64,000 nucleotides of DNA from positions 1 through 64,000 of the forward strand of contig CACDYR010000003.1 of the NCBI GenBank assembly GCA_902557155.1, written 5' to 3'. The notes beneath the pieces are model-generated. The model was not told the origin of the DNA. It saw nothing but the letters and a program-made list of their open reading frames with translations, and did no database searches. Positions 1-64,000 of the stretch are shown here, in pieces. The DNA comes from an uncultured Pelagibacteraceae bacterium (GTDB taxonomy: Bacteria > Pseudomonadota > Alphaproteobacteria > Pelagibacterales > Pelagibacteraceae). The number at the start of each line of letters is the position of its first letter. The first letter of the stretch is position 1. The translations under genes and the position numbers were made by a program.

Positions 1-377
1 TCAAAATCTTCTTTTGTAGTTCCTTCGGGTAAAGTGGTTTCTGTAGATGACCAGGCATCCTTCGTTGCCTTTGGAAATAAAATTTTTTTATAAAAGGCTG
101 TTCTACTTGAGTTCTGTAGATCATAAACTTTAGAAAAATTATATTTTTTTATATTTTTCATTAATGAATATAAATAAATTAGGTTCAGTCTTGATAATCT
201 CTTATCTAAGATAACATTAGAAATATGTGGATTTTTTTTAAATAAATCAAAGTATGGTTTAGTTGTGAGTAAATGAATTTGATCTCCTTTATGATTCTCA
301 GAAATATCTTGAATTGCACCGCAAGCTTGAGCTATATCACCCAGAGATCCATGTTTAATGATTAAAATATTCGACAT
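1..377 (-). CDS. Glycosyltransferase family 9 (heptosyltransferase-like), C-terminus cut off by window edge
   Basis: Not in the ORF track because it runs off the left edge. Reading the minus strand from the ATG at 377 gives about 125 open residues beginning MSNILIIKHGSLGDI, followed by a 'VYDLQNSSRTAFYK' stretch. The N-terminal 'ILIIKHGSLGDI' strand-loop and the 'DLQNSxR' motif are typical of ADP-heptose:LPS heptosyltransferases (GT9), which add heptose to lipopolysaccharide inner core at the cytoplasmic face. It is divergent from the DUF6165 gene (32-bp spacer), and other surface-glycan genes follow, which supports a role in envelope polysaccharide. The sugar specificity cannot be read; the acceptor could be another glycan. 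Confidence 0.8.
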   Translation of the reverse strand, partial: MSNILIIKHGSLGDIAQACGAIQDISENHKGDQIHLLTTKPYFDLFKKNPHISNVILDKRLSRLNLIYLYSLMKNIKKYNFSKVYDLQNSSRTAFYKKILFPKATKDAWSSTETTLPEGTTKEDF

Positions 378-409
378 ATTTCTAACAATTTAACATAGTA
401 TAAAATTTA

Positions 410-799
410 ATGAATAAAATTATAATAGAAGTATCTGTAGGAGAGCTTTTAGACAAAATTTCAATTTTAGAAATTAAGCAAGATAAAATAAAAGATCCAG
501 AGAAATTAAAATTTATATCTGATGAATGCTCTGCTTTAAAAGAACAATTTAAAAAAAATATAAAATCAGATGATACACTTGATAGTTTATTTCAATCTCT
601 AAAAGAAATTAATTCAAAACTTTGGGTCATTGAAGATGATAAAAGAAAGTGCGAAAAAGATAAAAATTTTAAAGAAAAATTTATTAAACTCTCAAGAGAT
701 GTTCATTTTCTAAATGATGATAGGGCTAAAATTAAATTAGAAATAAATAAATACACTGGATCAAAAATCAAAGAAATCAAAGAATACACTGCTTATTAA
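410..799 (+). CDS. DUF6165-family small coiled protein
   Basis: A 129-residue, highly charged protein with no signal peptide or membrane segment. The start 'IIIEVSVGELLDKISILEIK' and the following Lys/Glu-rich helices resemble the DUF6165 family as I remember it, short proteins often encoded beside glycosyltransferases. The biochemical role is unknown. Its position next to a divergent GT9 gene fits a link with LPS assembly, but this is context only. Its stop codon interlocks with that of the convergent CotH-like gene: the TTAA at 796-799 supplies TAA on both strands. Confidence 0.65.
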   Translation: MNKIIIEVSVGELLDKISILEIKQDKIKDPEKLKFISDECSALKEQFKKNIKSDDTLDSLFQSLKEINSKLWVIEDDKRKCEKDKNFKEKFIKLSRDVHFLNDDRAKIKLEINKYTGSKIKEIKEYTAY

Positions 800-3114
800 T
801 TTAGTAGATAAAAAATTTCCTTTGAATTTATATTTGATTGAATATTTTTTTCGTTTACTATCAAAGTATTTTCTTCAGCATTAATGAAAGTTTTTTTATG
901 TGACTCAATTTGAGAAAAATTTTTAATAGAATTAATTTTTAATTTAGCAGGTCCAAAAAAAAACTTTTTTATATAAGCGGCTGCATATATTCTTGTATTT
1001 GATAATTCTAATTTATCAATTTCTACATATGAATCATCTTTAGAAACCACACCTATATCTATATTACTTCCATTGATATTTTTTAAATTAACATTAGATT
1101 GCTCGCCAAAACTTGCAAGTTTATCTCCTATATCTTCACCATGAAGATAATCTCCTTTGATTATTGCTCCTGATGTATCAAGACAATCATTATAAGCTTT
1201 GATGCAAGAGATTTTTGTAAAAGATAAATTTCCAAAATCAACATCAATTGCATCTGATGCACTATTGAGAATTTTTAAATTATTTATAAAGCTTTCTGAG
1301 TTAACAAGATTAATTGCATCTTCGCCTTTTGATGAAACTATTTCGACATCATTAATTTTAACATTTGAATTTATAGCATTAATTGATCCTGACCAATTCA
1401 ATCCATCTATTTTAATATTTTTTAAATTTTTAAATTTAATATTTTTTAAGTTAATAATTCCTTCTAATTGTACAATCATTCCGTTTCCTTCAACCATCAT
1501 TTTATTCTCTGATCCTTGAAAATGACTTTCTCCCCTTAAATATAAAATAGCTCCATCTTCTAATAAAATTGTTTTATCAATAATTTTTAAATCATTTAAT
1601 ATCCATAAGCCTTTCGAAAAAATTAATTTATCTAATTTTTCGATATCTCCTAAATTTGTTAAAGATTTAAATTCTTTTTTTTCAATTTTTTTTTGAATAA
1701 AATCAACATTGTTTCCATCTTTTTTTAATAGTTTAAAATTTTTGAATGAATTAAGTTTTATTCTAATTAACTCAGCTCTTTTAATAATTGGTTCTAAATC
1801 AAAATAATAAGGTAAAAAACCTTTAAAAAACACTCTATCGAAACTTGAATACTCGGAATAAACAAGCTCATTAAATGGTTCAATTTTCTCTTCTACAACA
1901 TCATTAATTATATTGAGATATTCTTTTGAAGTATATTTTTCTAAATATTCTAAATAAAGTTTAATAAATTTATCGTTTTTTTTATTAAAAAAAACTTTAA
2001 GCCAATCCTTATCTTCGCAAACATATCCACAATTTATATTGTTGTTTTCATAATAATCTAAAAAAATAAATTCTTCATAGCCACTTCCAATATGCGCATC
2101 AAAAGCTATAGGCTCAAATAAACCATTTGAGGGATTGTAATAAAGTTTAACTGACTTTGGTACAGTGGCATGATAACCTTTCAAAACATCGGCTATTGCA
2201 AAAAACTTTGCCCATTTATCTATATCAAAGTAATTAGAAATTTTATATTGTTCGTTAGTTGAGTTTTTTTTTAATAACTCTAAATTTTCTCTTGATGTAA
2301 TATATATATCTGGATGATTAGAGATCCATTTATTTTCCGAATAATAATCATAAGTTAACATTGGAAAAATTTGATTTAAACTTTCCTCAATACCAATTAT
2401 TGGGCCATCTTTTCTACTCTGCCTTTCTAGAAGTTCTTTTGAAAATCCCTCTTCTAATACAAAAAGTCCAAGTTTTTTTGAATTTCTAATAAGATTTATT
2501 GGTATTATTTTTAAATATATCAAATCTTCTTTTTTAATAATCTCATGAAATAACAATTCCCAGCCATAATTTCTAATAATTGGCTTTTGTATAGACATTT
2601 CTTCCATGCCAAATATAAAATTATCATTTCTTACATCAACCTTATATGACATTTGATTCACATCAAGCCTGTGCATCTCTCTATCTCCTTTTGCCCTAAT
2701 TTTAACTTTAATTAATTCTGGTTCTTTGTTTTCATTTTCGCTTATTTTAATTCTCGCATTCGCGTATAATGGAATATCATTATCAACTAATCGTTTACGT
2801 TGCGCTTCTAAAATTTTTAAATTTTCAGAATTAATTAATATTTCAATATTTGGAATTTTTTTTTTCTTAAATTTATTAATAGTACCGATATAAAATACCC
2901 TTAAAATTTTTACTGGTGTATTTGCAGCAAAATGATTGTATTTTTCTTCGAAACCCATCATCTGAATAAAATTATCAAAAATTAAAGCTCTTCTTATATG
3001 AGATGTGTCACCAAAAAAAAGAATTGTGATTACTAAAATTACAGAAATAAAACCAGTTATAGCAAAAAAAAATTTAGATACTCTAAAAAGAAATTTAAAA
3101 AATTTTAATAACAT
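796..3114 (-). CDS. CotH-kinase-like membrane-anchored protein with C-terminal parallel beta-helix
   Basis: 772 residues. An N-terminal hydrophobic segment (about residues 13-35) would anchor the protein with the rest outside the cytoplasm. Residues about 130-260 follow the CotH layout: a 'KIRAKGD' strand, conserved Tyr/Trp positions, then 'KKLGLFVLEEGF', similar to the 'GEYxGLYLLxE' element of CotH spore-coat kinases. Residues about 500-740 are short repeats rich in Asn/Ile/Asp ('NLKNIKFKNLKNIKI'), as in right-handed parallel beta-helices of polysaccharide-active or adhesive proteins. CotH kinases phosphorylate secreted proteins; whether this one is active is unclear. It sits beside GT9/DUF6165 genes, so an envelope role is likely. 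Family assignment is by pattern only. Confidence 0.5.
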   Translation of the reverse strand: MLLKFFKFLFRVSKFFFAITGFISVILVITILFFGDTSHIRRALIFDNFIQMMGFEEKYNHFAANTPVKILRVFYIGTINKFKKKKIPNIEILINSENLKILEAQRKRLVDNDIPLYANARIKISENENKEPELIKVKIRAKGDREMHRLDVNQMSYKVDVRNDNFIFGMEEMSIQKPIIRNYGWELLFHEIIKKEDLIYLKIIPINLIRNSKKLGLFVLEEGFSKELLERQSRKDGPIIGIEESLNQIFPMLTYDYYSENKWISNHPDIYITSRENLELLKKNSTNEQYKISNYFDIDKWAKFFAIADVLKGYHATVPKSVKLYYNPSNGLFEPIAFDAHIGSGYEEFIFLDYYENNNINCGYVCEDKDWLKVFFNKKNDKFIKLYLEYLEKYTSKEYLNIINDVVEEKIEPFNELVYSEYSSFDRVFFKGFLPYYFDLEPIIKRAELIRIKLNSFKNFKLLKKDGNNVDFIQKKIEKKEFKSLTNLGDIEKLDKLIFSKGLWILNDLKIIDKTILLEDGAILYLRGESHFQGSENKMMVEGNGMIVQLEGIINLKNIKFKNLKNIKIDGLNWSGSINAINSNVKINDVEIVSSKGEDAINLVNSESFINNLKILNSASDAIDVDFGNLSFTKISCIKAYNDCLDTSGAIIKGDYLHGEDIGDKLASFGEQSNVNLKNINGSNIDIGVVSKDDSYVEIDKLELSNTRIYAAAYIKKFFFGPAKLKINSIKNFSQIESHKKTFINAEENTLIVNEKNIQSNINSKEIFYLLN

Positions 3115-3129
3115 CCGTTAAATTACAAT

Positions 3130-3156
3130 ACTTAATAAAGCAAAAGATTATTAAGT
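3130..3156. repeat. 9-bp perfect inverted repeat upstream of the CotH-like gene
   Basis: The arms ACTTAATAA and TTATTAAGT are perfect complements separated by 9 bp, inside the 149-bp spacer between the PhyH gene end and the CotH-like gene start (16 nt from the start codon). It could be an operator or a weak AT-only hairpin near the translation start. No T-run follows, so it does not look like a standard intrinsic terminator. The rest of the spacer is AT-rich with nothing I recognise. Confidence 0.3.
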
Positions 3157-3263
3157 GATATATTTGTTTCAAATTTTTTATCGTGAGATTAGTCATCATT
3201 TTAATATATTAATTTTATTTAAAAATAGCGATAATAAATAAACAAAAATTATATTTGGTAATT

Positions 3264-4046
3264 CTATAAAACTTTAGGAAACCAATCTTCACGCAGTTTA
3301 TCACCAGATTTTAAATTGATTCCATCAAATGGAGGAGATGTTGGGCCTTTTCTTTTAATAAATTTAACATCATCACCAATAAATCGCATCGAAAAAGCCC
3401 TTCGGGATTTAGATGTATTGTTTCCTGTTGATCCATGTACAATTTTAAAATTAAATAAAACAGCATCCCCTAAACTTAGTTCTGGAATTAAAATTTTTTT
3501 TTCAAATTCTTTCAATGGCGGTAAATCCATAAAAGAGCTATCATCTTCATACCAAGATTTGTTATTTGACCATTTTGTAGGCCTAATTAACTTAGACCAT
3601 TTGTGAGAACCTAAAATTAATTTAAGATTATTTTTCTTATCAACTTCATCCAATGGAATCCAGAAACTTCCAGTATCATTACCATCAACACAATAATACG
3701 GCATATCTTGATGCCATGGTGTCTCTTTGTAAGTACCTGGATCTTTTATAAAAATGTGTTCATGAAAAATTTGAGTAGATTTAGAATTAGTTGCTTCTGC
3801 AACTATTTGAGCAGCAGGTGAATTATATAAACAATCCTTAAATTCTTTTATTCTTTCCCAATTACAATAATCCTCAAAAAATCTTCCATTATCACCAGTT
3901 ACATTTTCTCTTCCATGCTTACTTGGACTATCTAAAACTTTTTGAAATCCTTTTCTAAGTGGCTCAATCCAATCTTTAAATGCATCTTTAATTATTATTA
4001 CACCATCATTTTGATAATCATTAATTTGTTTCTCTAATAAAAACAT
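3264..4046 (-). CDS. Phytanoyl-CoA dioxygenase (PhyH) family 2-oxoglutarate/Fe(II) oxygenase
   Basis: 260 residues, soluble. The iron facial triad is visible: H112 and D114 in 'WHQDMPYY' and H204 in 'VHGSTGNN', with Arg residues near 215 suited to bind 2-oxoglutarate. PhyH-family enzymes hydroxylate small molecules or lipids using O2 and 2-oxoglutarate. It follows the two amino-acid-type permease genes with 2 bp spacing and so is probably co-transcribed, suggesting that it acts on the transported compound or a derivative. Ectoine hydroxylase belongs to the same superfamily, but the neighbouring binding protein looks like a basic amino acid or opine type. Substrate is therefore open. Confidence 0.8.
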   Translation of the reverse strand: MFLLEKQINDYQNDGVIIIKDAFKDWIEPLRKGFQKVLDSPSKHGRENVTGDNGRFFEDYCNWERIKEFKDCLYNSPAAQIVAEATNSKSTQIFHEHIFIKDPGTYKETPWHQDMPYYCVDGNDTGSFWIPLDEVDKKNNLKLILGSHKWSKLIRPTKWSNNKSWYEDDSSFMDLPPLKEFEKKILIPELSLGDAVLFNFKIVHGSTGNNTSKSRRAFSMRFIGDDVKFIKRKGPTSPPFDGINLKSGDKLREDWFPKVL

Positions 4047-4048
4047 TT

Positions 4049-4726
4049 TTATTGCTGAAAGCTGTACTTTTTCTCTAAATATTTAATCACATTATGAATG
4101 ATAAAAGTCATGAATAAATAAATTCCACCAGCAACAATGAATACTTCTATTGGTTTAAAAGTTGTTGAAATTATATATTTAGCAACACCAGTTAAATCCA
4201 TCAAGGTAACTGTGCTTGCTAATGAAGTGCCTTTCATCATCAATATGATTTCATTTCCATATGCTGGGAGTGATTGTCGAATAGCAATTGGAATTTGAAT
4301 TTTATAAAAGATTATCTTATTTGATATGCCTAAACTTTTTCCAGCCTCAATAATACCTGGTTTTATTGTTTGAAATGCTGATCTTAAAATTTCAGAGGTA
4401 TATGCACCAGTATTTAAAGTAAAAGCTATAATTGCACACCAATAAGGTTCTTTTAAAATTACCCATAGAAATGTTGTTCTTAAATATTCAATTTGGCCTA
4501 ATCCAAAATAAATTATGAAAATCTGGACCAATAATGGTGTTCCTCTAAAAATATATGAATAGCCATAAGCAAATTTATTGATAAATATATTTTTATTTAA
4601 TCTTAAAATTGCAAAGAAAAGACCTAGGAATAATCCAAAAAATAATGATGCAGATAATAATTTTAAAGTGACTACTGTTGCTCCTAGAAGTTTAGGGAAA
4701 CTAGTGATCATTAAATCAAAATCCAT
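4049..4726 (-). CDS. Polar amino acid ABC transporter permease (HisM-like)
   Basis: 225 residues with about five hydrophobic segments and the His/Glu/Gln permease signature: 'YSYIFRGTPLLVQIF' near residue 60 and the EAA-type loop 'EAGKSLGISNKI' that docks on the ATPase. This is an inner-membrane subunit for uptake of a polar or basic amino acid or opine, paired with the preceding permease (shared nucleotide at 4726). No ATP-binding gene lies in this operon: the next gene downstream is the PhyH oxygenase. Confidence 0.88.
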   Translation of the reverse strand: MDFDLMITSFPKLLGATVVTLKLLSASLFFGLFLGLFFAILRLNKNIFINKFAYGYSYIFRGTPLLVQIFIIYFGLGQIEYLRTTFLWVILKEPYWCAIIAFTLNTGAYTSEILRSAFQTIKPGIIEAGKSLGISNKIIFYKIQIPIAIRQSLPAYGNEIILMMKGTSLASTVTLMDLTGVAKYIISTTFKPIEVFIVAGGIYLFMTFIIHNVIKYLEKKYSFQQ

Positions 4727-5418
4727 TAATACCCCCTGCTATATCTAACTTCTAACTTATTAATTAATTTCATACTCACGTAAGTAAGCAACAGATATAA
4801 AACTGCTGCAAAAGAATAAAAGAACAGTGGATCTCGTGTTGAGCCAGCTGCAATATAAGATTGTCTCATTATTTCAACTAAACCAGTAACTGAAATTAGA
4901 GAGGTATCTTTTAAAGTTATTTGCCAAACATTACTTAGATTTGGAATAGCAAGTCTTAACATTTGGGGTAGTATTATTTTATAAAATTTCCCAAACTTAT
5001 TTATTCCAAGCACCTTTGCAGCTTCAAATTGACCTTTATCTATTGATTGAATTGCGCCCCGAAACACTTCTGTTGAATACGCACCAGAAATAATTCCAAT
5101 AGCCATTGATCCTGTAACAAAAGCATTTATTTCTATATATTCGTAATAACCAAATATTGAAGCCACATACATGATTGCTCCACTACCACCAAAAAAGAAA
5201 AGGTAAATTACTAATAATTCAGGCACTCCACGGATTACTGTTGTATAAAAATTTCCAACTAAGTTTAAAGCTTTATTTTTTGAAAGTTTTAAAGGTGTAA
5301 AAATTAATGCAAAAAAGAAACCAACCAACATTGCTGTAATTGATACAGCGATTGTCATCAAGGTTGCATAAAATAATTCGTCACCCCAACCTGTTTTACC
5401 AAATGCGAGAAGTTCCAT
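4726..5418 (-). CDS. Polar amino acid ABC transporter permease (HisQ-like)
   Basis: 230 residues, about five TM segments, with 'NFYTTVIRGVPELLVIY' and the ATPase-coupling loop 'FEAAKVLGINKFGK' characteristic of the HisM/HisQ family. It would form a heterodimer with the downstream permease. It lies 44 bp after the binding-protein gene, with a strong hairpin in the gap that probably lowers its expression relative to the binding protein. Confidence 0.88.
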   Translation of the reverse strand: MELLAFGKTGWGDELFYATLMTIAVSITAMLVGFFFALIFTPLKLSKNKALNLVGNFYTTVIRGVPELLVIYLFFFGGSGAIMYVASIFGYYEYIEINAFVTGSMAIGIISGAYSTEVFRGAIQSIDKGQFEAAKVLGINKFGKFYKIILPQMLRLAIPNLSNVWQITLKDTSLISVTGLVEIMRQSYIAAGSTRDPLFFYSFAAVLYLLLTYVSMKLINKLEVRYSRGY

Positions 5419-5424
5419 ATAGAT

Positions 5425-5449
5425 TGGCGACTATATATTATAGTCGCCA
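5425..5449 (-). terminator. Strong hairpin between binding-protein and permease genes (attenuator or mRNA stabiliser)
   Basis: Perfect 11-bp inverted repeat TGGCGACTATA / TATAGTCGCCA with a 3-nt loop, starting 13 nt after the binding-protein stop on the minus strand. No clear T-tract follows, so it may protect the 3' end of the binding-protein message rather than terminate. Three other binding-protein genes in the window have an equivalent structure at the same place. Confidence 0.75.
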
Positions 5450-5462
5450 GATCTGAAATGAA

Positions 5463-6317
5463 TTACATAGAAGCGTCGAAACCAAAGTGCTTAATAGCAA
5501 GTTTGCTAATAATTCCTTGTTTTCTAGCTTTGTTAATTGCTTTGTTGAAGTCTTTTAAGATTTTGGCATCTCTTTTTCCAATAGCACTATCACTAGCTTG
5601 TCTAATACCAACACCTACACCATTACCAAATGCACCACCTGAAAATGTTGGTCCAACTAATACAACTGCTTTACCAGATTTATCTGCATAATCAGTAAAT
5701 GCTACTGCTGCAGCTAAAGCAACATCACATCTTCCAGAAGTTAGATCAAGGTTAACTTCATCTTGAGTTTTATAAGTTCTAACATTTACACTTCCTACGT
5801 CACCTGACTCTAAAAAGTTTTGGTGAATTGTTCCTGTTTGAGTACAAACAGTTTTGCCTGCAAGTGCGCTTGTTAAAGTTTTAAGAGCTTTCTTAACATC
5901 AGATCCACCTAATGATAAATTAATACCTTCTGGTGTATCCATGCCCTCTAAGCTCGAGCCTTTCATTACTGCCAGAGAAGCTACTTCATCAGCATAACCT
6001 TGTGAAAAAGTAATTGTTTTTTGTCTTTCAGCAGTAATAGACATTCCAGCCATAATCGCATCAAATTTTCTCATTACTAAAGCAGGAATCATTCCATCCC
6101 AATCTTGTTCAACAATCGTACACTCATATTTCATGATTGCACAAAGTTCTTGAGCAAGCTCGACCTCAAAACCAATAAGATTACCTGATGCATCTTTTGA
6201 ATTCCATGGTGGGTAAGCGCCTTCAGTTCCAATTTTTATTTTTTCAGCAGAAACATTTCCGATGATAAATAATAAAGAAGCTAGTACTGTTAAAATAGTT
6301 TTTTTAAATATATTCAT
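5463..6317 (-). CDS. Periplasmic binding protein, basic amino acid/opine type
   Basis: 284 residues. A signal peptide ends near residue 24 (hydrophobic stretch then 'SAEKIKIG'). The mature N-terminus 'IGTEGAYPPWN', then 'GFEVELAQELC' and 'DWDGMIPALVMRKFDAI', is classic for the lysine/arginine/ornithine and octopine/nopaline cluster-3 binding proteins. An AAGGAG Shine-Dalgarno sits just before the ATG. It follows speDE by 59 bp in the same direction. Uptake of arginine or ornithine would feed polyamine synthesis, but the true ligand must be measured. Four cysteines could form disulfides. Confidence 0.85.
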   Translation of the reverse strand: MNIFKKTILTVLASLLFIIGNVSAEKIKIGTEGAYPPWNSKDASGNLIGFEVELAQELCAIMKYECTIVEQDWDGMIPALVMRKFDAIMAGMSITAERQKTITFSQGYADEVASLAVMKGSSLEGMDTPEGINLSLGGSDVKKALKTLTSALAGKTVCTQTGTIHQNFLESGDVGSVNVRTYKTQDEVNLDLTSGRCDVALAAAVAFTDYADKSGKAVVLVGPTFSGGAFGNGVGVGIRQASDSAIGKRDAKILKDFNKAINKARKQGIISKLAIKHFGFDASM

Positions 6318-6376
6318 TATTTTCTCCTTTAATTAGGAATAATTATTTCACAGTTTTAAAAAAGAAAAAAGAAAAA

Positions 6377-7417
6377 TTAATGATTTATTGAAGAAGAAAA
6401 ATTCCAAGAACAATCAAAACTAGGTATATAAATTCTTGATAATTTTGCATTTCCAAAGTTTTGATTAAAAACATTTAACCAATTTTCAACCTGCTGTGGT
6501 TTTTTATCCTGACTTCCTACTTGAGCAGTAATAACTCCTTTGGGTTTCAAAATTCTTACTAGAGAATCCATATTCTTTGCTGCCAGATCAATGCAGAATT
6601 GATCATCATTAAGATCTACAAAAATATGATCATAAGTATCGTCACTTACAGATTTAATACTTTCAAATGCATCGCCCCATACACATTTTACTGAATTTTT
6701 TTCTGTAGCTTTTTTACCAATATCTCCAAGATGTTTGTTGCAAACCTCAACCACTTCAGGATCCAGTTCATACCAATCTATAAAATTAAAATTTTTAGAA
6801 ATACATTCTCTTGCAACTCCACCGTCTCCACCACCAATAATTGCAGCTCTTTCATTATCTTTATTTAAGTCTAAGCCCGAGCCAACAAATGTTGAGCTGT
6901 ATAAATGTTCGTCTGTTGATGCAACTTGTATTTCACCATCTATAAATAAAGATTTTCCAAACTGCTCTAAATCTAAAATCTCAATGTGCTGGCCTACTTT
7001 AGATTTAAAATCTTCCAAAACATCATTAACAACGTATGATTTTTGTAATCCTGGCGAACTATAAATGTCATGATAAAAAGATTTAGTGTCTCTATTAAAT
7101 TCTTTTTTAACTATTCTTTTGTGTTCAAATTCTTTTTTAACAATATCTATTGCAACAGAAGGGCTTACTTTTCCACATGTAAAGAAATCGAAACTTATAA
7201 TTCCTTTTTCAGGGAATGTGTGAAAACTAATGTGACTTTCAGCTAATAAAGCAAGAATTGTAAAACCCTGAGGTTCAAATTTATATTTTGAAATATTTAA
7301 AATTGTAACTTTTGCAGCTTTTGCAATGTCATTAATTACTTTTTCAAATACGGAAGGATCGTATTCTTTTGTTGTACCAATAATGTCTAGAGTTATGTGT
7401 TCTCCAACTTTAGTCAT
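6377..7417 (-). CDS. speDE: Fused S-adenosylmethionine decarboxylase / spermidine synthase
   Basis: 346 residues made of two enzymes. Residues 1-125 are a class 1b AdoMet decarboxylase: the self-cleaving Glu60-Ser61 pair in 'LLAESHISFHTFPE' (Ser61 becomes the pyruvoyl group) and Cys81 in 'FTCG'. Residues about 130-346 are an aminopropyltransferase with the SAM-type loop GGGDGGVARE (from 195) and 'YELDPEVVEV'. The fusion would make decarboxylated SAM and use it at once to convert putrescine to spermidine, releasing methylthioadenosine. It directly follows the class II aldolase gene (3 bp), with mtnA and mtnP upstream, which dispose of that by-product. Such fusions are known in some bacteria. 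Confidence 0.92.
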   Translation of the reverse strand: MTKVGEHITLDIIGTTKEYDPSVFEKVINDIAKAAKVTILNISKYKFEPQGFTILALLAESHISFHTFPEKGIISFDFFTCGKVSPSVAIDIVKKEFEHKRIVKKEFNRDTKSFYHDIYSSPGLQKSYVVNDVLEDFKSKVGQHIEILDLEQFGKSLFIDGEIQVASTDEHLYSSTFVGSGLDLNKDNERAAIIGGGDGGVARECISKNFNFIDWYELDPEVVEVCNKHLGDIGKKATEKNSVKCVWGDAFESIKSVSDDTYDHIFVDLNDDQFCIDLAAKNMDSLVRILKPKGVITAQVGSQDKKPQQVENWLNVFNQNFGNAKLSRIYIPSFDCSWNFSSSINH

Positions 7418-7420
7418 TAG

Positions 7421-8053
7421 TTATCCTCTTTTATAATTTTTTGCTTTGGATAAAACTTTTTTCATTTCATTAATTGAAAGAATCTTAGGCTTACCCAATT
7501 TAAGGCTCGTTATATACTGAAGCGATATATTTTCAACCTCTTCAGCAAGTTCAAATGCTTTTGACAAATTTTCTTCAAATGCAATCTGTCCGTGATTTGA
7601 AATTAAACAAGCTTTCCTACCTTTTAATGCTTTTAAAATATTTTTTGATAATTCTCTTGTTCCAAAAGTTGCGTATTTTGCACATTTGATATCATGACCT
7701 CCAGCCATCACAACCATATAATGAAAAGGTGGTATTCCTCTCTTGTGAGTAGAAACTGCGGTTGCACATGTTGAATGCGCATGAACAATTGCTTTTGCTT
7801 CTTTTTTATTTCTGTAGATATCTTGATGAAACTTCCACTCAGATGAGGGAATTCCTTTTTTTTTATCAAAGTATCCATTCAGGGAAACAAAAACTATATC
7901 ATTGTTCTTTAATGCTGAATATTTTTTTCCTGAAGGAGTAATTAAAAAACCATCTTTATACCTTGATGAAATATTGCCAGATCTTAATGCTGATAACTTT
8001 TTTGAATTCAGCATTTTTGAATATTTTATTATTTCAGATCTTAAATTTTTCAT
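7421..8053 (-). CDS. Class II aldolase/adducin family protein, probable methylthioribulose-1-P (or 5-deoxypentulose-P) aldolase
   Basis: 210 residues. The zinc ligands of the family are visible: H91 and H93 in 'VHAHSTC' and H154 in 'SNHGQIA'; E72 ('SSEWKFH') matches the catalytic acid of fuculose-phosphate aldolase. It overlaps mtnA by 4 bp, so its substrate is probably methylthioribulose-1-phosphate. Two roles are possible: MtnB dehydratase of the classical methionine salvage pathway, or the aldolase of the DHAP shunt, splitting the sugar into DHAP and an aldehyde. No mtnC, mtnD or mtnE follows here, which favours the shunt. Confidence 0.75.
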   Translation of the reverse strand: MKNLRSEIIKYSKMLNSKKLSALRSGNISSRYKDGFLITPSGKKYSALKNNDIVFVSLNGYFDKKKGIPSSEWKFHQDIYRNKKEAKAIVHAHSTCATAVSTHKRGIPPFHYMVVMAGGHDIKCAKYATFGTRELSKNILKALKGRKACLISNHGQIAFEENLSKAFELAEEVENISLQYITSLKLGKPKILSINEMKKVLSKAKNYKRG

Positions 8054-9120
8054 TTAAATAATTTTTTTAAACCATTAAAAGAAGCTTCTGAAATCCCTCT
8101 TTCAGTAATTAATCCTGTCACATATTTTGCGGGTGTTACATCAAAAGCTAAATTCATAGCTTTACTTTTAGTTGGGTATATCAAAACTTTCTTAATTTCA
8201 TTATTCTCATCTATACCTTCAACATGAGATAATTCCTCTGAATTTCTTTCTTCAATGGGAATATTTTTTGCATCTTTAATGTCCCAATCAATTGTTGAGC
8301 TTGGAAGAGCTACATAAAAAGGAACGTTATTATCATGAGCAGCTAATGCTTTAAGGTAAGTTCCAATTTTATTGCAAACGTCTCCGTTAGATAAAGTTCT
8401 ATCAGTACCTACAATACACATATCAACTTCACCTCTCTGCATTAAAATACCCCCTGTATTATCAGCGATAATAGTATTGGGAATTTCCTCTTCGTTTAAT
8501 TCGTATGAAGTTAAGTTTGCACCTTGGTTTCTTGGTCTTGTTTCGTCTACCCATACATGCACTGGTATACCTTTTTTATGAGCATGGTAAATTGGCGATG
8601 TTGCTGTACCCCAATTAATAGTTGCTAACCAGCCTGCATTACAATGTGTTAAAATATTTACTGTGTCTTTCTTTTTATTATAAATTTCTTCGATTATTTT
8701 TAATCCATTAATACCTATATTTTCACAAAACTTTTCATCTTCATCACATATTTCTTTTGCCTCATTTAAAGCTATATCTAAAACTTGATCGCTATTGATA
8801 CTTGATAATTTTTTCATCATACGATCTACAGCCCATTTTAAATTAATTGCAGTAGGTCTTGATTGAATTAAATCCTCTGAACTTTTTTTTATAAATTCTA
8901 GATCATTATTTTCTTGAACTGCTAGAGCAATTCCATAAGCAGCTGTTCCACCAATTAGAGGTGCACCTCTTACCTCCATTACTTTAATTGCATTAATTGC
9001 ATCTTTAACTGTCTTTAATTCTTTGATTACAAATTGGTGAGGAAGTTTTGTTTGATCAATAATCTTAACAACATTATTTTCAAACCAAATAGTTCGATAC
9101 TCTTTTCCCTCTATTCTCAT
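8050..9120 (-). CDS. mtnA: Methylthioribose-1-phosphate isomerase
   Basis: 356 residues, normal for MtnA. The family motifs are present: 'VRGAPLIGGTAAYG' near residue 50, catalytic Cys160 in 'THCNAGWLAT' and Asp240 in 'VGTDRT'. It converts methylthioribose-1-phosphate to methylthioribulose-1-phosphate in the cytoplasm. It overlaps mtnP (4 bp) and the aldolase gene (4 bp), so the three are translationally coupled. Closely related eIF2B-like proteins lack this Cys/Asp pair, so I am confident of MtnA, although the enzyme may also accept 5-deoxyribose-1-phosphate. Confidence 0.93.
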   Translation of the reverse strand: MRIEGKEYRTIWFENNVVKIIDQTKLPHQFVIKELKTVKDAINAIKVMEVRGAPLIGGTAAYGIALAVQENNDLEFIKKSSEDLIQSRPTAINLKWAVDRMMKKLSSINSDQVLDIALNEAKEICDEDEKFCENIGINGLKIIEEIYNKKKDTVNILTHCNAGWLATINWGTATSPIYHAHKKGIPVHVWVDETRPRNQGANLTSYELNEEEIPNTIIADNTGGILMQRGEVDMCIVGTDRTLSNGDVCNKIGTYLKALAAHDNNVPFYVALPSSTIDWDIKDAKNIPIEERNSEELSHVEGIDENNEIKKVLIYPTKSKAMNLAFDVTPAKYVTGLITERGISEASFNGLKKLFK

Positions 9121-9989
9121 TTATTTAAAACTCTACCTGCTACAGTTTTCAATTTATCTATAGTCTTTTTTGTTCTTTTTTCTGGAGCAGTAATAATTGC
9201 TACATCTAAACAATTGTTTGTTGGGTCATTTGGGTCAATATGATCTTCAAAATTATCAATTAAATTTTTAATCATAATTTTTGCTTTTTCAGCGTTTCCT
9301 AATAAAACTTTGATCACTTGTTGAACATCAACATTTTCATGATCTGGATGCCAACAATCAAAATCCGTTACCATAGAAACTGATGCATATCTAATTTCAG
9401 CTTCTCTTGCTAATTTTGCCTCTGGCATATTAGTCATTCCAATTACATCTGCTTTCCAAGATCTATATAAATTAGATTCAGCTAATGTAGAGAATTGTGG
9501 TCCCTCCATAACAACATAGGTTCCATTTCTTTGGTAATCTATATTGGATTTTTTAATTGCCTCTTCGCATGCATTCATTAAACCATTAGAGGTTGGGTGA
9601 GCCATTGATACATGGGCAACAATCTCATCATCAAAGAAAGTTTTATTTCTTGCAAAAGTCCTATCAATAAATTGATCAATGATAACAAATTTTCCAGGAG
9701 GTAAATTTTCTTTAAGAGAACCAACAGCTGATACAGAAACAATATCTGTTACACCTAATTGCTTAAGTGCATCTATATTTGCTCTAAAATTTATATTTGA
9801 AGGAGAAACATAATGTCCTCTTCCATGTCTTGGTAAAAAGTAAACTTCCTTGGTATTATATTTGGTTTTTAAGATCAGATCCGAAGGTTTGCCCCATGGA
9901 GTTTGTATATCCAGTAATTCTCTATCTATGAAATCTTCAACGTCATAAAGACCACTACCACCGATTATTGCTAATTTACCTATTGTCAT
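9117..9989 (-). CDS. mtnP: 5'-methylthioadenosine phosphorylase
   Basis: 290 residues, the usual MTAP length. 'IGGSGLYDVEDF' at the N-terminus, the phosphate-binding 'PRHGRGH', and 'TNMPEAKLAREAEIRYASVSMVTDFDCW' define the MTAP branch of trimeric purine nucleoside phosphorylases. It cleaves methylthioadenosine from spermidine synthesis into adenine and methylthioribose-1-phosphate. It is the first gene of the mtnP-mtnA-aldolase-speDE unit and is divergent from apt, which salvages the adenine; the 41-bp spacer must hold both promoters. Confidence 0.93.
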   Translation of the reverse strand: MTIGKLAIIGGSGLYDVEDFIDRELLDIQTPWGKPSDLILKTKYNTKEVYFLPRHGRGHYVSPSNINFRANIDALKQLGVTDIVSVSAVGSLKENLPPGKFVIIDQFIDRTFARNKTFFDDEIVAHVSMAHPTSNGLMNACEEAIKKSNIDYQRNGTYVVMEGPQFSTLAESNLYRSWKADVIGMTNMPEAKLAREAEIRYASVSMVTDFDCWHPDHENVDVQQVIKVLLGNAEKAKIMIKNLIDNFEDHIDPNDPTNNCLDVAIITAPEKRTKKTIDKLKTVAGRVLNK

Positions 9990-10030
9990 AATTAAAAATT
10001 TATTTATTTATACTTTTATATTTAACTATT

Positions 10031-10558
10031 ATGAATTTAAAAGATTATATTAGATCTATTCCTGATTATCCAAAAAAAGGGATTTTGTTTAGAGATATTA
10101 CAACTTTAATTAAAGATGAGAATGCTTTTTCTGAAACAATCAACCAAATTGTAGAAAGATCAAAAAAATTTAATTTTACAAAAATTGCTGCAATTGAGTC
10201 TAGAGGTTTTGTATTTGCTTCTGCAGTTTCTTATATTTTAAAAAAACCATTTATTATGCTCAGAAAAAAAAATAAATTACCTGCAGAGGTTCATTCAGTA
10301 GATTTTGAGTTAGAATACGGAACAGCAACAATAGAGGTGCACAAAGATTCTATAAACGAGAAAGATACTGTTTTAATTATTGATGATTTAATTGCAACAG
10401 GTGGAACTGCAGAAGCTGCTGCAAAACTTGTTGAAATTTCAAAAGGAAAAGTTGCTGCTTTTATATTTGTTATTAATCTATTTGATTTAGGTGGCTCAGA
10501 TAATTTAATTAAAAAAAAATATAATGTTGAAAATTTAATGGAATTTCCAGGACATTAA
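10031..10558 (+). CDS. apt: Adenine phosphoribosyltransferase
   Basis: 175 residues, the standard Apt length. 'IRSIPDYPKKGILFRDIT' at the N-terminus and the PRPP-binding loop 'VLIIDDLIATGGTA' identify it. It turns adenine and PRPP into AMP. Divergent from mtnP, whose product is adenine, so the two probably share a regulatory region. The stop interlocks with that of the convergent GT2 gene (TTAA at 10555-10558). Confidence 0.96.
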   Translation: MNLKDYIRSIPDYPKKGILFRDITTLIKDENAFSETINQIVERSKKFNFTKIAAIESRGFVFASAVSYILKKPFIMLRKKNKLPAEVHSVDFELEYGTATIEVHKDSINEKDTVLIIDDLIATGGTAEAAAKLVEISKGKVAAFIFVINLFDLGGSDNLIKKKYNVENLMEFPGH

Positions 10559-11448
10559 ATTTTTATATTTGGTCTAAAAAAAGATTTTCTGCCTATTGCT
10601 GCATTCAAATAACCCATTGCCCTGTGTAAATATATTTTGCTTTTTTTGGGATTAAATATTGCAAGATATAATACATACTTTAACACTGCTGAGATAAAAG
10701 TTGGCAAACCATTAATTAATGCAAAAAAATAACCTTTGTGTTTTCTGTTAAAATAAAATTTTGACCATATCCAATGCCAGTTTCTAGACAGTTCTACTTC
10801 CTCTGAAAACTTTTGACTAACAGCCTTCCCACCTAAATGATTTATTTTAGATTTAGGAACAACATAAATTTCCTCATTATGGTCAATTAATCTTTTGCAA
10901 AAATCATCATTTTCTAAATATAAAAAAATATTTTCATCAAAAAATTTAAAATTTTCAAAATTTTTAATCTGATTTATTTTTTTTACATTTAAAAGCATTG
11001 CAAATCCATCAACACTTTTAACCATGAAAGGATTAATAGAATTTTCATTTTTTTTATTTTCGTCGAATAATTTGTAATTAATGTTAATACCTGATTTTAT
11101 AATAGGAGCAATTACAGCAAATGATTCAATTTCTTTTGAGGCGATAATCAATTCTTCGATTGTGTTATTTTCTAAAACAACATCAGGGTTTAAAATTAAA
11201 GCAAAATCAGTAGTAGAATGTTTTAAGCCTAAATTATTTCCAGCTCCCATGCCTAAATTTTCGAGAGACATAATACATTTTGCATTACTATATTTTTCTT
11301 CTATGCTTAACTTAAATTCTTTGTTTCCAGAATTATCAACAATTAAAATATTAATATCTTTCGGTATAGACTCTATACAATTATATATCACCTCCTCACT
11401 AATATAACTCACTATAACTACAGATAAATTTTGCCTAGATATTGACAT
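10555..11448 (-). CDS. Glycosyltransferase family 2, rhamnosyltransferase-like
   Basis: 297 residues. A GT-A fold is indicated by 'LSVVIVSYISEEVIYNCIESI', 'ILIVDNSG' and 'FALILNPDVVLENN', in which the 'NPDV' strand supplies the metal-binding acidic residue. A 'FLYLENDDFCKRL' motif near residue 195 is frequent in rhamnosyltransferases (WbbL type). It lies back-to-back with the rfbBACD operon (59-bp spacer), which would make dTDP-L-rhamnose, so rhamnose transfer to a surface polysaccharide is a reasonable inference. A weakly hydrophobic stretch near the C-terminus may associate with the membrane. Confidence 0.8.
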   Translation of the reverse strand: MSISRQNLSVVIVSYISEEVIYNCIESIPKDINILIVDNSGNKEFKLSIEEKYSNAKCIMSLENLGMGAGNNLGLKHSTTDFALILNPDVVLENNTIEELIIASKEIESFAVIAPIIKSGININYKLFDENKKNENSINPFMVKSVDGFAMLLNVKKINQIKNFENFKFFDENIFLYLENDDFCKRLIDHNEEIYVVPKSKINHLGGKAVSQKFSEEVELSRNWHWIWSKFYFNRKHKGYFFALINGLPTFISAVLKYVLYLAIFNPKKSKIYLHRAMGYLNAAIGRKSFFRPNIKI

Positions 11449-11507
11449 AAGTGTTAGCTAAATGAACTATACTAATACTTTTTACTAATGTAAAAATAAT
11501 TTAATCA

Positions 11508-12521
11508 ATGAAAAAAATAATTGTAACCGGTGGGCTTGGATTTATTGGAAGTAATTTAATTGATTTATTAATTAAAAAAAATTTTTCAGTAATTAATATT
11601 GATAAAATTTCATATTCTTCAAATTTTTATAATTTAAAAGAATATAATAATTCAAATAAATACAAATTTATAAGATGTAACATTGGTGAAAGAAAATTTA
11701 AAAAAATACTTTTTAAATATAAGCCGATATGTATTTTTAATTTAGCTGCAGAAACTCACGTGGATAGATCTATCGATAATCCAGAACATTTTGTTCAAAG
11801 TAATATAGTAGGTGTTTATAAGTTATTGGAATACTTTAAAGAGTATTCACAAAAATTTACTTCAAAATTAATTCATATTTCTACAGATGAAGTTTATGGA
11901 GATATTTTAAAAGGAAGAACTTCAGAGAAATATCCCTATAACCCAAGCTCACCATATGCAGCAAGTAAAGCTGCCTCAGATCATTTAGTTCAATCCTATG
12001 TTAGAACTTATAAAATTCCAGCAATAATTACTAATTGCTCAAATAATTATGGACCAAAACAACACCCTGAAAAATTAATTCCTAAGTTAATTTATAATAT
12101 TTTAAACAATAAACCTTTACCAATATATGGAAAAGGCATGAATTCAAGAGAATGGATTTTTGTAAAAGATCATTGTGAAGCTTTAATTAAAATATTTAAA
12201 AAAGGTAAGATTGGTAATTTTTACAATATTGGTTCAAATAAGAATTTAACAAATCTTAAAGTGTGTGAGCATTTAATAAGTGTTGCAAAAAAAAATTCAA
12301 TTTTAGGAACTAAAGTTAAAATAAATTTTATTAAAGATAGACCTGGGCATGATATTAGATACGCTTTAAATAGTAACAAAATTAAGAAAGAATTAAATTG
12401 GAAGCCAAGAATTAATTTTAAAGAAGGAATTAAATTAACTTTTGATTGGTATAATAAAAATAGAAAATACTATAAATCAATTTCAAAAAAAGATATTTTA
12501 AAAAGATTGGGTAATAAATGA
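11508..12521 (+). CDS. rfbB: dTDP-glucose 4,6-dehydratase
   Basis: 337 residues. Rossmann motif 'VTGGLGFIGSNLIDLL' at the N-terminus, catalytic 'STDEVYG' and 'YAASKAASDHLV' (YxxxK) in the middle, and 'INFKEGIKLTFDWY' near the end match RmlB. It removes water from dTDP-glucose to give the 4-keto-6-deoxy sugar. First gene of rfbB-rfbA-rfbC-rfbD, overlapping rfbA by 4 bp. Very rich in Lys/Asn/Ile, in line with the AT-rich glycan genes. Confidence 0.92.
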   Translation: MKKIIVTGGLGFIGSNLIDLLIKKNFSVINIDKISYSSNFYNLKEYNNSNKYKFIRCNIGERKFKKILFKYKPICIFNLAAETHVDRSIDNPEHFVQSNIVGVYKLLEYFKEYSQKFTSKLIHISTDEVYGDILKGRTSEKYPYNPSSPYAASKAASDHLVQSYVRTYKIPAIITNCSNNYGPKQHPEKLIPKLIYNILNNKPLPIYGKGMNSREWIFVKDHCEALIKIFKKGKIGNFYNIGSNKNLTNLKVCEHLISVAKKNSILGTKVKINFIKDRPGHDIRYALNSNKIKKELNWKPRINFKEGIKLTFDWYNKNRKYYKSISKKDILKRLGNK

Positions 12522-13384
12522 TTAAAAAAGGAATTATATTAGCGGGAGGAATGGGAACTAGAATGAGTCCTTTAACCAAAGCTGTAAATAAGCAATTGTT
12601 ACCAATTTATGATAAACCTTTAATATTTTATCCATTATCTATTTTAATGTTAGCAAAAATTAGAGATGTACTAATTATAGTTAATAAAGGTCAACTGGAT
12701 CAATATAGAAAATTAATTCCCGATGGAAAAAAACTTGGGATGAAGATTGAGTATATCGAACAAGATAAACCTCGTGGGTTGCCAGATGCTTTCATCTTAG
12801 GGGAAAAATTTATTAAAAAAGATAATGTTGCTATGATTTTGGGTGATAATTTTTTTTACGGCCAGTCATTGAGTAAAATGCTTTTTGATTGTGTAAAAAT
12901 AAAAAAAGGTGCAAAAGTTGTACTTCACAAAGTTTCTAATCCTGAAAAATTTGGAGTAGCAACTGTTAAAGGAAAGAAAATTTTATCTATAAAAGAAAAA
13001 CCAAAAAATTCTAAATCTGATTTGGCAGTAACAGGATTGTATTTTTTTGACAATAAAGTTGTAAAATTTGCAAATAAACTTAAGCCCTCTAAAAGAAATG
13101 AGCTTGAAATAGTAGATTTATTAAATAGTTACAGAAAAATTAACCAGCTATCTTCTGAATTTTTAGGAAGAGGTGGGGCGTGGTTGGATACTGGTTCTAT
13201 AGAAGATTTTTATAAAACAAGCAATTTTGTTTCAGCTATTGAAAATTTACAAGGTTTTAAAATAGCATGTTTAGAGGAAATATCTTTAAATAATAATTGG
13301 ATAAATAAAAATAAAGTTTATGAAGCTATAAAATTTTATGGAAATTGCGACTATTCTAAATATCTAAAAAAAATCATATCTTAA
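12518..13384 (+). CDS. rfbA: Glucose-1-phosphate thymidylyltransferase
   Basis: 288 residues. The nucleotidyltransferase signature 'GIILAGGMGTRMSPLTKAVNKQ' and 'PIYDKPLIFYPL' at the N-terminus, then 'MILGDNFFYG' and 'GRGGAWLDTGS', are RmlA hallmarks. It makes dTDP-glucose from glucose-1-phosphate and dTTP, the first step to dTDP-rhamnose. It shares 1 nt with rfbC and overlaps rfbB by 4. Confidence 0.93.
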   Translation: MIKKGIILAGGMGTRMSPLTKAVNKQLLPIYDKPLIFYPLSILMLAKIRDVLIIVNKGQLDQYRKLIPDGKKLGMKIEYIEQDKPRGLPDAFILGEKFIKKDNVAMILGDNFFYGQSLSKMLFDCVKIKKGAKVVLHKVSNPEKFGVATVKGKKILSIKEKPKNSKSDLAVTGLYFFDNKVVKFANKLKPSKRNELEIVDLLNSYRKINQLSSEFLGRGGAWLDTGSIEDFYKTSNFVSAIENLQGFKIACLEEISLNNNWINKNKVYEAIKFYGNCDYSKYLKKIIS

Positions 13385-13911
13385 TGATTCAAAAAACAAA
13401 ATTTAAAGATCTTTTTTTAATAAAAAATACTGCCCATAAAGATCAAAGAGGATATTTTAAAGAGTTAGTTAGAGAAAATAAACTTAAAAAAAAATTTCCA
13501 TTTATAGTTATGTCTTGTTCAAAAAAAAATGTTGTAAGAGGTCTTCATATTCAGACAAAAAAACCTCAAGGCAAATTCGTAACTGTAATGAAAGGAAAAA
13601 TTTTTGATGTTGCCCTAGATTTGAGAAAAAAATCTAAAACTTTTGGAAAAATTTATAGTTGTGTTTTAAGTGAAAAAAATTCAAACTCAATATTTATCCC
13701 ACCAGGGTTTGCTCACGGTTTTCAATCCTTAGACAGAGAAACTTATGTTATCTACAGCTGTACTAAATACAGAGACAAAAAAAGTGAAATAACAATAGAT
13801 TTAAATGATAAAAATTTAAAAATTAAATGGCCATCTAAAATTAGAATTCTCTCAAACAAAGATAAAAAAGGAATTTCTTTTTTAAATTATAAAAAAAATT
13901 ATATTAAATGA
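13384..13911 (+). CDS. rfbC: dTDP-4-dehydrorhamnose 3,5-epimerase
   Basis: 175 residues, a cupin-fold epimerase. 'RGYFKELVRENKL', the catalytic-His region 'VVRGLHIQTKKPQGKFVTV', and 'IFIPPGFAHGFQSL' all match RmlC. It epimerises C3 and C5 of the 4-keto sugar made by RfbB. It overlaps rfbD by 4 bp and lies within the rfb operon. A neighbouring epimerase specificity (for example a 3-epimerase) cannot be excluded. Confidence 0.9.
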   Translation: MIQKTKFKDLFLIKNTAHKDQRGYFKELVRENKLKKKFPFIVMSCSKKNVVRGLHIQTKKPQGKFVTVMKGKIFDVALDLRKKSKTFGKIYSCVLSEKNSNSIFIPPGFAHGFQSLDRETYVIYSCTKYRDKKSEITIDLNDKNLKIKWPSKIRILSNKDKKGISFLNYKKNYIK

Positions 13912-14612
13912 AAAATCTTATTCTAGTTACTGGAGGTCAGGGTAGATTTGCAAAGGTTTTAAAAAAAAATAATAAATTTCTAAATCTTTATTTTGCGACA
14001 AAAAAAGAGTGTAATATTTTAAATATTAAGTCTCTTGAAAAAATAATAAAAAAATTAAAGCCAAAAATAATTTTACATTGTGCAGGTTTGTCAAGACCAA
14101 TGGAAATTCATCAAAAAAATATTGAAAAAAGTATTGATTTAAATATTGTTGGAACTGCAAATGTAGTCAAAGTTTGTAAAAAAAATAATATTAAAATAAT
14201 CTATTTTTCAACAGGATATGTTTATGAGGGCAAAAAAGGAAATTATTCAGAAAAAGACCCTGTGAAACCATTTAATAATTACGGCTTGTCAAAACTAGGG
14301 GGTGAGTGTGCTGTGATGATGTATAAAAATTCTCTAATTTTAAGAATTACAATGACTGAAAGTCCATTTATGTATAAAAAAGCATACACTAATCTAAAAT
14401 CTAATTTTATGTTTCATGAAGACCTAGTAAAAATTTTACCAAAAATTATAAATTATAAAGGCATTTTAAATGTAGGAGGGAAAACTCAGTCAGTTTTTTC
14501 TTTTGCTAAATTACATAATAAAAAAGTAAAAAAAATTAAATTAAGTATTAAAGACAAACTACCATTTAATCAAACCATGAACACTTCTGTGTTAAAAAGA
14601 TTAATTAAATAG
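13908..14612 (+). CDS. rfbD: dTDP-4-dehydrorhamnose reductase-like SDR, short form
   Basis: 234 residues, shorter than typical RmlD (about 290). N-terminal 'LILVTGGQGRFAKVL' Rossmann loop and 'FNNYGLSKLGGE' with the YxxxK pair show an extended SDR. As the last gene of rfbBACD it most likely reduces the 4-keto group to give dTDP-L-rhamnose or a related 6-deoxysugar. The C-terminal substrate domain is abbreviated, so the product could differ (for example dTDP-fucose or 6-deoxytalose). Translational overlap with rfbC is 4 bp. Confidence 0.65.
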   Translation: MKNLILVTGGQGRFAKVLKKNNKFLNLYFATKKECNILNIKSLEKIIKKLKPKIILHCAGLSRPMEIHQKNIEKSIDLNIVGTANVVKVCKKNNIKIIYFSTGYVYEGKKGNYSEKDPVKPFNNYGLSKLGGECAVMMYKNSLILRITMTESPFMYKKAYTNLKSNFMFHEDLVKILPKIINYKGILNVGGKTQSVFSFAKLHNKKVKKIKLSIKDKLPFNQTMNTSVLKRLIK

Positions 14613-14685
14613 TACTTTTGTAAGACTTATCCACAGCCTATTTATTGGTTTGAAATTACTTTATTAAATAATAACTTAACTGTCG

Positions 14686-15720
14686 ATGAGAATTGAAGAA
14701 GAGTTAAAATTAGATTATTCAGACGTTTTATTTAGACCTAAGAGAAGTACTCTAAAAAGTCGAAAAGATGTTAATCTTTTAAGGACTTATAGATTCAAGT
14801 ACAGTAAAAATGAATGGTCAGGTATTCCTATCATGGCAGCAAATATGGATGGAGTTGGAGAATTAAGTGTTGCTGAAAAATTAAATGAATATGGAATGAT
14901 AACATCTTTAACAAAACAACATGATGTTAAAAAAATTAAACAAAATAAAAATATTAAAAAAATATATCCTAATATCGCACTTAGTGTTGGTATCAAAAAA
15001 GAAGATTTTCAAAATTTAGATAAGGTATTAAAAGAATTTAGTTTTTTTAAGTTTATTTGTATTGATGTTGCTAATGGATATACAGAGCATTTTACTAATT
15101 TTATTAAATCAGTCAGAGATAAATATCCTACAAAAACGATTATTGCTGGCAATGTGGTAACAGCAGACATGACACAAGAATTAGTTCTAAGTGGAGCAGA
15201 TATTGTTAAAGTAGGAATTGGACCTGGAAGTGTTTGTACAACAAGAATTCAAACTGGAGTTGGTTATCCACAATTAAGTGCAGTAATCGAATGTGCTGAT
15301 GCAGCACATGGACTTGGTGCACATGTAATTGCAGATGGTGGATGCACATGTCCTGGTGATGTGGCTAAAGGTTTTGGAGGCGGAGCAGATTTTGTAATGC
15401 TTGGCGGTATGTTAGCTGGACATGATGAGGGAAATGGTAAAATTGTTAAAGTTAATGGAGAAAAATATATAGAGTTTTATGGATCTAGTTCTGAGGTTGC
15501 TAATAAAAAACACTATGGTGGACTATCAGATTATCGAAGTAGTGAAGGAAGAAAAGTAAGAGTAAAATATAGAGGCAAAATAAACGATACTATTTTAAAT
15601 ATTCTCGGCGGTGTAAGAAGTAGCTGTACTTATGTTGGTGCTCCTTCGCTTAAACAATTAAGCAAATGTACGACTTTCGTTAGAGTATCAAATCAGTTTA
15701 ATGATAGTTTAATTAAATAA
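14686..15720 (+). CDS. guaC: GMP reductase
   Basis: 344 residues, close to the length of E. coli GuaC (347). 'LDYSDVLFRPKRSTL' at the N-terminus, 'GIGPGSVCTTRIQTGVGYPQ' with the catalytic Cys, and 'YGSSSE' typical of GMP reductases rather than IMP dehydrogenases. No CBS domains, consistent with GuaC. It deaminates GMP to IMP, linking guanine and adenine nucleotides. The convergent phosphoribosyltransferase gene ends 1 bp away, so purine salvage functions cluster here. Confidence 0.9.
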   Translation: MRIEEELKLDYSDVLFRPKRSTLKSRKDVNLLRTYRFKYSKNEWSGIPIMAANMDGVGELSVAEKLNEYGMITSLTKQHDVKKIKQNKNIKKIYPNIALSVGIKKEDFQNLDKVLKEFSFFKFICIDVANGYTEHFTNFIKSVRDKYPTKTIIAGNVVTADMTQELVLSGADIVKVGIGPGSVCTTRIQTGVGYPQLSAVIECADAAHGLGAHVIADGGCTCPGDVAKGFGGGADFVMLGGMLAGHDEGNGKIVKVNGEKYIEFYGSSSEVANKKHYGGLSDYRSSEGRKVRVKYRGKINDTILNILGGVRSSCTYVGAPSLKQLSKCTTFVRVSNQFNDSLIK

Positions 15721-15721
15721 T

Positions 15722-16240
15722 TTATTTTTCAAACTTAAAATCTTTAATATTTGTAGTTTCATATTTCTCAAAAGGCATGTGTATCCAAGGAGAGTCTTTT
15801 AAGTAATCTACAGAATAATCTGGTTTAAATTTTGATGTTGATTTATGCCATAAAACTGCAGTTTTAATTTTTTCATCAAAATAAAAACCATAAAAATGTT
15901 CTAACCATTTAATACTTTTTATTAAAGTTTTTCCAGAATCAGCTAAATCATCAACTAACAAAACATGTGAACCCAAATTTGGAGTGGTTTTTGCTAAATC
16001 TCTTGAAAAAGTAAACTGTCCTTGTTGATTTTTTATATCGTCACTATCACCATGGTAAGACTCAACAGATAAAATGGCTAAAGGGACATTAAAAAGTCTA
16101 CTAAAAATATCTCCAACCCTTAATCCACCTTTTGCAATACAAATTATTTGATTAAATTTTAAATTATCATCATGAATTTTTTTAGCTAATTGCTCTATCT
16201 TTTTATGATAATCTTCCCAAGTTATATAAATATCTTTCAT
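15722..16240 (-). CDS. Xanthine/guanine-type phosphoribosyltransferase
   Basis: I choose the ATG at 16240 (172 residues, MKDIYITWEDYHKKI), not the track start at 16273, which lies inside the tRNA-Met gene. The PRPP loop is visible as 'HVLLVDDLADSGKTLIKSI', and 'IICIAKGGLRVGDIFSRLF' resembles Gpt and related phosphoribosyltransferases. The probable reaction is guanine/xanthine/hypoxanthine plus PRPP to the nucleotide, which fits the adjoining guaC. The start codon is 6 nt from the tRNA CCA end with no Shine-Dalgarno in between. Exact base preference is not readable. Confidence 0.82.
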   Translation of the reverse strand: MKDIYITWEDYHKKIEQLAKKIHDDNLKFNQIICIAKGGLRVGDIFSRLFNVPLAILSVESYHGDSDDIKNQQGQFTFSRDLAKTTPNLGSHVLLVDDLADSGKTLIKSIKWLEHFYGFYFDEKIKTAVLWHKSTSKFKPDYSVDYLKDSPWIHMPFEKYETTNIKDFKFEK

Positions 16241-16246
16241 AATTTT

Positions 16247-16323
16247 TGGTAGCGGGAAGTGGGATCGAACCACTGACCTCGGGCTTATGAGTCCCGCGCT
16301 CTAACCAACTGAGCTACCCCGCC
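16247..16323 (-). tRNA. tRNA-Met (anticodon CAU), elongator-like, CCA encoded
   Basis: The minus strand folds as a full cloverleaf: acceptor GGCGGGG with TCCCGCT (G-U at both ends), D-arm GCTC/GAGC, anticodon loop CTCATAA, variable loop AGGTC, T-arm AGTGG/CCACT with TTCGATC, discriminator A and encoded CCA; 77 nt in all. The TA at 8-9 and the D-loop look like an elongator, and the GGG:CCC block lies one pair away from the initiator position. Pair 31-39 is an A-G mismatch. A lysidine-modified tRNA-Ile2 cannot be fully excluded from sequence. Confidence 0.95.
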
Positions 16324-16338
16324 TTAATTGATAAGTGG

Positions 16339-16366
16339 TTTATAATATAAATCTTTATTGTTTCAA
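16339..16366 (-). promoter_or_regulatory. Candidate sigma-70 promoter for tRNA-Met and the downstream phosphoribosyltransferase
   Basis: On the minus strand TTGAAA (16366-16361) and TATAAA (16344-16339) are separated by 16 bp, and the -10 box ends 15 bp before the tRNA 5' end. It is near consensus and well placed, though AT-rich DNA yields such matches by chance. Confidence 0.45.
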
Positions 16367-16392
16367 TAAACTTTTTTAAATCAAATTCTAAA

Positions 16393-16602
16393 CTAAATAA
16401 TAAAATAAATAGCTAATGAACTAACTAAACCAGCTAAAATAATTGAAAAAACAATTCTTTTTTTTAAAGTTCTTTTTTGGTCTAATCTAACTCTGTTTAG
16501 TAAAATATTTACATTAGTAGTTTTAATCTTATCTACTTCAAAATCTTTATTTCTAGCGATATCAGTATTAAATAATGATGTGTCTTGATCGTTTTTTTTC
16601 AC
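16393..16602 (-). CDS. Small C-tail-anchored membrane protein, unknown function
   Basis: 69 residues: a charged N-terminal half, then a basic patch 'RTLKKR' and one C-terminal membrane helix ('IVFSIILAGLVSSLAIYFII'). No signal peptide. The second half resembles the 65-residue protein at 32544-32741: both have a 'VN(I/V)xxL..R' element followed by Lys/Arg and a C-terminal helix. The topology suggests a cytoplasmic domain tethered to the inner membrane. No function recognised. It lies downstream of the large FAD/GcvT gene (45-bp gap) and upstream of the tRNA promoter. Confidence 0.6.
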   Translation of the reverse strand: MKKNDQDTSLFNTDIARNKDFEVDKIKTTNVNILLNRVRLDQKRTLKKRIVFSIILAGLVSSLAIYFII

Positions 16603-16647
16603 AATTTATCTAACCAGCTAATTAACTTAAATACAATAAAATTATAA

Positions 16648-19092
16648 TTAAATTTTTCTAAAATCTTTTGTATTTAGTGGTTTTGAAAGAATTTCGATTG
16701 GATATTTGATCTTCTCTACTTCTATGAATAAATTTTTATCTTTAAGCGTATCTATTGTGTTTCCTGAATTAACATAGCCAAATGATAAATTTTTATCAAA
16801 GCAGAATGAATAATTTCCTGAAGTTGTTCTTCCAATGATTTTATGATCTAAATAAATCGGCTCTTCATGTAATAACAAAGGTTGACCTGGTTTACTATCT
16901 TTTAATGTAAACATCATCATTCTCTTTTCTAAAGGTTTATCTTTAATTTTTAACAATGCGTCTTTACCTATAAAATTAAAATTTTTTTTATAACTAATAG
17001 TAAAATTTAAACCTGCTTGATACTGATTTTCCTCTGGGGAAATGTCATGGCCCCAATGTAAAAAACCACTTTCCATTCTCATTATATCCATTGCATGCAT
17101 GCCGCAATGAGATAAGCCAAAGTTTTTGCCTTCATTAGCTAAAATTTTATATAAATCCAAAGCATCGTTTTTATTTACATATAATTCAAAGCCAAGTTCA
17201 CCCACATAAGATATTCTTTGCGCCCAAACTTTTATATTCTCAATCAATACATTTTTTCCTGATCCAAATAGAAAATTTTCTGGTGAATAATCTTCATCAC
17301 TAATCTTTTGAATCATGTCTCTACTTTTAGGACCAAATAAACCAAGACAGCAAATCTCTTCTGTAACATCAATAAATTTAACATCTTCAGACAAATATTT
17401 TAAAAGATGAAATTTATCTCTTTCTCGGGTTGCTGCTGAACTAACTATTCTAAAATAATTTTTATCAATACAGGAAACTGTTACATCCGTTTCAATACCA
17501 CCATCCTCATTTAGCATGTGAGTATAGGTAGATTTGCCAATTTCATTCTTAATATTAGCTGTACAAATTTTTTGTAAATCGCTATGAACTTTCTCACCTT
17601 TTAAATCAAATTTAGAAAAAGTTGAAAAATCAAAAAGTCCGACATTTTTTCTAGCATTTATAGTTTCATGTTTTGCTGATGGATACCAATTTTGATAGTT
17701 AAAACTATATTCATATTCTGGTTTTTCTCCATTTAGGGAATACCACATAGGTCTTTCAAAACCTCCTGTAACACCAAAACATGCACCAGCTTTTTTTAAT
17801 TCTTCGTGATAAGGTAATAATTTTTCATTTCTTGAAGTTTCGTGTTGTTTATAAGGCCAATGCATCCCATAAAGATCTCCTAAGGTTTCAGTAACCCTAT
17901 CCATGATAAATTTTTTAGATGAATGAAACTTTTGAAATCTTTTTATATCTAGTGAAAATAAATCTTCATTTATATAACCATTAATCATCCATTCAGCAGT
18001 AACTCTACCTGCACCTCCTGAACTTGCTATTCCGATACTATTAAAACCACAACATGTGTAAAGATTTTTAACTTCTGATGTTTCTCCAAGTAAATATTGT
18101 GTATCTGGTGTAAATGACTCAGGGCCTGAAAAAAATTTTCTTATACCTGCGTTTTCTAACATTGGGAGTCTGTGAAAAGATTTTTCAAGGTAGGGCTCAA
18201 AATGATCAAAATCGTCAGGAAATTCTCCAAATGAAAAATCATCAGGAACTCTGCCACTATCTTTAAAAGCAGGTTTTGCATTAGGTTCAAAAATTCCAAC
18301 TAACATTTTTCCAGCATCTTCTTTTAAATAAAGACAAGCATTGTAATCCCTCAAAACAGGTAAATCTTTAGGAAGATCTTTCATTGGTTCTGTGATCACA
18401 TAGAAGTGCTCATTAGGATATAGTGGAACACTAACACCAATATCTTCTCCAATTTGTCGAGACCACATTCCTGTAGCTAAAACTACGTATTCACAATCAA
18501 TTTTTCCTTGAGAAGTTTCAACACCAGATATTCTTTTATTTTTTACTAAAATTTTTTTTACCGGTGACTTCTCAAATATTTGAACACCCAGCATTTTAGC
18601 TGCTTTTGCTAATACATTGGTTACACCAACTGGATCTGCTTGACCATCTTTTGGCATATAAACACCACCAACTAAATCCTCATTTTTTAACACTGGATAT
18701 AGTTCTTTTATTCTTTCTTTGCTTAATACTTCTACTTCAACGTTGGATAGTTTTGCAGTTGTAGCTTGCCTTAACAATTCCTGCATCCGTTCTTTTGAAG
18801 AAGCTACTGTAATTGCACCATTTTGTTTAAGACCAGTTGATAAACCAGTTGTTTTTTCAAGCTCTTTATAAAGATCTAAAGAATATTTTCTTAATTTCGT
18901 AATTGTAGAAGTTGCTCCTAATTGTCCTATTAGTCCGGCAGCATGCCAAGTTGTACCTGATGTTAATTGATCTCTTTCTAATAAAACAACATCTTTCCAG
19001 CCAAATTTAGCTAAATGATAGGCACAAGAAGTGCCAGCAACGCCACCCCCTATTACAACTACCTTTGTGCTTGAAGGATAGTTTTTTTCCAT
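16648..19092 (-). CDS. FAD-dependent N-methyl amine dehydrogenase with GcvT domain (dimethylglycine/sarcosine dehydrogenase family)
   Basis: 814 residues. Residues 1-400 are a DAO-type flavoprotein: 'VVVIGGGVAGTSCAYHLAKFG' binds FAD and His50 in 'TTWHAAG' is the usual covalent flavin site. Residues about 440-800 are a GcvT-like tetrahydrofolate domain ending in a GCV_T C-terminal barrel ('GRTTSGNYSFCFDKNLSFGYV'). The family oxidatively demethylates N-methyl amines and passes the C1 unit to THF. Dimethylglycine or sarcosine is the default substrate. However, the gene follows ald by 2 bp in the tpa-ald unit divergent from tauABC, so N-methylated taurine is an alternative worth testing. Confidence 0.85.
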   Translation of the reverse strand: MEKNYPSSTKVVVIGGGVAGTSCAYHLAKFGWKDVVLLERDQLTSGTTWHAAGLIGQLGATSTITKLRKYSLDLYKELEKTTGLSTGLKQNGAITVASSKERMQELLRQATTAKLSNVEVEVLSKERIKELYPVLKNEDLVGGVYMPKDGQADPVGVTNVLAKAAKMLGVQIFEKSPVKKILVKNKRISGVETSQGKIDCEYVVLATGMWSRQIGEDIGVSVPLYPNEHFYVITEPMKDLPKDLPVLRDYNACLYLKEDAGKMLVGIFEPNAKPAFKDSGRVPDDFSFGEFPDDFDHFEPYLEKSFHRLPMLENAGIRKFFSGPESFTPDTQYLLGETSEVKNLYTCCGFNSIGIASSGGAGRVTAEWMINGYINEDLFSLDIKRFQKFHSSKKFIMDRVTETLGDLYGMHWPYKQHETSRNEKLLPYHEELKKAGACFGVTGGFERPMWYSLNGEKPEYEYSFNYQNWYPSAKHETINARKNVGLFDFSTFSKFDLKGEKVHSDLQKICTANIKNEIGKSTYTHMLNEDGGIETDVTVSCIDKNYFRIVSSAATRERDKFHLLKYLSEDVKFIDVTEEICCLGLFGPKSRDMIQKISDEDYSPENFLFGSGKNVLIENIKVWAQRISYVGELGFELYVNKNDALDLYKILANEGKNFGLSHCGMHAMDIMRMESGFLHWGHDISPEENQYQAGLNFTISYKKNFNFIGKDALLKIKDKPLEKRMMMFTLKDSKPGQPLLLHEEPIYLDHKIIGRTTSGNYSFCFDKNLSFGYVNSGNTIDTLKDKNLFIEVEKIKYPIEILSKPLNTKDFRKI

Positions 19093-19094
19093 TT

Positions 19095-20213
19095 CTAATG
19101 TTTGATAGCTTCTCCAGGTTCTACGAAATTATGTCCAAATACATCAGCAACAGCTTTGTATGTTACTTGACCTTTATGAACATTTAACCCTGCTAAAAAG
19201 TTTTTATCGTCACTTAATGCTTTTTGATAACCTTTGTTAGCTAGTTTAACTAAAAAAGGTAAGGTTGCATTATTTAATGCTAATGTTGATGTTCTGGGTA
19301 CTCCGCCTGGCATATTTGCCACACAATAATGAACTACATCATCAACTATATAAGTTGGGTCACCATGTGTCGTTGGTTTACTTGTTTCAACGCATCCTCC
19401 TTGATCTATAGCAACATCAACAATTACAGAACCCCTTTTCATAGTCTTGATCATTTCTTTGGTAATTAATTTTGGTGCTTCTGCACCAGGGATTAACACT
19501 CCACCAACTAATAAATCAGCCTCAGCAACTAATTTATCTAAATCTGTTTTATCACTTTGTTCTGGGATAATTTTATCTCCAAACATTTCAACAAGTTGTT
19601 TTAATCTAGCCTCAGATTTATCTACAATATGAACTTTAGCTTGCATGCCAGTTGCAATCACTGCAGCATTTTCACCAACAACTCCTCCACCTAATATGAC
19701 TACTGTACCACCTGTTACACCTGGTGCACCCCCTAATAGCAGCCCTCTTCCACTTTGGTTTTTCTCTAAACAATGAGCTCCAGCTTGTACAGACATTCTT
19801 CCCGCAACAGCACTCATTGGAGCAAGTAATGGTAATCTTCCATTATCATCAGTAACTGTTTCGTAAGCAATATTAATACTTTTAGATTTAATTAATCCTT
19901 CAGTTAATTCTTTCGCAGCTGCTAAATGTAGATAGGTATATACAATCTGATTTTCTCTAATCATATCAACTTCTACTTTTTGAGGTTCTTTAACTTTAAC
20001 AATTATTTCTGCATCATTAAAAATGTCAGCTGCAGTATCAGCAATTTTAGCTCCTGCTTTTAAATATTGATCATTCTCAAAACCAGCTTCAAATCCTCCA
20101 TTATTTTCAACCAACACTTCATGACCTTCTGAAACTAAAGTTTTAACACTATCAGGCGTTAAACCTATTCTATTTTCTTGTGGTTTAATTTCTTTAGGAA
20201 CTCCAATTTTCAT
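19095..20213 (-). CDS. ald: Alanine dehydrogenase
   Basis: 372 residues, the normal Ald length. 'MKIGVPKEIKPQENRIGLTP' at the N-terminus, 'KVKEPQ' near 74, and the NAD-binding loop 'VVILGGGVVGENAAVIATGM' are diagnostic. It oxidises L-alanine to pyruvate and ammonium with NAD+. It sits 30 bp after the aminotransferase gene; together they give net deamination of taurine because pyruvate consumed by Tpa is regenerated. This pairing is established for bacterial taurine catabolism. Confidence 0.93.
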   Translation of the reverse strand: MKIGVPKEIKPQENRIGLTPDSVKTLVSEGHEVLVENNGGFEAGFENDQYLKAGAKIADTAADIFNDAEIIVKVKEPQKVEVDMIRENQIVYTYLHLAAAKELTEGLIKSKSINIAYETVTDDNGRLPLLAPMSAVAGRMSVQAGAHCLEKNQSGRGLLLGGAPGVTGGTVVILGGGVVGENAAVIATGMQAKVHIVDKSEARLKQLVEMFGDKIIPEQSDKTDLDKLVAEADLLVGGVLIPGAEAPKLITKEMIKTMKRGSVIVDVAIDQGGCVETSKPTTHGDPTYIVDDVVHYCVANMPGGVPRTSTLALNNATLPFLVKLANKGYQKALSDDKNFLAGLNVHKGQVTYKAVADVFGHNFVEPGEAIKH

Positions 20214-20243
20214 AAATTTTTTTTATATATTTTTGTAAACTAA

Positions 20244-21590
20244 CTAGTTTTTTTGGTTTTTTTGATAGTTAGTAATACCAGTTCTAAGTTTATCAATGAT
20301 CTCATCTATATGTTTTTCTTCACATATAAATTGTGGAGCTATGATTAAACAATCGCCTGTTGCTTTAAAATTAACACCTGCCTCATAGCAAGCTTTAAAG
20401 CATTCATAACCAGCTTTTCCAGGTTTAGTGTTCATTTTCATATCAATTCCACCCATCATTCCATAACCTCTAATATTTTCTACTGACTCTAAGTCTTGAA
20501 GAGAGAACAAACCTTTTTGGAAATAAGGTGCTAAATTTTTCGCTCTATTAAAAATATCTTCTTTCTCAAAAATATCTTGAACTGCTAATCCAGCTGCAAC
20601 AGCTACTGGAATTCCTGAGTAAGTATAACCATGGAATAATTCAACAGAACCCATTGGTGAAGCATCCATAACCGCATCATAAATTTCGTCTTTACATGCT
20701 ACAACACCCATAGGAACAACTCCGTTTGTAGTAGCTTTTGCCATGGTCATTAAATCTGGTGTTACACCAAACTCATGACTAGCAAATGCTGATCCTGTTC
20801 TTCCCCATCCTGTAATTACTTCATCAAAAATTAAAAGTATTCCATGCTTATCGCAAATTTCTCTTAGTCTTTGTAAATATCCTTTTGGTGGAACTAATGT
20901 TCCGGTAGAACCTGCAATCGGCTCAACAATACATGCTGCAATATTTTCAGGACCAAAATTACTAGCTATTCTTTCTAAATCATCAGCGAGATCTCCACCT
21001 GTTTCAGGTTGACCACTTACAAATTTATGTTCAGGTAAATGAGTATGTCTCATGTGTTGAACCCCTGGCATTAATATACTTGCAAATGTTTTTACGTTGT
21101 TAATCATTCCACCAACTGAAACACAGCCAATATTCATTCCATGATAACCTCTTTCTCTTCCAACAAATCTAAATCTATGCGCATTCCCTTTTGCTCTATG
21201 ATAAGCAACTGCAATTTTAATTGCAGTTTCAACTGCAGTAGATCCACAAATTGTAAAAAACATTTTGTTTAGATCACCTGGAGTATGTTTTGAGATCTTA
21301 GTTGCTAATTCAAATGATCCACCAAAACCTTGTTGAAAAGGTTGCGCGTAATCTAAAGTTTCTAACTGTTTCGTAACAGCCTCTGTAATTTCTTTTCTAC
21401 CATGACCTAATGGATTACAAAATAATCCTGAGCTTGCATCAATTTGGGTTTTTCCATGATGGGTTTTTAAATAAACTCCTTTTGCTTCAGTAATCAATCT
21501 CGGATTTGCTTTAAAATCTTTATTAGATGTAAATGGCATCCAATGTTCATTTAATGAATTTGGAACTGAAGTTCTATTCTCTGAGCTCAT
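20244..21590 (-). CDS. tpa: Class III aminotransferase, probable taurine-pyruvate aminotransferase
   Basis: 448 residues. Fold-type I class III motifs: 'LLIFDEVITGWGRTGSAF' with the PLP-binding Asp, and 'MAKATTNGVVPMG' containing the Schiff-base Lys. 'DASSGLFCNPLGHG' near residue 60 fits omega-amino acid:pyruvate enzymes. Divergent from tauABC and followed by ald, so the likely reaction is taurine + pyruvate to sulfoacetaldehyde + alanine. The next enzyme, Xsc, is not in this window. Other omega-amino donors (beta-alanine, GABA) remain possible. Confidence 0.8.
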   Translation of the reverse strand: MSSENRTSVPNSLNEHWMPFTSNKDFKANPRLITEAKGVYLKTHHGKTQIDASSGLFCNPLGHGRKEITEAVTKQLETLDYAQPFQQGFGGSFELATKISKHTPGDLNKMFFTICGSTAVETAIKIAVAYHRAKGNAHRFRFVGRERGYHGMNIGCVSVGGMINNVKTFASILMPGVQHMRHTHLPEHKFVSGQPETGGDLADDLERIASNFGPENIAACIVEPIAGSTGTLVPPKGYLQRLREICDKHGILLIFDEVITGWGRTGSAFASHEFGVTPDLMTMAKATTNGVVPMGVVACKDEIYDAVMDASPMGSVELFHGYTYSGIPVAVAAGLAVQDIFEKEDIFNRAKNLAPYFQKGLFSLQDLESVENIRGYGMMGGIDMKMNTKPGKAGYECFKACYEAGVNFKATGDCLIIAPQFICEEKHIDEIIDKLRTGITNYQKNQKN

Positions 21591-21782
21591 AAATTTCTTT
21601 CTAAATATTTTTTAATTGTTTTTATAATTTTAACTCTAAGGCCTCTTTAGACTAAAATAAATAGATTAACTACCACATTATTGACACAACCTGGGATTGT
21701 ATAAGTTTCTTTTTTTGTTTTACTTCAAGGTCAATTTGAATTTAAATATCCAGAATTTAATTAATTAAACATAGGGGAATAA
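21591..21782. promoter_or_regulatory. Divergent regulatory region between tpa and tauA
   Basis: The 192-bp spacer should carry promoters for both the tpa-ald operon and tauABC. It holds a short inverted repeat TCTAA/TTAGA at 21635-21651 and an ACAA-N7-TTGT element at 21687-21701 next to a TTGACA. Before tauA there is an AGGGGA Shine-Dalgarno-like stretch. I see no known riboswitch. Operator identity is undetermined. Confidence 0.4.
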
Positions 21783-22724
21783 ATGAAAAAAATACTAAGT
21801 TTTATTCTAGGATCTATTTTTGCACTTAACCTTTCAATTTCAGTTGCGAATTCAGCTGCTAATGAAGTTAGAGTTGCATACTTTCTAGAATGGCCAAGCC
21901 CAAATTTAGAAGACATGCAGAAAAAGAATTTTGCCAAAGCTCTTGGTGTTCCAGTAAAATGGACAAATTTCACTAATGGTGGAGCAATGACTGATGCAAT
22001 GTTAGCAGGAGATATTGATATTTCTTACTCACAAGGATTAGTACCTTTTATCAATGCTGTAAAATCAAATGCACCTATCAAATTAGTTGATATTGCTATG
22101 GAATACGGAATGGGTGGAACTACTTGTGTTACATCTAACGCTTCTGGAATTACAAAAGCAAACGCTACTGAATTAGAAGGTAAAAAAGTTGCTGTTCCAT
22201 TAGGAACAATGGCTGAATACGTTTTTGATGAAAGTATGAAAGTTGTTGGTGCTGACAGAGGTAAAATGGACATCATTCAAATGGACCCAGAAGAAGGTGC
22301 TGCTGCATTAGTAAGTGGCGATGTTGTAATGGCATGTTTATTTGGTGGTAATTCTATCAAAGCAGCAACTGCAGTTGGATCAAGACTTTTAACTGTAGAT
22401 GAAGCTAGAGCAGCTGGTATCTTAGGTATAGATATTACATCTGTTACAGACAAATTCATGAAAGAAAACCCAGGTATGTTAAGAACTTTCATCGAAGTTA
22501 CTCATGAAGCTAATGCTAGATACAAAGCTGGTAAAGCTGACATGAATTCAATGGCGAAAGCTTCTGAAATGACAGTTGCGGATATGAAAGACACTTTAAG
22601 TGGTTTCAAATTCTTAACTCCAGAAGAAACTAAAGCATCTATGGAAAGTGGTAATCTTGATGGTTTCCTAAAAGGGATGGGAACTCCAGGAGGAGCTGTA
22701 GATACAAGTTTCTTACCTTTATAA
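21783..22724 (+). CDS. tauA: Taurine-type ABC transporter periplasmic binding protein
   Basis: 313 residues. The signal peptide ends around 'ANSAANEVRVAYF'. The body has the nitrate/sulfonate/taurine binding-protein layout: 'GAMTDAMLAGDIDISYSQGLVPFINAV', 'LEGKKVAVPLGTMAEYVF' and 'EEGAAALVSGDVVMACLFGG'. It delivers ligand to TauC in the inner membrane. Divergent from tpa-ald, which favours taurine, though related sulfonates or N-methyltaurine could bind. A terminator-like hairpin follows its stop, probably giving excess binding protein over TauB/TauC. Confidence 0.85.
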   Translation: MKKILSFILGSIFALNLSISVANSAANEVRVAYFLEWPSPNLEDMQKKNFAKALGVPVKWTNFTNGGAMTDAMLAGDIDISYSQGLVPFINAVKSNAPIKLVDIAMEYGMGGTTCVTSNASGITKANATELEGKKVAVPLGTMAEYVFDESMKVVGADRGKMDIIQMDPEEGAAALVSGDVVMACLFGGNSIKAATAVGSRLLTVDEARAAGILGIDITSVTDKFMKENPGMLRTFIEVTHEANARYKAGKADMNSMAKASEMTVADMKDTLSGFKFLTPEETKASMESGNLDGFLKGMGTPGGAVDTSFLPL

Positions 22725-22749
22725 TTTTAAAGGTTTAAGACTTTTTAAA

Positions 22750-22785
22750 TAGGCACTGATTTTATAATTGGTGCCTATTTTTTTT
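22750..22785 (+). terminator. Intrinsic terminator/attenuator between tauA and tauB
   Basis: TAGGCAC (22750-22756) pairs with GTGCCTA (22771-22777) around a 14-nt loop and is followed by eight T residues. It starts 25 nt after the tauA stop and 26 nt before the tauB ATG, so some transcripts should end here and others read through. Textbook rho-independent structure. Confidence 0.85.
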
Positions 22786-22810
22786 ATCAAATTTCTAATA
22801 TAAGGCAGTT

Positions 22811-23608
22811 ATGAGTGATCTGATTTCTCAAAATCTAAACATGATTTTTAAAACTCCAAAAGGAGAAACAGTTCACGCCTTAAAGGACGTAAGCTTTACT
22901 TTAAAAAAAGGAGAATTACTTACCGTTCTTGGTCCTTCTGGTTGTGGTAAAACAACTTTACTAAATATTACTGCTGGATTTTTAAGACCTACATCGGGAA
23001 AAATAACACTAAATAATAATGAGATAGACGGACCTGGTGTTGAAAGAGGAATGGTTTTTCAACAAGGTGCTTTGTTTGAATGGTTAACAGTAGCTGAGAA
23101 TGTAAATTTCGGACTTAGGATGAAAAAAGAAGATCCTGAGGTTACAGCTAAGAAAGTCGATGAGTGGTTAGATATAGTTGGACTTAAAGGTTTTGGTAAC
23201 ACACCTACATATCAATTATCAGGTGGAATGCAGCAAAGAGTTGCTCTTGCAAGATGTTTAATTAACGATCCTGATTTAATTTTAATGGATGAGCCATTAG
23301 GTGCATTAGACGCATTAACAAGAGAAAAGATGCAGTCTCTAGTTTTAAAGATTTGGAAAGAAACTGGAAAAACAATTATCTTAATTACCCACTCTGTTGA
23401 AGAAGCATTGTTGCTAGGAGAAAGATTATATGTAATGGCACCAAGACCAGGACGTATACATAAAGAGTATAATCTTCCATTTGCAGAAATGGGTCTTACT
23501 CAAGATTTAAGAGGGATAAAAAAAAATAAAGAATTTTCATCTACAAGAGAAGAAATTTTATCCATGATTTGGAATATGGAAGAGGAAATAATGGGGAAAG
23601 ATAATTAA
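22811..23608 (+). CDS. tauB: Taurine-type ABC transporter ATP-binding protein
   Basis: 265 residues. Walker A 'GPSGCGKTT', signature 'LSGGMQQR', Walker B 'LILMDEP' and the switch 'ITHSVEEA' are all intact. The 'MVFQQGALFEWLTVAENV' Q-loop is typical of the nitrate/sulfonate/taurine importer group. It energises transport with TauC at the cytoplasmic side. Its TAA shares one base with the tauC ATG. The C-terminal extension after 'VMAPRPGRI' is the usual length. Confidence 0.9.
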   Translation: MSDLISQNLNMIFKTPKGETVHALKDVSFTLKKGELLTVLGPSGCGKTTLLNITAGFLRPTSGKITLNNNEIDGPGVERGMVFQQGALFEWLTVAENVNFGLRMKKEDPEVTAKKVDEWLDIVGLKGFGNTPTYQLSGGMQQRVALARCLINDPDLILMDEPLGALDALTREKMQSLVLKIWKETGKTIILITHSVEEALLLGERLYVMAPRPGRIHKEYNLPFAEMGLTQDLRGIKKNKEFSSTREEILSMIWNMEEEIMGKDN

Positions 23609-25533
23609 TGTTAACCCAATTTGTAACTATATTAATTATCGTTTCTGTTATTGGCTGTATTCTTTATGGAAGAAGATTAATTAGAACTGAAAAAGTTGAT
23701 GCTGTATTTGGTAATCCAGAAAGAGCAAAAGGTGGCACACACTGGGTAATAGTTGGAACTAGTGCAATTCTAATGTTATGGCTTTATTATTCATGGGATA
23801 TCGCAAAAGGCTTCTATCCAAAATCAGCGAATGAATTATGTCAGGTTGCTAAAATTAACGAGTCATTATTAGGTTTAAAGTATCAATTCCCTATTGAAGA
23901 AAGAGAATTCAAAAGCACATCAATTATAAAAATCGAAAATAAAAACCTTAAAAAAATCGCTAATGAAATAAATGGGTCCACAGATTTAAACGATCAACAA
24001 AAAACAATCTTAGTAAGCTACATTGATAGAACTTCTAAATTAATTCCATTTTTAACAAGTGAAGAGTTAATTGAAATGGATACCAAAATTAAACTTAAGG
24101 AAATGACAGAAGAAATAAAACTTCTAAGTTCTAATTTCCAAAAGAAAGATTATCCTTTTGAAACAGATGCTCAGAAAACTGAAAGACAAAAACTTATTAA
24201 TGAACAAGGTGGTTGGGGAATAATAACAATAGACTCTGGAAGTGGTTCTATAGAAAATACAATAGAAATACCGACTGCACCACAAACTAACAGAGGTTTA
24301 AAATTTGCTGCAGCAGCGGCCGAACTAAAACTTATAGATGATAAATTTTTTAAACTAAGAAATCATAATCCACAGTTTAAAAATGCAATTAAACAACTTA
24401 AAGATGATATCAAAGCTTATAGAAAAAGTTTAGATGACAGTCAGGAAATTGCATCTGAATATGCGAAGAATATTGTTAAAATTGCTAGAAGAATAGAATT
24501 TGCAAGTATCTATCCCCCTAATGCATTAAATGAAATGCAAGCTGCAATTGTTGAATTTGATGAATTGCAAAATAAAGAACAAGGTGGATTAAGATTAATA
24601 GATATTCTTTTATTCCCTGCTGGAACAATAGTTGCAAGTGGACCAACATGTTCAGAACAAGGATCAGGAAGATGGCTACCAAAACCATCTGATACATTTA
24701 ATAAATTCATTTTGATGTCAAAACCAAGTGTTGGCTACAAAAATATTCCTCTTTTATGGATTGAGATGGTTGATGTAAGTAAAATGATAGGATTTATATT
24801 ACCAGATTGGATTGCAGATATATTGCCTGGTGAATATCCGGTGCATACTAAAGATGGAATAGTAAAAGAAAATTTTAAAAGTAATGTCTTAAAAGTTGTT
24901 ACAGGTGATTTTAAACTATTTAAAGTACCTGTTCCATACGGTCATATTTGGGATTCTTTTTTAAGAGTATTTTTAGGATTAATCTTTGGAATCATAATTG
25001 GAGTACCTTTAGGACTGTTTATGGGTCTAAACAGGTTTGCAAAAGGTTTTTTTGATCCCTTAATTGAACTTTATAGACCGGTCCCTCCTCTTGCATGGGC
25101 ACCATTGATTATTTCAGTTCTTGGAATTGATAACTCAGGAAAAGTATTTTTGTTATTTATGGTCTCATTATCAATTATGATTATTTCAGCAAGAGCTGGT
25201 GCATCAGGAACACAACTATCAAAAATCCATGCAGCCCACTCATTAGGCGCTACTAAAAAACAAATATTAAGACACGTGATTTTCCCAAATTCACTACCTG
25301 AAATTCTTACGGGAATTAGAGTAGCTGTTGGTATGTGTTGGGGAACGCTTGTTGCTGCTGAGTTTTTAGCAGGTACAACAGGTATTGGTTTTGTTGAAAA
25401 CGTTGCTAAAAAGTACTTCCAATATGAGGTAATTTGGATAACGATTTTTATTATGGGTCTGTTAGGTCTTTTATTTGATATTACATTAAGAAAAATAATC
25501 GATAAAACTATTCCTTGGCGTGGAAAAGGATAA
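23608..25533 (+). CDS. tauC: Taurine-type ABC transporter permease with large extra domain
   Basis: 641 residues, far longer than the usual 250-280. The last 195 residues are a standard TauC/SsuC permease ('GLFMGLNRFAKGFFDPLIELYRP', coupling loop 'AAHSLGATKKQ'). Before this lie two N-terminal TM helices (about 1-20 and 45-65) and a hydrophilic, largely helical region of about 370 residues without recognisable motifs, apart from Cys residues near 83 and 350. By helix count this region would probably lie on one side of the membrane, perhaps the periplasm. There is no frameshift: one continuous frame, sharing a base with tauB. Confidence 0.85.
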   Translation: MLTQFVTILIIVSVIGCILYGRRLIRTEKVDAVFGNPERAKGGTHWVIVGTSAILMLWLYYSWDIAKGFYPKSANELCQVAKINESLLGLKYQFPIEEREFKSTSIIKIENKNLKKIANEINGSTDLNDQQKTILVSYIDRTSKLIPFLTSEELIEMDTKIKLKEMTEEIKLLSSNFQKKDYPFETDAQKTERQKLINEQGGWGIITIDSGSGSIENTIEIPTAPQTNRGLKFAAAAAELKLIDDKFFKLRNHNPQFKNAIKQLKDDIKAYRKSLDDSQEIASEYAKNIVKIARRIEFASIYPPNALNEMQAAIVEFDELQNKEQGGLRLIDILLFPAGTIVASGPTCSEQGSGRWLPKPSDTFNKFILMSKPSVGYKNIPLLWIEMVDVSKMIGFILPDWIADILPGEYPVHTKDGIVKENFKSNVLKVVTGDFKLFKVPVPYGHIWDSFLRVFLGLIFGIIIGVPLGLFMGLNRFAKGFFDPLIELYRPVPPLAWAPLIISVLGIDNSGKVFLLFMVSLSIMIISARAGASGTQLSKIHAAHSLGATKKQILRHVIFPNSLPEILTGIRVAVGMCWGTLVAAEFLAGTTGIGFVENVAKKYFQYEVIWITIFIMGLLGLLFDITLRKIIDKTIPWRGKG

Positions 25534-26409
25534 TTAATCTAACCAATCCTCATAAAGTTTTAAATTTTTTAATAAATAAGTTGGTAAATTGTTTAATTCA
25601 ATTTTTTCTAATTTTGTAGATTGAAATCTTTCATTAGAATTTTTCTTTGCAGAATGATTGTAACCAATAGACTTATTAATTAAATTTTCTTTAATCATTT
25701 CTTTTGAGTACCCTTGTAATAAATATTCAGCATAATTCTCATCATTCAAATACTTTCTTTCAAGTTCTTCAAGATTTTTTAGATTAGAAAAATGCCAACC
25801 ACCATTTTCAACAATTTTAACACTTTGGTGCTTAATATCAGAAAGAAGAGTATCCAACCTATAAAAAGGATAAGATTTATTTTTAATAGATCTTAAAAAA
25901 TCAATACTTTTTAAATCTTTTATCTTACATGCTTTAGATCCATACCAATTAAGATTAGGTAAACTTAGATTAAATTTATAATAAAACATTTTTTGTTTAA
26001 AAATAACAAATTTCTTTTTGTTATTTTTTAAATTATATGCTTCTAGGTTTGGAATTTCATCATTGTCACTATGTATTAAGTAATCCTCTGGTGAAAATTG
26101 ATCTATAAAATTAGATATAAAATTTCTCTGATGCTGTATTCTCAAAATACTATTCATCCTAATTTCAGAGTTACTTAAATTGTTTTTTATTATTAAATTA
26201 GCTGGTTCATTATCAATAATTGCATGAATAATTTTATCCTCAAATTTAGGAAAATTTTTTTTATCAAATTTTATTTCTTTTTTTTTGCCACTGTGAGAAA
26301 ATCTAGCTTCACACACTATAAACTTATCAATAAATGGATCTAAAATATTAAACCTCAAATCCATCATAAGATCTTCTTCAAAATAAGTTGTAGTATCAAT
26401 AATTTTCAT
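25534..26409 (-). CDS. Glycosyltransferase family 17-like protein
   Basis: 291 residues. 'TTTYFEEDLMMDLRFNIL', 'FIVCEARFSHSGKKKE', an 'IHSDNDEIPN' acidic motif and 'GGWHFSNLKN' agree with GT17, the family of beta-1,4-mannosyl-glycoprotein GlcNAc transferases, of which bacteria carry small relatives. It is cytosolic in appearance, with no TM segment. The gene abuts the tauC stop with no spacer and lies divergent from a GT2/epimerase cluster, so surface-glycan assembly is the likely context. Donor and acceptor sugars are unknown. Confidence 0.7.
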   Translation of the reverse strand: MKIIDTTTYFEEDLMMDLRFNILDPFIDKFIVCEARFSHSGKKKEIKFDKKNFPKFEDKIIHAIIDNEPANLIIKNNLSNSEIRMNSILRIQHQRNFISNFIDQFSPEDYLIHSDNDEIPNLEAYNLKNNKKKFVIFKQKMFYYKFNLSLPNLNWYGSKACKIKDLKSIDFLRSIKNKSYPFYRLDTLLSDIKHQSVKIVENGGWHFSNLKNLEELERKYLNDENYAEYLLQGYSKEMIKENLINKSIGYNHSAKKNSNERFQSTKLEKIELNNLPTYLLKNLKLYEDWLD

Positions 26410-26499
26410 ATATTTAGAAAATACTTATAAATTTGAAAGATACATTAAAAATTTTAAATTGCTAAATATCTATAAAATTAATGAGTAAATTAACTTAAT

Positions 26500-27351
26500 G
26501 TGATTTTGAAAAAAGTTTCAATATATATACCTGCTTATAATGCTGAAAAGACAATCAAACAAACTATAAACTCTGTTATAAATCAAACGTATCAATTTGA
26601 TGAAATAATCATCATAGATGATAATTCTTCAGATGATACCTATAAAATCATAAACCAATTTGAAAATATCAAATTAATTAAAAACAAACAGAACATGGGT
26701 TTGGGATATAACCGAAATTTAGGTATTAAAACTAGTAATAATGAAATTGTTGCATCTATTGATGCAGATGTAGTTTTAGATCCAGAATGGCTAAATACAA
26801 TTATTAAAAATTTTCAAAGTGAAGACAATATCATGTGTGGTGGCAAAATGACTGAAAAATTAGTTGAAAATAAGTTTAATGCATGGAGAGCAAAATACTA
26901 CTCTCAAAACTGGGGGCAGAATGATTTAGATAATCCACCGTTTTTATTTGGGTGTAACACAATTCAATCAAAAAATATTTGGGAAGATGTTGGTGGTTAT
27001 GATGAAAAATTATTAACAAATGGTGAGGATATAGATTATGCAAATAAGATTAAATCTATTTCTAAATTTAAACTTAAATATTGTTCTAAAGCATTATGTG
27101 AACACATGCAAAATGACAATCTGGACTCTCTTTCTAGAAGAGTTTGGAGATATCATTCTTTTGGATATAAAATCAAAAAACCTTCAATTTATAAAACTCT
27201 AAAATTATCTATTAAACAACTCAAATTTTTTTTTAGTAGATCATTTAAAGATTTATTAAAATTTAATTTATATTTCATTTATATAAATTTTATTATTCTT
27301 GTTAATTTTATAAAATTAGAGCATATAAATTACAAAAATAGTAAAAAATGA
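26500..27351 (+). CDS. Glycosyltransferase family 2 (GTG start)
   Basis: 283 residues. 'VSIYIPAYNAEKTIKQTINSVINQ' and 'IIIDDNSSDDTYKII' form the nucleotide-sugar site, 'SIDADVVLDPEWL' supplies the metal-binding motif, and 'TNGEDIDYANKIK' is the catalytic-base region. A hydrophobic C-terminal segment (about 255-275) may tether it to the membrane. The GTG at 26500 gives the full GT2 N-terminus; the overlapping ATG at 26498 is out of frame and hits TGA at once. First gene of a tightly overlapping plus-strand glycan cluster running to 32555. Confidence 0.8.
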   Translation: MILKKVSIYIPAYNAEKTIKQTINSVINQTYQFDEIIIIDDNSSDDTYKIINQFENIKLIKNKQNMGLGYNRNLGIKTSNNEIVASIDADVVLDPEWLNTIIKNFQSEDNIMCGGKMTEKLVENKFNAWRAKYYSQNWGQNDLDNPPFLFGCNTIQSKNIWEDVGGYDEKLLTNGEDIDYANKIKSISKFKLKYCSKALCEHMQNDNLDSLSRRVWRYHSFGYKIKKPSIYKTLKLSIKQLKFFFSRSFKDLLKFNLYFIYINFIILVNFIKLEHINYKNSKK

Positions 27352-28370
27352 AAATATTAATTACAGGTGGTTGTGGTTTTGTAGGAGCTAATATTGCTTT
27401 ATTCCTGAATTCAAAAGGTTATAAAATTGAATCTTTAGATAATCTATCAAGAAAAGGATCAAATTATAACCTTAATTTATTGAAACAAAACAAAATCAAA
27501 AATTATAAAATTGATATTAGTAATTATAAAAAATTATCTAAATTACCTAAATATGACCTAGTAATAGATTGCTGTGCTGAAGCAGCAGTTGAAGTTTCAA
27601 GAAAAAATATTGATAAAGTAATTAATACTAATTTAATAGGTACACTTAATGTTTTAAAAAAAGTTAAACAAGACTCTTCAAAAATCTTATTTCTTTCCAG
27701 TAGTAGAATTTATCCTATAAATGAAAGTAACAAATTAATTAAAAGTAATTTAATTAAAAAAAAAATTATACAAAAAAAAATGTTTGGAGAAAAAGATAAT
27801 ATTCAAGGAGCCAAAACTATTTATGGATTAACTAAGTTGACCTCTGAAATGTTGATTGAGGAATTTGCTTATGCTTTTAAAATTAAATACTTAATTAATA
27901 GATGTGGAGTAATATCAGGACCTTTGCAATTTGGAAAACAAGATCAAGGATTTGTAAGTTTATGGGTTTGGAATCATTTAAATAAAAAAAATATGAAATA
28001 TATAGGTTTTGGAGGTAATGGCTTTCAACTTAGAGACGTTTTGCACATAAATGATTTATGTGAGCTTATACTTAAACAAATCAAAAAATTTAACAAAATA
28101 AACAATAAATTATTTACTGTTGGCGGTTCTTGGAAAAGCAATACTTCACTAAAAGAATTAACTAAAATATGTGAAAAAATTACTAATAATAAGATTGTTT
28201 TTAAAAAGGTTAAAAAAACATCAATTTACGATATTCCTTATTATATAAGTGATAACAGGATTGTATCAAATGTTTACAAATGGAAACCCAAAAATAATAT
28301 ATTTAATGTTGTTAATGATATGTATTTATGGTTAAAAAAAAATAAATCTAAATTAAAGAAATATTTCTAA
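27348..28370 (+). CDS. NAD-dependent nucleotide-sugar epimerase (CDP-paratose 2-epimerase-like)
   Basis: 340 residues, extended SDR. 'ILITGGCGFVGANIALFL' binds NAD, followed by 'ESLDNLSRKGSN', characteristic of the CDP-tyvelose/paratose 2-epimerase group, and 'YGLTKLTSEML' with YxxxK. It probably interconverts a nucleotide-activated deoxysugar for surface polysaccharide. It overlaps its neighbours by 4 and 1 bp. An A10 run and an A9 run sit close together near codon 140. Sugar specificity is not certain. Confidence 0.7.
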   Translation: MKILITGGCGFVGANIALFLNSKGYKIESLDNLSRKGSNYNLNLLKQNKIKNYKIDISNYKKLSKLPKYDLVIDCCAEAAVEVSRKNIDKVINTNLIGTLNVLKKVKQDSSKILFLSSSRIYPINESNKLIKSNLIKKKIIQKKMFGEKDNIQGAKTIYGLTKLTSEMLIEEFAYAFKIKYLINRCGVISGPLQFGKQDQGFVSLWVWNHLNKKNMKYIGFGGNGFQLRDVLHINDLCELILKQIKKFNKINNKLFTVGGSWKSNTSLKELTKICEKITNNKIVFKKVKKTSIYDIPYYISDNRIVSNVYKWKPKNNIFNVVNDMYLWLKKNKSKLKKYF

Positions 28371-29431
28371 TGTCTGTTGCTATTATTACTGGTTCTACTG
28401 GATTGGTTGGATCTGAAACTGTTAATTTTTTTCACGACAAAGGTTTTGATGTTGTAGGAATTGATAATAATTTAAGAAAATTTTTCTTTGGAAAAAATGG
28501 ATCTACAAATTGGGTAAAATCCAAACTATTAAAAAGAAATAAAAATTTTGTAAATTTTAATCTAGATATTAGAAATTTTGATAAGTTAAATAAAATATTT
28601 AAAAAATATTCAAAAAAGATCTCTATAATAATTCATTGTGCAGCTCAACCTTCTCATGATTATGGAAAAAATTACCCTTTTTTAGATTTTAATGTAAATG
28701 CTACTGGAACACTTAATTTGTTAGAATTAACAAAAAAGTATTGCCCCAATGCTCCATTTATTTTTATGTCAACAAATAAAGTTTATGGAGACAATCCAAA
28801 TAAATTAAAAATTATAGAAAAAAAAACAAGGTGGGAATTAAAAAAAACAGATAAAAATTTTAAAGGTATAAAAGAAGATTTTTCTATTGATAATGCAACT
28901 CATAGTTTTTTTGGTGTTTCAAAAACTTATGCAGATTTAATTGTTCAAGAATATGGAAAAAATGTTGGTTTAAAAACTGTATGTTTTAGAGGTGGTTGTA
29001 TCACTGGACCTAATCATAGTGGTGCTAGTCTTCATGGTTTCTTATCTTATTTAGTCAAAGCTAGTTTAAATTATAAAAAATATAATCTAATTGGTTATAA
29101 AGGAAAGCAAGTTAGAGATAATTTACATAGCTTAGATTTAGTAAATTGTTTTTGGGAATTTTATAAAAAACCAAAGTATGGTGAAGTTTATAATATTGGT
29201 GGAGGCAGATATTCTAATTGCTCAATTATTGAAGCTTTAGATTTGGTGGAAGATTTAGCAAAAATTAAAATTAAAAGAAAAATGATTAAATCACCAAGAG
29301 TTGGTGATCATATATGGTACATAACAAATCTTAGTAAATTTAAAAAACACTATCCTAATTGGAAACAACAATATAATACTAAAAAAATTATAAAGGAACT
29401 TATAGAAAATAGCTCTCATGAATCTAACTAA
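28370..29431 (+). CDS. NAD-dependent epimerase/dehydratase, nucleotide-sugar modifying
   Basis: 353 residues. 'AIITGSTGLVGSETVNFFHDKG', 'GIDNNLRKFFFGKNGST', 'FMSTNKVYGDNP' and the 'FGVSKTYADLIV' YxxxK motif place it in extended SDRs of the CDP-paratose 2-epimerase-like type, distinct from the preceding paralogue. Two such enzymes in a row suggest successive steps on one sugar or two related sugars. It overlaps the FkbM-like gene by 14 bp. The product is not readable. Confidence 0.72.
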   Translation: MSVAIITGSTGLVGSETVNFFHDKGFDVVGIDNNLRKFFFGKNGSTNWVKSKLLKRNKNFVNFNLDIRNFDKLNKIFKKYSKKISIIIHCAAQPSHDYGKNYPFLDFNVNATGTLNLLELTKKYCPNAPFIFMSTNKVYGDNPNKLKIIEKKTRWELKKTDKNFKGIKEDFSIDNATHSFFGVSKTYADLIVQEYGKNVGLKTVCFRGGCITGPNHSGASLHGFLSYLVKASLNYKKYNLIGYKGKQVRDNLHSLDLVNCFWEFYKKPKYGEVYNIGGGRYSNCSIIEALDLVEDLAKIKIKRKMIKSPRVGDHIWYITNLSKFKKHYPNWKQQYNTKKIIKELIENSSHESN

Positions 29432-30242
29432 ATTTAGTTACGCTTATTCACGACATGGTTTAGTTGGATTTATAAATGTATTATTTGGAAAGCTTGGCTT
29501 TAAATACCGAATGAATACTCCATTAGATAGAATTATCTTTTACCATGGAAATAAGATAGAAAATCTTTCAAAAAATAAAATTTTAAACGGATCTTATAAA
29601 AACACCCATTTAGAAATAAATAAAAATTGGAATAGTTATGATACAGCCTCAAAATTTTTGGGTATGTATGAAAAAGAAATTCAAGATGAAATAATCGAAA
29701 TTCAAAGAAATAAAAAAAATAAAAAGAAGTATTTCGTCAATTTAGGTGCAGGTGAAGGTTATCATTTAATAGGATTATTAAAAAAAAAATTATTTAAATT
29801 TGGTGTCGCTTATGAAATTGATCCTAATGCAAAAAGAATATTAAAAGAAAATTTAGTTAAGAATAAAATTTCAAAAAAAACATCAATACTTAATAAAGCA
29901 GATGAAAATTTTTTAGAGGACTCTTTTCCTAAAAACCTCAGACTTAAAGATTGCTTTTTTTTAATAGATATTGAAGGTGATGAATTTAAAATATTAAATA
30001 AATATAATTTAAATAAACTTAAAAAATCAGTCATGATAATTGAATTACATGATTTTTATTTTTCTCCAAAAAAGTTGATTTCTCAATTAAAAAAAATTTT
30101 TAAAACAAAAATTCTTACCACAGGAAATAGAGATTTAAGCAACTATAAATTGATTGAAAATTTACATGATACTGAAAAATGGCTTTTAGTAAATGAGGGT
30201 CGCCCAAAAAAAATGTATTGGATAGTTTGTTTACCAAGGTAA
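29418..30242 (+). CDS. FkbM-like SAM-dependent methyltransferase
   Basis: 274 residues. 'KYFVNLGAGEGYHLIGLL' is a SAM-binding motif I, 'AYEIDPNAKRIL' motif II, and 'FFLIDIEGDEFKILN' the FkbM acidic strand. The family O-methylates sugars and polyketides, so methylation of a glycan is the most likely job given the neighbouring epimerases. It overlaps the upstream epimerase and ends 1 bp before the PQQ-type sugar dehydrogenase homologue. The first 60 residues show no recognisable domain. Confidence 0.65.
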   Translation: MNLTKFSYAYSRHGLVGFINVLFGKLGFKYRMNTPLDRIIFYHGNKIENLSKNKILNGSYKNTHLEINKNWNSYDTASKFLGMYEKEIQDEIIEIQRNKKNKKKYFVNLGAGEGYHLIGLLKKKLFKFGVAYEIDPNAKRILKENLVKNKISKKTSILNKADENFLEDSFPKNLRLKDCFFLIDIEGDEFKILNKYNLNKLKKSVMIIELHDFYFSPKKLISQLKKIFKTKILTTGNRDLSNYKLIENLHDTEKWLLVNEGRPKKMYWIVCLPR

Positions 30243-30243
30243 A

Positions 30244-31548
30244 ATGAAAATTAAATTTTTAGTATCAGCTTTAATTCTATTTTTAATAATTACTTCCTTT
30301 TTTACATTTAATTATATAAATAAAAAAAAACAAAAAATTTTAAATCTAGAAAATCAGATTGTTGATCTTAAAATTGAAAAAGGAAATGTAGAAGATAAGA
30401 TTGGGTTTATCCCATTTAAATATCTTGAAAATTTTAAATTAGAAATTTTTGATAATTCTCTACTTTTAAAAAAATATAAAACAAATTTATTAAATTTTAC
30501 AAAAGGATTTAATGGAAAAGGTAGTTCTTATTTAGAATTTTTTAACAATCAATTGTATCTGGTCACTGCTAATGGATTAGTTGCAAAAACAAGTCTAGAA
30601 AGTTTTGATTCTGATGAATTTAATATGCAAGTAGTAAAGACTAATCTAAATGAATTTTTAAATCAAAAAAAAATGTTCACTCAATTAGCTTATGGAGTTA
30701 AAGATATTATGATTGAAAATGATAAAATTTATATCTCATACACAGATGAAATTAAGAACGATTGTTTTAATATATCTTTATTAGAGGGCAAAATTTTAAA
30801 TGATAAAATTAATTTTAAATATTTCTTTAAACCAAACAGCTGTATTAAAAAAGATATAGAACGAAATTTTTCACTTCACCAATCTGGAGGTAGAATAGTT
30901 AATCTGGATAATGATAATTTACTACTTTCAATAGGTGAGTTTAGATCTAGGCTTCTTGCTCAAAACGCTAAAAGTATAAATGGAAAAATCATTAAAATTA
31001 ATAAAAAAAATAAAAATATTAAAATTGTTTCAATGGGGCATAGAAATCCTCAAGGACTATTTTTGGATAAAGATACTAGCTATATTTATACTTCTGAACA
31101 TGGTCCAAAGGGTGGTGATGAAATTAATATTATTATAAATAAAGAAAAAATTCAGAACTTTGGTTGGCCTATTTCATCATATGGAGAACATTATGAACGT
31201 CCTGGAGAAGATAACTCAACACTTTATAAATCTGCACCTCTTCATAAATCTCATGCAAATTATGGTTTTATTGAACCTGAAAAAAATTTTACTCCTTCTA
31301 TAGGAATTTCAGAATTGATTTTATTGAATTTTTTAAAACAAAAAACATTAATTGTTAGTTCTATGGGAAAAGATATTTCTGAAGGAGATATGTCTTTACA
31401 TATATATAAAGTACATGATGGAAGCCTTAAAAACCATAAAGTAATACCAATCAATGAAAGGGTAAGAGACATGATTTATATAGAAAAAAAAAATATGATA
31501 TTTCTATTTCTCGAAAGTAGCACTAGTATTGGTGTGATTAAATTATAG
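30244..31548 (+). CDS. PQQ-dependent aldose dehydrogenase-like beta-propeller, membrane-anchored
   Basis: 434 residues. One N-terminal TM helix (about 5-25) followed by a short coiled region, then a six-bladed propeller like soluble glucose/aldose dehydrogenases (GSDH; YliI). 'GHRNPQGLFLD', 'SEHGPKGGDEINII' and 'NFGWPISSYGEHY' contain the usual catalytic-His and PQQ/calcium-site regions. It would act in the periplasm. In a glycan gene cluster it may instead be a catalytically altered relative acting on a glycan or lipid. Ends 2 bp before the Ldh2-family gene. Confidence 0.72.
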   Translation: MKIKFLVSALILFLIITSFFTFNYINKKKQKILNLENQIVDLKIEKGNVEDKIGFIPFKYLENFKLEIFDNSLLLKKYKTNLLNFTKGFNGKGSSYLEFFNNQLYLVTANGLVAKTSLESFDSDEFNMQVVKTNLNEFLNQKKMFTQLAYGVKDIMIENDKIYISYTDEIKNDCFNISLLEGKILNDKINFKYFFKPNSCIKKDIERNFSLHQSGGRIVNLDNDNLLLSIGEFRSRLLAQNAKSINGKIIKINKKNKNIKIVSMGHRNPQGLFLDKDTSYIYTSEHGPKGGDEINIIINKEKIQNFGWPISSYGEHYERPGEDNSTLYKSAPLHKSHANYGFIEPEKNFTPSIGISELILLNFLKQKTLIVSSMGKDISEGDMSLHIYKVHDGSLKNHKVIPINERVRDMIYIEKKNMIFLFLESSTSIGVIKL

Positions 31549-31550
31549 TT

Positions 31551-32555
31551 ATGAAAACACCAATTTTAAAAAAAACAGTAATTCAAATTTTTAAAAAATT
31601 TGGCTTAAGTAGAGATCATGCTTTAATTTCTACCAATGCATTAATTAATGCAGAATTAGTTGGTGCTTATGGTCATGGTTTATCTAGACTTAAGATGTAT
31701 TGTGATCGAATTTCTAAAAAAGTAATTAATCCAAAACCAAAAATTAAAATTAAAAAAATTTCTTCTTCTATTTCTCACATTGATGCAAATAATAGTATTG
31801 GTTTTGTTGCAGCTGATTTAGGAATTAAAACTGCAATTAGACATGCCCAAAAAACTGGAATAGGAATGGTAGCGGTTAAAAATAGTGGTCACTATGGTTT
31901 GTCTGGTTATTACGCTGAACAAGCAGTAAAAAAAAATTTAATTACAATGATATATACCAATGCTCCTCCAGCAGTTGCTCCACATGGTGCATTAAAAACT
32001 TTATTTGGAACAAATCCAATTTGTTTTGGATCCCCTACTGGTTCAAAAATTCCATTTATTTTAGATACATCAATTTCAATGATTAATAGAGGAAAAATTA
32101 GAGTTGCAGCGAGAAACAATCAATCAATTCCTGCGGGAGTTGCTTTAGATAAATTTGGCAAACCAACTACTGATGCAAAAAAAGCATTAGCGGGAGTTCA
32201 ATTACCAATTGCAGGTTTTAGAGGCTCAGGACTTGCTTGGATGGTAGATATATTAAGTGGAGTTTTGACTGGAGGAAACCACGCAGGAAGAGTTAAAGAT
32301 CCATTTGATGATTTTTCAGGTCCACAAAATATTGGACATTTATTTATTACTTTTAAAGCAAATTTATTTCAAAAAAATTACAACCAACGAATTAAAGATA
32401 ATATTAAAACAATAAAAAAACTTCCTAAGATAAAAGGTGTTAAGGAAATAATGTATCCAGGACAAAATAAATATGCCCGGTATAAAAATAACTCAAAAAA
32501 AGAAATTTCTATACCGGATATAATAAAGAAAGATTTGGAAATCTTAATAAGTTAA
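31551..32555 (+). CDS. Ldh2-family (malate/L-lactate/sulfolactate) NAD(P)-dependent dehydrogenase
   Basis: 334 residues. 'VKNSGHYGLSGYYAEQAV' contains the catalytic His, and 'GTNPICFGSPTG' and 'LAWMVDILSGVLTGG' are Ldh2/ComC motifs. Members oxidise or reduce 2-hydroxy acids such as malate, lactate, ureidoglycolate or (R)-sulfolactate. Its cluster is otherwise glycan-related, but a HisD/HpsN-like dehydrogenase lies about 3 kb away, so a sulfolactate role is one option. The end overlaps the convergent small TM gene by 12 bp. Substrate unknown. Confidence 0.75.
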   Translation: MKTPILKKTVIQIFKKFGLSRDHALISTNALINAELVGAYGHGLSRLKMYCDRISKKVINPKPKIKIKKISSSISHIDANNSIGFVAADLGIKTAIRHAQKTGIGMVAVKNSGHYGLSGYYAEQAVKKNLITMIYTNAPPAVAPHGALKTLFGTNPICFGSPTGSKIPFILDTSISMINRGKIRVAARNNQSIPAGVALDKFGKPTTDAKKALAGVQLPIAGFRGSGLAWMVDILSGVLTGGNHAGRVKDPFDDFSGPQNIGHLFITFKANLFQKNYNQRIKDNIKTIKKLPKIKGVKEIMYPGQNKYARYKNNSKKEISIPDIIKKDLEILIS

Positions 32556-32741
32556 CATCGTTAGAGCACCCAAAGAAACGATAACAGATGATAAAATTAT
32601 TGTTCGTTTAACTTTTTCCTTCTTTTTTTCTTCTAGAAGTCTTTGCTTTAGAACATCCACGTTAACCCTTTTCGGAGCTTCAACATATTGAGAGGGGGTC
32701 TCTACAATCTCGGATGTTCTATGTAAGCTTTCTGTACTCAT
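32544..32741 (-). CDS. Small C-tail-anchored membrane protein, paralogue-like to 16393-16602
   Basis: 65 residues: charged N-terminal half, a 'VNVDVLKQRLLEEKKKEKVKR' segment likely helical, and one C-terminal membrane helix ('TIILSSVIVSLGALTML'). The layout and the 'VNxxxL.QR...KR' element resemble the 69-residue gene at 16393. It is divergent from the double-HTH regulator (start at 32857) and may share its operator region. Function unknown. Confidence 0.55.
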   Translation of the reverse strand: MSTESLHRTSEIVETPSQYVEAPKRVNVDVLKQRLLEEKKKEKVKRTIILSSVIVSLGALTMLTY

Positions 32742-32797
32742 ATTTATTTTATAACTTTAATTTTAATCATTATAAGATCATTTATTACATACTAGGG

Positions 32798-32863
32798 TTG
32801 TCCATAATGGGTTGACTCTAAATATAAACTTGTTCATATTGGGTTTTTTTTTAAATATGAACA
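32798..32863. promoter_or_regulatory. Repeated operator-like sites upstream of the double-HTH regulator
   Basis: Two direct copies, TTGTCCATAATGGGTT (32798-32813) and TTGTTCATATTGGGTT (32830-32845), match at 14 of 16 positions and are 32 bp apart, about three helical turns. A third half-site lies in inverted orientation: TGTTCATATT (32831-32840) is perfectly complementary to AATATGAACA (32854-32863), which overlaps the probable ATG of the regulator. This arrangement fits autoregulation, and the divergent small TM gene could be controlled from the same sites. Confidence 0.6.
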
Positions 32864-33819
32864 CAATACCAAGTATATCTGAGCATATTGATGAGAAGAC
32901 AATCAATAAAGTAATTCAAGATAATTTTGCCGCACTGGCGCCCGCTTATTTTACTTTAACAAGTAACTGGTTTGTAAGAGCCTATGATCATTACAAAGAC
33001 ATAGATAAGTTTGTCCTCATTATATATTTGATACATCAAGACCTTATATATTTCAGACAAAATGGAGTAAAAATTAACTACGATACATTTTATAGGGATA
33101 AATCAATCGAAATTAATAAAATTAATATTTCAGACATTTCAAAAGATCTAGGAGTTCCAAAAGAAAGTATTAGAAGAAAAGTTTTAGAATTAGAAGAACA
33201 AAGAGTAATTAAAAGAACCGGTAAGAAAATATTTGTTGTTCGAGATACCCTTTACTCAGCAAAAGCAGTCGATACTCTTACTGAGGTTGCAAATATCTTG
33301 TATGAATTTAATAAAATTTTAAAAAAGGAAAAATTAGTAAATGAAGTTTATTCTCATAAAGAAATTATATTAGCAATAAAAGAAAATTTTTCTTACTGCT
33401 TGTATCAATTTAATAAATTTTGGTTTATTTTTATAAAAAGATGGAGAGAAGAATTAAAGGATTTAGAAGTTTTTGCAATCGGCATGGTTGTGCTAATAAA
33501 TACAATTAAAAATCCAAAATTTACTCCAAAAAAACTAAATTTAGACTCATATAGAAAAGAGATTCAGGGATCAGATAAAAGAGGAGTTAATGCCATGTCA
33601 ATTTCTGAGATAACTGGTATTCCTAGACCTACAGTTGTTAGAAAAATAAAATATTTAGTTGATAAAAAATTTCTTCATATAAATGATAAAAAATTAATTA
33701 CATACAATGCTAAAGATAGTGCTTTTGTAACAACAAAGGGAATGGTGAATAAAAATATGCTTAGCTTAAGCCATTTTATTTATAAAGTTTTTAATCAAAT
33801 AAGAATAATCAATACTTAA
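32857..33819 (+). CDS. DNA-binding protein with two winged-helix-like HTH motifs
   Basis: I prefer the ATG at 32857 (320 residues, MNTIPSISEHIDE) over the track's TTG at 32812, which would put the start inside an operator-like repeat. Two HTH segments can be seen: 'NISDISKDLGVPKESIRRKVLELEEQ' in the first half and 'MSISEITGIPRPTVVRKIKYLVDKK' near the C-terminus, both like MarR/DeoR-type recognition helices. Between them lies an aromatic-rich helical domain. No ligand domain is recognised. Repeated sites next to the start suggest it binds its own promoter. Its stop interlocks with that of the convergent BASS transporter gene. Confidence 0.65.
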   Translation: MNTIPSISEHIDEKTINKVIQDNFAALAPAYFTLTSNWFVRAYDHYKDIDKFVLIIYLIHQDLIYFRQNGVKINYDTFYRDKSIEINKINISDISKDLGVPKESIRRKVLELEEQRVIKRTGKKIFVVRDTLYSAKAVDTLTEVANILYEFNKILKKEKLVNEVYSHKEIILAIKENFSYCLYQFNKFWFIFIKRWREELKDLEVFAIGMVVLINTIKNPKFTPKKLNLDSYRKEIQGSDKRGVNAMSISEITGIPRPTVVRKIKYLVDKKFLHINDKKLITYNAKDSAFVTTKGMVNKNMLSLSHFIYKVFNQIRIINT

Positions 33820-34667
33820 TTAGACTTTCTTAAAAAATAAATAAAAATAAATCCTGTTATATACATGATTAGTGCATAAGCACCTGTTGGTAATGCATAC
33901 AATATATTAGTACCAAATATTTGCGTAGAGACAAATAATGCTAATGTACCATTTTGTAATCCACATTCTAAAGCAATACACTTCATTTGTTTAACACCTG
34001 AAGCAAAAGCTTTTGCAATATAATATGCAATGACCATCATTGAAATATTTAAAATTAAAGCAATTAGGCCTGCTTGTTTAATAAAGCTAATAAAATTTTC
34101 TCTTTCTGAATAAAAAGCTGCTACGAAAAAAACAGCGAATAAAATTATGTTAAGTTTATTAAATATTTCAACTTTGGAAGATATGAAATTTTCAGCAAAT
34201 TTTCTTATGATCATTCCTAAAATCACAGGCACAGTTACCACTAAGAACATTTTTAGTGCTATTCCTGTCATTGAAATATTTTGAGAAACTTCTGTTATCC
34301 CTAACATGTCTGCAGATGTAAAAATTATTAAAGGAACTGTAATTATACTTAATAAACTAATAACAGCAGTTAAAGATATTGATAATGCAACATCACCATC
34401 AGCAAATTTAGTCATTACATTAGACGTTACTCCTCCTGGTGCTGCAGCTATAATCATAACCCCTATTGCTATTTCAGGCGGTGTTTTTAAAATTAAAATT
34501 AATATGTAGGCTACAATTGGAAGAATTATTAATTGAGAAATAAAGCCGACAATAAAATCTTTTGGTGATTTGAATACTCTTCCAAAATCATCAAGTTTTA
34601 ATCCTAGGCCTAAGCCTAGCATAATCAAAGCCAATATGATTGGCGCAATTTTAGTTACAATTTCCAA
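33816..34667 (-). CDS. Bile acid:sodium symporter (BASS) family transporter
   Basis: 283 residues with about nine to ten TM helices. 'LALIMLGLGLGL' at the N-terminus, 'AAAPGGVTSNVMTKFADGDVALSISLTAVISLLS' and 'ALECGLQNGTLALF' are the two inverted-repeat crossover motifs of BASS proteins. Bacterial members co-transport organic anions (2-keto acids, sulfonated or sulfated molecules) with sodium. It lies beside the regulator and a phosphotransacetylase gene, so an organic acid substrate is likely; the identity cannot be read. Confidence 0.85.
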   Translation of the reverse strand: MEIVTKIAPIILALIMLGLGLGLKLDDFGRVFKSPKDFIVGFISQLIILPIVAYILILILKTPPEIAIGVMIIAAAPGGVTSNVMTKFADGDVALSISLTAVISLLSIITVPLIIFTSADMLGITEVSQNISMTGIALKMFLVVTVPVILGMIIRKFAENFISSKVEIFNKLNIILFAVFFVAAFYSERENFISFIKQAGLIALILNISMMVIAYYIAKAFASGVKQMKCIALECGLQNGTLALFVSTQIFGTNILYALPTGAYALIMYITGFIFIYFLRKSN

Positions 34668-34767
34668 AGTCTCCCCCGCTCAAGACTAATTATATAAACT
34701 TGTTAAATTTATATAAAGAATTTTTTTTTATATACATGTTAAGTTTTTTCACTTATTTGTAGAAAAA

Positions 34768-35679
34768 ATGCTTTCAAACAAAGAAATTGTCTGTCCAAAT
34801 AACTTATTAGATTTAGCTCATAAAAAAAAAGGAGTTAAAGTTGCAGTTGTAAATGCTGGTAAACCTTTGCCTATGTTATCCGTTCAAGACGCGGTTAATG
34901 AAAATTTAATTGAGCCCATATTTATTGGTCATGAAGTAGAAATTCAAAAATGTGCTGAAGATATTAAATGGGATATTTCAAAATACGAGCTTATTCATGA
35001 GCCTGTGGAAAATGATACTGCTAAAATTGCTGCTAAATTAGCAAGTGAAGGCAAGGTGCAAATAATAGTGAAAGGCCATATTCATACAGATGTGCTTATG
35101 AAAGAAGTGCTTAAACGTGAATATAATTTATTGGGAAAAACAAGATTAAGTCATATCTGGCATATGACTATCAGTAAAGACGATAAGCCATTAATTATTA
35201 CTGATGGAGCATTAAATGTTTTACCAAATGTTAAAACAAAAATGCATATTCTTAAGAATGTCGTTAATTTTTCAAATAGAATAGGAATAGATAGACCAAA
35301 AATATCTGTATTATCTGCAACAGAAGAAGTCTTAGAAAGTGTCCCAAGTTCTATTGAGGCTGCAGAAATTACAAAATTAGCTAAAGAAGAAAATTTAAAT
35401 GCTGACGTATTTGGCCCTTTGGCATTTGACAACAGTATTTCAAAAAAATCAGCAGCAATAAAAGGAATTAAAAATTTAGTTGCTGGTGAGGCGGATGTAT
35501 TGTTAGTGCCGAGTGTAGAAACTGGGAATGCTTTAGTAAAAATGCTCATATATTTTAGTGGTGCATGTGCCGCAGGAGTTGTGGTGGGGGGAAAAGTGCC
35601 GGTGGTAATAACTAGTAGATCTGATGAAGCTCAAGCGCGATTAGCTTCTATTGCAGCTGCCGTTGTTGCATTAGATTAA
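34768..35679 (+). CDS. pta: Phosphate acetyl/butyryltransferase
   Basis: 303 residues, soluble. 'VKVAVVNAGKPLPMLSVQDAV', 'ANDTAKIAAKLASEG'-like helix and 'VLLVPSVETGNALVKMLIYFSGACAAGVVVGGKVPVVITSRSD' match the Pta/Ptb superfamily C-terminal catalytic domain. It converts acetyl phosphate and CoA to acetyl-CoA, which would be the entry to central metabolism for the acetyl phosphate formed from sulfoacetaldehyde by Xsc. No acetate kinase gene is adjacent. Butyryl specificity cannot be excluded. Lies 75 bp before the HisD-like gene on the same strand. Confidence 0.8.
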   Translation: MLSNKEIVCPNNLLDLAHKKKGVKVAVVNAGKPLPMLSVQDAVNENLIEPIFIGHEVEIQKCAEDIKWDISKYELIHEPVENDTAKIAAKLASEGKVQIIVKGHIHTDVLMKEVLKREYNLLGKTRLSHIWHMTISKDDKPLIITDGALNVLPNVKTKMHILKNVVNFSNRIGIDRPKISVLSATEEVLESVPSSIEAAEITKLAKEENLNADVFGPLAFDNSISKKSAAIKGIKNLVAGEADVLLVPSVETGNALVKMLIYFSGACAAGVVVGGKVPVVITSRSDEAQARLASIAAAVVALD

Positions 35680-35754
35680 TTCTAAGTTAAGCAAACCTAT
35701 TGAATTCGTAGCTTTTATACTCTATTAAAGAGGCTCAAAAAAAAGGAAGCGATA

Positions 35755-37041
35755 ATGGCAATACAATATTTAAAAAAATCACCAAAAACATCTTCAACAG
35801 ATGACACCAAAACAAGAGAAATAGTTGAAAATATTTTAAAAGATATTGAAAAAACAAAAGAGGAAGGTTGTAAAGAGCTTTCAAAAAAATTTGATAAATT
35901 TGAGGGTGATGTAATCGTTTCCAAAGAAAAAATTGAAGAGATTAAAAAAAGTTTAGATCAAAAAACTAAAGATGATGTTCAGTTTTCACATGAAAGAGTC
36001 AGAAAGTTTGCAGAAGCCCAATTAAAAAATTATGGACAAGATTTTGAAGTTGAGCTTTCTAAAGGTTTGTATGCTGGTCAAAAATTAATTCCTGTAAATA
36101 CTGCTGGATGTTATGTTCCTGCTGGTAGATATGCACATATTGCTTCTGCTGTGATGAGTGTAACAACTGCAAAAGTTGCTGGTGTTAAAAATATTCTTGT
36201 ATGTAGCTCACCAAAACCAGGTGTTGGAGTTCATCCTACTATTGTTTATACAGCTGACCTGTGTGGTGCTGATGTAATAATGAACTTAGGTGGAGTACAA
36301 GCAATTGCAGCTATGACAAATGGTTTATTTGGAAATGCGCCTGCTGATATTTTAGTAGGTCCAGGTAATCAATTTGTTGCTGAAGCAAAAAGAATTTTAT
36401 TTGGTAAAGTTGGAATAGATTTATTTGCAGGTCCAACTGAAATTGCAATAATCGCTGATGAAACTGCTGATCCAGAAATTGTAGCAGTAGATTTAGTTGG
36501 TCAAGCTGAGCATGGCTATAATTCACCTGCTTGGTTATACACTACAAGTAAAGAACTAGCAGAAAAGGTAATGAAAAGAGTTCCAGAATTAATTGCTGAA
36601 TTACCAGAATTACCAAGAACAAATGCTGAGGCAGCTTGGAGAGATTATGGTGAAGTGGTGTTATGTGATACTGATGAAGAGATGGCTACTATTAGTGATG
36701 AGTATGCACCTGAGCACTTAGAGGTACAAACAAAGAATTTAGATTGGTTCCACAACAGATTAAAAAATTATGGTTCTTTATTTGTTGGTGAAGAAACAAC
36801 TGTTGCTTATGGAGATAAATGTTCAGGAACAAATCATATTTTACCTACAAAAGGAGCTGGAAGATATACAGGTGGTTTATTTGTTGGAAAATTTATCAAA
36901 ACACTAAGTTTCCAAAGAATGACAAAAGAATCTACAGAATTAGTTGGAGCTGCAGCTGCAAGACTTTCAAGATACGAAGGTATGGAAGCACATGCAAGAA
37001 CTGGTGACGTAAGATTGAAAAAATACGGATATACAGGTTAA
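35755..37041 (+). CDS. HisD-like dehydrogenase, candidate sulfopropanediol 3-dehydrogenase
   Basis: 428 residues. Histidinol-dehydrogenase fold with metal-site elements kept: 'VGQAEHGYNSPAWL' (Gln/His), 'EYAPEHLEVQT' and 'GMEAHARTGD' near the C-terminus. 'YGDKCSGTNHILPTKGAGRYTGG' is also family-like. It is a lone gene without other his genes, and the opening 'MAIQYLKKSPKT' resembles HpsN, the HisD relative that oxidises (R)-2,3-dihydroxypropanesulfonate (DHPS) to sulfolactate. Either HisD or HpsN activity is possible; context (pta, taurine genes nearby) leans to a sulfonate or other polyol. RBS AAGGAAG precedes the ATG. Confidence 0.75.
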   Translation: MAIQYLKKSPKTSSTDDTKTREIVENILKDIEKTKEEGCKELSKKFDKFEGDVIVSKEKIEEIKKSLDQKTKDDVQFSHERVRKFAEAQLKNYGQDFEVELSKGLYAGQKLIPVNTAGCYVPAGRYAHIASAVMSVTTAKVAGVKNILVCSSPKPGVGVHPTIVYTADLCGADVIMNLGGVQAIAAMTNGLFGNAPADILVGPGNQFVAEAKRILFGKVGIDLFAGPTEIAIIADETADPEIVAVDLVGQAEHGYNSPAWLYTTSKELAEKVMKRVPELIAELPELPRTNAEAAWRDYGEVVLCDTDEEMATISDEYAPEHLEVQTKNLDWFHNRLKNYGSLFVGEETTVAYGDKCSGTNHILPTKGAGRYTGGLFVGKFIKTLSFQRMTKESTELVGAAAARLSRYEGMEAHARTGDVRLKKYGYTG

Positions 37042-37043
37042 TT

Positions 37044-38300
37044 TTAATTTAACACTAAGTCTAAATAAAGAGCTGCTGACCAAGAAAAATTCTTGGCCCC
37101 CATAGGTTTAGCATTTTTTCGGGTATAATATTCGTGAAAACCATTTGCCTCTATCATTTGTATCGTTTTTCTTTTAATTTTTTTTGAAAAAGAATTGTCT
37201 TTATTCATTAATCCTTTGTAAATAAACCAATTACAGTTCACCCAAATCGGACCCCTCCAATACCTTTTTTCCTCAAAACTTTTATGATTGGGTTTAATTG
37301 AAGAAAAAAAATATTTATCATTTTTATTATGATTTTTAAGACTTTTAATTAATTTCTTATTAATTAAATTGTTATTTAAATCTGCAAAAAGTATAAAATA
37401 ATTTGTAATCGAAGGTACATAAATTTTTTTCTTATTTCTTAAATCCTTTGAAAAAAAACTTCCTTTTTTTTTATCATATAATTTTAGTATTTTTTTTTCT
37501 GTAACTTTTACATAATTACTTATTTTAGAACTCTCTAGATTAAACTTATTTAATATTTGAATAAGATCTTTGTTAGCCTTTAAAAATAAAGAATTAAATC
37601 CAACATCTACAACATTAAACAAAGAAGATTTAAAAATTTTTTTAGGATTATATTTTTTTTTTCTTAAATTATTCTTAATAGATACATATCTATCATAGTC
37701 TATATTAAGAGGTCTATGATCTGGGTTAACAAGCTTATTATCTGCTCTTTTATATTTTAAATTTTTTTCAATAGTTACTTTTTCCATTGGTTCATCCCAA
37801 ATAGGAGAATTATCATATCCACTTTCCCAAGGATGAAGAATTGAAACTAACCCAGTTTTCTTTGGATCTCTATATTTAATAAACCATTCGTGAAATCTAA
37901 TTATTTTTTTTACAATCTTTTTTACTTCTTTGGTTTGTTTATTGGATATTTTGTTTTTATCTAAAATCAATTTCAAAATGGTTGCTAAAATAGGTGGTTG
38001 AGTAATACCAGATGAATGAATTTTATTACCACAATTCCAAGCAGTATAATTTGGATAATAGTTTGTATTTGTATCATGAAATAATATGTGAGGAACCATG
38101 CCATCTTTCCACTGACCATCTAGCAATGTTGTAATTTCTTTAAGTGCATGGTTTAAATTAAAATAAGAATAACCTAGTGCTATAAACGCAGAGTCCCAAT
38201 TCCATTGAGCTGGATAGAGTTTATTATTTGTTGGTAAAGTGTACCCTTTTCTTCTGTTGCCTAATAAAGTTTTCTGAGCCTTATTAATTAAATTTCTCAT
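37044..38300 (-). CDS. GH63-like glycoside hydrolase (glucosyl-/mannosylglycerate hydrolase type), cytosolic
   Basis: 418 residues, no signal peptide. 'LYPAQWNWDSAFIALGYS', 'DGQWKDGMVPHILFH', 'GITQPPIL' and 'RYWRGPIWVNCNWF' fit an (alpha/alpha)6 barrel of the GH63 mannosylglycerate/glucosylglycerate hydrolase group; the acidic pair would be the Asp in 'WNWDSAF' and the Glu in 'NGFHEYY'. It is the last gene of the ABC transporter operon, sharing one base with the permease gene. A cytosolic hydrolase next to a sugar importer indicates uptake and cleavage of a glycosylated compatible solute. Trehalase-like activity is a possible alternative. Confidence 0.75.
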   Translation of the reverse strand: MRNLINKAQKTLLGNRRKGYTLPTNNKLYPAQWNWDSAFIALGYSYFNLNHALKEITTLLDGQWKDGMVPHILFHDTNTNYYPNYTAWNCGNKIHSSGITQPPILATILKLILDKNKISNKQTKEVKKIVKKIIRFHEWFIKYRDPKKTGLVSILHPWESGYDNSPIWDEPMEKVTIEKNLKYKRADNKLVNPDHRPLNIDYDRYVSIKNNLRKKKYNPKKIFKSSLFNVVDVGFNSLFLKANKDLIQILNKFNLESSKISNYVKVTEKKILKLYDKKKGSFFSKDLRNKKKIYVPSITNYFILFADLNNNLINKKLIKSLKNHNKNDKYFFSSIKPNHKSFEEKRYWRGPIWVNCNWFIYKGLMNKDNSFSKKIKRKTIQMIEANGFHEYYTRKNAKPMGAKNFSWSAALYLDLVLN

Positions 38301-39493
38301 TAACCTTTCACACTTCCTGCAGTTAGACCACTAACTAGATATTTTTCAAAATAAACAAATATAAATAATACTGGTAATGTTACAACAACTGAGCCTGCCA
38401 TTAAATATTGTCTTGGCGTTTCTGCATCTCCACTTAAATATTGGATAGCCCTTGATAATGTAAATGAATTAGGATTGTCCAAAAACATCAAAGAAAATAA
38501 AAACTCATTCCAAGCAATCATAAAAACATACAGAGCTACAGATGAAATTGCAGGAATGCTCAAGGGAATTATAATTTTTGTTATAATTCCAAACCAACTT
38601 AATTTGTCTAAAATTGCAGCTTCTTCTAATTCTTTTGGTATACTTTTGAAGTATCCTTGTAACATATAAATAGCTACCGGAAGTGTTGTTGCGGTATAGA
38701 CAATCAATAAACCCTCTATTGAATTACGTAAACCTAATTGACTAAATATTGTATACAACGGAATAACAAGAACGATTGCAGGGAACATGTATATTATAAG
38801 AATAGATGTAGACAAAAATGTTTTTCCAAAGAAGTTTAATCTTGCAACTGCATAAGCGGCAGGTATTGCAAAAAGAAGAGTTATAATAACAGTACCTACA
38901 GAAACGATAGTACTAGTCACTATATATTTTCCAAATTTATAAGATTTAAAAATTACAAAATAAGATTTAAATAAATCTTTTATATCTTGTCCAAAATTGA
39001 TACTAAAATCTAAAGGATTCACCAACAAAGCTATTTGTGTTTTGAAACTTGTTATTAACATCATGTAAAATGGAAAAAGTATTACGAAAGAGAAAAATAA
39101 AATTCCAAATAATGTTAAGAAGTCGAACAAAATTACTTGTGTAGAGTGCTCTTCTTTTAAACCTATAAAAGTATATTTGCTAATTTTGTTGGTGAAAAAA
39201 TATAATATTAAAAATACACCCACATTATACCAAATTGGTAATTTTTGTATTAAGAAACCATCGCAAAAAACGAATATGGAAGAAAAAATGATTGATTTAT
39301 AAATTGATTTAATTCTATCACCTACTCCTAAGTGAGCTAATGATATTAAAAAACCAAATATAAAAATTATTTCTATATTAAAACTATTAATGCTTAAACC
39401 TTGCAGTGTTGCTAAAATCTTCCAAATCGAAATTAAAAAAATTAAGAAAAAAGTAGATATCAATGAAAATAATATTGTATTTTTAGTTCTCAT
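38300..39493 (-). CDS. Carbohydrate ABC transporter permease (MalG/AglG type) with N-terminal TM extension
   Basis: 397 residues versus about 280 for typical MalG. Residues about 130-397 are the permease proper: 'FPFYMMLITSFKTQ', coupling loop 'EEAAILDKLSWFGI' and C-terminal 'GLTAGSVKG'. The first 120 residues add around four extra TM helices of unknown purpose. With the next gene it forms the membrane channel for a glycoside. It overlaps the other permease gene by 11 bp. Confidence 0.85.
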   Translation of the reverse strand: MRTKNTILFSLISTFFLIFLISIWKILATLQGLSINSFNIEIIFIFGFLISLAHLGVGDRIKSIYKSIIFSSIFVFCDGFLIQKLPIWYNVGVFLILYFFTNKISKYTFIGLKEEHSTQVILFDFLTLFGILFFSFVILFPFYMMLITSFKTQIALLVNPLDFSINFGQDIKDLFKSYFVIFKSYKFGKYIVTSTIVSVGTVIITLLFAIPAAYAVARLNFFGKTFLSTSILIIYMFPAIVLVIPLYTIFSQLGLRNSIEGLLIVYTATTLPVAIYMLQGYFKSIPKELEEAAILDKLSWFGIITKIIIPLSIPAISSVALYVFMIAWNEFLFSLMFLDNPNSFTLSRAIQYLSGDAETPRQYLMAGSVVVTLPVLFIFVYFEKYLVSGLTAGSVKG

Positions 39494-40742
39494 CTACTCT
39501 CTTTCCTAAAAGTTTAAAATAAAAAAACATAAACATTAAAAGTAATACTACGATTACTATTGAAACAGCTGAGCCCATTCCAATATCTGATATTGCAAAA
39601 CCTTGTTGATAAACATTTATTGGTAAAGTTCTAGTTCCTGATGCTCCTCCTGTTAATAAAAACACGTCCTCAAATTTATTAAAATTCCATATAAATCTAA
39701 TCATGAATAAAATCGAAATTACTGCAGTAATTTGAGGAAGTGTAATATTAAAAAATTTTTGAAAAGGACTTGCTCCATCAACATCAGCAGCCTCATATAG
39801 TTCTTTTGGAATAGCTTGAAGTCTGGCAAGAATAAATAAAAAAGCTAAAGGAAAATATCTCCAGATTTCAAACATTATAACTGTTGTAAGTGCTAACCTT
39901 AATTTAAAATCAAAACCTAAAATACTAATTTCAATATATTTTTGTCCAAGAAGGTTTATTGGGGTTTCAATAATTTGATAATTCAATAATAAGCTATTTA
40001 ACGTCCCACTATTGGGGTCTAGTAGAAGTTCCCAAGTGTAAGCTAAAGCTACAACTGGAGCAACATAAGGAAAAAGTAGAACACTCCTCATAAATGTTCT
40101 TCCATAAAATTTTTGATTTACCATTTGAGCAGTTAAAATACCAAATACTATTGAGCCAACTGTTCCAAAAAATGTGTAATAAAACGTTGTTAGTAGTAAA
40201 TCTATAAATTCATTTTCAAATAAAACTTTTTTAAAGTTTTTAAGAGTAAAGTTAGTATTAAGTAATATATTATCAGATTTCCCATCTAATTTTGGTTTAA
40301 TTGATTTAAGATTTTTTTTGTCTATTTTTGATCCATCATTTGTTTCAAATTTTACCTGAAAATTTTCCCTATATTTAGCTGGCCAATTTCCAAATTCACA
40401 TTTTAAGTTATAATTTTCGTAAGAGCATCTTGGATCTAAATTTTCAATTTCAAAATTTTTTGGAAAATTATCTTGAAAAGAAACATCTCTAATTTCTTGA
40501 ATTAATGAACTATTTCTTAACTTATATAATATTTTTATTTTAGTGGGTTCGTCAGAAATAGATTTTATGATTTTTTTTGCTCTTGGTTCTGGAATTCGAA
40601 TATCTTTTAATTCAACTTCTTTAAAACTAATCCATATATTTGCAAAAATTGGAAATAAAATTATTGAAAAAACCAGAAGGACTGCAGGTAATGTTAGTAT
40701 GTATGCAGTTTTTTTTTCTGTATTTGCTAAAGTGTCATTCAT
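39483..40742 (-). CDS. Carbohydrate ABC transporter permease (MalF/AglF type) with large loop
   Basis: 419 residues. N-terminal TM (about 10-35), then a hydrophilic loop of about 130 residues containing two cysteines, then five TM helices with the coupling loop 'EAADVDGASPFQKFFNITLPQ'. The loop resembles in position the MalF P2 periplasmic domain that contacts the binding protein, although I see no sequence match. The gene follows the binding-protein gene across a terminator-like hairpin. Confidence 0.85.
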   Translation of the reverse strand: MNDTLANTEKKTAYILTLPAVLLVFSIILFPIFANIWISFKEVELKDIRIPEPRAKKIIKSISDEPTKIKILYKLRNSSLIQEIRDVSFQDNFPKNFEIENLDPRCSYENYNLKCEFGNWPAKYRENFQVKFETNDGSKIDKKNLKSIKPKLDGKSDNILLNTNFTLKNFKKVLFENEFIDLLLTTFYYTFFGTVGSIVFGILTAQMVNQKFYGRTFMRSVLLFPYVAPVVALAYTWELLLDPNSGTLNSLLLNYQIIETPINLLGQKYIEISILGFDFKLRLALTTVIMFEIWRYFPLAFLFILARLQAIPKELYEAADVDGASPFQKFFNITLPQITAVISILFMIRFIWNFNKFEDVFLLTGGASGTRTLPINVYQQGFAISDIGMGSAVSIVIVVLLLMFMFFYFKLLGKRVDEN

Positions 40743-40743
40743 A

Positions 40744-40777
40744 AAAAAAGCGGATAATTTATATTATCCGCTTTTTT
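40744..40777 (-). terminator. Strong terminator/attenuator hairpin after the sugar-binding-protein gene
   Basis: AGCGGATAAT pairs perfectly with ATTATCCGCT around a 4-nt loop (TTAT), extended by A6/T6 on both sides, so it has a T-run in either direction. On the minus strand it begins 12 nt after the binding-protein stop and ends 1 nt before the next permease start codon. Partial termination would reduce permease transcription. Confidence 0.85.
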
Positions 40778-40789
40778 AAAAAATTAAAA

Positions 40790-42121
40790 TTAATTGAATT
40801 TAGCTAATGATTTATTAATCATATCAACAGCTTCATCAACATCAATTTGGTCGTCAATATAAAGTCTAGTAATTCTATTTATAAATTGAGAATTTATGAC
40901 TTTTGATGCTCTTGATAGTTCACCTTCTTTAACACCCCATCTATTTGCAGTATCTAAACCAGCTACAATGTTATTAATAACATCTGGGTCATATAGGTCT
41001 GACAGAGGAGCTTTTCTATCAACTCCAACAGGTAGTTTACTCCAAGCTTTTGTGAAAGCTTCAGGGTCACTTGAATTTCCTCTTCTTACTGGAAATTTAC
41101 CTTCTGGAGCTATCGATAATGTACTTGTGTAACCTTCATCCATTGAATACATGATAAATTTTTTAGCTTCATCTGTATCAGCATCAGCTGTTATACCAAA
41201 ATATCTAACATCTGCCCATGCAGCACCTTTTTTATTACTAGGTCCGCTAAAATTAGTTATGAAACCAGTTTTAGAAGCTAGTTCAGGTGATGTAGGATCA
41301 CTGTTAATTGTTGGTGGAGCAGAGTCTCTTAAACCAGCAAGCTCATCCATAATGAACGGAGACCAAATAATCATTGGAGTTTTACCTGCAAAGTAAAGTG
41401 CTCTAGATTGTTTCCAGTACAATTCACCTGGAGGACTTGCTTTTGCAATTACTTTATAAAACTCTAATGCTTCTTTTAGTTTTTTACCTTGTTTCTTGAT
41501 ACCACCCTTTTTAACAATATTAACCCCATTTGCTAAAAGAACGTGCTCTAAAACTTGACTCATGAAATTTTCATCAGTCTTTGTAGCAGCTACAAACCCA
41601 AACATTCCATTTTGTTTTGATAATTTTTCAACTGCAGCTACGATATTTGCATAGCTTGTTGGTGGTGCTAAATCAGCATTTTCAAAAAGATCTTTTCTGT
41701 AAACAACCATTTGTGTCCATCCATCAACTGGAACGGCTGCAATTTTTGATCCCTTCTTAGCCATATTTAGTGCGCCCGGTGCAAATGTATTTTTACCCAA
41801 TTCTTTAACTACATCATCATTGGCATCTACATCTAAAATTCCTGCTTCAGCCCATGGTAATACATATTGTAAAGTATGATAAATTACGTCTGGTAAATCA
41901 CCTGCAGCAGCAGCAGCTGTAGCTCTTGTACCTAGTTCTTTTTCTTCAACCGGAATTACATCAACCTTGATTCCAGTTTTTGCTTCAAAAGCTTTGGCCA
42001 TTTCCTCTTGCTTAGCCATTCGGGCAGGCTGAACTTCTGTAGTCCAAAACTTTATGTCTGCGTAAACAACATTCGAAATAAAAAACGAAATTACGCAAAA
42101 CATTTTTATTATATTTTTCAT
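40790..42121 (-). CDS. Carbohydrate ABC transporter periplasmic binding protein
   Basis: 443 residues. A signal peptide is visible ('MFCVISFFISNVVYADIKFW'). 'MAKAFEAKTGIKVDVIPV', 'LPDVIYHTLQYVLPWAEAGIL' and 'TPMIIWSPFIMDEL' are cluster-1 sugar-binding elements (MalE/AglE type). It lacks a lipobox, so is free in the periplasm. A strong AGGAGG lies just ahead of its ATG and a 17-bp palindrome about 60 bp upstream. The ligand is likely an oligosaccharide or a glycosylated osmolyte, given the GH63-like gene in the operon. Confidence 0.88.
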   Translation of the reverse strand: MKNIIKMFCVISFFISNVVYADIKFWTTEVQPARMAKQEEMAKAFEAKTGIKVDVIPVEEKELGTRATAAAAAGDLPDVIYHTLQYVLPWAEAGILDVDANDDVVKELGKNTFAPGALNMAKKGSKIAAVPVDGWTQMVVYRKDLFENADLAPPTSYANIVAAVEKLSKQNGMFGFVAATKTDENFMSQVLEHVLLANGVNIVKKGGIKKQGKKLKEALEFYKVIAKASPPGELYWKQSRALYFAGKTPMIIWSPFIMDELAGLRDSAPPTINSDPTSPELASKTGFITNFSGPSNKKGAAWADVRYFGITADADTDEAKKFIMYSMDEGYTSTLSIAPEGKFPVRRGNSSDPEAFTKAWSKLPVGVDRKAPLSDLYDPDVINNIVAGLDTANRWGVKEGELSRASKVINSQFINRITRLYIDDQIDVDEAVDMINKSLAKFN

Positions 42122-42143
42122 TTCTCCTCCTATTAATACTCAA

Positions 42144-42171
42144 ACTATATTAAAATGATTCTATTTAGCAA
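42144..42171 (-). promoter_or_regulatory. Candidate sigma-70 promoter for the sugar-binding-protein gene
   Basis: On the minus strand TTGCTA (42171-42166) and TATAGT (42149-42144) are separated by 16 bp. The -10 box ends about 22 bp before the ATG, next to the 17-bp palindrome at 42184-42200. Composition makes chance matches common, so confidence is moderate. Confidence 0.4.
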
Positions 42172-42183
42172 ACACACGAGGGA

Positions 42184-42200
42184 CACATATCAGATATGTG
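42184..42200. promoter_or_regulatory. 17-bp perfect palindrome, candidate operator of the sugar transporter
   Basis: CACATATC-A-GATATGTG is a perfect inverted repeat in the 142-bp spacer between the ATPase gene and the binding-protein gene. It lies 12 bp upstream of a plausible -35 box, a position expected for an activator or an upstream repressor site. No similar palindrome was noticed elsewhere in the window. The remainder of the spacer is AT-rich with a strong SD near its end. Confidence 0.55.
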
Positions 42201-42263
42201 ATTGATACATGCAGATTATTCAAAAAACGGGGGAATATTGAATTTTGTCAATTATAGGTTGTG

Positions 42264-43319
42264 TTATGATTTTACTCTTTTTCCGTTTTCATCAAAAATA
42301 AAAATGTCATTTAGATCAAAACCTATAGAATTTCCTATTTCAACATTGCTTGGGATTTTTGCACTTAATTGATGTTCATCTTTTTTCATATATACAATTT
42401 TTTCATTACCAAGGTTTTCAATTAATTCTATTTCAGGATTAAAAGTAAATTTTGTATTCTGATTTGCCTTTAAGTGTTCGGGCCTAATACCCACAAAATG
42501 TTTTGATTTTTTTAATTTTAAATTATTAAATTGAATATCATTGCCTAACAATTTAATTGTATTTTCTGACACAATATCTTCCTCTTTCACGTCTAAAATA
42601 TTCATTTTTGGTGTTCCAATAAACTGAGCAACAAAAGTATTTGCAGGATCATTATATATTTCTTCAGGAGTACCAACTTGTTCAATATTTCCTTGATTTA
42701 AAATAACTATTCGATCTGCTAATGTCATAGCTTCTACTTGGTCATGAGTTACGTAAATCATATTTGTTTTGATTTGATTATGTAATTTAGATATTTCAAC
42801 TCTCATTTCTGCTCTTAAAGCTGCATCTAAGTTTGATAAAGGTTCGTCAAATAAAAATATTTTTGGATTTCTTGTAATGGCTCTTCCTATCGCCACTCTT
42901 TGTCTTTGACCTCCGGATAATTGTTTTGGTTTTCTCTCTAATAGTTCTTCAATTTTTAGAATTTTTGCAGCCTGCATTACTTTTGTATTGATTTCTTCCT
43001 TTGGTCTTTTTTCAATTTTTAAACCAAAAGACATATTTTCATAAACGTTCATGTGGGGATAAAGAGCGTAAGATTGAAAAACCATTGCAGTTTGACGTTT
43101 TGAAGGATGAAGTTCGTTAATTTTTTGATCATTAATAAAAATTTCACCTTCATCTATTTTTTCTAATCCTGCAATCATTCTTAGAAGAGTTGATTTTCCA
43201 CATCCTGATGGCCCTACCAAAACAAGAAATTCATCCTCTTTACCTAAAAGATTAAAATTTTTAATTATCTTATTAGCACCAAATGATTTATGAACACCAG
43301 TAAATTTTATGTTTGCCAT
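42264..43319 (-). CDS. Carbohydrate ABC transporter ATP-binding protein (MalK/UgpC type)
   Basis: 351 residues. Walker A 'GPSGCGKST', Q-loop 'MVFQSYALYPHMNVYENM', signature 'LSGGQRQR', Walker B 'IFLFDEP' and the switch 'VTHDQVEA' are intact. The C-terminal 110 residues include 'HFVGIRPEHL', the MalK-type regulatory OB fold. It is upstream of the binding-protein gene in the same direction and completes the transporter. Confidence 0.92.
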   Translation of the reverse strand: MANIKFTGVHKSFGANKIIKNFNLLGKEDEFLVLVGPSGCGKSTLLRMIAGLEKIDEGEIFINDQKINELHPSKRQTAMVFQSYALYPHMNVYENMSFGLKIEKRPKEEINTKVMQAAKILKIEELLERKPKQLSGGQRQRVAIGRAITRNPKIFLFDEPLSNLDAALRAEMRVEISKLHNQIKTNMIYVTHDQVEAMTLADRIVILNQGNIEQVGTPEEIYNDPANTFVAQFIGTPKMNILDVKEEDIVSENTIKLLGNDIQFNNLKLKKSKHFVGIRPEHLKANQNTKFTFNPEIELIENLGNEKIVYMKKDEHQLSAKIPSNVEIGNSIGFDLNDIFIFDENGKRVKS

Positions 43320-43344
43320 TTAATTCCTTATCTTTTTAAGAATA

Positions 43345-44097
43345 TTAATCTAAAAAATTTTTTATTAAAATATTAAAATTATCCGGTTGTTCTAAATGAA
43401 CATTATGACAACATCCTTTAAAGATTTCTAAACGGCTATTTTTAATATTTTTACTCAATGTATCAACTTGATCAAAATTATAAGAAATATCTTTATCTCC
43501 CCAAATAATTAAAGTTTCGTTTTTGATATTTTTTAAATTATCAATTCCTTTCCAATTTTTCATAGCAAGCAAAGCATTATCAGCTGTTTCTAATGAAACA
43601 TTTTTAACAGCATTTTCACATAAAAAATAATTCTTATCTTTGTTCCCTTTTACAAACCATTTTGGAGGAACTCTTGAAAATGAAATTTTTGTTCCATCTT
43701 TTTTTAATTTTTCTCTTGTTTCATCCATCGTTTCAAATCTTCCTGGGATATCTCCTATAGATCCTGTAGCAAAACAAATTAATTTATTAACTCGATCACC
43801 AACGATTTTTGTTATTTCTTGAACAACCATTCCTCCCATGGAATGACCAATCAAATTAAATTTATCAATTTTCTTTTGATTTAGAATTTCTATTATTTTA
43901 TTCGCCATATCATTAATAGAGTTTAAAGATTGTGTTTTATAACTTTCACCAAATCCAGGTAAAGCAGGTGCAATGACTCTGTAATATTTTGAGAAATAAT
44001 TTTTTTGAAAACACCACATTTCAGATGAACCAAGATATCCATGCACAAAAACAAATGGAAAACCTTTTCCTAAATCATCTACATAAATACCACTCAT
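43345..44097 (-). CDS. Alpha/beta hydrolase
   Basis: 250 residues. Oxyanion strand 'FVFVHGYLGSSEMW', nucleophile elbow 'LIGHSMGGM', Asp at 'IIWGDKDISYNF' and His in 'GCCHNVHLEQP' give a complete catalytic triad. The substrate class (ester, enol-lactone, amide) is not readable. It overlaps the LysE gene by 4 bp and precedes the sugar ATPase gene by 25 bp, so it may be co-transcribed with either. Confidence 0.85.
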   Translation of the reverse strand: MSGIYVDDLGKGFPFVFVHGYLGSSEMWCFQKNYFSKYYRVIAPALPGFGESYKTQSLNSINDMANKIIEILNQKKIDKFNLIGHSMGGMVVQEITKIVGDRVNKLICFATGSIGDIPGRFETMDETREKLKKDGTKISFSRVPPKWFVKGNKDKNYFLCENAVKNVSLETADNALLAMKNWKGIDNLKNIKNETLIIWGDKDISYNFDQVDTLSKNIKNSRLEIFKGCCHNVHLEQPDNFNILIKNFLD

Positions 44098-44699
44098 AAT
44101 GTCTCCTTAACTATATATAAAACTAAAATACTCATAAAAGTTATAATAAATATATTAATAACTCTCCAAATTTTCCTACTTTTAGCATATTTAGATAAAT
44201 AATTTGATAGGTAACCTAAAGCAAAAAAAAATAGAAATGAAGCTATAGATGCGCCAATCCCAAAAGCTACTTTTTGATTTAATAAATAATTTTTAGAAAA
44301 ATTCCCGAGAAAAAAAACTGTATCTGAATAAACATGTGGATTTAGGTATGTAAATCCAAGAGTTTTTATAAATATATTTGTTTTTGAAATATTTGTTAGA
44401 TCATTACTAAAATTTATTTCTGAATAATGAGTTTTTAGTTTTGTGTAAATAAAGTGCAATAAAAACAATATAAGAAGTATATTTAAGATTAATTCAACTG
44501 TTTGATTAAAGAGTTGATTAAAATAATGAAAAAGAAAGATACCTAAAAATATTAATATTAAATCAGATAGTGAACATATTAAACAAACTAGAAATACGTG
44601 TTGTTTTTTTAAACCTTGTTCAATAACGAAAATGTTTTGAGCACCAATTGCTAAAATTAAACTTAATCCTGCAAAAAAACCTAATAAAACATATTCCAT
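44094..44699 (-). CDS. LysE/ArgO-family amino acid exporter
   Basis: 201 residues, six hydrophobic segments. 'GLSLILAIGAQNIFVIEQGLKKQHVFLVCLICSLSDLILI' with the GAQN motif is LysE/ArgO-specific (the RhtB family has GPN instead). It exports basic amino acids such as lysine or arginine across the inner membrane. It starts 9 bp after the betaine permease gene. The functional link with betaine uptake is unclear. Confidence 0.85.
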   Translation of the reverse strand: MEYVLLGFFAGLSLILAIGAQNIFVIEQGLKKQHVFLVCLICSLSDLILIFLGIFLFHYFNQLFNQTVELILNILLILFLLHFIYTKLKTHYSEINFSNDLTNISKTNIFIKTLGFTYLNPHVYSDTVFFLGNFSKNYLLNQKVAFGIGASIASFLFFFALGYLSNYLSKYAKSRKIWRVINIFIITFMSILVLYIVKETL

Positions 44700-44708
44700 T
44701 AGGAATAG

Positions 44709-46220
44709 TTAAACTCTTTTCTTACCTTGAACAACCCTATCAAGAATCAATGCAACGAATAAAATTGCAACACCTGCTAAAATACCTTGTCCAACATTAG
44801 CATATTGAAGAGCTTCTAGAACATCTTGTCCTAATCCTTTTGCACCTATTAGAGATGCAACTACCACCATTGCTAAACTTAACATTACAGTTTGGTTTAC
44901 ACCTGCTAAGATAGATGGCGTTGCTAATGGCAAATCTACTTTTTTTAATAAATACCATTTAGATGCTCCATAAGCGATTGCAGCTTCTCTAATTGTTTCA
45001 GGTACGCCTCTTAATCCAAGAACTGTTAATCTAACTACAGGGGTTCCTCCAAAAATCATTGTAATTATAACCGCAGCGACCTTCCCCGTTCCAAAGAATG
45101 CAATTACTGGGATCATAAAGACAAAGGCTGGCATTGTTTGCATAAAATCCATTATTGGTCTTATCATTGAATAAAATCTTTGACGTCTTGCGCAAAAAAT
45201 TCCAAGCGGAATTCCAATAACAATACTTAATACAGCAGCTGTTCCCAAAAGAGCTAAGGTAGTCATGGCTTTTACCCAAAAACCTAAAAATCCCATGTAA
45301 CATAAAAATCCTGCCGAATAAATTGCAGCTCTTGGGCCTGCAGCCAGTCCTGTTAAAGTTACTATGGTGGTAATGATTACTATCCATGGAGTTTTAACAA
45401 ATAGCAATTCTAAAAAATCCAATACTGATCTAATACCAATAGTGATTGCTGTAAATAAAGCATCTCCTTTTAAAACAGCATAGTCAAAAATAGTTTCTAC
45501 CCATTTTATTGAAGTAAGTCTTATGTCTGGATGAGTTGGAAAGTCATCCATTATAGTAATAACACCTGGAAAACTATAATGCACAACTGAGAAAAACATA
45601 ATCACTGCAGCAAAAATTGTGCTGGAGATAAAGTTCTTAGTTTGCATTCCTGGTCTTATTGTTTTGTCAGATAACCATTCTGAATATCTTTTTTCTAATA
45701 CAGAATTAGCAAGAATCCCTTGAACTATTTTAATCGAAATTAATAAAACAATACCAAAAATTGTGATCCAAATTGCAGATGCTTCAATTCTTGCAACTTC
45801 ATCAATGTATCCCTGCATTGCATCTTCTAAGGATTTAATATTACGTTTATAAACATCAACTTTATCTGGATTATTAGTAATAGCTGCTTCTAACTGTTTG
45901 TTTCTAAATGCAATTGTAGATTCAACTTGTTTTATTTTTTCAACTGCATCTTTAGTAATATTCCCAAATAAACCTCTTATAATTTGAACAACTGAAAATG
46001 TTTCAATTATTAAAAAAGCTAGAGCCCAATTCCATATATTTCTCATTCCAAACCAAATTGGACCTAGAATTCCTGCATATAAATTAAATGAAAAAGAAAA
46101 TGAAGGTTTGCTTCCAATTTTTTGAAACTCCTTAATGTAATATTCTGGATTTGATTTAACAAAGTCAGCTATTAACTCAGATCTAGTAGGGTTATTAATT
46201 TGTTTATTCTCCATCACCAC
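44709..46220 (-). CDS. proW: Glycine betaine/proline ABC transporter permease with DUF2628-like N-terminus
   Basis: 503 residues, longer than E. coli ProW (354). The C-terminal 280 residues are a typical OpuAB/ProW permease: 'GIPLGIFCARRQRFYSMIRPIMDFMQTMPAFV' and coupling loop 'REAAIAYGASKWY'. The first 100 residues have a cytoplasmic segment then 'SFSFNLYAGILGPIWFGMRN', resembling DUF2628 proteins with two TM helices, followed by a charged coiled stretch (about 105-150) before the next helices. It overlaps proV by 17 bp; a start at 46214 (MENKQ) is equally possible. Confidence 0.88.
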   Translation of the reverse strand: MVMENKQINNPTRSELIADFVKSNPEYYIKEFQKIGSKPSFSFSFNLYAGILGPIWFGMRNIWNWALAFLIIETFSVVQIIRGLFGNITKDAVEKIKQVESTIAFRNKQLEAAITNNPDKVDVYKRNIKSLEDAMQGYIDEVARIEASAIWITIFGIVLLISIKIVQGILANSVLEKRYSEWLSDKTIRPGMQTKNFISSTIFAAVIMFFSVVHYSFPGVITIMDDFPTHPDIRLTSIKWVETIFDYAVLKGDALFTAITIGIRSVLDFLELLFVKTPWIVIITTIVTLTGLAAGPRAAIYSAGFLCYMGFLGFWVKAMTTLALLGTAAVLSIVIGIPLGIFCARRQRFYSMIRPIMDFMQTMPAFVFMIPVIAFFGTGKVAAVIITMIFGGTPVVRLTVLGLRGVPETIREAAIAYGASKWYLLKKVDLPLATPSILAGVNQTVMLSLAMVVVASLIGAKGLGQDVLEALQYANVGQGILAGVAILFVALILDRVVQGKKRV

Positions 46221-47265
46221 CCTCTATGACTGCTTTTAAAAGATCTGATTGTGTAATAACTCCAATGTTTTTTTGCTCATAATTTTTAACAACTAATGGC
46301 TTATCTTTCGATTTTGAAACTTCAATTAATTTACTTAGCAATTCATGCTCATCTACACTTTGTAAATTTTCTTCCAACTTACCATTTAAATTTTCATAAC
46401 TTTCAACTGTTTGCATGATTGTTTTTGCCTGAACAACTTTAAGTCTAGAAATTCCTTTAACAAAATCTGCAACATATTCATCAGCTGGATTAACTACAAT
46501 TTGTTCTGGAGTTCCAATTTGAATAACTTTTCCATCTCTCATAATAGCAATTCTATGTCCTACTCTTACAGCCTCATCTAAATCATGAGTTATAAAAACT
46601 GTTGTCTTTTTCATCTGTTTTGAAAGTTTGATAAATTCTGATTGAAGCTGTCTTCTAATTAGTGGGTCTAATGCACTAAAAGGTTCATCCATTAAAAGAA
46701 ATTCTGGATCTGCAGCTAATGCTCTTGCAAGTCCTACTCTTTGTTGCATTCCTCCAGATAATTCATGAGCAAATTTATTACCCCAACCTTGTAATTCAAC
46801 TATTTCTAAAATTTTATTTGCTGCATCTAAACGATCATTTTTACTTACTCCTCTTATTTCAAGAGGCATTGCAATATTATCTACTACTGATCTATGAGGC
46901 ATAAGCGCAAAGTTTTGAAAAACCATGCCTATCTTTTTATTTCTTAGTTCTTGTAAATTATCACGATCAAACTGCATTACATCTTGACCGTTTATCAAAA
47001 TCTTTCCCGATGTAGGTTCTAAAAGTCTGTTTATATGTCTAACTAATGTAGATTTTCCACTACCAGATAAACCCATCACACAAAATATTTCTCCTTGATT
47101 AACATCAAATGAAACATCTGATACACCAATAACTGAATTATACTCTTCTAAAGCTTCTGTTTTTGAAATTCCTTTATTTTGAATTGCATCCAATGCTTCG
47201 GGAGAAGTATTACCAAATACTTTCCAAACATTTTCAATTTTTATAGCTGAACTCGATGAATCCAT
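46204..47265 (-). CDS. proV: Glycine betaine/proline ABC transporter ATP-binding protein
   Basis: 353 residues. Walker A 'GLSGSGKST', signature 'LSGGMQQR', Walker B 'FLLMDEP', switch 'ITHDLDEA'. Characteristic ProV/OpuAA N-terminal extension before the ABC domain ('LDAIQNKGISKTE') and a C-terminal segment from about 285 with one CBS-like unit ('NIGVITQSDLLKAVIE'), which in relatives senses ionic strength. It is between the binding protein (hairpin in between) and permease genes. Confidence 0.9.
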   Translation of the reverse strand: MDSSSSAIKIENVWKVFGNTSPEALDAIQNKGISKTEALEEYNSVIGVSDVSFDVNQGEIFCVMGLSGSGKSTLVRHINRLLEPTSGKILINGQDVMQFDRDNLQELRNKKIGMVFQNFALMPHRSVVDNIAMPLEIRGVSKNDRLDAANKILEIVELQGWGNKFAHELSGGMQQRVGLARALAADPEFLLMDEPFSALDPLIRRQLQSEFIKLSKQMKKTTVFITHDLDEAVRVGHRIAIMRDGKVIQIGTPEQIVVNPADEYVADFVKGISRLKVVQAKTIMQTVESYENLNGKLEENLQSVDEHELLSKLIEVSKSKDKPLVVKNYEQKNIGVITQSDLLKAVIEGGDGE

Positions 47266-47288
47266 TTTTATCTTTTATTATAGGAAAA

Positions 47289-47319
47289 TATACCCGGCAA
47301 TCTTAAATTGCCGAGTATA
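47289..47319 (-). terminator. Hairpin between betaine-binding-protein and ATPase genes
   Basis: CGGCAAT/ATTGCCG with a CTTAA loop, extended by TATAC/GTATA across one C-A mismatch (13-bp stem with a single mismatch). On the minus strand it starts 14 nt after the binding-protein stop and is followed by TTTTCC. It looks like an attenuator or mRNA stabiliser, as for the other three transporters. Confidence 0.75.
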
Positions 47320-47333
47320 AATTTTGATTTAGA

Positions 47334-48296
47334 TTATAGTCCTAACCAACCGTCTACAGTTGATTTATTTGCTTCCATCCAAGCTCTTGCAACATCAGCT
47401 GGATCTTTTTTCTCAACTGAAACTGAATAAGCCATTGCAGAAACATCATCAGCTGTTAATTGAAAATTCTTAAAGAATTCTACAATTGCTGGTGATTGAC
47501 TCTCTAAAGATGTAGCCCAACCGATTTGGATTTGCTTAAGTGCATCTTTTGATGCAACATAAGATTTCTTGTACCAGTCAGCATCTGCTTTAGGTTGAAT
47601 CATTTTATATTTTGCAGGATCATATTTTGGTTCTGTTAACATCACTACGTCAGCCATTCCCCAAATTGCATGAGGTTTGTAACAATAGAATGCATAACCT
47701 TCCCCTTTTTTGATTGAGTCTAGTACTCTAGCGTTTTTAACTGCTTCAGCAGCTCTAACAGCTTCGATACCAGCATCATATAAACCATAGTCTCTTAATT
47801 TAACTTGGTTCACATTTGCAGAAGCCCAACCATCAGCGCCAATCCAGAACTCACCTTTTCCATTGCCATCACTATCCATAGCTTTAACAACTTCAGGTCT
47901 TGCTAAGTCTTCAATTGCTGTAATGTTCATTTTTTTAGCAAACTGTTGTGAAACACAATAACCTTGGTTTCCTTCGTAAGGTTTGCTACTTAATTTTAAA
48001 GTTCCTTTTGGAACTAAATCATTTGTATAAGCTTCTTGGTTTGGTAACCAAATGTCAGGATGTACATCAATTTCACCTTTTCCTCTATCAATCGCTGCAT
48101 AAATTGCAGTATTGTTTCCTGGAACAAGCTCAGCTTCTCCACCCATTTTGTCTGTAACAACTGCAGCTAATAAGTTTGCAATAGCTGTAGCACCTGTCCA
48201 TCCTGGATCTCCAATTTTAACTTTTTCTGCTTGTGCAGAAAAGATTGATAAAATTGAGATTAATCCAGCTACAAGTGTAGTTTTAATTATTCGCAT
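47334..48296 (-). CDS. proX: Glycine betaine/DMSP-type periplasmic binding protein
   Basis: 320 residues. Signal peptide 'MRIIKTTLVAGLISILSIFSAQA'. 'KIGDPGWTGATAIANLLAAVV', 'DRGKGEIDVHPDIWLPNQEAY' and 'KGEGYAFYCYKPHAIWGMADV' fit the ProX/OpuAC family, whose aromatic box (Trp/Tyr/Phe) binds trimethylammonium or dimethylsulfonium groups. Ligands in marine relatives include glycine betaine and DMSP. AAGGAGA precedes the ATG. Confidence 0.88.
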   Translation of the reverse strand: MRIIKTTLVAGLISILSIFSAQAEKVKIGDPGWTGATAIANLLAAVVTDKMGGEAELVPGNNTAIYAAIDRGKGEIDVHPDIWLPNQEAYTNDLVPKGTLKLSSKPYEGNQGYCVSQQFAKKMNITAIEDLARPEVVKAMDSDGNGKGEFWIGADGWASANVNQVKLRDYGLYDAGIEAVRAAEAVKNARVLDSIKKGEGYAFYCYKPHAIWGMADVVMLTEPKYDPAKYKMIQPKADADWYKKSYVASKDALKQIQIGWATSLESQSPAIVEFFKNFQLTADDVSAMAYSVSVEKKDPADVARAWMEANKSTVDGWLGL

Positions 48297-48404
48297 ATTA
48301 TCTCCTTTTAAATTTAAAAATTAAGCTTAACGCGAATTGAGATAATGAGTCAAAGAAAATTGAGGTCTATATATTGTGGTATATATTAGAATTATTATAA
48401 AGAA

Positions 48405-48815
48405 CTAATCTGGATTTGAAGTAAGAGTTTTTATTTCTAAAATATTTTCATTAGGGTCTTTTACAAAAAAAGTCTCCTGCTCATACTTAGTTCCTTTAAA
48501 TCTTAGATAAGGCTCATCATAATATTTAGTACCACTATCTTTTAATCTTTGCTTAAGAGCATCAAAATCTTTTCTAGATAAATGAACTCCAAAATGTGGA
48601 ACTGATACATTACCCATATCCACATCATGTCTTTCATTGTCTAGCTTGTGTTCACTTTTATGAAGAGTAAGTTCATTGCCCCAAAAATCAACGTCAGCCC
48701 ATTCTTGTGCAGAATTATCTAATCTACATCCTAAAGTTTCGCTATAAAATTTCTTTGCTACTTCTAAATCCCCACAAGGTATCGCTAAATGAAAACAATT
48801 AGTATTTTTGTACAT
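48405..48815 (-). CDS. VOC superfamily (glyoxalase/extradiol dioxygenase-like) protein
   Basis: 136 residues forming two beta-alpha-beta-beta-beta units. 'FHLAIPCGDLEVAKKFYSETLGC' with the metal-ligand His, 'HFGVHLSRKDFDALKQRLKDSG' and 'FVKDPNENILEIKT' with the C-terminal Glu are typical. Function among VOC proteins (lyase, epimerase, isomerase, resistance) cannot be chosen. Divergent from cysE. Confidence 0.8.
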   Translation of the reverse strand: MYKNTNCFHLAIPCGDLEVAKKFYSETLGCRLDNSAQEWADVDFWGNELTLHKSEHKLDNERHDVDMGNVSVPHFGVHLSRKDFDALKQRLKDSGTKYYDEPYLRFKGTKYEQETFFVKDPNENILEIKTLTSNPD

Positions 48816-48891
48816 AATAAGACCTTTAATATAATAAATTAATCACTATATAAAGCTTGTTTTTAACACAAAATCAAAAAAAAAAATAATA

Positions 48892-49476
48892 ATGAGTGAT
48901 TTTTTACAATCAATAATTGATAGAGATCCTGCGGCGAAATCTAAATTAAGTTTAATATTAACTTACCCAGGTGTTAAAGCAGTATTCTTTCATAGAATAG
49001 CTAATTTTTTTAGTACTGCTAAATTTCATTTGATTGCAAGAATCATTTCTCAATTTTCAAGATTCTTAACTGGTATTGAAATTCATCCAAATGCAAAAAT
49101 TGGAAAAAATTTATTTATCGATCACGGTATGGGAGTTGTGATTGGAGAAACATCTGAGATTAGTGATAACGTAACTATTTATCATATGGTTACATTAGGA
49201 GGAATTGCACCTAGTATAAATTCAAATGATCAACGAAATATAAAAAGACACCCAACTATAAAAGAAGATGTCGTAATTGGATCAGGCGCTCAAGTATTAG
49301 GACCAGTAGTAGTTGGTAGAGGTGCAAGAATTGGGGCTAATGCAGTTATAACTAAAGACGTTGCAGAAAATGCTGTGATGGTTGGAATTCCAGCAAGAAG
49401 TGTTGGTATTGCTGATAGTGAATTTAAACCTTATGGAATTACACCTGACAGTGATAAAAAATCAGATAATGAATAA
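48892..49476 (+). CDS. cysE: Serine O-acetyltransferase
   Basis: 194 residues, short form without the long N-terminal helical domain of E. coli CysE. '[28 protein letters not shown]' then left-handed beta-helix hexapeptides: '[30 protein letters not shown]', with the catalytic His in 'DHGMGVVIG'. It makes O-acetylserine for cysteine synthesis. Overlap of 8 bp with cysK suggests coupled translation. It can form a complex with CysK in relatives. Confidence 0.93.
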
Positions 49477-50470
49477 TACACAAAACGATTTTATTTCAGG
49501 AATAGGAAACACCCCACTAATTAAATTAAGAGCAGCATCTGAAATTACTGGATGCAATATTTATGGAAAGGCAGAATTTTTAAATCCAGGAGGATCAGTT
49601 AAAGATAGAGCTGCTCTTGCATTAATTAAAGATGCTCAAGAAAAAAAATTAATTACTAAAGGTGGAACTGTTGTTGAAGGAACAGCTGGTAACACAGGAA
49701 TTGGCTTAGGTCTTTTAGGAAATTCTTTAGGTTACAAAACAATAATTATCATGAATGACAATCAAACCCAAGAAAAAAAAGATTTACTTAGAAATCTTGG
49801 AGCTGAACTTAGATTAGTTCCAGCTAAACCTTATAAGGATGATAACAATTTTGTTAAAGTAGCAGCTAGACTTGCAGATGAATTAAGACCAACAAATAAC
49901 AATGGTGTAATTTGGGCTAACCAATTTGATAATACTGCAAATGCCAAAGGTCATTATGATGGCACGGGTCAGGAAATTTGGGAACAGACTGATGGTAAAG
50001 TTGACGGTTTTGTATGTTCTTCAGGAACTGGAGGAACTATTTCTGGTGTAAGCAATGCTCTTAAAGAAAAGAATAAAGATATAAAAATTTATTTATCTGA
50101 TCCAAAAGGTTCTGCTCTTTATAATTATATAAAGAATGGTGAACTAAAATCAGAAGGAGGATCAATTACTGAAGGAATTGGTTCAAGCAGAGTAACTGCT
50201 AACTTTGGTGAGGCTAAGATTGATGATGCCTATTCAATAGATGATCATGAGGCACTACCTATACTTTATGATTTAATTCAAAATGAAGGCCTAAGCTTAG
50301 GTACTAGTTGTGGTATCAATATCGCTGGAGCAATAAGAATGGGTAAAGAATTAGGTCCTGGTAAAACTATCGTTACAATTCTTTGTGATAGAAGTGATAA
50401 ATACGCAACTAAAATGTTCAATAAAAAATTTTTAGAAGAAAAAGGTCTGCCAGTACCTAATTGGTTTTAG
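49469..50470 (+). CDS. cysK: Cysteine synthase A (O-acetylserine sulfhydrylase)
   Basis: I take the ATG at 49469 (333 residues, [17 protein letters not shown]); the track start at 49382 adds 29 residues read out of frame through cysE. '[16 protein letters not shown]' carries the PLP Lys, '[13 protein letters not shown]' the substrate loop and '[10 protein letters not shown]' the phosphate-binding loop. It produces cysteine from O-acetylserine and sulfide. Its TAG stop interlocks with the convergent gene's TAA at 50467-50470. A specialised OASS (CysM) is less likely. Confidence 0.93.
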
Positions 50471-50883
50471 ATATAAATTTTATCAGCTAATCCGTAACAA
50501 AGTATTGCACTCAACAAGGTTAAAATACCTGGTGCGATAATTCCTTCATTAGATGTTTGTGGTGTATGACCTAACTTGTTGATTTTAATATTGTATATTC
50601 CAACAATAAAAGCTGACAGGTTTTGTAAAAATACTAAATTAAAAAATGCCCATGTTCCTTGAAGTCCATCTGGTCTAATAAAGCCAACCCATATAGCCAT
50701 TGCAACTGCACCTATAAACAATGATCCAAAAAATCTTGTCATTCCTGCACCTGTATCGTCGATGCCAAATTTATCTAAAAATTTCTTTGTAGCAAAAACT
50801 GTCTGGTATGCATAAACAGCAAAAACAATAAAATGTACTAGGAATACAATTAAATAAAAAATTCCATTAAATTTTTCGATCAT
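50467..50883 (-). CDS. Four-TM membrane protein of unknown function
   Basis: 138 residues, four hydrophobic segments (roughly 8-28, 50-68, 78-100, 115-135). Loop residues include 'DKFGIDDTGAGMTRF' and 'FIRPDGLQGTW'. No catalytic motif is recognised. It is convergent to cysK and opposite to the plus-strand cluster starting at 51043. I do not recognise a family. Confidence 0.65.
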   Translation of the reverse strand: MIEKFNGIFYLIVFLVHFIVFAVYAYQTVFATKKFLDKFGIDDTGAGMTRFFGSLFIGAVAMAIWVGFIRPDGLQGTWAFFNLVFLQNLSAFIVGIYNIKINKLGHTPQTSNEGIIAPGILTLLSAILCYGLADKIYI

Positions 50884-50998
50884 ATTAAAACGTTATCAAA
50901 AATTAAAATTAAATTAAACAATTAATTCAACAATTTTTACAGTCTAATAATGCATATCTGTCGCGCGATATTAACACAAGAGACTCCTCAATAAAAAT

Positions 50999-51016
50999 GT
51001 AACAATCATTGGTTAC
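50999..51016. promoter_or_regulatory. Imperfect palindrome upstream of the 51043 gene
   Basis: GTAACAATCATTGGTTAC: outer arms GTAAC/GTTAC and inner AAT/ATT form an inverted repeat with one extra G, 27 bp before the ATG and upstream of AAAGGAA. It could be an operator for the run of nine plus-strand genes. Short and imperfect, so low confidence. Confidence 0.3.
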
Positions 51017-51042
51017 GGTTCGTTTATTTAGAAAGGAATATT

Positions 51043-51531
51043 ATGAAAAAAATAATACTAGCATTAATTTTTACATTAATGTCAATGTCTTCAGTATCAT
51101 TTGCAGATGGTCATAGTGGAAAAATTAGTCTTGCTGGTTTTTTTGTTGGCGATGCTAAAGCTATTGTAGATGAAAAAGGAAACATCATGACTTTTACATA
51201 TGAAGGTCTAAGTGGATTTAATGCAATAGAAGGTACTTCGTTTGGTGATAATTCATCACATCATTGTATAGGTGCAGGAACAATTCCAGGTAAAGGTTTT
51301 GAAATGGGTCACTGTAAAATAATGTTTATAAATGGTGACACAGCAATAATTTATTATGAAATAAAGTTAGGTTACTCAATGGAAGGTACTTTTAAATGTA
51401 TCAGTGGTACAGGTAGATATGAAGGTATCGAATGCAGTGGAACTACGGGTTACACACAAATTAAGCCTGCTCAGGAAGGTAAAATTCATGCAACGAATTA
51501 TTACAGGGGCACTTATACATTAAAAAAATAG
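51043..51531 (+). CDS. Secreted protein of unknown function, Cys-rich beta-barrel candidate
   Basis: 162 residues. Signal peptide ending around 'SSVSFADGHS'. The mature chain is Gly- and beta-rich with cysteines in 'HHCIGAG', 'GHCKIMF' and 'KCISGTGRYEGIECSG', which could make two disulfides in the periplasm. The 'GTGRYEGIxCSGT' end recalls allene-oxide-cyclase-like or lipocalin-type barrels, but only loosely. First gene of a compact plus-strand series to 54513; the next gene starts 9 bp away. Confidence 0.6.
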   Translation: MKKIILALIFTLMSMSSVSFADGHSGKISLAGFFVGDAKAIVDEKGNIMTFTYEGLSGFNAIEGTSFGDNSSHHCIGAGTIPGKGFEMGHCKIMFINGDTAIIYYEIKLGYSMEGTFKCISGTGRYEGIECSGTTGYTQIKPAQEGKIHATNYYRGTYTLKK

Positions 51532-51540
51532 TAAAATAAT

Positions 51541-51921
51541 ATGAAAAAAACACTTTGTTATTTAGTAATATTGTTTACTCCAATGGTTTGTTTTGCGGAT
51601 GGACATTTAACTGAAGACCAAAAAAAGAAAACAATTGGATGTGCAGGAATTTACTATTCAAATAGTATGATTTCACAGGCCGAACTAGAATTAGATAAAA
51701 TTGTGCATTCTTTCGCTGCTAAGAAATTTTTAAGTTCTTACTTGGTTAAAGAAGGTGTGAACGAAGATAACCTTAATAAGGAACTAATAAAGATTGTTGA
51801 TGAGCGTTACGGTAAACCATACGAGGAAAATATCACAAAAGAATGTGATAGTTTTATCTATAAATTAATCCCTAATTCAAAAGTTGAAATTGATAAATTA
51901 GTTAGATCAGGGATATACTAA
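51541..51921 (+). CDS. Secreted helical protein of unknown function
   Basis: 126 residues. The signal peptide ends at 'TPMVCFADGHL', sharing the 'FADGH' junction with the preceding protein. The mature part is helical and has two cysteines ('IGCAGIYY' and 'KECDSFIY') likely disulfide-linked. No known domain is recognised. It lies 9 bp after the first gene of the series and precedes a strong AAGGAG site for the next. Confidence 0.6.
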   Translation: MKKTLCYLVILFTPMVCFADGHLTEDQKKKTIGCAGIYYSNSMISQAELELDKIVHSFAAKKFLSSYLVKEGVNEDNLNKELIKIVDERYGKPYEENITKECDSFIYKLIPNSKVEIDKLVRSGIY

Positions 51922-51938
51922 AAAAAAGGAGAAAAAAA

Positions 51939-52220
51939 ATGAAAGATATATTGGTAGTAGGAAAACTAAAAGAAGGAGCCTTTGAAAAATTTATGGGCTT
52001 CATGCAGTCAGATGAAGGTATGACAGAAAGAAAAAAAGTTGCAGATGTTACTAAAACAATTGCAAGTGTTTCACCTGATAAATCAACTGTAATGTTTAAA
52101 ATTGTAGTTCATGACATGGCAGCACTTCATTCATTTATGGATGGATCAAATCCAGTTTCAAAACCTGTATTTGATGAAGTAATGAATGGTTATGAAATTT
52201 ACGAGTTAGCTAAAGTATAG
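51939..52220 (+). CDS. Small cytosolic ferredoxin-fold (ABM-like) protein
   Basis: 93 residues. 'MKDILVVGKLKEGAFEKFMGFMQSDEG' followed by 'KSTVMFKIVVHDMAALHSFM' has the beta-alpha-beta-beta pattern of antibiotic-biosynthesis-monooxygenase-like or dimeric alpha/beta barrel proteins. No catalytic residue is diagnostic. AAAAAAGGAG precedes the ATG, a strong ribosome site. Its partner genes (cupin, SnoaL-like) suggest a shared small-molecule pathway. Confidence 0.55.
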   Translation: MKDILVVGKLKEGAFEKFMGFMQSDEGMTERKKVADVTKTIASVSPDKSTVMFKIVVHDMAALHSFMDGSNPVSKPVFDEVMNGYEIYELAKV

Positions 52221-52296
52221 TAGAAGACTAAGGCTACACATGCTGACTAATCTCTGCTAAACTTAGTAATTAAATTGTAAGTAACGAGGAGAAAAA

Positions 52297-52647
52297 ATGG
52301 CTGGAATAGAAGTTAAAAGTTTTGATAAAGCAGATGAAGTAAATGATAATTTTAATAATGCTAAAATTGAAGCTGTCAAAGTTGGAAACCAAAGATTGAT
52401 GAAACTTACTTTGCAACCTGGTTGGCAATGGTCAAAAGATATAAAGCCAACAGTTGGTGGTGATAGCTGCCAAGCAACGCATATAGGAATTATAATTTCT
52501 GGAGCTGTTTGTGCAAAACATAATGATGGAACTGAACTAACTTATAAAGCTGGTGATGCATATTCAATACAACCAGGTCATGATGGATGGGTTGTAGGAG
52601 ATAAGCCAGCAGTAGTATATGAGTTTCATGGAATGTGGGGTGAATAA
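52297..52647 (+). CDS. Cupin-domain protein
   Basis: 116 residues. The cupin halves are visible: 'QATHIGIIISGAVCAKHNDG' (His, Gly turns) and 'YKAGDAYSIQPGHDGWVVGDKPAVVYEFHG' (Pro-Gly-His). The metal-binding His/Glu set is partly kept, so it could be a metal enzyme or a sensor. AACGAGGAG precedes the ATG. It sits 76 bp after the ABM-like gene, and 15 bp before the SnoaL-like gene. Substrate is not known. Confidence 0.75.
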   Translation: MAGIEVKSFDKADEVNDNFNNAKIEAVKVGNQRLMKLTLQPGWQWSKDIKPTVGGDSCQATHIGIIISGAVCAKHNDGTELTYKAGDAYSIQPGHDGWVVGDKPAVVYEFHGMWGE

Positions 52648-52662
52648 AAAAAAAGGAAAACT

Positions 52663-52983
52663 ATGTCTATATTAGAAAAATACAGTGCTGCACTGAAAAA
52701 TAAAGATGAAGCGGTAATGAATGAGCTTTTGCATGATGATTTTAAATTCACAATGCACAAGTCAGGAAATGTTTTAACTAAAAGTGATGTTATCAAATGG
52801 GCGATGAGTGGTGATATTAATCAAGATAAGGTTAGAATTGTTTATGAAAATGACGAAGTAGGTATTCACCATGCATTTGTAACATTTAATGATGGTAATG
52901 TTGAGGCGGTAATGGCAGTTTATAAATATGATAATGGAAAAATTGTCAGTTTAGAAACTGGTGCTACACCAATACCAAAATAA
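52663..52983 (+). CDS. SnoaL/NTF2-like small protein
   Basis: 106 residues. 'LEKYSAALKNKDEAVMNELLHDDFKFTMHKSG' and 'HHAFVTFNDGNVEAVMAVYKYDNGKIVSLET' trace the cone-shaped NTF2 fold used by ketosteroid-isomerase and polyketide cyclase relatives. His/Asp in 'HDDFKF' could be catalytic but is not conclusive. It is directly followed by the GTG of the HCCA-isomerase-like gene. Confidence 0.65.
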   Translation: MSILEKYSAALKNKDEAVMNELLHDDFKFTMHKSGNVLTKSDVIKWAMSGDINQDKVRIVYENDEVGIHHAFVTFNDGNVEAVMAVYKYDNGKIVSLETGATPIPK

Positions 52984-53574
52984 GTGAGTGAAATTGATTT
53001 TTATTTTTCGATAGGAAGCACATATACCTATCTATCCGTAACTAGAATACTTGATGTTGAAAAACAACATCAAGTAAAATTTAACTGGAAACCTTTTTCA
53101 GTAAGAGCAATCATGAAAGAGATGAACAATATCCCATTTCCAAAGGATAAAATGAATAAAGTTAATTACATGTGGAGAGATATTGAAAGAAGAGCTGAAG
53201 GTTATGGTTTTTTTGCTAAAACGCCAGTTCCCTATCCATTATCAGAATTTGATTTAGCTAACCAAATTGCAATACTTGGTTTTGAAAAAGGTTGGGGAGA
53301 AAAATTTGTTATTCTTACTTATAAAAAATGGTTTCAGGAAGGTAAAGAACCAGCTATCGAACCAAGTATTTTGGAAGTTTGCTCAGAATTAAATCTGGAT
53401 AAAGATCAAATAATCTCTGAAGCAAAATCTTCAGATATAGAAACAAAATATAACAAAAACACAAACTCAGCTCGAAAAAATAAAATATTTGGCAGCCCAT
53501 CTTTTATTGTAAAAAATGAACTCTTTTGGGGAGATGATAGAATGGAAGATGCTATTAAATGGTCTCTTAAATAA
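52984..53574 (+). CDS. 2-hydroxychromene-2-carboxylate isomerase-like (DsbA superfamily)
   Basis: 196 residues, GTG start immediately after the previous stop. 'EIDFYFSIGSTYTYLSVTRI' with the Ser that replaces the DsbA Cys, 'FNWKPFSVRAIMKEMNN', and 'IFGSPSFIVKNELFWGDDRMEDA' are the kappa-class GST/HCCA isomerase signatures. In naphthalene degradation this fold isomerises a hemiketal with glutathione; here the substrate is unknown. A 38-bp gap separates it from the SMR gene. Confidence 0.8.
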   Translation: MSEIDFYFSIGSTYTYLSVTRILDVEKQHQVKFNWKPFSVRAIMKEMNNIPFPKDKMNKVNYMWRDIERRAEGYGFFAKTPVPYPLSEFDLANQIAILGFEKGWGEKFVILTYKKWFQEGKEPAIEPSILEVCSELNLDKDQIISEAKSSDIETKYNKNTNSARKNKIFGSPSFIVKNELFWGDDRMEDAIKWSLK

Positions 53575-53612
53575 TTCTATATATTCTCCTTAAATTCATT
53601 TAAAGTCTCGAG

Positions 53613-53945
53613 ATGAGTCTTGCAACTTCATATTTATTTTTAGGTATTGCTGTTTTTCTAGGAGTTACTTCAAATAGTTTCGCAAAAAGTGCCGAAGGAT
53701 TTACTCTCCTTGTTCCAAGTATAATTACTGCAATAACCATTGTTTTGTGCATGTATGCTCTTTCATTGGTAATGAAAAATATTCCAATGGGAATTACTTA
53801 TGCTTCCTTTGCAGGTTTAACAATAATTGCAACTGTTATTGTTGGAGTAATTAGATTTAATCAAGTGCCTAATTTATACTCATTAATTGGTTTGGCTTTT
53901 ATTATTGTTGGTGTTTTAATGGTCAACCTGTTAGGTAATAATTAG
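53613..53945 (+). CDS. SMR-family membrane protein lacking the canonical Glu (copy 1)
   Basis: 110 residues, four TM helices. 'SYLFLGIAVFLGVTSNSFAKSAEGF' aligns with EmrE helix 1 around 'LAEVIGTTLMKFSEGF', but position 14 of EmrE (Glu) corresponds to Gly17 here. 'IPMGITYASFAGLT' replaces the EmrE 'IPTGIAYAIWSGVG', so Trp63 becomes Phe. Without the Glu the usual proton/drug coupling should not operate. The pair with 54178 may form a heterodimer transporting something else. Confidence 0.75.
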   Translation: MSLATSYLFLGIAVFLGVTSNSFAKSAEGFTLLVPSIITAITIVLCMYALSLVMKNIPMGITYASFAGLTIIATVIVGVIRFNQVPNLYSLIGLAFIIVGVLMVNLLGNN

Positions 53946-53947
53946 TT

Positions 53948-54175
53948 ATGATTAATAAAAAATATGCACAACCCTTATTTATGATTTTAATGTCGTTGGG
54001 TATGAGTGTTATAATGAGTGGTGTTGTTGTGGCTGTAAATACAGGTGTTTCAGATGGTTTCTTTTTTAGATGGGGATATTCTATGATGTTTGCATATCCT
54101 ATTGCTTTAATTGCTGCATTTACAATGGCTCCAATAATTAGACCATTAGTTAATAAAATTGCATCAAAAGAATAA
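53948..54175 (+). CDS. DUF2798 two-TM membrane protein
   Basis: 75 residues with two TM segments (about 8-30 and 45-68). 'MSLGMSVIMSGVVVAVNTG' and 'WGYSMMFAYPIALIAAFTMAPIIRPLV' are typical of DUF2798, a small conserved family of unknown role. It lies between the two SMR-like genes with 2-bp spacers, so all three are almost certainly co-translated and may form one complex. Confidence 0.75.
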   Translation: MINKKYAQPLFMILMSLGMSVIMSGVVVAVNTGVSDGFFFRWGYSMMFAYPIALIAAFTMAPIIRPLVNKIASKE

Positions 54176-54177
54176 CC

Positions 54178-54513
54178 ATGAAACCTTTATTGGGATATTT
54201 ATTTTTAGCTATTGGTATTTCTTTTGGTATTGCTTCTAATAGTTTAGCTAAAATTTCTGAGGGATTTACCAAGCTTACACCATCAGTTTTATGCATATTG
54301 TTTATGTGTATTACGATGTTTTCAATTGCAAAAGCAATGCACGCTCTTCCTGTTGGTTTTGCTTACGCAACCTATAGCGGCTTAACAGTAACTGGAGTTG
54401 TTCTTTTTGCGGTATTAAAATTTAATCAAGTACCTAATCTTTATGGAATAATTGGAATTATTTTAATTATTATTGGAGTAATAATGGTTAATTATCTTGG
54501 ACGACTAAACTGA
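54178..54513 (+). CDS. SMR-family membrane protein lacking the canonical Glu (copy 2)
   Basis: 111 residues, four TM helices, clearly a tandem relative of the gene at 53613: both end in 'FNQVPNLYxxIGxxxIIxGVxMVN'. Helix 1 'GYLFLAIGISFGIASNSLAK' again has Gly where EmrE has Glu14, and 'LPVGFAYATYSGLT' has Tyr where EmrE has Trp63. Such paired copies recall the heteromeric SMR proteins EbrAB and YkkCD, which keep the Glu. The last 22 bp overlap the convergent DUF952 gene. Confidence 0.75.
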   Translation: MKPLLGYLFLAIGISFGIASNSLAKISEGFTKLTPSVLCILFMCITMFSIAKAMHALPVGFAYATYSGLTVTGVVLFAVLKFNQVPNLYGIIGIILIIIGVIMVNYLGRLN

Positions 54514-54863
54514 TACTTTTTTAAAATCTCTGGAAGCTCATGTCTTCCGTCTTCATTCAACGGTAACTCATATTCATCAACTACTGTGCTGGTATCTAAA
54601 GGTGAATATAAATGAGGATACATGTCTCCGTTTGATGCCTGTTCCCACAATAAATGTTCAAGCTTAAAAGCATTTACTCTTAACAAGACTAGATTTTGTT
54701 TTTTGGGGTAATGTTTATTTAAAGTTTCCTCTACCTGATCCTCTTCAGAAAAGTGAATATATCCATCTTTAAGATCTTTTTCTGACCCACCATAAGTTCC
54801 AGATTTTTTGGCCTTTTCCCACTCATCTTTATCTATAACTTTGAAAATAAATTCTAAATTCAT
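54492..54863 (-). CDS. DUF952-family protein
   Basis: 123 residues. 'EFIFKVIDKDEWEKAKKSGTYGGSEKDLKDGYIHFSEEDQ' and 'LLRVNAFKLEHLLWEQASNGDMYPHLYSPL' match DUF952, a cytosolic family often annotated as glutathione S-transferase-associated, without known activity. It ends inside the SMR copy 2 reading frame on the other strand and abuts the DUF924 gene (1 bp). Confidence 0.75.
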   Translation of the reverse strand: MNLEFIFKVIDKDEWEKAKKSGTYGGSEKDLKDGYIHFSEEDQVEETLNKHYPKKQNLVLLRVNAFKLEHLLWEQASNGDMYPHLYSPLDTSTVVDEYELPLNEDGRHELPEILKKYQFSRPR

Positions 54864-54864
54864 T

Positions 54865-55428
54865 TTACCAAGAAGAGTTTGGACCTTTTAAGAATTCTAA
54901 TTCTTCTTCAGTAGACTCTCTTCCTAAAATTTCATTTCTATGAGGATATCTATGGAATTGTCTGATTGCTTTTGTATGATCTTGCCAAAATTTTTTTATC
55001 TCATTGTATCCTTCGTGCTCTCTTAAATATTTATTTAATAAGTAATATGCCATGTCATGATCACTGATTTCCTCACTATGAATTAAAGGTAACAACATAA
55101 AAAATCTTTGATTTACATTCATAGCTTCTAAATAACCTGAATAAACCGCGTCGTTTACAATCAATCTAGTTTTTTGATCTTGAGCAAAAGCTTTTTTATC
55201 ATTTCTAAACATATTTCTTGAAAACTGATCAAATAAAATAACTAATGCAAGACAACTCATAGGGTTATCTTGCCAATCATCATATTCATTTTGACAAGCA
55301 AGTTCATAATCTTCTAAAAAATTATCTTTAATTTTTTGATCAAACTTTTCATTTTTTTTAAAACGCATTTCAGAAGGAGTCTCTTTAAACCAGAAATCTA
55401 AAATTACTTGTGCTCTTTCGGGGATCAT
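54865..55428 (-). CDS. DUF924-family protein
   Basis: 187 residues. 'ILDFWFKETPSEMRFKKNEKFDQKIKDNF', 'ALVILFDQFSRNMFR' and 'FFMLLPLIHSEE' are hallmark stretches of DUF924, an all-helical TPR-like family with no established activity. It overlaps the upstream phosphatase gene by 4 bp. Cytosolic. Confidence 0.82.
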   Translation of the reverse strand: MIPERAQVILDFWFKETPSEMRFKKNEKFDQKIKDNFLEDYELACQNEYDDWQDNPMSCLALVILFDQFSRNMFRNDKKAFAQDQKTRLIVNDAVYSGYLEAMNVNQRFFMLLPLIHSEEISDHDMAYYLLNKYLREHEGYNEIKKFWQDHTKAIRQFHRYPHRNEILGRESTEEELEFLKGPNSSW

Positions 55429-56231
55429 TTAGCTACTGGCTTTAATAATTTTAAAACTTTTTGATGATTTTGTTTGTTATTAGAAACAAGTATATTTCCA
55501 CCTAATACAGGGTTTTTATTATCCCAGGTAGTTATTATTGCTCCTGCTGCTCTCACAATTGGTATCAATGGGTGAATATCCCAAATCTTATTTGCACACT
55601 GGGCAACTATTTCAATTCTACCCTCTGCCAATTGACAATATGTCAATGCATCAAAACAAGGAAATTGCATTCTTTTTATAAACTTTTTAATTTTTAATTG
55701 TTGTTTCAAAGATAAGTGATGATGAAATGCAGCTGCAAGTTTTGCGTTTGTAAAATTTAGCTTGGTATTAATTTTTAATTTTCTTTTTTTATTATTCTCA
55801 AAAACATACGCTGAGTTTTTGTTCAAGTTTAAATAATATTTCTTCATTTTTGGAAAATTAGCCAGTCCTAAAACAGGCTCTCCATTGTAATTTAATGAAA
55901 TGAGATTGCTCCAACTAGGATTACCTACAACATATGATCTAGTTCCATCAATTGGATCAATCACCCAAGAAAATTCACTTTTTGTATTTTTGTGACCATA
56001 TTCCTCACCTATAATTTGGTGATTTGGGAATTTTTTTGAAATTTTAGATCTTATGAATTTTTCAAATGCTTTGTCAGATGTTGTTACAGGATCGTAACCT
56101 TTGCCTTTCATCTTATTTGTTATCTTAAATGGCTTATCTAACTTAGTGTAATAAAACTTAGTTAAATCTTTAGCAAGTTGATTTAAAAAACTTGCATATA
56201 TTGGATATTTTTTTGTATCAAATTTTTTCAC
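55425..56231 (-). CDS. Inositol monophosphatase-family phosphatase (histidinol-phosphatase-like)
   Basis: 268 residues. The lithium-sensitive phosphatase motifs are present: 'GEEYG' with the metal-binding Glu, 'WVIDPIDGTRSYVVGNPSW' and 'IWDIHPLIPIVRAAGA'. The 'GTRSYVVGNP' variant is common in HisN-type histidinol-phosphate phosphatases of alphaproteobacteria, but inositol or 3'-phosphoadenosine phosphatase roles cannot be excluded. Divergent from the BBOX-like gene; a 67-bp spacer holds both starts. Confidence 0.82.
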   Translation of the reverse strand: MKKFDTKKYPIYASFLNQLAKDLTKFYYTKLDKPFKITNKMKGKGYDPVTTSDKAFEKFIRSKISKKFPNHQIIGEEYGHKNTKSEFSWVIDPIDGTRSYVVGNPSWSNLISLNYNGEPVLGLANFPKMKKYYLNLNKNSAYVFENNKKRKLKINTKLNFTNAKLAAAFHHHLSLKQQLKIKKFIKRMQFPCFDALTYCQLAEGRIEIVAQCANKIWDIHPLIPIVRAAGAIITTWDNKNPVLGGNILVSNNKQNHQKVLKLLKPVAK

Positions 56232-56298
56232 AATGAACTCTTACTATTTAATTTATGTTGATTAAAGTTAAATTTTAAATAATCCTTAGCATACTATT

Positions 56299-57402
56299 AT
56301 GAAAATTGAGCTAGTTGAAAATAAGGTTTATTTTAATAACGGGTCTGAAAAAAAAGAAATTCACCCATTCTGGTTAAGAGAAAGAGTTAATGGTGAGGAG
56401 TATTTAGATAAAGGAACTCAGCAAAGACTTTTTGATCCTACCTTTTTAAGTAATGATATTTCAATAAATAAAGCAAAACTTAATGAAAAATACTTAGAGG
56501 TTGATTTTAATGATGGTGTTAATTCAAAATTAGAAATTGATAAAATTACATCTGAATTTTCAAAAGAAGATATTGTAATAAAATCTATTGAAAAAAACAA
56601 ATGGGATTCCTCTTTAAAAAATATAAAAAATTTTGAATACCAAGAAAATTTTTACGAAAGTAAAGAGATGCATGATCTACTCGTTTCATTTTACAAATAT
56701 GGTTTTGTAATAATTAAAAATATTCCAACATCTAAGAATTATATTGTGGAATTTGCAAATTCTATAGGCAGTGTTCGAAGAACAAATTTTGGTGAATATT
56801 TTAATGTAAAATCTAAACCTGATCCAAACGATCTTGCTTATACTTCATTAGCATTAGCACCTCATACTGACAATCCTTATAGAAATCCTGTACCATGTAT
56901 TCAAATTTTACATTGTATAGAAAGTAAAGTTTCAGGTGGATTATCAACATTGGTGGATGGTTATACAGTTACTGAAGATTTAAAAAATCAATACCCAGAA
57001 TTTTATAAAATTTTAACTGAAGTAAAAGTTAGATTTAGATTCATAGACAAAGAAGTAATTTTAGAGACTATCTCTCCTTTGATTGAACTAAATGAAGATA
57101 AGAGTTTCAAGCAGGTAAGATTTAGTCCTAGATTAGACTATGTTCCAATTTTAGAAAAAGAAAAATTAGATCTTTACTACCAAGCAAGAAAAAAAATATC
57201 TGAAATGTATAATTCAGATAAATATAGAATTGAGTTTAAACTCGAGCCAAAAGACTTAATGATGATGGATAATCATAGACTTCTCCATGGTAGAACAGCT
57301 TATGAGACAAAAGAAGGTGAAAGATTTTTACAAGGTTGTTATATTGATTACGATAGTACTGAGGGTAAACTTAGACACTTAAAAAGAAAGTTTAATCTTT
57401 AA
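56299..57402 (+). CDS. Gamma-butyrobetaine hydroxylase/TauD-like 2-oxoglutarate dioxygenase
   Basis: 367 residues. N-terminal DUF971-like domain (about 1-95, 'IHPFWLRERVNGEEYL'), then the dioxygenase domain with Fe ligands in 'APHTDNPYRNPVP' (HxD) and 'DNHRLLHGRTAY' (distal His) and a downstream Arg for 2-oxoglutarate. The family hydroxylates gamma-butyrobetaine or trimethyllysine to make carnitine. The N-terminal domain has no Cys, so the zinc site usual in butyrobetaine hydroxylases is missing. In this betaine-consuming organism, another trimethylamine substrate is plausible. Confidence 0.78.
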   Translation: MKIELVENKVYFNNGSEKKEIHPFWLRERVNGEEYLDKGTQQRLFDPTFLSNDISINKAKLNEKYLEVDFNDGVNSKLEIDKITSEFSKEDIVIKSIEKNKWDSSLKNIKNFEYQENFYESKEMHDLLVSFYKYGFVIIKNIPTSKNYIVEFANSIGSVRRTNFGEYFNVKSKPDPNDLAYTSLALAPHTDNPYRNPVPCIQILHCIESKVSGGLSTLVDGYTVTEDLKNQYPEFYKILTEVKVRFRFIDKEVILETISPLIELNEDKSFKQVRFSPRLDYVPILEKEKLDLYYQARKKISEMYNSDKYRIEFKLEPKDLMMMDNHRLLHGRTAYETKEGERFLQGCYIDYDSTEGKLRHLKRKFNL

Positions 57403-57979
57403 ACAAATTTTCTATTTGCGCTTCAGCCTCTTTAATTGATTTTTCATAATCTAGTGCCATTTGGTCTGCACTAATTATATCTACTTTTTCTATACCAAAA
57501 AAGTTAAGAATAAATTTTAACCAAGGAGTTAAAAAATCTTCTGAACTATTTAGTTTTGTTCCTCCAGAAGTAATAACTAGATATGCATGTTTGTTTTTTA
57601 ACAATCCCTCTCTTCTACCATTTGGTTTAAATCTAAAAGTTTCGCCTATTCGAGCAGCTAAATCCGACCAAGCTTTAAGAGTTGCTGGCGGTCCATAATT
57701 ATAAATTGGTGCTGAAATTATTATAATATCACTCTCTTTTAATTCTTTTACAAGCTTGTCGGAAAGCTCAAACATTTTTTTATGTTCTTCTGTTTGGTCT
57801 TTTTCATCAATATTCATTCCAGATTCTGTAAGCCCACTTACAAAAAGCATCTCATCATCTAAATCTCTATAAATTACTTCATCTTCTGGTTTTTTAATTT
57901 TATCTAAAAGTTTTTTTGCTAAAGCTCTTGATGTAGAGCCTTTTTTTCTAGCACTGGAATCTATTTGATAAATTTTCAT
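57392..57979 (-). CDS. azoR: FMN-dependent NADH:quinone oxidoreductase / azoreductase family
   Basis: 195 residues, flavodoxin-like fold. 'MKIYQIDSSARKKGSTSRALAKKLL' supplies the FMN phosphate site, 'IISAPIYNYGPPATLKAW' and 'YLVITSGGT' are AzoR motifs. It reduces quinones and azo compounds using NADH, probably for redox protection. It overlaps the end of the BBOX-like gene by 11 bp and lies 9 bp from ccdA in the same direction. Confidence 0.85.
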   Translation of the reverse strand: MKIYQIDSSARKKGSTSRALAKKLLDKIKKPEDEVIYRDLDDEMLFVSGLTESGMNIDEKDQTEEHKKMFELSDKLVKELKESDIIIISAPIYNYGPPATLKAWSDLAARIGETFRFKPNGRREGLLKNKHAYLVITSGGTKLNSSEDFLTPWLKFILNFFGIEKVDIISADQMALDYEKSIKEAEAQIENLFKD

Positions 57980-57988
57980 TAATACTTT

Positions 57989-58696
57989 TTATCCGAATTT
58001 TTGCATAAATGGAAAGATTTCAATTATATAAAATCCTATTGCTTGTAATTGATTAGTTAAAATTAAAATACCTGTAACTAAAAGAGTTATTCCACCAATT
58101 TTTGAAATTAAATTTATGTTTTTCTTAAAATTTTTAGAAAATAATAAGAACCTTTGAATTAAGTATCCAGACAAAACAAAAGGAATAGCAAGACCTAATG
58201 AATAAGAAATTAACAGGATTACAGCTCTTGATAAAGTTTCTTCAATAGATGCTAAAGCTAAAATTGAACCTAAAATAGGACCAATACACGGTGTCCAGCC
58301 AAAACCAAAAGCAACACCTATAACATATGGAAAAAGAATATTTCTTGATTCTTTTGCATCAAACCTTTTTTCAAAATTTAAATATGGAATATTGATAATT
58401 CCAATTAATTGAAGAGAAAAAATTATAATAATTATTCCGGCTGAAATTCTTAACACTTCTGAATTTTGTAATAGCGCCTGTCCCAAAAAAGATGCTGATG
58501 CACCTAAAAGAACGAATACAGTTGAGAACCCTAAACAAAATAAAATTAATGGAAAAAAATTGATTTTTTTTTGATTTAAAATTTCTTGTAAAGATTGGCC
58601 AGATATATAAGAAATATATCCAGGTATTAAAGGTAGAACACATGGAGACAAAAAACTTATAAGTCCTGCTCCAAAAGCAATTAAGTATTCAAACAT
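57989..58696 (-). CDS. ccdA: Cytochrome c biogenesis protein CcdA/DsbD-type
   Basis: 235 residues, six TM helices. 'GLISFLSPCVLPLIPGYISYISG' and 'GVAFGFGWTPCIGPILGSILALAS' hold the two redox cysteines embedded in the CcdA family helices. It moves electrons from cytoplasmic thioredoxin to periplasmic disulfides for cytochrome c maturation. Start is directly adjacent to the ppc stop. Confidence 0.92.
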   Translation of the reverse strand: MFEYLIAFGAGLISFLSPCVLPLIPGYISYISGQSLQEILNQKKINFFPLILFCLGFSTVFVLLGASASFLGQALLQNSEVLRISAGIIIIIFSLQLIGIINIPYLNFEKRFDAKESRNILFPYVIGVAFGFGWTPCIGPILGSILALASIEETLSRAVILLISYSLGLAIPFVLSGYLIQRFLLFSKNFKKNINLISKIGGITLLVTGILILTNQLQAIGFYIIEIFPFMQKFG

Positions 58697-61387
58697 TTAT
58701 CCAGTATTTTTCATTGCTGCAGAAATACCTGCAATCGATGTCATTAAAGCATCTTCAAGAAATTTTTTATCTAAATTTTTATATTTTTTATTTGTTAATT
58801 TATTCATTACATTTGCCTGAAGTATATTTAACATTTCTGTATAATTATTTCTTATAAATAAGGCTTTTCTAAATTTTTTCCTTTCTTTTACCACTTCTTT
58901 GGGGGTAATTTTATTGTGCAATTTGACCAATGCCTCAAATTGAAATCTTAATTTTTTACCAATTCTTTTTAGTGATGCATCGGCTAAATTATTTTCATAA
59001 ATAACTGATATTTCTGGATCCACTTTGGAAATTACCATATCTAAAATATCCATCGTTGATACAAAGTATGGCCAATTTCTTTCCATGTCAGTCATTGTTC
59101 TTTTAAACTTTTTAATTGATCCGTACCTTAATGCTTCAGTTGTGCCAAGCCAAGCGGGTAACATTAATCTAATTTGTGTCCAAGCAAATACCCAAGGGAT
59201 AGCTCTTAAACTTTGAATATTATCAACATTCTTTCTTTTGGTTGGTCTTGATCCAATTGCAAGTTTTCCTAGTGATTTATGTGGCGTAACTGTTTTGAAG
59301 TAACGGATAAAATCCTCACTTTGATTTAAATATTTTCTATATGAAGATGTAGAAATTTCTGACATTTTTTGAATTAATTCGCGCCAATTAGTTTTTGATC
59401 TTGGTGGAGGATTTAAAGAAGCATCCATTACAGAACCGATATAGCTACAAAGATTATATTCAGCTAAAGGTTTGTATCCATACTTTTGTTGAATCACCTC
59501 ACCTTGATCAGTAATTCTTATTTTGCCATTAACTGTTCCTGAAGGTTGTGATTTTAAAGTAGCCTGAATAGGTCCACCTCCTCTTCCTGGAGATCCTCCC
59601 CTTCCATGGAAGAAAACAAGATCTATTCTATATTTTTTAGCTAAACTTCTAAGCTCCTCTTGAAGTTTATATTGATGCCAACTTGCTGATAATTTTCCAG
59701 CATCTTTACTGGAGTCAGAATATCCAATCATTACTTCCTGCTTTGAATTAATCATTTTTCTATACCATGAAAGTTTGAATAAATTTGTCATTACAGCATC
59801 AGCATTTTTTAAATCATCCAAAGTTTCAAAAAGTGGTACAACTCTTAATAAATTTTTGTTTTGTGCCTGCATTTGTAAAAAATAAACAGATAAAATGTCA
59901 GATGCTGTTGAGGTCATTGATATTACATATGCACCTAGGCACTCTATTGGTGTTTTCGCTATCTGTTTGAAAGTATTCCAAACTTCTTTATTTTCTTTAT
60001 CTTTTATTTTTATTTTATCTACAAAAAATTTTTTTTCTTTTATAGATTTATTTAATAATTTTACTTTCTCTATTTCAGTTAAAGAAGAATATTTTATATT
60101 TTTTTTCTTTTTAAAAATTTCGTTTAAAAGTTTTTCATGTCTATCTGCCTCTTGTCTTATATCTAATCTTGCTAAATTAATTCCAAAGCACCTGACTCTT
60201 CTCATTAAATCTAATAGGTCTGCATTTGCAATATACTCTCCTCTGTTTGCTTTTAATGATTTTCTTACTTCTCTTAATGGAAGAGTTATTTCATTTTTAT
60301 TTTGAATTAATTTTTTTTCATCTAAATCTGCATCGTTATTTAAATGATTTTCAATCAATTGATGGGTTAGTCTTACTTTATCTCTAATTGGTCTCAAAAA
60401 AACTCTATAAGGTTCATAACTATTTCCTGTTGCTCTTTTAATTTTTGTAGAGCATTCTTCCATTGATAAATCTTGTATCAATTTAGTAAGTTCTCTCTCA
60501 TATAATTTTGCAGCTTGCCATCTAGAAAATAAAATTACCTTCTTTGTAACTTCAGCTGTTACATTAGGATTTCCATCTCTATCTCCACCCATCCATGATC
60601 CAAATTGAATTGGATTAAAATCACGCGGTAAATCTTTCTTTAAATTTTTTCTGAATATGTCGTTAAGTCTTTTATAAACCTTAGGAATGGTGTCCCATAG
60701 ACTATCCTCGATAACAGCTAAACCCCACCTCGCTTCATCTAATGGAGATGGTTTAGTCCTTTTTAGTTCATCTGTTTTCCATATTATTGCAATTTCCGAG
60801 TAAAGCTTTCTATCTAACTCTATAATCTTAGATGGATATTTTTTATAAAGATGTCTTTGCTCCATAATTTCAATTAAATTGGCATATTTTTGAATTAAAG
60901 TTCTTCTTTTTACTTCAGTAGGATGAGCGGTAAGCACAATACCTATATCAAGTTTTGTGGCTTGTTCGTAAATTTTTTTATCCGGAATTTTTTTATTTTT
61001 AAATAAACTTTCTATTATATCTTCAATGAAAAGATTTTGATTTTTACTTTTAAAATATGGATTTTGAAATTCATTTAACTTTCTAGATGCATCTAATGAC
61101 TCAGCTAAATTCATTAAATTTAAAATATGTGAAAATGCTCTTGTTAATTTAAACGTATTTTTAGGAGAAAGTTTTTTTACTTCTTTCGAAATTTTTAAAA
61201 AAATTTTATTTTTATTTTTATCTGATAAAGTATTTTTTGATAATAATCTAAATTTTTCAACAATTTCAAAAAAAGCTGAACCTTCCTGATCTTTAATTAC
61301 TCTTCCAAGAAAAGTTCCTAATAATCTAATATCTTCTCTTAAAAGCTTTGTAGGTATTCGCTCATAGTAAAGATCTCTTTTCTTCAT
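58697..61387 (-). CDS. ppc: Phosphoenolpyruvate carboxylase
   Basis: 896 residues, standard length. Catalytic 'LTAHPTEVKRRTL' (His), 'GSWMGGDRDGNPNV' and 'FHGRGGSPGRGGGP' are intact, and the chain ends in 'MKNTG', matching the conserved C-terminus. It fixes bicarbonate onto PEP to give oxaloacetate, an anaplerotic step. Tail-to-tail with ccdA at 0 bp and overlapping the SMP-30 gene by 26 bp. No sign of truncation. Confidence 0.96.
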   Translation of the reverse strand: MKKRDLYYERIPTKLLREDIRLLGTFLGRVIKDQEGSAFFEIVEKFRLLSKNTLSDKNKNKIFLKISKEVKKLSPKNTFKLTRAFSHILNLMNLAESLDASRKLNEFQNPYFKSKNQNLFIEDIIESLFKNKKIPDKKIYEQATKLDIGIVLTAHPTEVKRRTLIQKYANLIEIMEQRHLYKKYPSKIIELDRKLYSEIAIIWKTDELKRTKPSPLDEARWGLAVIEDSLWDTIPKVYKRLNDIFRKNLKKDLPRDFNPIQFGSWMGGDRDGNPNVTAEVTKKVILFSRWQAAKLYERELTKLIQDLSMEECSTKIKRATGNSYEPYRVFLRPIRDKVRLTHQLIENHLNNDADLDEKKLIQNKNEITLPLREVRKSLKANRGEYIANADLLDLMRRVRCFGINLARLDIRQEADRHEKLLNEIFKKKKNIKYSSLTEIEKVKLLNKSIKEKKFFVDKIKIKDKENKEVWNTFKQIAKTPIECLGAYVISMTSTASDILSVYFLQMQAQNKNLLRVVPLFETLDDLKNADAVMTNLFKLSWYRKMINSKQEVMIGYSDSSKDAGKLSASWHQYKLQEELRSLAKKYRIDLVFFHGRGGSPGRGGGPIQATLKSQPSGTVNGKIRITDQGEVIQQKYGYKPLAEYNLCSYIGSVMDASLNPPPRSKTNWRELIQKMSEISTSSYRKYLNQSEDFIRYFKTVTPHKSLGKLAIGSRPTKRKNVDNIQSLRAIPWVFAWTQIRLMLPAWLGTTEALRYGSIKKFKRTMTDMERNWPYFVSTMDILDMVISKVDPEISVIYENNLADASLKRIGKKLRFQFEALVKLHNKITPKEVVKERKKFRKALFIRNNYTEMLNILQANVMNKLTNKKYKNLDKKFLEDALMTSIAGISAAMKNTG

Positions 61388-62273
61388 TACTTAATATAAA
61401 TTTTTTTTGTAAAACTCCTTTTGCGTTTGTTTTTACACTAAAAAAGAATCCTGAATATCTAAATTTTCGCAAATCTGCTTTGCTCATACCTTTTGTTGCT
61501 GTTGAAACGTAAAGTTCTTTAGTATTTTTACCTCCAAATGCACAATTAGTAATATTTTTTGCAGGAAACTGAATTCTATGAATTAATTTTGCTTTTTTGT
61601 TAAAAACAGAAATACATGCGCCATGGAAATGAGCTACCCATAAATTTTTATTTTTATCTAAGGTCATTCCATCTGGTGAACCCTCGTCGGGCGATAATTT
61701 TTTAAATATTTTTTTGCTGACTATTTTGTTATTTTTATTTATTTTAATTTTATAGATAGTTTTTTTTGGACTATCCGTATGATAAAAATTATACTGATCA
61801 ATAAATGCTGGTCCATTAGTAATTCTATAATTTTTATCAACTTTTATTAATTTAAAATTTTTATCTAATTTATATAAAGAACCTTTTTCAATTTTTCTCT
61901 CTAAGTTGTCCATAGTGCCAAACCAAAGATTTCCAGCAGGATCTGTTTTTCCATCATTAATTCTATTTAGTTTCAAGTTTGGTTCTATCTTAATTGATTT
62001 TAAAATTTTTTTTGATTTTAGATTTTGAATTCTTAACTCACCCTGAAGGCCTAAAATAAAAATATGATCTTTGATATGAGCGATAAAACCAATTTCTTTA
62101 TTTACTTTAAAAATTTTCTTTTTTTTATTTTTAATATTGAAAGAACAAATTTTCTTTTTTTTAATGTCTACAAAATAAATTGAATTATGTTCACCAACCC
62201 ATAATGTTCCTTCACCTAAAGTACATCTTATTTTCCAAAGAGGTTTTGGTTCTGAGGTTTTTATTTTATTCAT
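61362..62273 (-). CDS. SMP-30/gluconolactonase-family lactonase
   Basis: 303 residues, six-bladed beta-propeller. 'CTLGEGTLWVGEHNSIYFVDI' carries the metal-binding Glu, 'NRINDGKTDPAGNLWFGTMD' and 'SPDEGSPDGMTLDKNKNLWVAHF' contain the Asn/Asp ligands. It hydrolyses sugar lactones to sugar acids. Next to an MR/MLE dehydratase and FAH hydrolase, it probably works in a non-phosphorylating sugar-acid pathway. Lacks a signal peptide; overlaps its neighbours by 8 and 26 bp. Confidence 0.85.
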   Translation of the reverse strand: MNKIKTSEPKPLWKIRCTLGEGTLWVGEHNSIYFVDIKKKKICSFNIKNKKKKIFKVNKEIGFIAHIKDHIFILGLQGELRIQNLKSKKILKSIKIEPNLKLNRINDGKTDPAGNLWFGTMDNLERKIEKGSLYKLDKNFKLIKVDKNYRITNGPAFIDQYNFYHTDSPKKTIYKIKINKNNKIVSKKIFKKLSPDEGSPDGMTLDKNKNLWVAHFHGACISVFNKKAKLIHRIQFPAKNITNCAFGGKNTKELYVSTATKGMSKADLRKFRYSGFFFSVKTNAKGVLQKKFILSNEEKRSLL

Positions 62274-63438
62274 TTACTTCAAACTCCTTTATAAAATTTT
62301 CATCAGGATTAATTCCAATACCTACATTATCTGTTACTGATGCAAAACCATTATTGTTTTTAACTTGGTCTAAAATTGAAAACTCTTCCTTTGGCAAATC
62401 TGTTATAAAAATATTTTTTTCTGTTGTATCAAACTCAAGCATAGATTTAGATGGAAATAATCCACCTGGCATATCTGGTTGTGCTGTCAACAAATGAAGA
62501 TTAACTGCGATACTAACTGCAGAGCCCCATACATGGTTAATTACTGGTATAAAATTTGCTTGCGCTAATGCTGCAACTTTTAAATACTCCGTAATTCCGC
62601 CAAGTCCACAAACCTCTGGTTGAGCTATATCAATACATTTATTTGATATTAATTTATTCCAGCCATATTTGGTAAATTCAGCTTCTCCTCCTGCAATACT
62701 AGTAGAGATTTTTTGTTTTAATTCTCTGTAACCCTCATAATCTTCAGGAGCCACAGGTTCTTCAAACCAATAAATATCAAGTTCATCTAAACCTTTTCCG
62801 ACATAAAGAGCGTCTTTTAAATTATAAGCATGATTTGCATCAACCATTAATTTAAAATCTTTTCCAACAGTGTCTCTTACAGCCTGAACCAACTTTAAAT
62901 CTTCGTTTGGACCTAATCCAACTTTCATTTTCATAGCTTTGAAATTTTTTGATTTTATTTGCTTAGATTCTTCTTTGAACAAGGCAATCAATTCATCAAC
63001 TGATTTTTTTTGTAACATCATTCCATATCCATATACTGGAACTTCATTATTACATTTACCACCAACAAGTTGATAAAGAGGAGCATTTGTTTTTTTTCCA
63101 AGAATATCCCATAAGGCAATATCCACTCCTGATAATGCTTGAATTGGCATTCCCTTTTGACCACTATCTCTTAAAAGATTGTATACTTTTTGCCAGATGT
63201 GTTCTTTGTTTAAAGGATCTTCACCAATTACTAGAGGCTGTATAACCTTTTCAACAATAAACCTATTTGCTAATGCTATATTTCCAGGACCAAAACATTC
63301 ACCCCAACCTGTTATTCCTTCGTCTGTTTTAACTTCAACAAGATGGGCTGTACGATGTTTATAATACTGTTGTGAGTAACCAAGTTCTTTTTCTAACTCA
63401 TATCTAAGTACATGACTTTTAATAGAAGTTATTTTCAC
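62266..63438 (-). CDS. Mandelate racemase/muconate lactonizing enzyme family sugar-acid dehydratase
   Basis: 390 residues, enolase superfamily. The KxK motif is seen in 'AMKMKVGLGPNED', metal ligands in 'MVDANHAYN', 'WFEEPVAPEDYEG' and 'AGGEAEF', and a general-base His in 'VINHVWGSAV'. This set belongs to the mandelate racemase subgroup that dehydrates acid sugars such as L-fuconate, L-rhamnonate or galactarate. Neighbouring lactonase and FAH-type hydrolase suggest fuconate or rhamnonate, but the sugar is not proved. Confidence 0.82.
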   Translation of the reverse strand: MKITSIKSHVLRYELEKELGYSQQYYKHRTAHLVEVKTDEGITGWGECFGPGNIALANRFIVEKVIQPLVIGEDPLNKEHIWQKVYNLLRDSGQKGMPIQALSGVDIALWDILGKKTNAPLYQLVGGKCNNEVPVYGYGMMLQKKSVDELIALFKEESKQIKSKNFKAMKMKVGLGPNEDLKLVQAVRDTVGKDFKLMVDANHAYNLKDALYVGKGLDELDIYWFEEPVAPEDYEGYRELKQKISTSIAGGEAEFTKYGWNKLISNKCIDIAQPEVCGLGGITEYLKVAALAQANFIPVINHVWGSAVSIAVNLHLLTAQPDMPGGLFPSKSMLEFDTTEKNIFITDLPKEEFSILDQVKNNNGFASVTDNVGIGINPDENFIKEFEVNE

Positions 63439-63444
63439 AATTAA

Positions 63445-64000
63445 TTATAAAGCAACTACCTTAGAGTTTTGCTCTCCTAAGTTTTCTATTGATAATTTCA
63501 TTGTATCACCGGCTTTCAAGAATTGTTGAGGCTTCATACCCATTCCAACACCTGGAGGTGTTCCGGTTGTAATTATATCACCAGCTTGAAGAGACATAAA
63601 TTTACTTAAATAAGATACAATTACATCAACATTGAATATCATTGTGCTTGTATTACCTGTTTGCATTCTTTTTCCATTAACATCTAAACTCATCTTTAAA
63701 TTGTTAACGTCTGCAATTTCATCTTTAGTAACAAAGTAAGGGCCAATTGGTCCATAAGTGTCATGGGATTTTCCTTTTACCCATTGACCCATTTTTTCAA
63801 TTTGCCATTCTCTTTCACTTACATCATTAACCAAACAATAACCTAAAATATGATCTTGAGCTTGGCTTTCAGAAATATGTTTTGTTTCTTTTCCTATAAT
63901 AATCCCAAGTTCAACTTCCCAGTCTAATTTTTTAGATCCAGTAACTATTTCAACGTCATCATTAGGTCCAACTATACAACTGGTAGCTTTCATAAAAACT
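63445..64000 (-). CDS. Fumarylacetoacetate hydrolase-family protein, N-terminus beyond window edge
   Basis: At least 185 residues; the frame remains open past the ATG at 63993 and reads Val-Phe before it, and FAH proteins usually have 'FxKxTS' at this point, so the true start lies outside. 'DWEVELGIIIGKE' holds metal-binding acids, 'VNDVSEREWQIEKMGQWVKGKSHDTYGPIGPYFVT' is typical of the acylpyruvate/2,4-diketo-3-deoxy-acid hydrolases. In L-rhamnose and L-fucose pathways this enzyme cleaves the diketo acid to pyruvate and lactate. Downstream of it (same strand) come the dehydratase and lactonase. Confidence 0.85.
   Translation of the reverse strand, partial: VFMKATSCIVGPNDDVEIVTGSKKLDWEVELGIIIGKETKHISESQAQDHILGYCLVNDVSEREWQIEKMGQWVKGKSHDTYGPIGPYFVTKDEIADVNNLKMSLDVNGKRMQTGNTSTMIFNVDVIVSYLSKFMSLQAGDIITTGTPPGVGMGMKPQQFLKAGDTMKLSIENLGEQNSKVVAL

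Follow-up and report, generated by a model that had tools for sequence, protein, structure and literature searches.

Close tRNA-mRNA junctions in SAR11 and a candidate near-leaderless phosphoribosyltransferase mRNA released by tRNA processing

The tRNA-Met and phosphoribosyltransferase locus

In the ocean, SAR11 bacteria rank among the most abundant. The window analyzed here is a 64,000-nucleotide stretch (positions 1 to 64,000 of contig CACDYR010000003.1) of a SAR11 genome (Pelagibacteraceae) that amounts to 1.27 Mb in 22 contigs. Read along the minus strand, an open reading frame of 69 amino acids is followed by a promoter, a tRNA-Met gene, the hexanucleotide AAAATT, and the ATG of a gene for a phosphoribosyltransferase (PRT). 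The features of the locus are as follows.

14686..15720, plus strand: GMP reductase (PRK05096, 538 bits, exceeding the cutoff)
15722..16240, minus strand: PRT, 172 amino acids, with a purine-type phosphoribosyltransferase domain (PF00156) and its ATG at 16240-16238
16246-16241, minus strand: 6-nt spacer AAAATT, all that could serve as a leader were the tRNA cut after CCA
16247..16293, minus strand: 3' 47 nt of the tRNA, duplicated as direct repeats by inserts in relatives; the site is unoccupied in the window
16271..16273, minus strand: in-frame GTG within the tRNA, taken from a mechanical list of open reading frames and rejected as a start
16323-16247, minus strand: tRNA-Met(CAT) with an encoded CCA (ARAGORN; Rfam tRNA, 62.6 bits; compared with E. 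coli metY)
16339..16344, minus strand: -10 hexamer TATAAA, 16 nt past the -35 hexamer
16361..16366, minus strand: -35 hexamer TTGAAA
16393..16602, minus strand: conserved 69-amino-acid open reading frame upstream of the tRNA promoter, with homologues in the same place in relatives

The first-pass annotation had placed the CCA end of the tRNA at 16247, followed by AAAATT and an ATG at 16240, and both the ARAGORN call and the sequence agree. The tRNA carries a CAT anticodon and is unlike E. coli metY, and another copy in the genome, on C8 (L097), is near-identical in type to metY. By that comparison, the C8 copy is the initiator and the tRNA at 16323-16247 is not; the latter is probably an elongator tRNA-Met. 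The PRT matched PF00156 in a profile search (E value of 5.6e-24, 84.7 bits), and the xanthine PRT and HGPRTase models scored it under their equivalog cutoffs (52.3 versus 138 bits and 45.1 versus 150 bits, respectively). GMP reductase is convergent with the PRT, and the two stop codons lie 1 nt apart. The 69-amino-acid open reading frame matched no family in Pfam or NCBIfam. We note that purine salvage genes in the window, namely, GMP reductase, the PRT, and a likely adenine phosphoribosyltransferase (the last judged by eye), occupy 10031-10558 and 14686-16240 and surround a variable block that holds sugar and surface genes.

Conservation and rearrangement around tRNA-Met

One promoter, at 16339-16366, had been proposed to drive both the tRNA and the PRT. 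In a sigma-70 consensus scan, the promoter at 16366 fell below the listing threshold, and promoter-like sites were fewer than in shuffled sequence. Because the scan did not list that promoter, phylogenetic footprinting was used, in which 110 nt upstream of the tRNA were aligned across 65 loci. The value of pi was 0.084 at the -35 hexamer, where T1, T2, and A5 were invariant, and 0.089 at the -10 hexamer versus 0.294 just downstream; with pi at 0.239 between the hexamers and about 0.29 to 0.33 in the flanks, the hexamers were 3 to 4 times less variable. The proposed interval is exactly TTGAAA-16 nt-TATAAA and coincides with this conserved footprint. Transcription would begin about 7 nt beyond the -10 element, some 8 nt ahead of the tRNA. 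Moreover, no terminator-like site was detected in the region, and the 6-nt gap is too small for a terminator, an independent promoter, or a separate leader, in keeping with a single promoter for both genes. Because no terminator lies between the tRNA and the PRT, a transcript from the tRNA promoter should reach the PRT, and we infer that the two are very probably cotranscribed. The AAAATT spacer itself had a pi of 0.16 versus 0.25 at third codon positions and 0.33 in the flanks, and its positions 2 to 4 and 6 were nearly invariant among relatives.

The junction was compared across 80 close SAR11 homologous loci, picked by protein similarity, that are close relatives and not independent. An intact tRNA lies directly upstream of the PRT at 64 of the 80 loci, the 3' 47 nt alone at 7, and no tRNA at 9, a count that includes L040 with its visibly decayed copy; at least the 3' half of the tRNA is kept at 71. 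The spacer is 6 nt long in 62 of the 71 loci with any tRNA end and ranges from 5 to 8 nt, such that the junction in the first-pass annotation is indeed conserved in related genomes. The same ATG and the protein that follows it are kept in all 80 loci, including those that lost the tRNA, which bears out the choice of 16240. Translation might have begun instead at the GTG at 16273, the first start codon after a stop in the mechanical list. Four tRNA-less loci, however, have an in-frame stop at codon -3 relative to the ATG, two more have an in-frame stop and then no start codon before the ATG, and the tRNA-less loci conserve the PRT from the ATG onward. Because of these in-frame stops just upstream of the ATG, we conclude that the GTG, either absent or behind a stop in tRNA-less loci, is ruled out as the PRT start, a position that the first-pass annotation had called unlikely, and we give it next to no probability. 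A practical warning is that callers of open reading frames can put starts inside tRNAs at such junctions.

Linkage of the PRT to the tRNA is patchy. The PRT-GMP reductase pair is found between the 69-amino-acid open reading frame and the tRNA in L040, L065, and L071, in swapped order in L076 and L078, and elsewhere in L033, L045, and L046. In L040, a decayed tRNA-Met (2918-2994) precedes the PRT and an intact tRNA-Met (4658-4734) is found past GMP reductase, a pattern suggestive of tRNA duplication followed by decay of the original copy. Among the seven loci in which the PRT is preceded only by the 3' part of the tRNA, six (L001, L023, L027, L036, L052, and L080) have an insert of about 0.6 to 2 kb between an intact tRNA and the 47-bp copy, and in the seventh (L030) the stretch covered stops short of the far side. 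The insert separates the PRT from the tRNA promoter, and thus, the tRNA-PRT linkage is not obligatory. In these comparisons, the tRNA-Met-PRT junction is less universal than the other junctions described below because tRNA-Met is also a hotspot of insertion and rearrangement.

The inserts deserve a description of their own. One family is present in L001, L023, L027, L030, and L036 (upstream of locus position 3001) and in L326-L331, and was found in 6 of 300 genomes of the genus. Its ends are conserved, with TTCTAGACGATCGATAT on the left and about 150 nt with TTGCTCCAATAGTGCTCCAATGACATTGG on the right, and its cargo varies (an ECF sigma factor plus an EF-hand protein, GcvT-like, DUF2061-like, and LysE). 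No integrase was seen in the family at tRNA-Met, and by exact match the family was found in no viral contig. In L327, the right end occurs twice, at a distance of about 1.15 kb. The inserts of L052 and L080 have the same kind of left end and a different right end, and that of L052 encodes a trypsin-like protease. A phage origin of tRNA-Met was considered and rejected, as the best phage matches listed were to ordinary tRNA genes of phages and did not exceed 83%; three short viral contigs hold the 3' part of tRNA-Met, and two of these hold a full tRNA. Finally, a tRNA-Arg(tct) elsewhere in the genome (L092, G000:C13:8746-8819, minus strand) has a 332-amino-acid integrase-like open reading frame, judged by eye, 90 nt downstream, and a prophage or island at that site is possible.

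Close junctions at other SAR11 tRNA genes

The PRT start lacks a Shine-Dalgarno sequence, as was first annotated, and the absence was confirmed but does not set the gene apart. In 834,689 bases of the genome, window included, a Shine-Dalgarno-like tetramer was present at about 17.5% of starts versus 7.8% after shuffling; the most upstream ATG of each frame served as its start, a choice that dilutes the estimate. The median gap between genes on the same strand is 3 nt. Thus, the lack of a Shine-Dalgarno sequence and the tight packing are both ordinary in this genome, in which the anti-Shine-Dalgarno sequence of 16S rRNA is intact.

Close junctions were defined as those in which an ATG-started open reading frame of at least 80 amino acids begins on the same strand no more than 10 nt past the tRNA CCA. 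In the window's genome, 30 of 32 tRNA genes were oriented, and 8 of the 30 had a close junction, all with an ATG and a leader devoid of a Shine-Dalgarno sequence.

tRNA-Gln, 3 nt, CCA-adding/poly(A) polymerase-like
tRNA-Leu-taa, 4 nt, NAD kinase
tRNA-His, 4 nt, histidyl-tRNA synthetase-like
tRNA-Pro, 6 nt, NDUS4
tRNA-Met, 6 nt, PRT
tRNA-Leu-caa, 7 nt, AMP-binding enzyme
tRNA-Gly-gcc, 9 nt, pterin dehydratase
tRNA-Leu-tag, 10 nt, trigger factor

We note that tRNA-His (L101) and tRNA-Gln (L100) adjoin genes of tRNA-related enzymes in three genera.

Close junctions recur in other SAR11 genera at similar counts (8 of 30 in G001 and 9 of 29 in G034) and at 3 of 27 tRNA genes in a second family of the order (G002). 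None was found at 27 tRNAs from six other alphaproteobacterial genomes or at 29 tRNAs of a 1.4-Mb alphaproteobacterium. The three SAR11 genera differ from the other alphaproteobacteria (0 of 56; Fisher p of 1.5e-6), where the combined control counts a few tRNAs twice, five loci of the 1.4-Mb genome being also in the set of 27, and its genomes are GC-richer than those of SAR11. A composition-matched mirror control, on the 5' side and the opposite strand, gave 0 of 89 tRNAs in three SAR11 genomes. Moreover, seven junctions are orthologous between genera, with proteins 38 to 68% identical and most aligned residue 1 to residue 1. The start of trigger factor is supported because the protein aligns to its Pfam profile from position 1. 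Spacers of orthologous junctions range from 1 to 12 nt and differ in sequence; no shared processing signal was visible when they were compared, and a specific signal in the spacer was rejected. As a contrast, the tRNA-Gly(tcc)-tuf junction has a leader of 30 to 48 nt with a Shine-Dalgarno sequence in all four genomes. Given that long leader and the intact anti-Shine-Dalgarno sequence, the class of short junctions is not an artifact of the method. We conclude from these sequence comparisons that close tRNA-mRNA junctions are a conserved, clade-wide class in SAR11. The first-pass annotation treated tRNA-Met-PRT as one locus; the junction stands, but it is not a one-off, being one of the eight and part of this conserved set.

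Processing, alternatives, and known systems

How the PRT might be expressed from such a junction can be framed as a series of steps. A single transcript from the promoter at 16366-16339 would carry tRNA-Met together with the PRT mRNA. RNase P would mature the 5' end of the tRNA, and a cut at or just past CCA would free the tRNA and leave an mRNA with its AUG no more than 6 nt from the 5' end (6 nt if the cut falls exactly after CCA). The likeliest nucleases for that cut are RNase E, acting in the A/U spacer, or an RNase Z-like enzyme. Translation of the PRT would then begin without a Shine-Dalgarno sequence, in a leaderless-like manner, and the same design may apply to several further tRNA genes of SAR11. 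The genome encodes an RNase E/G, and the search for RNase Z gave only a weak match below the cutoff. Taken as a whole, cotranscription followed by tRNA 3' processing to an mRNA whose leader is at most 10 nt is the reading we favor and think probable. Its later part, namely, production of a near-leaderless mRNA by cleavage and the use of that form for translation, seems slightly better than an even bet. A point against the reading is that, in mycobacteria, a start codon a few nucleotides in from the 5' end is considered weaker than one at a true +1 position (PMC4633059).

Ribosomes might alternatively initiate on the unprocessed tRNA-mRNA precursor, in which case 3' processing would be unneeded and might compete with translation. 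The anatomy of the locus implies cotranscription, and the A/U-rich sequence at the start has little structure beside the stable tRNA fold, although the fold of the tRNA plus PRT start was uninformative (z of -1.23). A folded tRNA 6 nt ahead of the AUG, with no Shine-Dalgarno sequence, however, leaves no single-stranded landing site. We consider initiation on the precursor unlikely. Comparably unlikely, in our estimate, is that the junction has no special function and reflects mere packing. Because the median same-strand gap is 3 nt, tight packing alone could give these junctions, and a PRT-GMP reductase module might simply have landed at a rearrangement-hotspot tRNA-Met in a genome with minimal spacers, with expression relying on starts inside the tRNA that are weak or cryptic. 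The 3' flank of tRNA-Met is highly variable across the genus, and the PRT can also sit 5' to the tRNA, past GMP reductase, or elsewhere. Packing, however, leaves unexplained both the orthologous short junctions that three genera share at core genes and the conserved tRNA promoter, and a start inside the spacer would require a -10 element in the invariant acceptor end of the tRNA.

If tRNA 3' processing does operate at these junctions, tRNA excision may be a routine source of mRNA 5' ends in SAR11, giving near-leaderless mRNAs at roughly one in four tRNA genes for core genes that include trigger factor, the histidyl-tRNA synthetase-like gene, NAD kinase, the CCA-adding-like enzyme, and the PRT. 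We hold this extension tentatively, at a little short of even chances. Were it true, protein output would be tied to tRNA transcription and maturation, and tRNA supply would be linked to specific proteins, such as the HisRS-like protein behind tRNA-His and the CCA-adding-like enzyme behind tRNA-Gln. It would also amount to mitochondria-like punctuation in free-living bacteria and show the extent to which streamlining can strip leaders. For HTCC7211, mdRNA-Seq data on transcription start sites exist (PMC5069720).

Searches of the openly accessible literature turned up no account of SAR11 tRNA-mRNA junctions. The closest likeness is tRNA punctuation in mitochondria (Ojala et al. 1981, as cited in PMC11157125), where a tRNA abuts an open reading frame with no leader or a very short one and no Shine-Dalgarno sequence. 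The SAR11 junctions share that abutment, with 6 nt here and 3 to 10 nt at the seven others. They differ in that only 8 of 30 tRNAs are involved and each presumably has its own promoter, as with the local one before tRNA-Met, instead of a polycistronic transcript of the whole genome; the anti-Shine-Dalgarno sequence is intact, and the processing is one that we infer. The tRNA-mRNA operons of E. coli (thrU-tyrU-glyT-thrT-tufB and metY-rimP-nusA) are alike in having a presumably shared promoter and no dedicated terminator in between, and indeed, a promoter lies upstream of the tRNA and no terminator precedes the coding sequence at the PRT. The gaps in E. coli, however, are 114 nt before tufB and 206 nt before rimP, whereas the SAR11 junctions are 3 to 10 nt and without a Shine-Dalgarno sequence; a leader with a ribosome-binding site is lacking at the PRT and present at tuf in the same genome. 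Finally, the leaderless mRNAs of mycobacteria (PMC4633059) are alike in initiating without a Shine-Dalgarno sequence, and all eight SAR11 junctions have an ATG start and no Shine-Dalgarno sequence. In mycobacteria, transcription begins at the start codon (PMC4633059), whereas in SAR11 tRNA processing would create the 5' end and leave 3 to 10 nt ahead of the AUG.

Follow-up and report, generated by a model that had tools for sequence, protein, structure and literature searches.

SMR proteins serve as the model for how a minimal protein couples transport to protons, and their central Glu is regarded as indispensable in every cation-exporting subtype. One account (PMC9574504) describes this Glu as binding both protons and cations and allows that lipid SMRs without it may be proton-uncoupled; work cited in another (PMC13300293) reports export of glycine betaine by EmrE and an inactive E14C variant. 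SMRs lacking the Glu are already described. The lipid SMRs ArnE and ArnF, presumed to be uncoupled and found in the context of lipid A modification, keep the Tyr switch while many have Asn at the central position, and the Bacillus protein YvaD is a poorly conserved SMR paralogue without E14, its partner YvaE being the better conserved. Adjacent SMR genes are familiar from MdtI/MdtJ, EbrA/EbrB and YkkC/YkkD, whose partners, almost without exception, retain the Glu and are opposite in charge bias.

Here we analyze a locus of SAR11, the ocean's most abundant bacteria and heterotrophs, in which two adjacent SMR paralogues, A and B, both carry Gly in place of the central Glu and enclose a gene of the DUF2798 family. 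The original prediction for this locus, that no system of its composition had been described, was too strong in view of ArnE/ArnF, often with Asn, and of YvaD. Yet ArnE/ArnF are only very weakly similar to A and B in sequence and many have Asn rather than Gly, and A and B, unlike YvaD and YvaE, are both Glu-less and both highly conserved. As far as literature searches show, what is new is a conserved clade of two Gly paralogues that arose once beside Glu-bearing relatives and spread through SAR11, and its loose partnership with DUF2798. Found in the same bacteria, the clade and its close Glu-bearing relatives offer a natural before-and-after series for studying the loss or change of coupling and substrate choice; a role would also be assigned to a membrane protein of most SAR11 genomes, possibly one in osmolyte handling.

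Organization of the locus

The window, the whole stretch of 64,000 nucleotides analyzed (contig CACDYR010000003.1, uncultured Pelagibacteraceae bacterium), contains the following features, listed with strand and profile scores.

52663..52983, + strand: SnoaL-like gene, left border of the A/B/DUF2798 site (context, unproven part); PF14534 DUF4440, 29.7 bits
52984..53574, + strand: DsbA-like gene directly upstream of A (context); PF01323, 95.3 bits
53613..53945, + strand: Gly-SMR type A, 110 aa, F66, Gly17 for Glu14; PF00893, 61.9 bits
53661..53663, + strand: Gly17 codon of A (EmrE Glu14 position)
53948..54175, + strand: DUF2798 protein, 75 aa, predicted two-helix membrane hairpin, optional companion; PF11391, 64.4 bits
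54178..54513, + strand: Gly-SMR type B, 111 aa, Y66, Gly17 for Glu14; PF00893, 63.6 bits
54226..54228, + strand: Gly17 codon of B (EmrE Glu14 position)
55425..56231, - strand: IMPase/histidinol-phosphatase-like gene, right border (context); TIGR02067, 198.5 bits, below its cut-off

Profile searches matched A and B to PF00893 across their whole length and above its curated cut-off (23.7 bits), and identified the middle gene as a clear member of DUF2798 (PF11391, cut-off 23.5 bits). The three ORFs share the + strand and are separated by gaps of 2 bp, which bears out the predicted spacing on each side of DUF2798; the length of 110 residues given for both SMRs holds for A, B having one residue more. 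The DsbA-like gene ends 38 bp before A, and B and a convergent DUF952 gene share 22 bp at their 3' ends (54492-54513). The SnoaL-like gene exceeds the cut-off of PF14534 and falls just below that of PF12680 (SnoaL_2, 26.1 bits).

This arrangement recurs at a conserved home site with the order SnoaL-DsbA-[A, D, B]-DUF952-DUF924-IMPase-GBBH-like dioxygenase, where D denotes DUF2798. A first set of 81 loci comprised the window's own and 80 further SAR11 loci recovered with B; an A gene adjoins B in all 80 of the latter, and the SnoaL-like (77/80), DsbA-like (64/80) and IMPase-like (74/80) genes are common among them. The dioxygenase, at 56299-57402 in the window, resembles 2-trimethylaminoethylphosphonate and gamma-butyrobetaine dioxygenases, scoring below the cut-offs of both families; 65 of the 80 loci have it close to the Gly-SMR site. 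Before the SnoaL-like gene (51043-52647) stand a cupin-like gene and small genes encoding proteins of 162, 126 and 93 aa, a run whose members vary in presence between relatives; Pfam gave no match for the 162 aa and 93 aa products. The opposite strand carries, some 5 kb upstream, genes for a ProX-like binding protein, an ABC ATPase and a permease (44709-48296), a set resembling a glycine betaine/choline ABC importer.

Comparison with EmrE and predicted fold

Both proteins, which share 47% identity, align with EmrE without gaps (E = 4e-12 for A, 2e-14 for B), and in each Gly17 faces EmrE Glu14, as originally predicted. The alignment also agrees with the prediction that EmrE Trp63 is replaced by Phe in A (F66) and Tyr in B (Y66). 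The shared FNQVPNLY..IG ending is real, and the loop described as 'SEGF'-like reads AEGF in A. In addition, N21 occupies the position of EmrE Thr18 in both, and the second Gly of the TM3 GXG fulcrum is Thr in both window proteins. In length, in their four helices and in retaining the Tyr60 switch, Lys22 and Gly65 (EmrE numbering), A and B resemble Qac SMRs (EmrE, QacC/G/H/J), from which they differ by Glu14 to Gly, Trp63 to Phe/Tyr, Thr18 to Asn and GXG to GX(T/C); the known route of proton coupling is closed to a Gly-SMR.

B, the one SMR of the two that was modeled, gave a confident single-chain AlphaFold prediction of four helices (pLDDT 92.5), and its best PDB matches in Foldseek were EmrE and Gdx-Clo, with a TM-score of 0.79 to both. 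Membership of A and B in the ArnE/ArnF families was rejected on their scores of 12.7-16.6 bits against family cut-offs of 92-99 bits. A third SMR of the same genome, on another contig, is ordinary and keeps both Glu and Trp.

Conservation and selection

The Gly replacement is no matter of chance. In the first set, window included, all 80 readable A sequences and all 81 B sequences have G17, and 80 A homologues have F66 without exception. Across all sets we collected 205 distinct Glu-less sequences, and in every one Gly takes the place of the central TM1 Glu of the proton-coupled subtypes (Qac, Gdx, polyamine). Lys25, Tyr63 (the Tyr switch) and Phe/Tyr66 are likewise present in 205/205 and Asn21 in 204/205; the first fulcrum Gly and the TM4 glycines are essentially invariant. 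The binding-site Trp and GXG fulcrum of the proton-coupled subtypes are absent, with F/Y66 in place of the former and T, C or V as the second Gly of the latter. The search for another buried acidic residue suggested in the original prediction, run on the same 205 sequences, found no compensating acid in helix 1 and no acidic position conserved within any helix; the sole frequent acidic position is loop residue 28, acidic in 169 and lacking an acid in 36.

Median pairwise dN/dS is 0.046 for A, 0.049 for B and 0.10 for DUF2798. The invariant replacement residues together with dN/dS near 0.05 show that the Gly-SMRs are under strong purifying selection and not decaying. That these might be decaying or non-functional copies, as the missing active-site residue and two interrupted A genes could suggest, is hardly credible given such constraint over 205 sequences and maintenance in most SAR11 genomes, and for the Gly clade as a whole we reject it on the dN/dS of 0.05, the invariant residues and this wide maintenance. 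The interrupted A copies, each with an in-frame stop near the start, are those of locus L081 (near 158) and genome G498 (contig C16), where sequencing error, an alternative start or a recent pseudogene would each account for the stop.

Since the Glu loss is conserved, under purifying selection and uncompensated by an acid in helix 1, ordinary proton-coupled cation efflux by A and B would be unlikely. The prediction of a function other than proton-driven drug efflux finds support in the same observations.

A single clade among SAR11 SMRs

In two trees made without the trait columns (alignment of 105 columns), the Glu-less proteins formed one clade, with support of 100/94 in the first and 99/91 in the second, where its halves A (93/90) and B (99/97) were also recovered. 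The nearest relatives are three SAR11 SMRs that retain Glu, Thr, Trp and the second fulcrum Gly, and these join the Glu-less clade with support of 99/96 in the second tree. They lie in carnitine/choline or amine catabolic clusters at the following positions.

L233:3270-3608: Glu-retaining SMR
L234:3220-3552: Glu-retaining SMR
L235:3496-3927 (L235/L189 in the trees): Glu-retaining SMR

Because all Glu-less sequences form one clade with Glu-bearing SAR11 SMRs nearest to it, the Glu was lost once, before the duplication that gave A and B; the finer branching is uncertain, the alignment being short. The original argument that loss in both copies speaks against random decay accordingly needs dividing: conservation and dN/dS sustain its conclusion, whereas the two losses reduce to a single inherited one.

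The neighbors of the SMRs in L233 and L234 include choline dehydrogenase, TauD-type dioxygenase, BKACE, carnitine-dehydrogenase-like and GBBH-like genes, and those in L235 aldehyde dehydrogenase, glutamine-synthetase-like and agmatinase-like genes. These Glu-retaining proteins probably export quaternary amines or amine intermediates. An SMR gene has also been reported from an Arctic SAR11 island with a similar set of genes (PMC12421898).

Distribution

Within the order, 205 of 297 genomes matched a profile of A and B, as did 46 of 150 in a second, neighboring alphaproteobacterial order. Of the loci read, those of the second order and of family f174 usually have A-type alone, those of genus g279 B-type alone. 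Among 385 class-level and 399 phylum-level genomes we found no further Glu-less SMR of comparable score outside SAR11 and the second order, and every lower-scoring match whose locus was read keeps the Glu. B was not found in viral contigs.

DUF2798 as a frequent but dispensable companion

The original prediction envisaged a three-component membrane complex of A, DUF2798 and B, with DUF2798 as a fixed subunit. Some of the evidence leans that way. In 73 genomes in which distances were mapped, the nearest DUF2798 gene lies within 600 bp of a Gly-SMR gene in 38, at 600-1500 bp in 5, at 1.5-6 kb in 23, beyond 6 kb in 3 and on another contig in 4. Across the 297 genomes of the order, 142 have both genes, 63 the SMR only, 6 DUF2798 only and 86 neither, an association checked by Fisher test with kinship ignored in a related and partly incomplete sample, so that it is not a count of independent events. 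The genes also occur together in several orders (A-D-B, D-A-B, A-B-D, D-B and A-D).

The same surveys separate them, however. DUF2798 stands between A and B in 55 of 81 A-B pairs and is absent there in 26; A-B and D without an SMR also occur at or near the home site, and A alone or B alone elsewhere, so that all seven combinations of the three genes exist. In genomes G297 (at 465 kb), G537 (at 104 kb) and G664, DUF2798 is unlinked to the Gly-SMR, and the Glu-retaining sisters are without DUF2798 within 3 kb. Outside SAR11, where two DUF2798 records bore no annotation, none of three annotated marine plasmid neighborhoods of DUF2798 has an SMR gene, and one has a monooxygenase-like gene instead. 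An obligate trio is therefore improbable, and we reject it on the seven combinations; the three genes do not always co-occur, as the 297 genomes and 81 loci reveal, and A-B, DUF2798 with B, DUF2798 with A, and each gene alone are all seen. Two observations had been named in advance as telling against the prediction: an acid elsewhere in helix 1 was not seen, and homologues with unlinked DUF2798 and retained Glu were seen in part, namely as Gly homologues whose DUF2798 is unlinked and as Glu-retaining sisters lacking it within 3 kb.

These mixed arrangements indicate that A, B and DUF2798 favor each other's company while none requires the others, DUF2798 being a frequent but dispensable companion. 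AlphaFold predicts it as a hairpin (pLDDT 89.6; helices 4-32 and 38-72), a fold search with this model returned no significant PDB match, and a literature search on DUF2798 found no related work. We tentatively suggest that it is perhaps a stabilizer or regulator. In a Pseudoalteromonas locus (L252:2983-3482) the DUF2798 gene overlaps an antibiotic-biosynthesis-monooxygenase-like gene by 4 bp and adjoins a LysR regulator, with SMR genes absent nearby.

A pair or two single SMRs

As in paired SMRs, two adjacent genes are present; the opposite Arg/Lys bias of such pairs is absent. The bias is 0 or +1 in A and +1 in B in 113 of 115 pair loci, and is never opposite. It is thus near zero in both, equal whether A and B are paired or alone, and resembles that of ordinary single SMRs. 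Moreover, each member is also found alone, and A-only and B-only genomes exist. Given this charge bias, A and B each probably work alone, as putative dual-topology homodimers in which each forms its own antiparallel dimer; A:B heterodimers are a further candidate.

Proposed function

We put at about even the chance that the Gly-SMRs are proton-uncoupled transporters or valves, derived from a proton-coupled SMR by the single loss of Glu. The sequences show that this loss was accompanied by the changes of Thr18 to Asn, Trp63 to Phe/Tyr and the second GXG Gly to Thr/Cys. Most likely a small antiparallel dimer would still form and alternating access persist; such a dimer would exchange no proton and would serve facilitated diffusion, or act as a release valve, down the gradient of its solute. 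The cargo would then probably be neutral or zwitterionic rather than a cation, and Asn21 with two aromatic residues could hold a zwitterion, which brings a carboxylate of its own.

Two rival functions bear on this reading. The first is a flippase of the ArnE/ArnF kind, in which an uncoupled dimer in the inner membrane would move the head group of a lipid or lipid-linked sugar via a TM2 portal. Among the described subtypes, only lipid SMRs often lack the central Glu; they keep the Tyr switch and may be uncoupled. B, furthermore, lies upstream of glycerol-3-phosphate ABC genes in two loci. The sequence is nevertheless far nearer to Qac SMRs (81 and 65 bits) than to ArnE/ArnF (13-17 bits), the central residue is Gly and not Asn, no glycolipid biosynthesis genes were recognized directly around the locus within the window, and the nearest Glu relatives stand in amine catabolism, so that we regard a flippase as rather unlikely.

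In the second, transport has been lost altogether and the SMR fold serves as a small scaffold, channel or regulator. A role outside transport would fit the joint loss of coupling and pocket residues: three of the best-known functional positions, Glu14, Trp63 and the second GXG Gly, changed together, and among the 205 sequences the membrane part retains no conserved acid. Against this, the Tyr switch, Lys22, the first fulcrum Gly and the TM4 glycines are all but invariant, a sign that selection still acts on the moving parts, and we consider such a role doubtful.

For an uncoupled transporter, our best guess at the cargo is a betaine-type osmolyte or its breakdown product, to which we attach about half the credence given to the transporter itself. 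It draws on the Glu-bearing relatives in carnitine/choline clusters, on the carboxylate that a zwitterion carries, on Asn21 and the aromatic residues, and on the reported export of glycine betaine by EmrE. This guess rests on the relatives and not on the Gly genes, since the surroundings of the latter vary away from the home site, comprising a liv-type ABC operon (L245), a ugpB operon (L237, L238) and unrelated genes.

More tentatively still, and at clearly less than even chance, the Gly-SMRs might constitute a new, fifth functional SMR subtype, nearly confined to SAR11 and the neighboring order: putative uncoupled uniporters or osmolyte valves, evolved once from a quaternary-amine exporter, with a pocket of Gly17, Asn21 and Phe/Tyr66 and with DUF2798 as an accessory hairpin.

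At one site away from home (L245:3841-4176), an A-type Gly-SMR gene is inserted between the two permease genes in an ABC operon of the branched-chain amino acid/urea type.
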